Shown one piece after another: positions 1-24,073 of a stretch of DNA of 24,073 bases. Positions within the stretch are counted from its first letter, which is position 1, and every line of letters begins with the position of its first letter. The notes under the pieces were generated by a model. That model had not been told where the DNA came from. It worked only from the letters and a program-made list of their open reading frames with translations, and searched no databases. Position numbers and translations under genes: made by a program. Source of the DNA: a virus; the IMG/VR virus record IMGVR_UViG_3300009545_000275, positions 1-24,073 of that record; one strand, written 5' to 3'.

Positions 1-300
1 GCGAGTTACCGATGTGCCGAAGATCGCCCCGCGGCTGATTACCCAAGGACTAAACCCGGAGGTTGCCGAGTTGACACGGACACGCAGCAATATTTCCGTG
101 TTGCGGAAGTCTTCGCTCTTGGTGAGGATGTACGCCTGATTAACAGTATCGGCAGCGTGAACGACTGGTACGCCTCCGTCCGTGGTATAGGCGATGTTCA
201 TCATACGGAACATCGAAGAATCGGCAGCCGGGTTGCTGAAGTCGGTGGAGTAGGTCCGGCCGAAGTAAACGGCATTTAAAGGATATCGTCCAAGTGGCAT
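1..300 (-). CDS. Tail-region protein, N-terminal part (runs off the left edge)
   Basis: The frame is open from ATG at 300 to the window edge and gives the first 100 residues, beginning MPLGRYPLNAVYFGRTYSTD. The start is supported by GAGG seven bases upstream and by its position directly after the terminator at 317-344. I see no signal peptide, membrane segment or catalytic motif. The fragment is rich in Tyr, Thr, Ser and Asn, as is common in beta-structured phage tail proteins. It follows the fibre-like gene at 365-2440 in the leftward unit, so a distal tail or accessory fibre role is likely from context alone. No family is recognised. The terminator just upstream implies separate or reduced transcription relative to the preceding gene. 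Confidence 0.75.
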   Translation of the reverse strand, partial: MPLGRYPLNAVYFGRTYSTDFSNPAADSSMFRMMNIAYTTDGGVPVVHAADTVNQAYILTKSEDFRNTEILLRVRVNSATSGFSPWVISRGAIFGTSVTR

Positions 301-316
301 GGTGCAACCTCAAAAG

Positions 317-344
317 AAAAAGCCGCCCCGGTAACCGGAGCGAC
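317..344 (-). terminator. Intrinsic terminator after the fibre gene
   Basis: On the minus strand a 10-bp stem (arms 344-335 and 331-322, three-base loop) is followed by TTTTTCTTTT. Two of the ten pairs are G-U in minus-strand RNA and would be C-A mismatches in plus-strand RNA, so the hairpin works for leftward transcription only. It begins 20 bases after the stop of the fibre gene and its T run ends 16 bases before the next start codon. It shares the core GCGGCTTTTT with the terminators at 7523-7554 and 20122-20150. Confidence 0.85.
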
Positions 345-364
345 TTTATGTCACGAAGCATAAA

Positions 365-2440
365 TTACATAACGCGGAAATCGGTAATGTTCGCAAAACT
401 TGGAGCGGCCACGCTCCCCCCGGTATCTTTGAGTGAGTATCTGACGTATCGCCATGTGCCTGAACTCAAGGCTATCGCCTGGCTTGTCGTTAGATAGGCA
501 AAGGTGCCGGAGTTGTTGACGGTGTTTGTGAAAATATTTGTCCAGGACAATCCGTCCAAGGAATATTCACAAACTTCCGTTGCGTTGTTTGTCCAGCCCC
601 GAGTTACACTCAGATTTGCTCCAGGAGCAAATCCGTTAGCCCCGAGGTCGAGTAGTGCAGTGTTCCCCACATCCGCGCTATTGATCAACTCATTGTAGTG
701 GCTGAGCACGTCCGCCCCTGTGAAGTGTTGATTGTACAGAGCCGCGTAATAGATCGGAAGTTGCCACTGGGGGTTAGCAGAGCCGCCGCCACTCACCGGG
801 GGCTGGCCTCCCAGTATCGTTTGTGTCTGCGCGGCTCCGCTGCTTCTGCGCGGATTGCTATTTCCACTGCCTTCGAGCACACCATTGACATAGAACTCCC
901 AGAGACCAGACGAACTGGTGTAAGTCAGGACGATGTGGCTAACAGGCTCATCATGGGCAACGGAGCTTGTAAAGTTGAACGGCAATCCAACGGCAATGCT
1001 TGTCGCGCCGTAGTTCGATCCGTTTTTAAAGATCGTAAATACGGCAGAGCCATTATCAACACCCTGGCAGAATATCGTCCTCGCTCCTACGGCAATAGCC
1101 GTTCCTTTAACGAAAACTTCGGCGGTCATGTCTCCGGTGTTAGAGACAATGCCGGCGGTGACCGCAGCGGTTCTTGCGCCACCGGGATTCCAGTAAGAGC
1201 CCGCGGCGTCCGTGCCATATACGGCCCCCGCGCTGCTGATTGTCAAGTCGTTCGTGGGAGTGGTCACGCTGTCGTGCAGCGTTGTGCCGCTCGATTCCGT
1301 GATCAGCCACCGCGCGGACATATTCGTCGTGAAGGCCGTTGTCTTGACGTAGTTCCCGGTAATATTGCCCCGGTAGCCGGTATTGGTGTCTCCCGGAACA
1401 CGATCGACGATCAGAGGCGCACGGGTGAACGTGGAGGAGGTAGGATCGACCTGGAAGGCCGGCGCAATGCTCATGACGCCTGAGCCGCCCACGCCCAGAG
1501 CGCCCCCGCTCCCATCCGACGCACCGGTTATTCGCCCCTTGGAATCTATGTTGACGTTTGGGTTGACGTAAGTTCCCGCAACGACGCCGGAGTCAGGCAG
1601 GTCGTTCGTCACAAGAGATCGTGGTCCGGGAATTCCAGAGATGCCATCAGGCGAGGCCATAACCTTATTGGCCGCTGCCGAAGCGAAATCGAGCTTTGAT
1701 TTTTCTGCTCCTCCGGGAGACGTCGTAGTCCATGTGAAAGTGGAACTGGCATCAAGTTTGAAGCTGAGATAGTCCGGGTTTGTATCTGTTGCGGAATTGC
1801 CAACCGTGAAAGAATCTCCCGCAACAAGCAGAAACCACTTAGTAGGATCGGTTCCAGGCGTAACGTTTGTCGATGTGGCGATCGCGAGGTAGCTGCTGCC
1901 GCCGTACGTGACAAGGTCATTCGCGTTGTATGTCCCGAGATTGCTCCACGGCCCGATTGGGTTGAGACTGGCCCCGGGAGGTCCGGCAAGATTGACTACA
2001 AGGCTCCATGCGCCGGAGGCTTTGAGATACATATCCCCCGTGCCCGTTGCCGGGTCTGTATTGATATAGTAATTGCCGTCAACGCCGAGGCCGGAACCTG
2101 GCACACCCGAGCCGTGAAGGATCGTCAGCGACGTTGTTGCAATCGGTACCCAGCTCACGGTGCCGGCGTCGTAATATTTAATGATCGCCGGTACGGTGGA
2201 GGCATCTCTCCAGAGGTAAGCGGTATCGGTCGGCGGAACCCCGGTATTCGTCTCGATCATGGGACCGGGAAACACCTGCGCATTTGTGAGCCTTGCGTCA
2301 GCGCTCCACAGCAGATAATAGCCGTCTGCCGGAGCCGCGCCGATATATTCCGGTCGCCCCCCGCCGCCGCCTCCGATCGCCGGAATCTGTGTGCCTCCCG
2401 TCAGGGGCGGGCCTCCCAGCACTCCTCCATTGATTGGCAT
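365..2440 (-). CDS. Tail fibre / receptor-binding protein with CBM-like and LamG-like domains
   Basis: A 691-residue virion protein likely to contact the host surface. Visible parts in order: a Gly/Pro-rich N-terminus (residues 1-35) with a run of six glycines; a short GPPG stretch near 153; a CBM5/12-like module around 162-206 with the W..Y..ND.V.Y.G..Y.A...PGTDP.KW pattern; a fibre repeat around 279-304 (VAGTYVNPNVNIDSKGRIT), a type common in tail fibres; a probable concanavalin A/LamG-like lectin domain around 375-590 that ends with a YNQHFTGADVLSHYNEL-type segment; and a C-terminal beta domain around 600-691. The start is ATG at 2440, 21 bases after the preceding stop. Domain assignments are by eye. 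A role in adsorption is inferred from the sugar-binding modules and the position downstream of the tape measure. No chaperone or autocleavage domain is evident. Confidence 0.8.
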   Translation of the reverse strand: MPINGGVLGGPPLTGGTQIPAIGGGGGGRPEYIGAAPADGYYLLWSADARLTNAQVFPGPMIETNTGVPPTDTAYLWRDASTVPAIIKYYDAGTVSWVPIATTSLTILHGSGVPGSGLGVDGNYYINTDPATGTGDMYLKASGAWSLVVNLAGPPGASLNPIGPWSNLGTYNANDLVTYGGSSYLAIATSTNVTPGTDPTKWFLLVAGDSFTVGNSATDTNPDYLSFKLDASSTFTWTTTSPGGAEKSKLDFASAAANKVMASPDGISGIPGPRSLVTNDLPDSGVVAGTYVNPNVNIDSKGRITGASDGSGGALGVGGSGVMSIAPAFQVDPTSSTFTRAPLIVDRVPGDTNTGYRGNITGNYVKTTAFTTNMSARWLITESSGTTLHDSVTTPTNDLTISSAGAVYGTDAAGSYWNPGGARTAAVTAGIVSNTGDMTAEVFVKGTAIAVGARTIFCQGVDNGSAVFTIFKNGSNYGATSIAVGLPFNFTSSVAHDEPVSHIVLTYTSSSGLWEFYVNGVLEGSGNSNPRRSSGAAQTQTILGGQPPVSGGGSANPQWQLPIYYAALYNQHFTGADVLSHYNELINSADVGNTALLDLGANGFAPGANLSVTRGWTNNATEVCEYSLDGLSWTNIFTNTVNNSGTFAYLTTSQAIALSSGTWRYVRYSLKDTGGSVAAPSFANITDFRVM

Positions 2441-2461
2441 TTAATTCCAAGACCTTTCCAC

Positions 2462-4054
2462 TTAATCGCTTACCCATGACCTTCCCCCATTCGTAGAATG
2501 GCATGTCTTCCGATACCACTTGCCAAGATTGTCCGATTTGTAGACTTGCATCGTCGAACCATCATAGGCGTCCGCGATCAGTAGGACGATAAAGTTTTTC
2601 CACGCCCATATTAACGATCGTGAATCGGACGTACTTAGCTGGATAATCGGCGTCAGGTTGGCGCCGTCTTTTGTGCTGCTGCACCAACATAAACGAATCA
2701 AGGAGTCCGGGTCAATGCTCCATGGATATAGTCCCGCGACGGTGAAGAATCTGCCGGATATTCCAATCGCATATTGCCTGTATTTGGAATAGTATCCGTA
2801 GCCCGGAGGTGTCGGACCGATCACGACGTCCTCATCCGCGATCCTGGGAATATCCGTATATCCAAGCGGGAACACATGATGATATTTATTGATATCGATA
2901 AAATCGTCTTCAGACCAGCCGGCATTATTCCAGGAGACCCCGCGCAGTGATTGAGGCTGCGTTGCGTAGAGCGCTCCATAAGCAACCTGCGGGCCGCACG
3001 CCTGTGTGAGAGGAGAGTGTATCTGCCACGTGTCCCCGTCATCTTTGCTCGAAAGCAGCGGAGTCAGGGGAGGCGTTGGGGATTGTCCGAGCGCAAGCAA
3101 TTGGTACGCGCCTCCGGATTGATTACCGGAGCCGTTCTGCCCCGGATCGCCTCCCCGCGTGTACCAGGACATTGAGCCGTTCAAAAGAATCGTGGATCCG
3201 CTCGTATCTCCTGATTTTGTAGTCGTGTCTCTCCACGTATTTCCACCGTCAAATGATATTCGTGGCGCAAACCAGGCATTCGGCCCGGTGAAGCCGTAGG
3301 CAAAGAGAGTTCCGGACGGAAATGCGTTAATGCCCGACAGATAGACTCGTTCGGCACTATAGTTATCGGATATCGGATTACCGAGATGATCTTTTGCTCC
3401 GATTTCTACTCCAGGACGGAAGCTCTCCCCAAAATCATCGGATCGTATAAAAGTCGGCGAAGTAAAATTAAACGTCGTGTCACTTGATTTTGTCGCAGTC
3501 ACGAGACCAAATAGACGCGGGGATCCTCCGCCTGTTGGAAGTCCTATTGAGGAGACTGCGACGATTCCTGCGGAGTTTCTTGGATCTCTCGGAGGGATGA
3601 CCGGAGGCGCGGGAGCTGTTACCGTGATCGTCAGCGTAATTGTATGTTGCAGGAAGAGATTGTCTGCAACATAGACATAGCCTTTCGTTTTGTCGACACC
3701 ATCTACAGGGTCAATAAAGAGATAGTTATGCCGAGAGTAGGCGTCTGCGTATGCCGTGTAGGTTCCCGCAGGGAGATCGATCGATGTTACGATCTGCAGA
3801 ACCCCGCCGATGATATTGCCCCCGCCTTCCGTATAGCCCAACGCTGTTTTTATCAGAAATCTCTGCGTGTCGTCGGGGTCTGTAATTGGAGTTGGCCCTG
3901 GAGTGTTTTTAAACAGGCTAATCCCCGTGTTAATTGCCGCTGGATAGTCGGTGGCAAAAGTTGGCGGAGCTGTCGTCGTAATCGGCGTTGTGATCGTATC
4001 TCCGGCCGCAACGGTAAAGCTTGTTGTAGGGATATCCCAATCAAAGGGAGGCAT
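2462..4054 (-). CDS. Distal tail protein with Asp-box (BNR-like) repeats
   Basis: A 530-residue protein. Asp-box type motifs (S-x-D-x-G-x-T-W) are visible as SFDGGNTW at 267-274, SKDDGDTW at 336-343 and STNGGRSW at 520-527, with a degenerate copy RSDDFGESF at 204-212. Such motifs mark beta-propeller blades in sialidases and in many non-enzymatic propellers. The first 150 residues are Thr/Pro-rich and beta-like, ending in a proline linker (APAPPVIPPRDP) before the propeller region. I cannot confirm the sialidase arginine triad, so enzymatic activity is not claimed. The start ATG lies one base after the TAA of the upstream gene, so the two are probably translated together. G+C is lower here than in the head genes (about 47% for 2521-2640), consistent with exchange of host-range genes. 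A receptor-binding or glycan-binding role is inferred. Confidence 0.75.
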   Translation of the reverse strand: MPPFDWDIPTTSFTVAAGDTITTPITTTAPPTFATDYPAAINTGISLFKNTPGPTPITDPDDTQRFLIKTALGYTEGGGNIIGGVLQIVTSIDLPAGTYTAYADAYSRHNYLFIDPVDGVDKTKGYVYVADNLFLQHTITLTITVTAPAPPVIPPRDPRNSAGIVAVSSIGLPTGGGSPRLFGLVTATKSSDTTFNFTSPTFIRSDDFGESFRPGVEIGAKDHLGNPISDNYSAERVYLSGINAFPSGTLFAYGFTGPNAWFAPRISFDGGNTWRDTTTKSGDTSGSTILLNGSMSWYTRGGDPGQNGSGNQSGGAYQLLALGQSPTPPLTPLLSSKDDGDTWQIHSPLTQACGPQVAYGALYATQPQSLRGVSWNNAGWSEDDFIDINKYHHVFPLGYTDIPRIADEDVVIGPTPPGYGYYSKYRQYAIGISGRFFTVAGLYPWSIDPDSLIRLCWCSSTKDGANLTPIIQLSTSDSRSLIWAWKNFIVLLIADAYDGSTMQVYKSDNLGKWYRKTCHSTNGGRSWVSD

Positions 4055-4055
4055 C

Positions 4056-5168
4056 TTATCGCTCCGCTTTGGTCACCACATCGAATGCGCCGGCGGTTGC
4101 CGTTCCGGCGACGGCGATTGCTGTCGGGACACCATTCAAGCGATCGCCGCCGGTGGAAGGCGTTAGATCCACATATGAGCCGGCCGTGGCCGCGCCGATG
4201 TTACCTGTCCATGTGCGCGATACGCCGTTCTGATTGGGACCGGTGACCGTCACGACTCCCGTGCCGTTAATGGTAACAGTGATTTTGCAGCGTGGTGTCA
4301 GGATCGGCGCGAAGGCCTGCGCAACGGGCATCGATCCCAAGTAGAGCGGATTACCGAAGGTGTTCAGCGTCCACTTGGTAAGGTCCGTGCCAGGCGTAAT
4401 ATTAGTTGACCCTGTGACTGCGACGTAATAGACGCCGCCTGAGATCACGACGTCCTTGGTCGAATAGGTGGTAGCACTGTTCCATGTGCCCTTCCAGGTC
4501 GTACCCGTGCCGCCTGTGTTCGTTGCTGCCGGTGTGGAGTAGCCATTCGCCGTCGGCCAGTTCGCGGAAGCGTTATTCGTCACTGTCCCGGCGTTGGCCC
4601 CGGTATAGGTGAACGTGGCCAGGCGCATATCCGCCGGCGCGAATACCGCGGCGGGACTGAGCTGAGCGCCGCCGTTGTTCGCATACCAGTACAGGGACGC
4701 AAATGAGGGACTGTAGAGCATCTGGTAAGCCAAGAGGCCGTTGAAGTAAGCGGCGTAGGTGTTCAGATCGTTCACGCCCGATATTCCGTCCGCCGATGCA
4801 TGCGCCGTGACGATCTTTCGGATCCCGTTCAAGACGGAGATCAGATTGGCATACTCCGCGGACCGATTCAGAAAGCCTGAGCCTGCCCCGAAGCTTCCGC
4901 CGCCCACGCCGATGCCTGTGAATGCGCCCCCGACGGAGATCCCGGCGGCGCTCAGCGTCGATGAACCTGCCGCCTTGATGATGCCCTGGAAATACGGCAG
5001 CCACTCCCCGAATTGATCCGGATCCGTGGACGCGAAGATGGTTGACAATTTTGGAACCAGCATCGCCGCGTTCAGGTTCGCAACGTCGATGCCTGGTGTG
5101 AACACGTCGATCAGCACGCCCAGTTGGTCGGTGAGCGTCTTCATGTCGGCCGGCTGGATAATGGTCAT
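4056..5168 (-). CDS. Tail protein with a CBM5/12-like module
   Basis: A 370-residue protein with no overall family recognised. Residues 1-165 look mostly helical, with a Gly/Ala-rich stretch at 74-98 (GISVGG..GIGVGGGSFGAG). Around 224-268 lies a carbohydrate-binding type 5/12-like module with conserved W, Y, V, Y and the PGTD.TKW ending, closely matching a module in the fibre at 365-2440. The C-terminal 100 residues look like a compact beta domain. ATG at 5168 is preceded by AAGGA at a normal spacing. It lies between the large distal tail protein and the Asp-box protein, so a baseplate or fibre-attachment role is plausible. The helical N-terminus could attach to the tail while the module binds glycan, but that is inference. 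Confidence 0.75.
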   Translation of the reverse strand: MTIIQPADMKTLTDQLGVLIDVFTPGIDVANLNAAMLVPKLSTIFASTDPDQFGEWLPYFQGIIKAAGSSTLSAAGISVGGAFTGIGVGGGSFGAGSGFLNRSAEYANLISVLNGIRKIVTAHASADGISGVNDLNTYAAYFNGLLAYQMLYSPSFASLYWYANNGGAQLSPAAVFAPADMRLATFTYTGANAGTVTNNASANWPTANGYSTPAATNTGGTGTTWKGTWNSATTYSTKDVVISGGVYYVAVTGSTNITPGTDLTKWTLNTFGNPLYLGSMPVAQAFAPILTPRCKITVTINGTGVVTVTGPNQNGVSRTWTGNIGAATAGSYVDLTPSTGGDRLNGVPTAIAVAGTATAGAFDVVTKAER

Positions 5169-5207
5169 TGCTTGATCCTTTAGATTTCGAGCCTTTAGGA
5201 AAGCTAC

Positions 5208-6833
5208 TTAGAATAGGTTGTAAGCCCACCGGCCGAGCACGGTGGAGCGCATGACATGCGGATTGAGCACATGGAAGCGCGACGTCACCGATTCCACCAC
5301 AAGCGGAATGATGCCGCTGATCATCTCATTGTCTTCGTCGACGGCGTAGCGATCGAGTGCAAACAGGTTCGGCAGGAAGCAGCAGTCGTGACTCTCCCAG
5401 ACGTTTGGCAGTGTGATGCGGGAAAGGGCTGCGTAGGCATAGGCTTCCGTAAACACCGGATCGACAAATCGATTGGAGATCTTCACCAATGGATCTCGGA
5501 AGCCATGCACATTGGCAGTGTATCCCGGCAGGAAGTCATCGATATTGAGATAGGTTCCCTGGACCATATTGGTCGCTGGATCCAGGCCAAAGAACGCGAC
5601 TCCCGTTCGCAGATCGTCGGTATCAATCGTGAGGTTCTGCCGGTTCCACATGGAGCTGAGGAAGTCGCTGTTTGCCGGGTTGCCACTCTCCGATGTGTAA
5701 AACGTGCCCTTGTAAGGCGTCTGATACACGCCAGGGAAATAAGGCATGATCTGCGCTACCCCCTGCGAATCGCTCCACAGAACAGCGAACAGAATGTCGA
5801 GGATCTCCTGCAGCACGGAGAGGTACGTTTGTTCCGGCGACGGCGCGACCTTCGGATTCGTCCCAATTCCCAGCGGCAATTTCAGGTGCGGGCAGGACGG
5901 CGGATTGACGCCGAACGAGCAGGTCTTGAACGTGTCCGCAATGAAGTCGTCACTGCGCCCCTGCATGTTCATCACATAGCGCATGTATGCGAGGCAGCAC
6001 CAGCCGTCTCCCGGCTCCAGCACCATCGTTTGCACGCGCCCGAGCGGCCAGAGATTGTCATCGAGAACGCAGTCGAACTCCCGCAGTGGATCCGCCTTGG
6101 AGATGCGCCCACGGTGCCCGCCCCATCCCGTCATCAGATCGATCGGGGCAGACAGCGGCTGCATGGTGCCGTCTCCGGCCTGGTACTCCAACCACCGCGA
6201 GTATTTGACGGCCCGGTGCAGCCCAGCAAAACCGGAGAGATCCCCGTACGTGTTATCGAACTTGAGCGCGATCTGCGTCCGGACCAGTAGCGTGCTCCAG
6301 TCGAACCACTGTCTCTCCGATACCTCCGAAATCTTCGAGGAGATATCGATGATAGAGCCGATTGTGCTCGTATAGTCATACGTCGGCGGAATCCGCAGCT
6401 GGATCGTTGTGATCAGCGGTGACAAGAACACCGGATCGTCTGAGCCGCTGTTGATTTCGATGTAATACTTGACCCGCGTGCCCGTGAAGTCGATGGGATA
6501 GATCGCCCAGTTATACGAATAGCCTTCCGGGATTAGAGAATCTCCGAGACTGACCGATCCGTTGCCCTGATAAACGAAGGGGAGATCCAGTTCGCCGGAA
6601 TAGAGCTGCCCCGCCGACGCAAACTGCATGCCCAGATACTGGAACTGCGCCTGTCCGTTTTGACCCGAAAACCGCACCGGCCCCGCGATCATGTTGACGT
6701 TTGATGTGTACTGACGCGTAACGCCATCACCGCCAGACGGCTGCGTATTACTCGGGCGAAAAACGAGGGTCTCCTTGCCGTTGCCCAGGATCACGACCAT
6801 GGTGTTCTGACTTGGGAACGTGTGCCACGTCAC
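5208..6833 (-). CDS. Large distal tail (minor tail) protein, possibly missing its true N-terminus
   Basis: The annotated frame starts at GTG 6833, which overlaps the TGA of the upstream gene, and encodes 541 residues. It is beta-rich with several Trp/Tyr-rich blocks and no catalytic motif that I can identify; position after the tape measure suggests a distal-tail or tail-hub (Dit/Tal-like) protein. The Shine-Dalgarno match for this GTG is poor. The same frame stays open upstream to 7013 and reads as believable protein for at least 35 more residues (GENGVIGSNVQDCAKLFEQ, then NGRVIDV, directly continuing into TWHTFPSQN) but has no ATG, GTG or TTG there. The gene may therefore be the 3' part of a longer gene that includes 6830-7498 and is joined by a frameshift, natural or erroneous. 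Confidence 0.75.
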   Translation of the reverse strand: MTWHTFPSQNTMVVILGNGKETLVFRPSNTQPSGGDGVTRQYTSNVNMIAGPVRFSGQNGQAQFQYLGMQFASAGQLYSGELDLPFVYQGNGSVSLGDSLIPEGYSYNWAIYPIDFTGTRVKYYIEINSGSDDPVFLSPLITTIQLRIPPTYDYTSTIGSIIDISSKISEVSERQWFDWSTLLVRTQIALKFDNTYGDLSGFAGLHRAVKYSRWLEYQAGDGTMQPLSAPIDLMTGWGGHRGRISKADPLREFDCVLDDNLWPLGRVQTMVLEPGDGWCCLAYMRYVMNMQGRSDDFIADTFKTCSFGVNPPSCPHLKLPLGIGTNPKVAPSPEQTYLSVLQEILDILFAVLWSDSQGVAQIMPYFPGVYQTPYKGTFYTSESGNPANSDFLSSMWNRQNLTIDTDDLRTGVAFFGLDPATNMVQGTYLNIDDFLPGYTANVHGFRDPLVKISNRFVDPVFTEAYAYAALSRITLPNVWESHDCCFLPNLFALDRYAVDEDNEMISGIIPLVVESVTSRFHVLNPHVMRSTVLGRWAYNLF

Positions 6834-7498
6834 GTCGATAACGCGCCCGTTCTGCTCAAACAGCTTGGCGCAATCCTGGACATTGGATCCGATGACGCCG
6901 TTCTCCCCGTATGCGCCCCAGTACCAGCCCCGGCACCGTCCGGAACCCCTTGCTGCAGGAATGGCGGAAAGCCGGCCGATAATACAAGGCGGAACGGTGT
7001 GGCCCCAGAGCCGTCATCATCGGTTTGATCGCCCACGGAGATCTGGCACCAGTAGCGCGCGGCGTCCGGAACCGCGCCGGTTGCCGGCTGCCCGCGCCCG
7101 ATTCGGCAATAGAAGCCGGCATTCGCGGGATTGTGGTCAACCGTCGCGATGTCAAAGATCGCATCAACCGTCGAGTTCGTGAATACCATGCAGGCCTGCT
7201 GCGTCGTGCTGTCCTGCTGCTCCCGCCAATCGGATGCGCCGCCGGCCGGGAAGAACGTCTCAGCGGTCCCTGTCGGCGCAAGGACCTGCGACGCCTCAAA
7301 GATCACGCAAGCCGCTTCGGGAATCGCGCGCAGACCCGCCATCTGCACCGCGCTTTTCGTCTGTGTGATGTTGTCCTGCGTGTAGGGTGCCAGCAGGCTC
7401 ATGATCTCCGTGTGCGTGTACGGCGGTGTGCGTTGGAACCCGAAGGCTCGCACGGGCGTATCCACCAGCAATTGGAAGTTGGCTCGAAGTGAGGCCAT
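6830..7498 (-). CDS. Tail protein downstream of tape measure; C-terminal end in doubt
   Basis: A 222-residue frame starting at ATG 7498, with AGG at a usual distance upstream and a terminator before it. Residues 1 to about 170 look like a normal structural protein (for example FQRTPPYTHTEIMSLL). The last 45 or so residues become Gly/Ala-rich and then Ser/Arg-rich (SRIAPSCLSRTGALST), which is unlike the rest, while another frame over the same DNA reads as better protein in continuity with 5208-6833. One extra base in a G run (for example near 6929, in CCGGGGC) would fuse both into a product of about 763 residues. Its position directly after the tape measure fits a distal-tail protein. No family is recognised with certainty. 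Confidence 0.65.
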   Translation of the reverse strand: MASLRANFQLLVDTPVRAFGFQRTPPYTHTEIMSLLAPYTQDNITQTKSAVQMAGLRAIPEAACVIFEASQVLAPTGTAETFFPAGGASDWREQQDSTTQQACMVFTNSTVDAIFDIATVDHNPANAGFYCRIGRGQPATGAVPDAARYWCQISVGDQTDDDGSGATPFRLVLSAGFPPFLQQGVPDGAGAGTGAHTGRTASSDPMSRIAPSCLSRTGALST

Positions 7499-7522
7499 GC
7501 GTTAACCTATCGCCAGACAAAC

Positions 7523-7554
7523 AAAAAGCCGCTCGGCCATTGTGGCGAAGCGAC
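7523..7554 (-). terminator. Intrinsic terminator after the tape-measure gene
   Basis: In minus-strand RNA a hairpin with arms 7554-7543 and 7539-7528 (outer six pairs, a small internal irregularity, inner four pairs, three-base loop) is followed by TTTTTGTTTG. One outer pair is G-U only in the leftward transcript. It lies 26 bases after the tape-measure stop and its T run ends 24 bases before the next ATG. It shares the GCGGCTTTTT core with the terminators at 317-344 and 20122-20150. Confidence 0.8.
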
Positions 7555-7580
7555 TTAAAAGGACAAACAGAGAAGACTGA

Positions 7581-10301
7581 TTAGTGACCACCACCGATCA
7601 GGCCGCCACCGGCCAGGCCGCGCGTTTGAGAGTTGTTGCTCTGGATGGTTGCGCCGGGAGACGGCGGGCGGGCCGCTCCGCTCACTGCCCCGGAGTATTG
7701 GCGGAGCGCTTCTGTGAAAGAGGCTTTGAGCACGTCAGCAAGCGCCTGCAGGCTGAGATTGCCGGGCGCAATGTCATGCGTGGATTTCCCCGCCGTGCCC
7801 AAGGTGCCGACGTCGCCGCCCATTTGATTGAAGGTGCCCGGGTTGAAGAAACCGAAGTTCGCCGCCGCAACGGTTGGCGCGACGTTCTCAGTGTAGGCGG
7901 CCGCCTGGGAGTAAGTGGGCAAATAGCGCTGCGCGAACGACGTGCCCCCGAGTGTTACGGCCGGCAATTTGGCGAAAAAGCTGCGATCCATATCGTAGCC
8001 GATATGCGCTCGCTCCGTCAGAAGTCCTTGCCGCTGCCGCTCGTAGCTGTTCTCCTCAGTCTGGGTCAGGTGCCCGCCTTCCGCCTTTCGTTGATCCTCT
8101 TCCTGTGCGCCGAGCTCCGTAATCTCTCGGCCAATATCCGAAAACAGCCGGCCTCGGATCTGGTTGACGTTCCCAGATTCCATAAAGGAGAAGGAGGCGC
8201 GATCGAGAGCCCCACGGTCTTTGATCATGCTGCCGGCAAGTTCGGGAGCTGGCGAATAGTTCGTTGCATTGAGCCACCGTGCCGCGTTAGCCTGATCGAC
8301 TTTTGCGGCTTCCGAAGCAAACCGCGCCCGGTCCACCTCGCCGTAGTCGGCAACGTCATCGGACATGTCGAGCAGCTTCTTGCGGCTCACCGTGGCATCA
8401 GAAACGGCCTGCGCCGTCTGCAGTAGCCCTGCCCGCGATCCTCCGTTCAGCCGGTCCAGAGACGCATAGGAATCTGCCGCTTCAGCCCCGAAGGAGTCGA
8501 GCGCAACCATTCCGTTGTCCCTCGCCACAACATCGTTATGATGCTGAACAACCATCCGGGTTTGAACGTTATCTCGTTGCGCCTCAAGCTGCATGCGCTG
8601 ATCCAGCGTCAGGTTAGACTGCTTCAGGGCATTGGTGAGGGTCTCGAACTCCGATGTCAGCGCCTTAACGCTGGCCTCACCGGCCTGGTAGATTTCCTGC
8701 GGGCTGCCATTCGTTGCAATGCGCGTGGCCGCGTTCTGAAGCCGCGATACGCCCATCTCGTCTTGGCGAACGTCCTGCTCGATCGCGCCGAATCGGTAAG
8801 CGTTGTCCTGGGAAGCAGCTTGCGAGAGTTGATTGACGGCATCCGTGCGCATCCGAGCCCGCTCAGACGGCAATAGGCCAGGCTCCACGTTAGCTTCATT
8901 GTTGAGCCATCGAGCTATGCTCTTTGCATTGCCAGTGATGTCGTTTTCAACATTGGCCATGTCGTTATACGACTTGCCAGACAGCAGATTAGCAGTAAGT
9001 TCGTACTGAAGCCTGGACTGATTGAGAGCGTTCTCCGATTCGCGTGTGGCAATACCTGTGAGTGAGAAGCTTCGGACCGTCGACGGCTCTACAAGGCGAA
9101 GGCGATTTTCGTGCTGTTCGCGTTCCTCGATCTCACTTTCCCAACCCGCACGGTACTCTGCCGCTTTTGAGTTCTTCGGATCCAACTTGTCGAGGAATTC
9201 CCGATCCCGGGCAATAATTCGTTCATCTGCCGCAATACCCACGTTCGCAGCCTGGATGATGCCGGGAATCTGTGAAGCCTGTGCCTCCAGCGATCCGCCG
9301 GTCAGTACCGTTCTCTGAAAGCCGGATTGCGCTGTATCCAGCAGCGTTCCACTGCGTAGCACGTCGAAACGCGCCCCCTGATATCCGAGCATATCGGCTA
9401 CAGCGTCAGGAGAGGGTTGAGCGTGAGTACGCAGATAATTGGTTTGGTATTGATCCCGAGCGTTCTCGGCCGCTTGGATCGGATCAATACCAATCGATGG
9501 AGCAATCCAAGAAAGCCACGGCATCGTCTTATTGAGATTATGTTCAAGGCTCAGCACAGGATCTTGTTGAAGATCACTCGCCCTGTCGTAAAGCTTCTTA
9601 TATTGAGGGTCATAAGAAAGATTAGAAACAGCAACACCCATACGGGCGTTATTATAAGTATCCATGTCTCCACGCGCAAGCGCCAGATCTGCAACATTCT
9701 GGTAACCTTCACGTCCAATATCAGTGCCCTCAACACGAGAAAATCTATCTGCGGCCTGGTATAAAGCTGGATCACGAGCTAGGAATCCCCCGACAGATTT
9801 CGCAATTTCGCCGTAATATTCACCTGATGCAGTTGCCATCCGGCCGATCCCTGCAACGGATTCCGGCCCAATACCCGGAGACATAGCCTGTACAACTGCA
9901 ACCCCCTGTGCAAGTTGCTGCATTGGCGCATGCGTCGCCTCTAGGACGCTTTTAAATCTCTCTACGTTATCGGCGGCTGAGCCAAGAGCGCTTGCCAACC
10001 GCTCTGCTGTTTCGCGCTCGGTCTGCTGGCGTGTGTCGTTCGCGGTAATGGCGCTCTGAGCGATGTTACCCGCGCCTCCCAATATGGCTGCCCCTGCGAA
10101 CGGCCCGATCGGTGTCGCCGCTCCGATGAACGCACCCGCAAGCGTAGCAGCCCCAGGAAGCATACTGGCGAACGCGGAATCGGCCTGCTCAGGCGTAAAA
10201 TATGCGCCACTATTAAGGTCAGTATAGGCTGTGCCGCCTTCCTGGAAGAGCTGAGCCGCCCCGTATCCTGCGGCCATAGCGGTATCTGGTGAAATTCTCA
10301 T
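7581..10301 (-). CDS. Tail tape-measure protein
   Basis: The longest gene in the window: 906 residues from ATG at 10301 (MRISPDTAMAAGYG). The frame extends 21 codons further upstream, but those codons are made of the hairpin at 10326-10359, so the internal ATG is preferred; its Shine-Dalgarno site is weak. A hydrophobic Gly/Ala-rich stretch lies at residues 47-79 (LPGAATLAGAFIGAATPIGP and onward), as found in tape-measure proteins thought to act at the membrane during DNA delivery. The rest is mostly long Ala/Gln/Glu/Arg-rich helix, ending in a Gly-rich tail. Tape-measure length scales at roughly 0.15 nm per residue in siphoviruses, so a tail of about 130-140 nm would be expected. No peptidase or muramidase motif was seen. 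The segment 9541-9660 is only about 42% G+C, which may mark an exchanged block. Confidence 0.87.
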   Translation of the reverse strand: MRISPDTAMAAGYGAAQLFQEGGTAYTDLNSGAYFTPEQADSAFASMLPGAATLAGAFIGAATPIGPFAGAAILGGAGNIAQSAITANDTRQQTERETAERLASALGSAADNVERFKSVLEATHAPMQQLAQGVAVVQAMSPGIGPESVAGIGRMATASGEYYGEIAKSVGGFLARDPALYQAADRFSRVEGTDIGREGYQNVADLALARGDMDTYNNARMGVAVSNLSYDPQYKKLYDRASDLQQDPVLSLEHNLNKTMPWLSWIAPSIGIDPIQAAENARDQYQTNYLRTHAQPSPDAVADMLGYQGARFDVLRSGTLLDTAQSGFQRTVLTGGSLEAQASQIPGIIQAANVGIAADERIIARDREFLDKLDPKNSKAAEYRAGWESEIEEREQHENRLRLVEPSTVRSFSLTGIATRESENALNQSRLQYELTANLLSGKSYNDMANVENDITGNAKSIARWLNNEANVEPGLLPSERARMRTDAVNQLSQAASQDNAYRFGAIEQDVRQDEMGVSRLQNAATRIATNGSPQEIYQAGEASVKALTSEFETLTNALKQSNLTLDQRMQLEAQRDNVQTRMVVQHHNDVVARDNGMVALDSFGAEAADSYASLDRLNGGSRAGLLQTAQAVSDATVSRKKLLDMSDDVADYGEVDRARFASEAAKVDQANAARWLNATNYSPAPELAGSMIKDRGALDRASFSFMESGNVNQIRGRLFSDIGREITELGAQEEDQRKAEGGHLTQTEENSYERQRQGLLTERAHIGYDMDRSFFAKLPAVTLGGTSFAQRYLPTYSQAAAYTENVAPTVAAANFGFFNPGTFNQMGGDVGTLGTAGKSTHDIAPGNLSLQALADVLKASFTEALRQYSGAVSGAARPPSPGATIQSNNSQTRGLAGGGLIGGGH

Positions 10302-10325
10302 TTGTTTGGCCGATCGGTATAAAAT

Positions 10326-10359
10326 AAGAAGGCTGAGGAGAATTCTCCTCAGCCTTCTT
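10326..10359 (-). terminator. Perfect 34-base palindrome, terminator of the zinc-ribbon gene
   Basis: A perfect 17+17 inverted repeat centred between 10342 and 10343 around GAATTC. It begins 24 bases after the stop of the gene at 10383-10754. On the minus strand it is followed by ATTTTATA, giving a T-rich tract that extends its own TTCTT ending, so termination of leftward transcripts is likely. It also separates the cargo gene from the tape-measure gene 25 bases further on. The stem is long enough to reduce translation if transcribed through. Confidence 0.75.
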
Positions 10360-10382
10360 CGCAAATTAAGATCATATTTCAG

Positions 10383-10754
10383 CTATCGCGGTTTTAGGTC
10401 TATTCCAATTTCTTCACGAATCTGAAGGTTTTGAGCTTCACTAAACTCGCCAATGTCCTTGAGTCGTTTGATATCATCATCACACGCAGGACTATGGCCA
10501 TTTGTGCAGTCTATTTCTGCTGCAGCTTTCACGTCTGAAAGTATCTTCTGGTTATGACTAACAGGAATCATGATGGCGATAAATATTGCAAATAAAATCA
10601 GACCGGAAATCGCAAAAGCTTGTAGCGTAGTCATCTCTTTAGGCTTGGCAGTTACCTGAGACGATTCACTACTGGCAACATCGGTCCTGTGACCACAACG
10701 ATTATAGAACTTGGCCCCGTCCGGTAATGATACTTGGCACTGTGAGCAATTCAT
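10383..10754 (-). CDS. Zinc-ribbon membrane protein (probable cargo gene)
   Basis: A 123-residue protein from ATG 10754, with GGGAG upstream. Residues 1-24 form a truncated zinc-ribbon (C3..C6, then FYNRCGH at 16-22). The usual FCxxCG form has Cys where this protein has Tyr17, so one metal ligand is missing unless His22 substitutes. One transmembrane helix spans about 46-64. The tail is predicted outside the membrane, with Cys83 and Cys91 close enough for a disulfide, then a charged helix. G+C is about 42% over 10561-10680, well below the capsid genes. It sits between the tail chaperone-region genes and the tape measure but is not expected in a virion, so it looks like an added host-interaction gene. 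Superinfection exclusion or membrane signalling is possible but unsupported. Confidence 0.75.
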   Translation of the reverse strand: MNCSQCQVSLPDGAKFYNRCGHRTDVASSESSQVTAKPKEMTTLQAFAISGLILFAIFIAIMIPVSHNQKILSDVKAAAEIDCTNGHSPACDDDIKRLKDIGEFSEAQNLQIREEIGIDLKPR

Positions 10755-10796
10755 GCCCGCGTGTTCTCCCGATCAGCCGCCAATTCCTCCCTAGCG

Positions 10797-10831
10797 ACAA
10801 AGAGCTTCCGGATAATCCGGAAGCTCTTTGT
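10797..10831. repeat. Large inverted repeat upstream of the zinc-ribbon gene
   Basis: Perfect 17-base arms (10797-10813 and 10815-10831) separated by one base, centred on 10814. On both strands the stem ends in CTCTTTGT, followed by CGC on the minus strand and TGTTGG on the plus strand, so the T tract is short. It could be a weak terminator for the 59-residue gene ending at 10933, a border hairpin of an inserted cassette, or an RNA-processing site. It starts 43 bases before the zinc-ribbon ATG. Confidence 0.7.
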
Positions 10832-10932
10832 TGTTGGCATGCCGGGCCACCCCTGCTTTACCTTGGCTGACCTCACCGAAAATAGGGAAAGGCTCCGGAT
10901 TTCTCCAGAACCTTCGTGCGGGCGACGAAGGG

Positions 10933-11112
10933 TTACTTCCACACTCTTGTAGGGTCCGGGACGAAGGTGATCGATGTATAGTCGCTATTATCAGTGTCCC
11001 ACGTCGCCGTCATTACCAACCATCCTCCGGGGACTATAGCGCGATACACTTTGATATTGGCATCTCGCATTGTACCAGTATGCCTGATTTCTTCCCAGAT
11101 GAGCTGTGCCAT
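10933..11112 (-). CDS. Small hypothetical protein, 59 residues
   Basis: ATG at 11112 is preceded by GTGAGG about eight bases upstream, and the frame ends at TAA 10933-10935. The protein starts MAQLIWEEIRHTG and ends ITFVPDPTRVWK. It contains a VPGGWLV segment followed by a polar stretch and a TFVPDP motif, giving a short beta-strand-like fold with Trp-rich ends; I recognise this only as the type of small hypothetical protein common in phage and bacterial genomes. It has no membrane segment or cysteine. It lies in the low-G+C cargo region, 179 bases upstream of the zinc-ribbon gene and in the same direction, with the hairpin 10797-10831 between them. Function is unknown. Confidence 0.7.
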   Translation of the reverse strand: MAQLIWEEIRHTGTMRDANIKVYRAIVPGGWLVMTATWDTDNSDYTSITFVPDPTRVWK

Positions 11113-11340
11113 TCTAATTACCTCACGGAGTATATTTTAGAGAACAGCATAGTTCCAACCATCGTGCAGATATTCCTTCTCGTACAACATCACCGGGGAG
11201 TGGCTTACGCTCAAGTCACTTGAAAACAAACTTAATTGCCTCAACAGTTAAAATACCCGTTGGCGCGGAGGTGGAGTTAATTAGCTACTAATATCGAGCG
11301 ATATCATCAACGCCATGAGAGTATCGTTCCTGGCCTCTTA
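11113..11340. other. AT-rich intergenic spacer
   Basis: This 228-base stretch lies between the 133-residue gene and the 59-residue gene. It holds no start-to-stop frame that I would call. A short inverted repeat, ATATCGAGCGATAT, occupies 11291-11304 and could be an operator. On the minus strand TTGATG overlaps the repeat and TAAAAT lies about 20 bases upstream of the 59-residue gene, but neither has a good partner element at standard spacing. This is the best place in the leftward unit for a cargo promoter, though none is proven. Confidence 0.4.
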
Positions 11341-11742
11341 TCACTCCGCCATGATCCACGCCTTAACACGCCCCATAAATCCACTGATTGGCGACTTCAT
11401 GCCCGGCATTGGCAGATTCCATGTTCCTGGCAGCTCTTCGTACTCCTCATCGTCCGGCCCTGGAAGCTCATACGCAGGGTTCCATGTTCCGGGCAATGTC
11501 CCTCCTGCAGCATGCGCTTCAAGCTCCTGCTGCATGTCGAAATGAGCGCCTAACTGCGGATCGAAGACCGCTGAAACATCGCCTACCTCGGCACCCTGGT
11601 AGCTCTCACCGTATCCGCTCCCGTAGTCCTCGTTTACCTGCTGTGATGCGTTGATCTCAGCGATGCGCGATTCTATGGCCGATCGGGCCTGGCTCGTGTC
11701 GATCGTGACGGTTGTGCCAAGAATTTCCGGTGTGTCTGCCAT
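11341..11742 (-). CDS. Acidic protein with LPGTWN repeats (tail chaperone position)
   Basis: A 133-residue protein of unknown family. It has a helical N-terminal third, an acidic Gly/Tyr-rich middle, two copies of LPGTWN at residues 83-88 and 104-109, and an amphipathic C-terminal helix (GFMGRVKAWIMAE). The repeat is visible in DNA as TTCCATGTTCC-GGCA at 11417-11432 and 11480-11495, 63 bases apart and in frame, suggesting a recent duplication. ATG lies three bases after the TAA of the upstream gene, so translation is probably coupled. In siphoviruses this slot before the tape measure is held by tail assembly chaperones. Here that role is inferred only from position; no shared domain is recognised. 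Confidence 0.6.
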   Translation of the reverse strand: MADTPEILGTTVTIDTSQARSAIESRIAEINASQQVNEDYGSGYGESYQGAEVGDVSAVFDPQLGAHFDMQQELEAHAAGGTLPGTWNPAYELPGPDDEEYEELPGTWNLPMPGMKSPISGFMGRVKAWIMAE

Positions 11743-11745
11743 CGC

Positions 11746-11979
11746 TTAGCCTCGCCTTGCTATCTGCCTAAGGAGATCTTCAATGCGCTGCAGCTGGCGC
11801 TCTCTTCGGCTGCCAAGAACCTGGCAGAGCGCCATGAACTCCGCCCCGCCTTCTTCCGGATCGAGACTGAACAGCCCAGGCGCAAACACGCCCATCTGAT
11901 CAGCCAACCAATAGAGCGTCTGTCCCCGGCTGCTGCCCTCCGGGAGTGGTCCCGCGCGCTCCTGCGTAGATCCGTCCAT
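11746..11979 (-). CDS. Small protein in the tail assembly chaperone position
   Basis: A 77-residue frame from ATG 11979, nine bases after the upstream stop. The C-terminal half is helical and basic (RRERQLQRIEDLLRQIARRG); the middle contains TLYWLADQMGVFAPGLFSLD. Its size, helical end and position between a tube-associated gene and the tape measure match the second tail assembly chaperone of many siphoviruses (lambda gpT-like), but there is no sequence signature I can name. The upstream overlap shows no slippery site usable before the stop of 11988-12446, so the classic programmed frameshift linking the two chaperone genes is not evident. The Shine-Dalgarno match is weak (GGGA very close to the ATG), so coupled translation is likely. 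Confidence 0.6.
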   Translation of the reverse strand: MDGSTQERAGPLPEGSSRGQTLYWLADQMGVFAPGLFSLDPEEGGAEFMALCQVLGSRRERQLQRIEDLLRQIARRG

Positions 11980-11987
11980 TTCCCATT

Positions 11988-12446
11988 CTAGGCCGGTGTA
12001 TCGCTCGATCCAACCGGCTCCGCCGGATCTTCCGGAGTCGGCTTCAGCAAAGGGCGCAGTTCCGCCTCGGTAACCCGGGATGTGGGATCGATACGTCCGC
12101 GGAACGCGACAATGACCTCATGAGGGATCTGATCCAGCGATTCTTTGGTCACTTCCGTAATCGAGACGCCTGGCCCGGTTACGCTGATCATATGACGCTT
12201 CGCGAAGCTCAGTTCATAGGCGAGGTTGGCGGCATTGCTATCCACGAACGTTCCATCGGTTTTGCGTTTGCCGCCGAATCCCTCAACGCCGGTGCTGGCA
12301 TCGATCAGCGTTCCTGTCGTGGGCTTGTGGAACTCAATATTCCAATTCAGGATTTTGGCCGGATCGAAGTCGGACAGGTCGGCAGATTCGCTAAATGTGG
12401 CCCATCGGACTAATCCGACTTGGGCGCTTTTGATCGTTATCTTCAA
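11988..12446 (-). CDS. Tail protein following the tube gene, chaperone candidate
   Basis: 152 residues from a TTG start at 12446. TTG is chosen because AGGAG sits six bases upstream and no ATG lies nearby. Residues 1-115 look like a compact alpha/beta domain (ending IPHEVIVAFRG), followed by an acidic Pro-rich C-terminal tail (PTPEDPAEPVGSSDTPA). It is directly downstream of the tube protein, the place of the first tail assembly chaperone (lambda gpG-like) in siphovirus gene order. No diagnostic motif supports that beyond position, size and the acidic tail. The next gene starts eight bases after its stop. Confidence 0.6.
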   Translation of the reverse strand: MKITIKSAQVGLVRWATFSESADLSDFDPAKILNWNIEFHKPTTGTLIDASTGVEGFGGKRKTDGTFVDSNAANLAYELSFAKRHMISVTGPGVSITEVTKESLDQIPHEVIVAFRGRIDPTSRVTEAELRPLLKPTPEDPAEPVGSSDTPA

Positions 12447-12493
12447 AGGTGTCTCCTAGAGATTCAGTGACGAGCTAATGAGGATCACTCCGT

Positions 12494-13435
12494 TTATGTG
12501 TATGACACCGCCATATTCCAGCCTGCGGTCGCCGTAGCCCCGGCGGAAGTTCCGAACAAGTTATAAGAGATCACATTCGTGCCAAACTCAGACGGCGATA
12601 CGGTTAGCCCGTCGTCATCGTAGGACAGCGAAAGATCAAGCGCCGTCGTGTGCGTTCCGTCTCCCGTGGGGAGCAGAATCTGCAGCGGGTATGTACCGGC
12701 TGTCCTGGGAATGGACTGCACCGCGTTTCGCATCTGGGAGAGCGCGAGTCCTCCGCGCAGTGGCCCGGGCGTGTACCCGCTGCCGATTCTCGCCGTTCGA
12801 TTTTTCGCAGAAGGCTGCGGGCTAAGCTGATTGTTGAGGCTCAGCGCGAACGACCGAACTAGGTCGTACGTGACTGGCGATCCCTGCCCATCGGTGAAGC
12901 CGGCCTGGATGAACTGAGAAACACCGGCGCCATTACTACCCGCCGAGGGCAGCGAGATATCCGTCATGCCGAGGCTGTTGTCAGGATCAGCCACGACGCC
13001 TGTTAAGACCATGCCAATGCGGCCGTCTCCGCCGCGCTGTGCATAGCGGCCTCCGATCTGCGCGGTTGCCCACCAGATACCTGCCGCCTTGATCTGAGCG
13101 CCGCCGCCGTTTGGAACCAGCACCATCGTCCATGGAACAAGCTGCCCGTTCGTGCGTGGTCCAAACGCGGTGTTCAAAAACGTGTGGATGTTGCGGTCTG
13201 GATGCAGGAAGGCCTGAACGGTGACCAGGCCAGTTTTCACGCCGGCAATGCTGATGTGTGTGAGACCTGCGTTATCGACCGCCTCCGGATAGTCCTTATT
13301 GTCGCTGCGGATGTACCTCACCATGTCATCCGCGAACATGTATTGAACCGGTGAACCTGAAGCCGGGTCGGTTGCAAAAATTGCCGCGCCGTCAAAACCT
13401 TTCCTTGGCGCGCCGGGAACGAAAAGTTGTGTCAT
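12494..13435 (-). CDS. Major tail tube protein (probable)
   Basis: A 313-residue protein rich in beta-prone, Gly/Thr/Ser sequence, with one good ribosome site (AGGAG nine bases before ATG 13435). It lies after the neck genes and before the small genes that precede the tape measure, the fixed place of the tube protein in siphoviruses. The N-terminus (residues 1-70) resembles structural proteins that report and bind partner subunits (PVQYMFADDMVRYIRSDNK). The last 80 residues look like an added Ig-like or beta domain (LDLSLSYDDDGLTVSPSEFG), as many tube proteins carry. There is no sheath gene nearby, supporting a non-contractile tail. Family assignment rests on position and composition; a sheath-like protein is less likely because of the short length. 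Confidence 0.7.
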   Translation of the reverse strand: MTQLFVPGAPRKGFDGAAIFATDPASGSPVQYMFADDMVRYIRSDNKDYPEAVDNAGLTHISIAGVKTGLVTVQAFLHPDRNIHTFLNTAFGPRTNGQLVPWTMVLVPNGGGAQIKAAGIWWATAQIGGRYAQRGGDGRIGMVLTGVVADPDNSLGMTDISLPSAGSNGAGVSQFIQAGFTDGQGSPVTYDLVRSFALSLNNQLSPQPSAKNRTARIGSGYTPGPLRGGLALSQMRNAVQSIPRTAGTYPLQILLPTGDGTHTTALDLSLSYDDDGLTVSPSEFGTNVISYNLFGTSAGATATAGWNMAVSYT

Positions 13436-13447
13436 GTGAAGTAACTC

Positions 13448-14047
13448 CTATGGCCCGACGTACACGGACCGATTCAGGCCGTATTCGATCTCGGCGCGAT
13501 GCGTGATGAGGATGCCACGATAGCGGACCGTGCCCTCGGCAGATTCCATAGGCCAGCTCATCGGTGAACAGCCAATCGTCTTGCACTCGGTAAAGCCCCA
13601 TGGTGTGCCGTCCAACTTTGGCGGCAATGCGTAGCCGCCTGTGATCGCGTTCTTGGGGTAAATCGTCCGGGTGTGGCTGTTGTTAAAGAGGTCTCGCAGC
13701 GTATCGTCGATAACTCCAAAAAAGAAATCAAAAGCTTCAGGCGAACTGTCCAGCAGCCACGGAGTCTTAACCCGAATCTCTGTGCTGAGCGTCAGCAAGA
13801 ACAGGCCAGATGCCGCCTCTGTGTTACGTGATGGTCCGGCCACAATGCAAACCTGAGGCTGAGAGACGGTTGCCAGGTCGCCAATCGGGACATCCTTTTC
13901 AAACAGCTGGACCTTCGCAGCGTCTCCGGCAGAGAGTTCGGCGGCAAATGCGGCATTCACAGCCGGGATACCGTAGGCGAGGAGAAGATCGCGCAATGCG
14001 TAGCTGAGCGCCCCACGAAAACGGATCTTGGTCGGAGAAGCAGACAT
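13448..14047 (-). CDS. Tail terminator / tail-completion candidate
   Basis: 199 residues from ATG 14047, with AGGGGG eight bases upstream, just two bases after the stop of the previous gene. Residues 1-65 form a helix-rich start (SYALRDLLLAYGIPAVNAAF), followed by a mixed region (STEIRVKTPWLLD, then FDFFFGVIDDTLRDLF) typical of the gpU-type tail terminator that binds the tube end at the neck. The position just upstream of the tube gene agrees with this. No catalytic motif is present. The identification is a structural guess; it could instead be a neck protein. Confidence 0.6.
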   Translation of the reverse strand: MSASPTKIRFRGALSYALRDLLLAYGIPAVNAAFAAELSAGDAAKVQLFEKDVPIGDLATVSQPQVCIVAGPSRNTEAASGLFLLTLSTEIRVKTPWLLDSSPEAFDFFFGVIDDTLRDLFNNSHTRTIYPKNAITGGYALPPKLDGTPWGFTECKTIGCSPMSWPMESAEGTVRYRGILITHRAEIEYGLNRSVYVGP

Positions 14048-14049
14048 GA

Positions 14050-14571
14050 TCAGCCCCCTGTGATGCTGCCGGCGATGATGGAAATACCGGTGGGCACTAT
14101 GCCGGTTTTTGAGGCGATAAACTCAACCAGTCTGTGCTGGATTCCTTCGACTTCGGCAGGGACTAACGCGACGAGGATGCGTTGCGGAAGAGGGCTGGAT
14201 GGCCCGGGATCGTCATGGTAAGCAGCGTAATGAGCGAGATCGAGGCCAATTCCCGTTGTTACGCCGTCCGAAGTCATAAGCATCGTGCCGCCGACTTCGG
14301 TCTCAAGGTCGCCTGTGCGGACCAGCGTCCTACCGGAGTAGCCGAGACGTCTTTTCTCTTGATCCGTTGCAGCCTTATTCGCTGGCCATGGCCTCTCAAA
14401 CACTGAGCCTTGGCTTTCGAAGTTCTCCTTTTGCCACTGCGCCATGTCGATGCCGATCAGGTCCAAAACCGGGCTAAGGTCGCTCAGCAGGTCGAGAAGC
14501 GGAACCAGGTCACCGTCAGGAATTAGCTCCGGCGTCGCTAGAATTGAGAACACGATCGACTGGTTCGGCAT
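14050..14571 (-). CDS. Virion morphogenesis / tail-completion protein (P2 gpS-like)
   Basis: 173 residues. The segment ending PWPANKAATDQEKRR, followed by RTLVRTGDLETEV and a VTTGIGLDLAHYAAYHDDP stretch, matches the layout of the phage virion morphogenesis family (Trp-Pro near the start, a K/R-rich turn, L-x-x-T-G-x-L, then Y-A-x-x-H). These proteins join or finish the tail at the neck. The N-terminal 45 residues are helical and hydrophobic. ATG 14571 lies inside the end of the previous gene (56-base overlap), with a weak ribosome site. The overlap suggests coupled translation. Confidence 0.7.
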   Translation of the reverse strand: MPNQSIVFSILATPELIPDGDLVPLLDLLSDLSPVLDLIGIDMAQWQKENFESQGSVFERPWPANKAATDQEKRRLGYSGRTLVRTGDLETEVGGTMLMTSDGVTTGIGLDLAHYAAYHDDPGPSSPLPQRILVALVPAEVEGIQHRLVEFIASKTGIVPTGISIIAGSITGG

Positions 14572-14980
14572 CGCTGTTCACCGATTCCTGTCCACTTGCG
14601 GACGAGTGATCCATCTGCTGAGCATTCACGATCGCGTCGATCAGATCGGGCTTCTTGAGGTTCTTCGCACCGTCCACACCTGCAGATTCAGCAATCGGGA
14701 TCAGTTCGTCTTTCTTCTTGGCGGCGAGCTCGTCAACGGCTGCAGCATCGACTTCCGCCTGCAGCTCTTCGGCAGTCTTCAGCGCAAGCGCCTGCCCATC
14801 TTCGTCAAGCAGTCGCTGGCGAGGGAAGCCGATCGGGTAATTGCACCGCGGGCACTTCGGCGTATTGTGGACAGTAGGCGCCGGCGCAGTATCTTCTGCT
14901 TCGTCTGCCAGGGAATCTGCAGGCGCTCCCTGGCTATGGTGCCCGTAACCGCAATTCGCGCACTGTTTCGATAGATCCAT
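14516..14980 (-). CDS. Zinc-ribbon plus Rho_N/HeH-like protein
   Basis: 154 residues from ATG 14980, chosen because GAGGAG lies four bases upstream; an ATG at 14992 overlaps the preceding stop but has no ribosome site. Two CxxC knuckles (C7/C10 in CANCGYG and C43/C46 in CPRCNYP) form a likely zinc site, separated by a flexible acidic linker. Residues 82-120 (ending KNLKKPDLIDAIVN) match the helix-extended-helix fold of Rho_N/HeH domains, which in phages often sit near head-tail connector genes and may bind nucleic acid. The C-terminal 30 residues are Ser/Asp-rich. A connector or packaging-linked role is inferred only from position. Its 3' end overlaps the next gene. Confidence 0.65.
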   Translation of the reverse strand: MDLSKQCANCGYGHHSQGAPADSLADEAEDTAPAPTVHNTPKCPRCNYPIGFPRQRLLDEDGQALALKTAEELQAEVDAAAVDELAAKKKDELIPIAESAGVDGAKNLKKPDLIDAIVNAQQMDHSSASGQESVNSDAEPVDRVLNSSDAGANS

Positions 14981-14988
14981 GATGCTCC

Positions 14989-15672
14989 TCATACTTGGGG
15001 AATGTCCGGAGGCCGGAACTGTGGACGTGTGCCGTCCGAATTAGCAGATGCGGCGTTCTGTGTGGGTTTTCGCGTCAGATAAATATCCCACTGAAGGATC
15101 GTCGCGCCTTCAGAAATTGGCTCTGTATCAACCACGATGAACGACTCACCCTGCCAGGCGATGGTGTCGCCTTCGAGAAGAGGTGTTGTGATGTCCGTTG
15201 CAGCCACATGCGCCACATGAGGATCGGCATTGGCATCGTTGACATGAACGCCAGGGATATAGCCAGGCAACGACGTGATATTAATAGCCTTGACGATCGC
15301 TTTCGCCGTCGTGGTATCCGGCAGTGTAATATCCACCCCGCGCAGAGCGATCAGAGACGCCGTGATTACTTCGCCGTCGTCGGCATTTGGGATGATCTGC
15401 ACATCGCATTGCAGGGAAAAGTCGTACTGGCGAACGTTGGTGATAACGGCCTGTGTGGTGTCCGGAAACAGAACGGAATCTCCCATTCTAACCGTCGCGG
15501 CGATATCGTCAAATGAAATCACCGTTCGAGGAGACTGCGTGACAGTGTTAGGCCGAAGCTGCGTATCCGTCGGCGGTCCACTGCGTCCAATGTAGCGGCG
15601 AACCGAGAACGGCGAACCGGCCAGCGCCACACCGCCGCGCGTGATCGCCACGTCAATCGGAGTAAAAGACAT
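14989..15672 (-). CDS. Head-tail connector / neck protein candidate
   Basis: 227 residues from ATG 15672; a GTG three codons earlier is less likely, as an AGGGTGG site precedes the ATG. The protein is beta-rich with many Thr and Asp (for example RGVDITLPDTTTAKAIV and GDTIAWQGESFIVVD). The order after the portal-capsid-connector block and the size fit a neck protein, but no family is recognised. Its stop overlaps the second ATG used by some calls for the next gene. Confidence 0.55.
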   Translation of the reverse strand: MSFTPIDVAITRGGVALAGSPFSVRRYIGRSGPPTDTQLRPNTVTQSPRTVISFDDIAATVRMGDSVLFPDTTQAVITNVRQYDFSLQCDVQIIPNADDGEVITASLIALRGVDITLPDTTTAKAIVKAINITSLPGYIPGVHVNDANADPHVAHVAATDITTPLLEGDTIAWQGESFIVVDTEPISEGATILQWDIYLTRKPTQNAASANSDGTRPQFRPPDIPQV

Positions 15673-15682
15673 TGCGCCCACC

Positions 15683-16330
15683 CTATCCGAACGTCGTGAG
15701 CTTGTAGAACGTCATGCGTTCATGGAAATAATCGTTCCACGCCGAGGTTTCGCCCACACCGACGCCCTTATCGGAATACCGGATTTCCTCATCACCCTGC
15801 TTGCGAACCGTGACGCCGCCTGTTTTCTTGAGGGACATCTGCGGCGCGCACAGCGCCATACCACGCTGCAGGATCGCCTCCCGCGCATCATCGGGCAACT
15901 TCAGACAAAATCCAAATACGCCCGTCACCGCGATGCATTGCCGATTACCCCAGACGGGCATGGTAAACCGGATCATCTCGTAAGGACGCCCCTTCGCCGG
16001 CGCATTGACGTCCTCAAGATAAAACTGCGTGCCGAGTGTATAAACAATGTTCGTCACGGTGAGTGAGGTCAGCGAGGTCAATCCGGCTTCGAGATCGAGA
16101 AAGCTGCCCCCACCGATTGCCGCCAGTCCGGATCCTCCCCGATTCGCGCCAGGCGGGTTGTAATACCGAGTTGTGACGGTTCCATCCGAAACGAAGGGAA
16201 TGTATCCTGTCCCGCGATCCCACTCAGCGCAGGCCGCCTTGATCTTGGCGGAGAGGCTGAGCGGGCGCGTGAGCGTGTACCCGGCATCTGTCATATACTC
16301 AAGCAAATCTGTTCCGGTTGGGTAGCTCAT
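15683..16330 (-). CDS. Head-tail connector (gp6-like) candidate
   Basis: 215 residues from ATG 16330. The N-terminal 45 residues (LLEYMTDAGYTL then LSAKIKAACAEWDRGTGYIP) form two helices, as in the HK97 gp6-like head-tail connector that docks to the portal. The middle is a Gly-rich beta region and the C-terminus (for example YFHERMTFYKLTTFG) is compact. Position downstream of capsid and decoration genes supports a neck role. No key catalytic residues are expected. Alternative: a minor capsid protein. Confidence 0.6.
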   Translation of the reverse strand: MSYPTGTDLLEYMTDAGYTLTRPLSLSAKIKAACAEWDRGTGYIPFVSDGTVTTRYYNPPGANRGGSGLAAIGGGSFLDLEAGLTSLTSLTVTNIVYTLGTQFYLEDVNAPAKGRPYEMIRFTMPVWGNRQCIAVTGVFGFCLKLPDDAREAILQRGMALCAPQMSLKKTGGVTVRKQGDEEIRYSDKGVGVGETSAWNDYFHERMTFYKLTTFG

Positions 16331-16372
16331 GGGTAATCGCTCTTGGGGCGGCCGGCTGAAGGCGCGGCCCCG

Positions 16373-16939
16373 TTATTTGGTTTCCGGCGGAGACGTAATG
16401 GCTTTGTTCGCGGCGGTCTTTTTCGCCTTGGTCGCTGTTTCGTCCGTGTCATCTCCGGTCGCTGTGCCAGCTTCCTCAACGGGCACCTCATCCGCGTCGC
16501 TCGCGACCGCTGACCCGTCACTCTGATCTGTTTGCACGGGCACAGTTCCTTCCTCCGACGTCTCCGGCACCGACTTTGCCTTACCGCTTTCAGTGATGGC
16601 TTCGGCCGGCACGATCGCGGCAGCCTCGTTTCCGGTTTGTTCCGTGACTGGCTTCGAGCCGTCCGTGTTGAGCGCGCTGTGATTGATTTGCAGCGCGGCA
16701 GGAGGCGGCTGCGTGGCGACGGGCTGATCGGGCGTCACGGGCGGATTCTCCGGTAGAGCCTGTCCGTTAATGACGAGCTTTCCATTCTCCGGTGTGATGT
16801 TGTACTTATCGGCATCTTCCTGGCTGAGTCGGCTTCCCTGCCCCACGAGCAGGCTCTGCGCGGCGGGATCGCCCTCTTCGACAAGCGTGTCATCGACCGT
16901 CACATAGATGCGGCGATCGCTGAATATCGGTTCCGGCAT
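16373..16939 (-). CDS. Acidic low-complexity head-region protein
   Basis: 188 residues from ATG 16939, with GGAG seven bases upstream. The first 60 residues are ordered (IYVTVDDTLVEEGDP) and resemble the short conserved domain found in small head-gene proteins. The remaining two-thirds is a low-complexity Pro/Thr/Ser/Asp/Glu/Ala stretch ending in a Lys/Ala/Pro tail (ATKAKKTAANKAITS), expected to be disordered. Its place between the decoration and connector genes suggests a head accessory protein. No family can be named. Confidence 0.6.
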   Translation of the reverse strand: MPEPIFSDRRIYVTVDDTLVEEGDPAAQSLLVGQGSRLSQEDADKYNITPENGKLVINGQALPENPPVTPDQPVATQPPPAALQINHSALNTDGSKPVTEQTGNEAAAIVPAEAITESGKAKSVPETSEEGTVPVQTDQSDGSAVASDADEVPVEEAGTATGDDTDETATKAKKTAANKAITSPPETK

Positions 16940-16952
16940 ATTGGTTTCTCCG

Positions 16953-16982
16953 TGAGCGAGACGGGATAAATCGCCTCGCTCA
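16953..16982 (-). promoter_or_regulatory. Hairpin just upstream of the 16373-16939 ribosome site
   Basis: Perfect eight-base arms TGAGCGAG / CTCGCTCA at 16953-16960 and 16975-16982, lying between the decoration gene stop and the next GGAG. There is no T tract, so it is not an intrinsic terminator. It may protect or process the message or tune the downstream start. A similar hairpin lies at 17555-17584. Confidence 0.5.
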
Positions 16983-16999
16983 GTCTTAAACGTCGGGGT

Positions 17000-17542
17000 T
17001 TACGTCTGGGCCCCGGTCTTCGTCCACGTTGGATTGAGTGCCGTCGTCGACGTGTTGATGTAGCTAATGCCGTTCGTGGTGTCGATCAGCATCGCTCCGG
17101 TGGGAGCAGTGCGGCCGGTCGCCGTGACGCCCGGCGTCGTCTCCGCAACGGCGACGGTCGGCGCGGTCCCGGTCAGGCTGTTGTCGGCGACAGTCATCGT
17201 CGGAACGGCGAGTTTGGCGAGGTTGCCGCCGGTAAACGTGGCCGTGGCCGTGCCGATTCCCGCTGTCATTGATCCGACAGCAATCACAATGCCCCCCACT
17301 CCCACGTTCGGCAAGGCCTCAAGAGCTGCGTCGATGTTGGCGATCAGCGTCGCATTCGTTGCGCTCCAGGCAATCGGACCAGTGACAAACCCGTCAAAAC
17401 CAAGTTTGAAGGTTCCGCCGGTCGGTGTGCCGCCAAGAGTGATCGTCTGAACTTCGGTCGTGCCGTTCACGGGCGCGCCGGCGTTTGTCAGCGGATTGCC
17501 CAGTCCGCTGCCCGGCATCACATTTCCGCCTTGTAGAATCAT
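17000..17542 (-). CDS. Capsid decoration / head fibre-like protein (probable)
   Basis: 180 residues from ATG 17542, behind an ideal site (GGAGG five bases upstream). Residues 27-135 are a beta-domain of the EVQTITLGGTPTGG type (with DAALEALPNVGVGG and ATATFTGGN), a repeat often seen in phage head-decoration and large surface proteins; here it occurs once. A short C-terminal part follows (GAMLIDTTNGISYIN). Downstream position after the major capsid protein supports binding to the outside of the shell. This is inferred from domain type and position, and a structural minor head protein is the main alternative. Confidence 0.55.
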   Translation of the reverse strand: MILQGGNVMPGSGLGNPLTNAGAPVNGTTEVQTITLGGTPTGGTFKLGFDGFVTGPIAWSATNATLIANIDAALEALPNVGVGGIVIAVGSMTAGIGTATATFTGGNLAKLAVPTMTVADNSLTGTAPTVAVAETTPGVTATGRTAPTGAMLIDTTNGISYINTSTTALNPTWTKTGAQT

Positions 17543-17554
17543 TGTTTTCCTCCG

Positions 17555-17584
17555 GCCGCCCTCACCAGTCGATCAGAGGGCGGC
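17555..17584 (-). promoter_or_regulatory. Hairpin between capsid and decoration genes
   Basis: Perfect nine-base arms GCCGCCCTC / GAGGGCGGC at 17555-17563 and 17576-17584, ending four bases before the GGAGG of the decoration gene. There is no T run, so it is unlikely to be an intrinsic terminator. It could slow the exonuclease decay of capsid mRNA or modulate translation of the next gene. Confidence 0.5.
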
Positions 17585-17603
17585 GCGAACGTCCGTAGCG
17601 GGT

Positions 17604-18836
17604 TTAGATGCCGGTCACGGTGCAGAACGCGGACGCGCGGTAGATCTCCAGCGACAGGCGGCTGTCGGCGCGAATGGCCAGGATGCCCGCGATGAAGTTG
17701 TTGCCATGGGAATCGCTGACGGCGATCGTGATCCCGAGACGGCGGCTGATGTGCGCGTACATCTGGAAGTCGCCGGTGAGGCCTGTGTTCTCCGTGGCCG
17801 CCGTCGTCGCGATGACAGGCAGGCCCCAGATCGTTTCCGGCCCCGCTTCGGCCGGGTTGCCCCAGATATACAGACCGTCAGCCGTGCGCAGCAGGCGAAT
17901 GTCCTGCCAGTCGTTGGGGTGCAAGACGACGCCGGTCGGGTCCGCGTAGCCGGTCCAGCGGACCTTCGTCATCGCCTTGTAGATCGCATCCGGAACCGGG
18001 TCCACGCCGAGTGCCTGCGTCTGAATGCCGGACTTGTTATAGAATCCCTGCAGCTGCGGCGAGGTGCCGGATCCGTTCAGGATCTGATCTTCTTCCTTCA
18101 GGCTGATCATCAGGCGCAGGCGGCTATCAATCAGACCGCGCAGGGCGGCCGTGTCCGCGACCTGCTCTTCGGTGACCGGGATGAAGGTGGAGATCTTCTC
18201 CACCGGGATCGTGCGCTCCGTGTAGGCCAGCGCCGATTCCGGGGAGGCCGCCGCTTCCGCCGTGGACGCCGCCGCGTTCGTGAAGGTGGTTTCCTCCATG
18301 TACTTGATCGCCGCGTACGGGGTATCGTCCTGCGGGATCAAATCGGCGATCATCGGGCGGCGCTGCGCGGAGAGAACCAGCTTGTCGCCGCGCGGGCTGA
18401 ACGGCGGATATCCGGCCGCGCTCGTCATCGTTGTCTTGAGGGAGACGTTCTCCAGTTCAACCTGAAACCGCTTGGTGGAGAAGGGCGCGACGCCCTTGTA
18501 TTCCTTGGAATCGATCAGGCTCTGACCAAGAGACTTCGCCTCACGGAACTGCTCGGACGGGTCGCCCTGGCGACCATCCTTGCCAAACTCCGGGCGCTGA
18601 ATGTGACCGGCCGCCTCCATCGCATCCTGCAGGTTCTTCGCGACGACTTCCGTCTCGCGCACCGCAAGCCAGTCCTTGCCGAGCTTTTCAAGCTCCGCGT
18701 TGCGATCGTTGACAACCTTCAGATCGTCGGTCGTCATGTCGTACTCGCCGGCGGCGTTCTTGTGGGTGTCGAAGAACGTCTTCAGTTCCTTGCGCTTCAC
18801 ATCCAGCTGCTCGCTGAGTTCTTTATATGTCGGCAT
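17604..18836 (-). CDS. Major capsid protein, HK97 fold
   Basis: 410 residues from ATG 18836 with AAGGA upstream. The first 75 residues form a charged coiled coil, like the HK97 delta (scaffold) domain removed by the prohead protease; the cleavage site cannot be fixed by eye but a boundary near residues 95-120 is plausible. The body shows the family pattern: RRPMIADLIP, then a TEAAASPES-type E-loop region near 190-200, KISTFIPVTEEQVAD, LRGLIDSRLRLMISLKEED, and ILNGSGTSPQLQGF. It follows the protease and is followed by a decoration gene, the standard HK97 order. It is the most G+C-rich part counted (about 63% over 17641-17760). Confidence 0.95.
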   Translation of the reverse strand: MPTYKELSEQLDVKRKELKTFFDTHKNAAGEYDMTTDDLKVVNDRNAELEKLGKDWLAVRETEVVAKNLQDAMEAAGHIQRPEFGKDGRQGDPSEQFREAKSLGQSLIDSKEYKGVAPFSTKRFQVELENVSLKTTMTSAAGYPPFSPRGDKLVLSAQRRPMIADLIPQDDTPYAAIKYMEETTFTNAAASTAEAAASPESALAYTERTIPVEKISTFIPVTEEQVADTAALRGLIDSRLRLMISLKEEDQILNGSGTSPQLQGFYNKSGIQTQALGVDPVPDAIYKAMTKVRWTGYADPTGVVLHPNDWQDIRLLRTADGLYIWGNPAEAGPETIWGLPVIATTAATENTGLTGDFQMYAHISRRLGITIAVSDSHGNNFIAGILAIRADSRLSLEIYRASAFCTVTGI

Positions 18837-18884
18837 TTTGTGTATCCTTGCGCTGTGCGCTGCTCATAAATCTCGGTAAGGAGA

Positions 18885-20102
18885 CTAATTGGTCTCGGTG
18901 AGGTCAACACCCCACTGCCGAGCCCGTGAAATTTCGAAGGCTATCCGGGCTGATTTCGCGCCCGCAAGATTGTCTGCCTCGGTCTCGGCGGATGCGCCGG
19001 TTTCCGTGGCGGATATCTCTGCGGTGGCGAGTTCGCCCAGGGCGTCCTGGAGGACTTTGATCTGCGCGGCCCGCTCCGGCGAGAGGGTGCGCTGATCTTT
19101 GGCGCGGATATCCTTGATGGACACGCCGCGCTCGATGCAGCCTTTCACGGCAGCAAGCGCCGATGTCAGCTGGTCGGCATAGGGACCCCGAGCAGGCGGG
19201 GCCGCTGATGCGTGAGAAGGGTCAGGCCAGAGTGTGCGAATCGACTTGGCAAGCTCCGTCGCCTCCTCGTCCGTCACATCGGCCATGAGCGTCTTAAAGG
19301 TGCGCAGGAAGATGGTCGTAAACTCCTGCAAGGTGGCTTCAAGCGTGGTCAGAGCTTCATCCAGAGGCGGCCGGACATACTCGTACTCGTCCGTGGTCGG
19401 ATTATAAACATAATCGCCGAATACAAGTTCATAGAGCACGTTGTAGAACAACGCGTCATCGAGCCGCCGCAGAGCCGCCATCGTCATCGACTGTTCGAGG
19501 TATTCGCCCAGATACTGCGCCTTGAACTCGGCATCCCGGTTTTTGACGTCGGTGGCGTTCGCGAGCGGATTGGCGGGCACGCTCACGATGGAGTACTCAT
19601 AGAGGTCGGAGATGTCCCAGATGCCCCGGCACTTGCTTTTCCACGCCGAGATTCCCGCGACGTCAAACAAGGACATGTCGCATCCCATCTCGCGGGCATG
19701 GGTCAGCAGGTCGTCTCCATTCGCAAACACCCGAGAGCCGTCTGGCGCAATCGAGAAGCCGATGGATAGGCCGACGCTCAGGCCGTTCGCCATACGCTCC
19801 ATACACTTCGTACGCAGGTCCTGCGCGTCCGCCGTAGAATGGAACTCACTCTCGGTGAAGAGGGAATTGCCCTGAACCTCAGCGACTAAAGGCATGCCGA
19901 TCATCTTCGACCAGTCGTGACTATCGGCCATAAATCCGGCGCTGAGAAAGCTGGTGAGACACGTCCCGAAGGCGATCGGATAGATGACGTCCCGGACATT
20001 GGCATTGTCGAGATTGCCCATCACGGACGCGACGCCGCGCAGCTTGTTACCGTCGAAGGCGGCATCCTTCAGCACATAAAGCTTTGGTTTTTCACGTTTC
20101 AC
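18885..20102 (-). CDS. HK97-type prohead protease with long C-terminal extension
   Basis: 405 residues from GTG 20102, chosen because GAGG lies six bases upstream and the longer frame would run into the terminator stem at 20128-20150. The protease domain covers about residues 1-185: His62 in ADSHDW, Ser113 in GLSVGLSIGF, and EYSIVSVPANPLA near 169-181, matching the serine-type prohead protease family that cuts the capsid scaffold during maturation. Family members are usually about 180-225 residues. The remaining 220 residues are helical and acidic (for example EATLQEFTTIFLRTFK, then a C-terminal Ala/Glu-rich helix), so an internal scaffold-like or partner-binding domain is likely. It precedes the capsid gene by 48 bases. 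Confidence 0.9.
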   Translation of the reverse strand: MKREKPKLYVLKDAAFDGNKLRGVASVMGNLDNANVRDVIYPIAFGTCLTSFLSAGFMADSHDWSKMIGMPLVAEVQGNSLFTESEFHSTADAQDLRTKCMERMANGLSVGLSIGFSIAPDGSRVFANGDDLLTHAREMGCDMSLFDVAGISAWKSKCRGIWDISDLYEYSIVSVPANPLANATDVKNRDAEFKAQYLGEYLEQSMTMAALRRLDDALFYNVLYELVFGDYVYNPTTDEYEYVRPPLDEALTTLEATLQEFTTIFLRTFKTLMADVTDEEATELAKSIRTLWPDPSHASAAPPARGPYADQLTSALAAVKGCIERGVSIKDIRAKDQRTLSPERAAQIKVLQDALGELATAEISATETGASAETEADNLAGAKSARIAFEISRARQWGVDLTETN

Positions 20103-20121
20103 AGGCCACCTCGGAGGCAAC

Positions 20122-20150
20122 AAAAAAGCCGCTACGTTTGCGTAGGCGGC
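20122..20150 (-). terminator. Intrinsic terminator between portal and protease
   Basis: In minus-strand RNA a nine-pair stem (arms 20150-20141 and 20136-20128, one bulged base, four-base loop) is followed by TTTTTT. It begins 15 bases after the portal stop. Its T run ends 19 bases before the protease GTG, and the ribosome site lies right behind it. The core GCGGCTTTTT is shared with 317-344 and 7523-7554. Confidence 0.85.
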
Positions 20151-20165
20151 AGGTCAAAAGCAGGG

Positions 20166-21467
20166 TCACGGCGTGGAATCGCCAGTGTCGGCGGACTTAT
20201 CAGGAACCGGCGCGGCCGGTTTCGGGCAGTACTGATTGCCCCGGGCGGTTTTGTCCGGCGGCTTCCCGGTCTCACTGCGGGCTTCGTTGAGTGTGGCAAT
20301 CCCGCCGGTGTACTCGATGACAGCCCGCTTCGACGCTTCCATGCGGTCCGGCTGCATCGACCGGACATTCTGGTAATTCCAGCGCAGGACTTGGTTCTCG
20401 GTCTTCTTAAAATCCGGCTTGAGTTGTCGGTTAATGGTTTTGACGAAACGCTTGCCGACCGGGATGAGGCAGTCTTCGTTCGCGGCTTCCCGCGCCTCTT
20501 TGTAGTTGCTGTACGTGCGCTGCGCATCGCCGACGCTCAGGCCGACAACCATTCCCGGCATCCGCAGTGCGCCGAGGATGCGCGCTTCCGGCACGATGCG
20601 GATCTTGTCGAGGGCGAGCTCTTCCGGGCTAAAGCTGAGCTTCTCGATGCGCACGGCGGCCGGCGCCACGATCGGATCGCCGCGGAAGTCGCCCGTAACG
20701 CGCTCTCTCCAGAGGGATTTAAGCTTTGCGGGGACACCGTCGCCGAGCACGCCCTCGGGACTGGCCGGAGTGATGATGACACCGGGAACACCCATGTTAT
20801 GGAGCAACGCGGCCGTGTACGTTGCCGATTCGTTGTCGGTCATGATCTCGCGCAGGACCGGCTTGAGACGGGCAAAGCCCTTCATGAGGTTGTCTGGATC
20901 CATACCGAAGCGGAAGTGGATCACATCCTCCGGAGGGAGCGCTTGCGGCCTCCCGCCCGGGCGATACTCAAAGTAATCGAGAAAGTTGGTGCTGTTCGGC
21001 AGACGGCGCGGCTCGACCTGCCAGTGCGGCAGATACCAGAGCTCCTTGATGTAGCCGTAGCCGTCGCGCGCCTTGTACCAATAGGCGTTGCCGTCCGTGC
21101 AGTAACTGAGGATCGTCGCCGCCCAGAGGACATCGTCATCGTAGTACGAGTTCGGGTTCTGGATCAGATCGACAAGCGGATGATCGGGAACGGCCGCCGT
21201 GGTACCGTCGTCCTGGGTCGTGACGACCTCCAGTTCCGCCTCAGGCAGGTTATCCGAAATCCAGCCGATACAGATAGAAACGGCGCTATTGAGCCACAGA
21301 TCGCCAGCCTTCTCTTTGTAGTCGATCTGGGAACCGGGGAGCATCACGCGCCAGGGATTGCCGCCGTTGCTGCCGACCGTCCCGTTGCCCCATGAGAGGC
21401 TGAATCCCTTACGAACGGCCTCCAGACCACCCTGCAGCCGTGAAGCGATTGCTTTTGTGTTTAGCAT
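20166..21467 (-). CDS. Portal protein, HK97 type
   Basis: 433 residues (HK97 gp3 is about 424) from ATG 21467, which directly abuts the TAA of the 42-residue gene. Family features: an early helical segment, LNSAVSICIGWISDNLPEAE-type helix after residue 58, a NAYWYKARD loop followed by LWYLPHWQVEP, a EDVIHFRF strand, and the central helices around PEARILGALRMPGMVVGL. Portals form the dodecameric ring at one head vertex through which DNA enters and leaves. It precedes the protease and capsid genes in the usual order. Confidence 0.95.
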   Translation of the reverse strand: MLNTKAIASRLQGGLEAVRKGFSLSWGNGTVGSNGGNPWRVMLPGSQIDYKEKAGDLWLNSAVSICIGWISDNLPEAELEVVTTQDDGTTAAVPDHPLVDLIQNPNSYYDDDVLWAATILSYCTDGNAYWYKARDGYGYIKELWYLPHWQVEPRRLPNSTNFLDYFEYRPGGRPQALPPEDVIHFRFGMDPDNLMKGFARLKPVLREIMTDNESATYTAALLHNMGVPGVIITPASPEGVLGDGVPAKLKSLWRERVTGDFRGDPIVAPAAVRIEKLSFSPEELALDKIRIVPEARILGALRMPGMVVGLSVGDAQRTYSNYKEAREAANEDCLIPVGKRFVKTINRQLKPDFKKTENQVLRWNYQNVRSMQPDRMEASKRAVIEYTGGIATLNEARSETGKPPDKTARGNQYCPKPAAPVPDKSADTGDSTP

Positions 21468-21596
21468 TTACGGCTTCGCCCTCAGCGTCCCCACGATGTA
21501 CAGGTAAAGCAGCCACAGGCCAATCCCGCAGAGACCAATGACGACAATGCCGGCGGCGGCAGCGACCATGTACAAAAATAGGAGGAATGGTGTCAT
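21468..21596 (-). CDS. Small membrane peptide between terminase and portal
   Basis: 42 residues, beginning MTPFLLFLYMVAAAAG and ending YIVGTLRAKP. ATG (21594-21596) overlaps the terminase stop by four bases (ATGA) and its TAA abuts the portal ATG, so it fills the gap between those genes exactly. Nearly all residues 4-36 are hydrophobic, giving one long or two short membrane helices, with a positive C-terminus (LRAKP). No strong ribosome site lies upstream, so it is probably translated by coupling. Function is unknown; a holin-like or membrane-anchoring part is possible but not supported by length or neighbours. Confidence 0.65.
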   Translation of the reverse strand: MTPFLLFLYMVAAAAGIVVIGLCGIGLWLLYLYIVGTLRAKP

Positions 21597-23227
21597 TCGA
21601 ATGTCACGACCTTGCGACTGGTGAAGAGGTGATCCGGGGCAGCACACAACACAAAGCCGTCGCCGTCGTCCGGACTGCGCATCTTGCGCTTTTTGAATGC
21701 TTTCTTCTCTTCAAGCTTCTTCACGGAGACGCCGGACTTGTTCACCCAGTCATACGTGCGTTCGGTGAGATCGCCTTCGAGCGCCTCCGGTGGATTGTCC
21801 ACACGGATGCCCTTCAGGGTTTCGGCCGCTTCCGCGTAAAGCTCGGTGATCACATCGGCGTAGGCCGTCTTGTCGTGAGGCGGCACACCGAAATGCACCA
21901 TGATCACGCGGCGGTTCTCTTCCGGGAAGGCTTCCAGGAACTCGCTGTCGAGCTTGAGGTGTGATGTGACACCGTTGCCGAAGCCGCCGCCGGCGTCAAT
22001 GCGAATCTGGATGTTCGTCACACCCAGCGACTTCAGATGCAGAGCCGCCTGCTTGACCCTACGGGCGTAGTCGTCGTAGTCCTGTCGCCAAATCTGAGCG
22101 AAGCGCCACACGCGGCCGTTGTGCCGAATGTAGATCGTCCCGTAGTCCTTGCCGAACCCCGCCACGTCGACACCGATGCGTCCTTGCGCCCGGTCTTCGG
22201 CCGGCGCTGCACGTTTGCAAGCTGCCTCATACCGGCCGAATGGAACGAACGTGTTGTCGGCAACGTTGGACGGCGCGATGCCCAGGACGCGCCACAAGAA
22301 CTCTGGATAGGGTTTAAAGATCGTCCCGCCCGGCCGCTCCGCGCCGTGAACGGTCACCGGAAACGGCAGGGTGAATGTCTGTTGATCCTCGTCATGCTCG
22401 GGCACGATCTCGGTCAGCAGCTCGACCATCTTGCGTACATAATCGCGCTGGACGGCTCCCGGCACGATCTCGCGGTCGGTGAGCACATTCGGATGGTTAA
22501 CGCAGCTGATCCGAAACGATGCCGTGTCCGAGCGTCCTGCCTGCTTGTGAAAGAGTGAGCCGCGACTTTTCGGGTTGGCGAGCATCAAGACGATGCTGAT
22601 GCCGCCCGAGGTCATCGACTCGACCGCGCCGTACACGAAGTCGGCAACGCCCTCGGCCTCATCAAGCACGAACATCAGGTACTTGCCGTGCTGGCCCTGG
22701 ACGCGCTCCGTACCCTTACCGCCGCTATCGTTGGTCGCGCGCCCCTTGGCGAAGTGATTCGGCTTGTACTTGATCTCGCACGTCTGCAGCACGCGGCCGG
22801 GCAATCCCTTGCCCTCGCGGTCGGTCTCGATTTCCTTCCAGAGAAGATCTTTGATGGACTCCCAGCCCGGCGCATAGCTGTAAATGATTGAGGGACAAAA
22901 GCAGTCGAAGAAGTGATTGAACAGGCCGCTGGCGAGCTTGGTTTTGCCGACCGTGTGGCCTGCTTCAATGCGAATGCGGTTCTTGATGACTTCGCCCGGC
23001 CGCCAGTACTTCAGGTCGGCTTCGGCAATCAGGCCCTTTTTGAAGTCGGCTCGCTCATGCTGTTGGCGGAGCGCCAGCACGTAGGCGTTGATGACTTCGA
23101 CCTGTCCGGGCGTCGCTTCGCTGCCCTCCCATGGCTCCCATCCGAGCTTTTCGCGGATGTAGCGCACGGGATCGTACTGGTATTCGGAAAGGTCCGCATT
23201 GGTGAAGTCGCGCCGGGCCCGGCGCAT
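21593..23227 (-). CDS. terL: Terminase large subunit (packaging ATPase/nuclease)
   Basis: 544 residues from ATG 23227. An upstream in-frame start at 23326 is rejected because those codons lie inside the small-subunit gene. The ATPase domain has Walker A at residues 89-96 (AGHTVGKT, the GHxxGKS/T form common in phage terminases), Walker B near 185-190 (MFVLDE; D189, E190) and a coupling motif LMLANPKSRGS near 214-224. The nuclease domain has Asp354 in GVDVAGFGKD, Asp411 in IRIDAGGGFG and a late acidic cluster near 520-523 (SPDDGDGF), matching the RNase H-like metal site. It drives DNA into the prohead through the portal and cuts concatemers. The ribosome site is weak, so it may depend on coupling to the preceding gene. 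Confidence 0.94.
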   Translation of the reverse strand: MRRARRDFTNADLSEYQYDPVRYIREKLGWEPWEGSEATPGQVEVINAYVLALRQQHERADFKKGLIAEADLKYWRPGEVIKNRIRIEAGHTVGKTKLASGLFNHFFDCFCPSIIYSYAPGWESIKDLLWKEIETDREGKGLPGRVLQTCEIKYKPNHFAKGRATNDSGGKGTERVQGQHGKYLMFVLDEAEGVADFVYGAVESMTSGGISIVLMLANPKSRGSLFHKQAGRSDTASFRISCVNHPNVLTDREIVPGAVQRDYVRKMVELLTEIVPEHDEDQQTFTLPFPVTVHGAERPGGTIFKPYPEFLWRVLGIAPSNVADNTFVPFGRYEAACKRAAPAEDRAQGRIGVDVAGFGKDYGTIYIRHNGRVWRFAQIWRQDYDDYARRVKQAALHLKSLGVTNIQIRIDAGGGFGNGVTSHLKLDSEFLEAFPEENRRVIMVHFGVPPHDKTAYADVITELYAEAAETLKGIRVDNPPEALEGDLTERTYDWVNKSGVSVKKLEEKKAFKKRKMRSPDDGDGFVLCAAPDHLFTSRKVVTFE

Positions 23228-23237
23228 CGGGTTCTGT

Positions 23238-23876
23238 TCATCGTCCGGACGGCTGAGTGTCGAGTTCGATGCGACCCCAGCGTTCCTCGATATCGTCGAG
23301 AAGCTTGGTTTGTAGGTCAGGGTCATCGACGTGTGCCTGCGTTGCCATCAGAACCTGCTCCGCGTACTGATCGAGGATCGTCTTCACCCGGCTCATCGAC
23401 AATGCGCCTTTCTCACGGCGTTTCTCAATCCGGTCCACCATCGCGCCGATCCGGTCCAGCAGCGCGGTTGCATCGGCAATGTCCGGGACCTTCGTCGGCT
23501 TGTAAGTGCGCTCCGGGTTCTGATAGCTTTCATGCCAGGCGATGATGGCTTCCACGAGTTCGTCGTAGCGCTCGATCCAATCCACAGTGAGAGAGCGCAG
23601 CATCTTCAGGTCCGCGGTGAGGTCGAGAGGATCGTCGAGCGCATCACACGCGGCGAGCAGCTCCACGATACGCGGCCGTTTGATCTGCGAGTAGAGGCCA
23701 TGTGTCGGTGGCCGTCCTCCGCCGCCGTTGTGCTTCTTGCAGCACCCCTGCCCCACATGCGCCGTCCCGTGTCCAGCCTTGTTCTTGCAGGGCTCGCCGT
23801 TGTCCTTGATCCAGCCACACTTACCGGCGGCACGGGCGTCGAGGTCGGTTGTGCTGGGGTTGGGTTCGTAGGGCAT
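23238..23876 (-). CDS. Terminase small subunit (probable)
   Basis: 212 residues from ATG 23876; a longer TTG start four codons earlier is less likely. Residues 20-49 carry a zinc-finger-like pattern (C20 in KCGWIK, C30 in PCKNKAG, H40, C45/C46 and H49 in GCCKKHNGG), a form seen at the N-terminus of several phage small terminases (G-x-P-C then C-x-x-H-G). The rest is helical, with a probable coiled coil (for example RIGAMVDRIEKRREKG) that would support the oligomer. It lies directly before the large subunit, 10 bases away. The protein recognises the packaging site on DNA. Confidence 0.8.
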   Translation of the reverse strand: MPYEPNPSTTDLDARAAGKCGWIKDNGEPCKNKAGHGTAHVGQGCCKKHNGGGGRPPTHGLYSQIKRPRIVELLAACDALDDPLDLTADLKMLRSLTVDWIERYDELVEAIIAWHESYQNPERTYKPTKVPDIADATALLDRIGAMVDRIEKRREKGALSMSRVKTILDQYAEQVLMATQAHVDDPDLQTKLLDDIEERWGRIELDTQPSGR

Positions 23877-23930
23877 AGTGCTATCCAATCACTATCAAGA
23901 TCTCAACACCAAATCGCTGAAGAATCTAAG

Positions 23931-23983
23931 ATACAGCCTCGGTGGACACTTCCCGGTGACCGCCGAGGCTGTGTCTTTTTTTC
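23931..23983 (+). terminator. Strong rightward intrinsic terminator
   Basis: A long stem with outer arms 23931-23945 and 23960-23974 (15 pairs including two G-T) and, past one mismatch, three more inner pairs, followed on the plus strand by CTTTTTTT. The other strand has no T run, so it works for rightward transcription only. It lies between the small terminase start (23876) and the rightward gene starting at 24029, so it stops rightward read-through or attenuates a leader transcript of that gene. Confidence 0.85.
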
Positions 23984-24028
23984 GGGGTGAAATATGCCCC
24001 GCGACTGATGGCCCCGAAAGGATAGTTT

Positions 24029-24073
24029 ATGGAAACTTGGGACGTTCTCAAGGCCGTTGAGCAGCATCAGGCA
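24029..24073 (+). CDS. Rightward gene, N-terminal fragment
   Basis: ATG at 24029 opens a frame to the window end (METWDVLKAVEQHQA, 15 residues). AAAGGA at 24017-24022 gives a clear ribosome site six bases before the ATG. It is the only rightward gene in the window and is divergent from the packaging and head unit. Too little remains to assign a function. The terminator at 23931-23983 lies between it and any promoter further left, so a promoter should lie between 23984 and 24028 or transcription must pass the terminator. Confidence 0.55.
   Translation, partial: METWDVLKAVEQHQA

Follow-up and report, generated by a model that had tools for sequence, protein, structure and literature searches.

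The window analysed takes in all 24,073 bases of IMG/VR virus contig IMGVR_UViG_3300009545_000275. Its minus strand carries a head-tail cluster made up of terminase, portal, protease, capsid, connectors, tail genes, and fibres. After the tape-measure gene lie two called genes on the minus strand, here termed frame A (7498-6830; 222 amino acids [aa]; start ATG 7498) and frame B (6833-5208; 541 aa; start GTG 6833), which share a GTGA stop-start overlap at 6833-6830. The initial annotation proposed that the two frames belong to one protein, disrupted by a single base in a G run. As it described, the open stretch of frame B reaches from 7013 to 5208, and ATG, GTG, and TTG codons are absent from it ahead of GTG 6833; the end of frame A is Ser/Arg-rich where frame B reads as natural protein (GWYWGAYGENG...). 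The GGGG run that it named is present in a G-rich stretch, at 6931-6928 rather than at 6930-6927.

Relatives were sought with several queries. As single queries against viral contigs, frame A, frame B, the tape measure, and the major tail protein gave no match, and frame B gave none against phages, plasmids, and bacterial genomes. The capsid query returned 80 loci, whose tail modules were unrelated to that of the window except for one near-identical contig (L002/G001; IMG/VR contig 3300025914_000468), which ends before the tail genes. A terminase query led to contig G046, where a single open frame spans both A and B, and an alignment search with the B part yielded three further distinct relatives, one of them as two near-identical records.

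Frames A and B together correspond to a single open reading frame (ORF) without internal stops in four distinct related phages and one near-duplicate record. The ORF is 766 aa long in IMG/VR contig 3300005614_000082 (L102/G046), 771 aa in L099-L100/G048-G049 (L100 being IMG/VR contig 3300010371_000002), 758 aa in 3300045253_000047 (L101/G050), and 765 aa in 2831870349_000004 (L103/G051). Each matches the window in frame -1 and then in frame -3, with the junction at about 6929-6926; the A part aligns with the first 190 or so residues in the relatives at 41 to 45% identity and the B part with the remainder at 47 to 53%, so that both window parts are collinear, end to end, with the four distinct relatives. 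The place of the gene is also the same, after the tape-measure gene and before genes of the 4056-5168 type or fibre genes, and the order tape measure, tail gene, 4056-5168-type gene was seen in G046, G049, G050, and G051. The initial annotation had suggested looking for one gene of about 760 residues in relatives and estimated a fused product of about 763; each relative holds exactly one such gene, of 758 to 771 residues. Relatives encoding two separate proteins with the ends seen here were also looked for, and none was found. The window copy thus differs from the L102/L100/L101/L103 family in using two frames where the family members use one and, as far as its sequence tells, is a broken or misread member of that single-ORF family.

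Codon usage places the change of frame independently of the relatives. Under a codon model trained on 14 other genes of the window, the coding signal follows frame A to about 6930 and frame B thereafter; the likeliest change point is 6929, after codon 190 of A (runner-up, 6932), and a two-gene model, in which frame A is kept as far as its stop, fits less well by 22.8 bits. Over 6935-6834, the codon likelihood is 19.4 bits higher in frame B than in frame A, compared with a maximum of 14.3 and a median of -29.8 in 5,801 control windows (overlapping, matched in length and offset, and taken inside genuinely coding frames). In the same interval, G+C by codon position is 0.59/0.44/0.79 in frame B, which is the profile of the real genes in the window, and 0.44/0.79/0.59 in frame A. 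When the switch point was slid along the alignments to the four relatives, the optimum again fell at 6929, with 6926 one unit lower and all other positions at least 25 units worse. The two independent methods, codon usage and alignment to relatives, therefore agree on 6929.

Both lines of evidence assign the 5' part of a single tail gene to 6929..7498 (minus strand; frame A, codons 1 to 190) and its 3' part to 5208..6929 (minus strand; frame B, 573 codons plus stop), with the frame-change site, net one base short and G-rich, at 6926..6940 (minus strand). The remainder of the called gene 6830-7498, AGTGAHTGRTASSDPMSRIAPSCLSRTGALST (6830..6928, minus strand), is a spurious out-of-frame end, since its Ser/Arg-rich sequence shows no conservation and scores at shuffle level against all four relatives. 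Frame B, by comparison, scores 85 to 126 against the relatives over the first 32 residues upstream of GTG 6833, where shuffled maxima are 43 to 50. With these 32 conserved in-frame residues ahead of it, the GTG called as the start of 5208-6833 (6831..6833, minus strand) is best read as a codon inside the complete gene. We conclude that 6830-7498 and 5208-6833 are almost certainly halves of one tail gene of about 763 codons with a broken frame, much as the initial annotation had supposed and as the uninterrupted ORFs of the relatives support. In the contig, the frame is one base short within about 6940-6926, inside the G-rich stretch, so that translation in frame A would run into the spurious Ser/Arg-rich end and stop at 6830.

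Because related phages carry the gene whole, the most likely cause is an error in the sequence or a mutation of recent date, and not a new mode of decoding. Of the three options listed initially (error, mutation, and programmed frameshift), the first two are retained and the third is now unlikely. We infer, with modest confidence, that the missing base is a sequencing or assembly error in the contig. With the exception of the tape-measure gene and the chaperone pair described below, the other genes of the window that have relatives match them in one frame, so there is no sign of general decay, and an otherwise clean contig speaks for an error or for a mutation that is very recent. The overlap of the near-identical contig G001 with the window is confined to 17227-24073, short of the frame-change site; over these 6,847 bases the two agree without mismatch, a single gap lying 7 bases from the end of G001.

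A genuine one-base mutation, in the virus or in a defective prophage, would leave the gene truly broken in the DNA and is a plausible, if less probable, account. Its main argument is that a second gene of the same contig, the tape-measure gene, is interrupted too, as in a decaying prophage. The break there is an insertion of low G+C content that has ORFs of its own and a terminator-like hairpin; G-rich runs are, besides, ordinary sites of replication slippage. Against it, no such lesion occurs in the other genes with relatives, and codon usage is undecayed on both sides of the switch. Between the two, we lean towards an error in the contig.

A programmed -1 ribosomal frameshift, or transcriptional slippage, giving a short product of 222 aa and a long one of 763 aa is very improbable, even though the shift is in the -1 direction and coincides with a short G run. 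All four relatives keep a single frame with no frame change, and X-XXY-YYZ heptamers are absent throughout frame A (7498-6830), which bears out their reported absence. Predicted downstream RNA folding equals that of shuffled sequences (z of 0.05, in a model of pseudoknot-free structures), and transcriptional slippage usually takes a longer run than four G. Near the switch, G GGG AGA at 6908 is the sole self-compatible slip; it was rejected as lying too far downstream, since the conserved WYWG motif upstream of 6908 is already in frame B and would be lost. The tail assembly chaperones G/GT of phage lambda are made by a programmed -1 frameshift, and the A/B pair shares with them that direction and a position in the tail gene cluster; unlike G/GT, it lies after, not before, the tape-measure gene, has no slippery heptamer, and is not conserved. 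Lineage-specific frameshifting at a non-canonical G-run site, yielding truncated and full-length forms of the tail protein, is more improbable still. The reading as two real genes, which the GTGA overlap at first recommends by its resemblance to the start/stop overlaps of coupled phage genes, can practically be dismissed: conserved frame B residues lie upstream of GTG 6833, the two-gene arrangement occurs in no relative, and the overlap carries little weight, because wherever frame A ends in TGA, frame B necessarily reads NTG, and a start-like codon is expected three times in four by sequence reasoning.

The product of about 763 codons is probably a structural tail protein. A tail-tip or baseplate role is likely from its position, because the gene directly follows the tape measure and precedes the fibre genes. 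Family models in Pfam, PHROGs, and NCBIfam gave no convincing match for this family of tail proteins of about 760 aa (window and L099-L103); a weak PDB profile match to a lectin was obtained (E value, 6e-4 over 53 residues), and the AlphaFold model of an intact relative had a mean pLDDT of 33 and was unusable. For annotation, the outcome is a correction, with one tail protein in place of two and no new recoding event, and naming of the protein family can usefully begin from the four intact copies in related phages.

Several neighbouring features were recorded. A candidate programmed -1 site, C CCT TTG (12054-12048, minus strand), is a strict in-frame heptamer within 12446-11746, a candidate G/GT-type tail assembly chaperone pair that precedes the tape-measure gene, as expected of such a pair. 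The -1 frame of the chaperone is conserved in G046 and G049, where the matching place reads T TTA AAG and T TTA AAA, respectively.

The tape-measure gene is seemingly split across 11742-10300, where relatives have one ORF of 1,086 to 1,270 aa. A 133-aa ORF (11742-11341) has its conserved N-terminal motif, whereas its body begins only near 10300. The two parts are separated by lower-G+C DNA with a 59-aa ORF, a 123-aa Cys-rich ORF (10754-10383) with a possible zinc ribbon (weak Pfam matches), and a strong terminator-like hairpin (10359-10326). The listed TTG start of ORF 10364-7581, at 10364, adjoins or falls inside this hairpin, and ATG 10300 is the likelier start of the tape-measure body.

The putative fibre genes 4056-5168 and 365-2440 have a common short module (46% over 50 residues), and 365-2440 also has CBM_5_12 and LamG-like matches. 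At the other end of the window, contig 3300025914_000468 adds about 15.8 kb to the virus, in which HTH-type and DnaB-like genes were recognised by eye.
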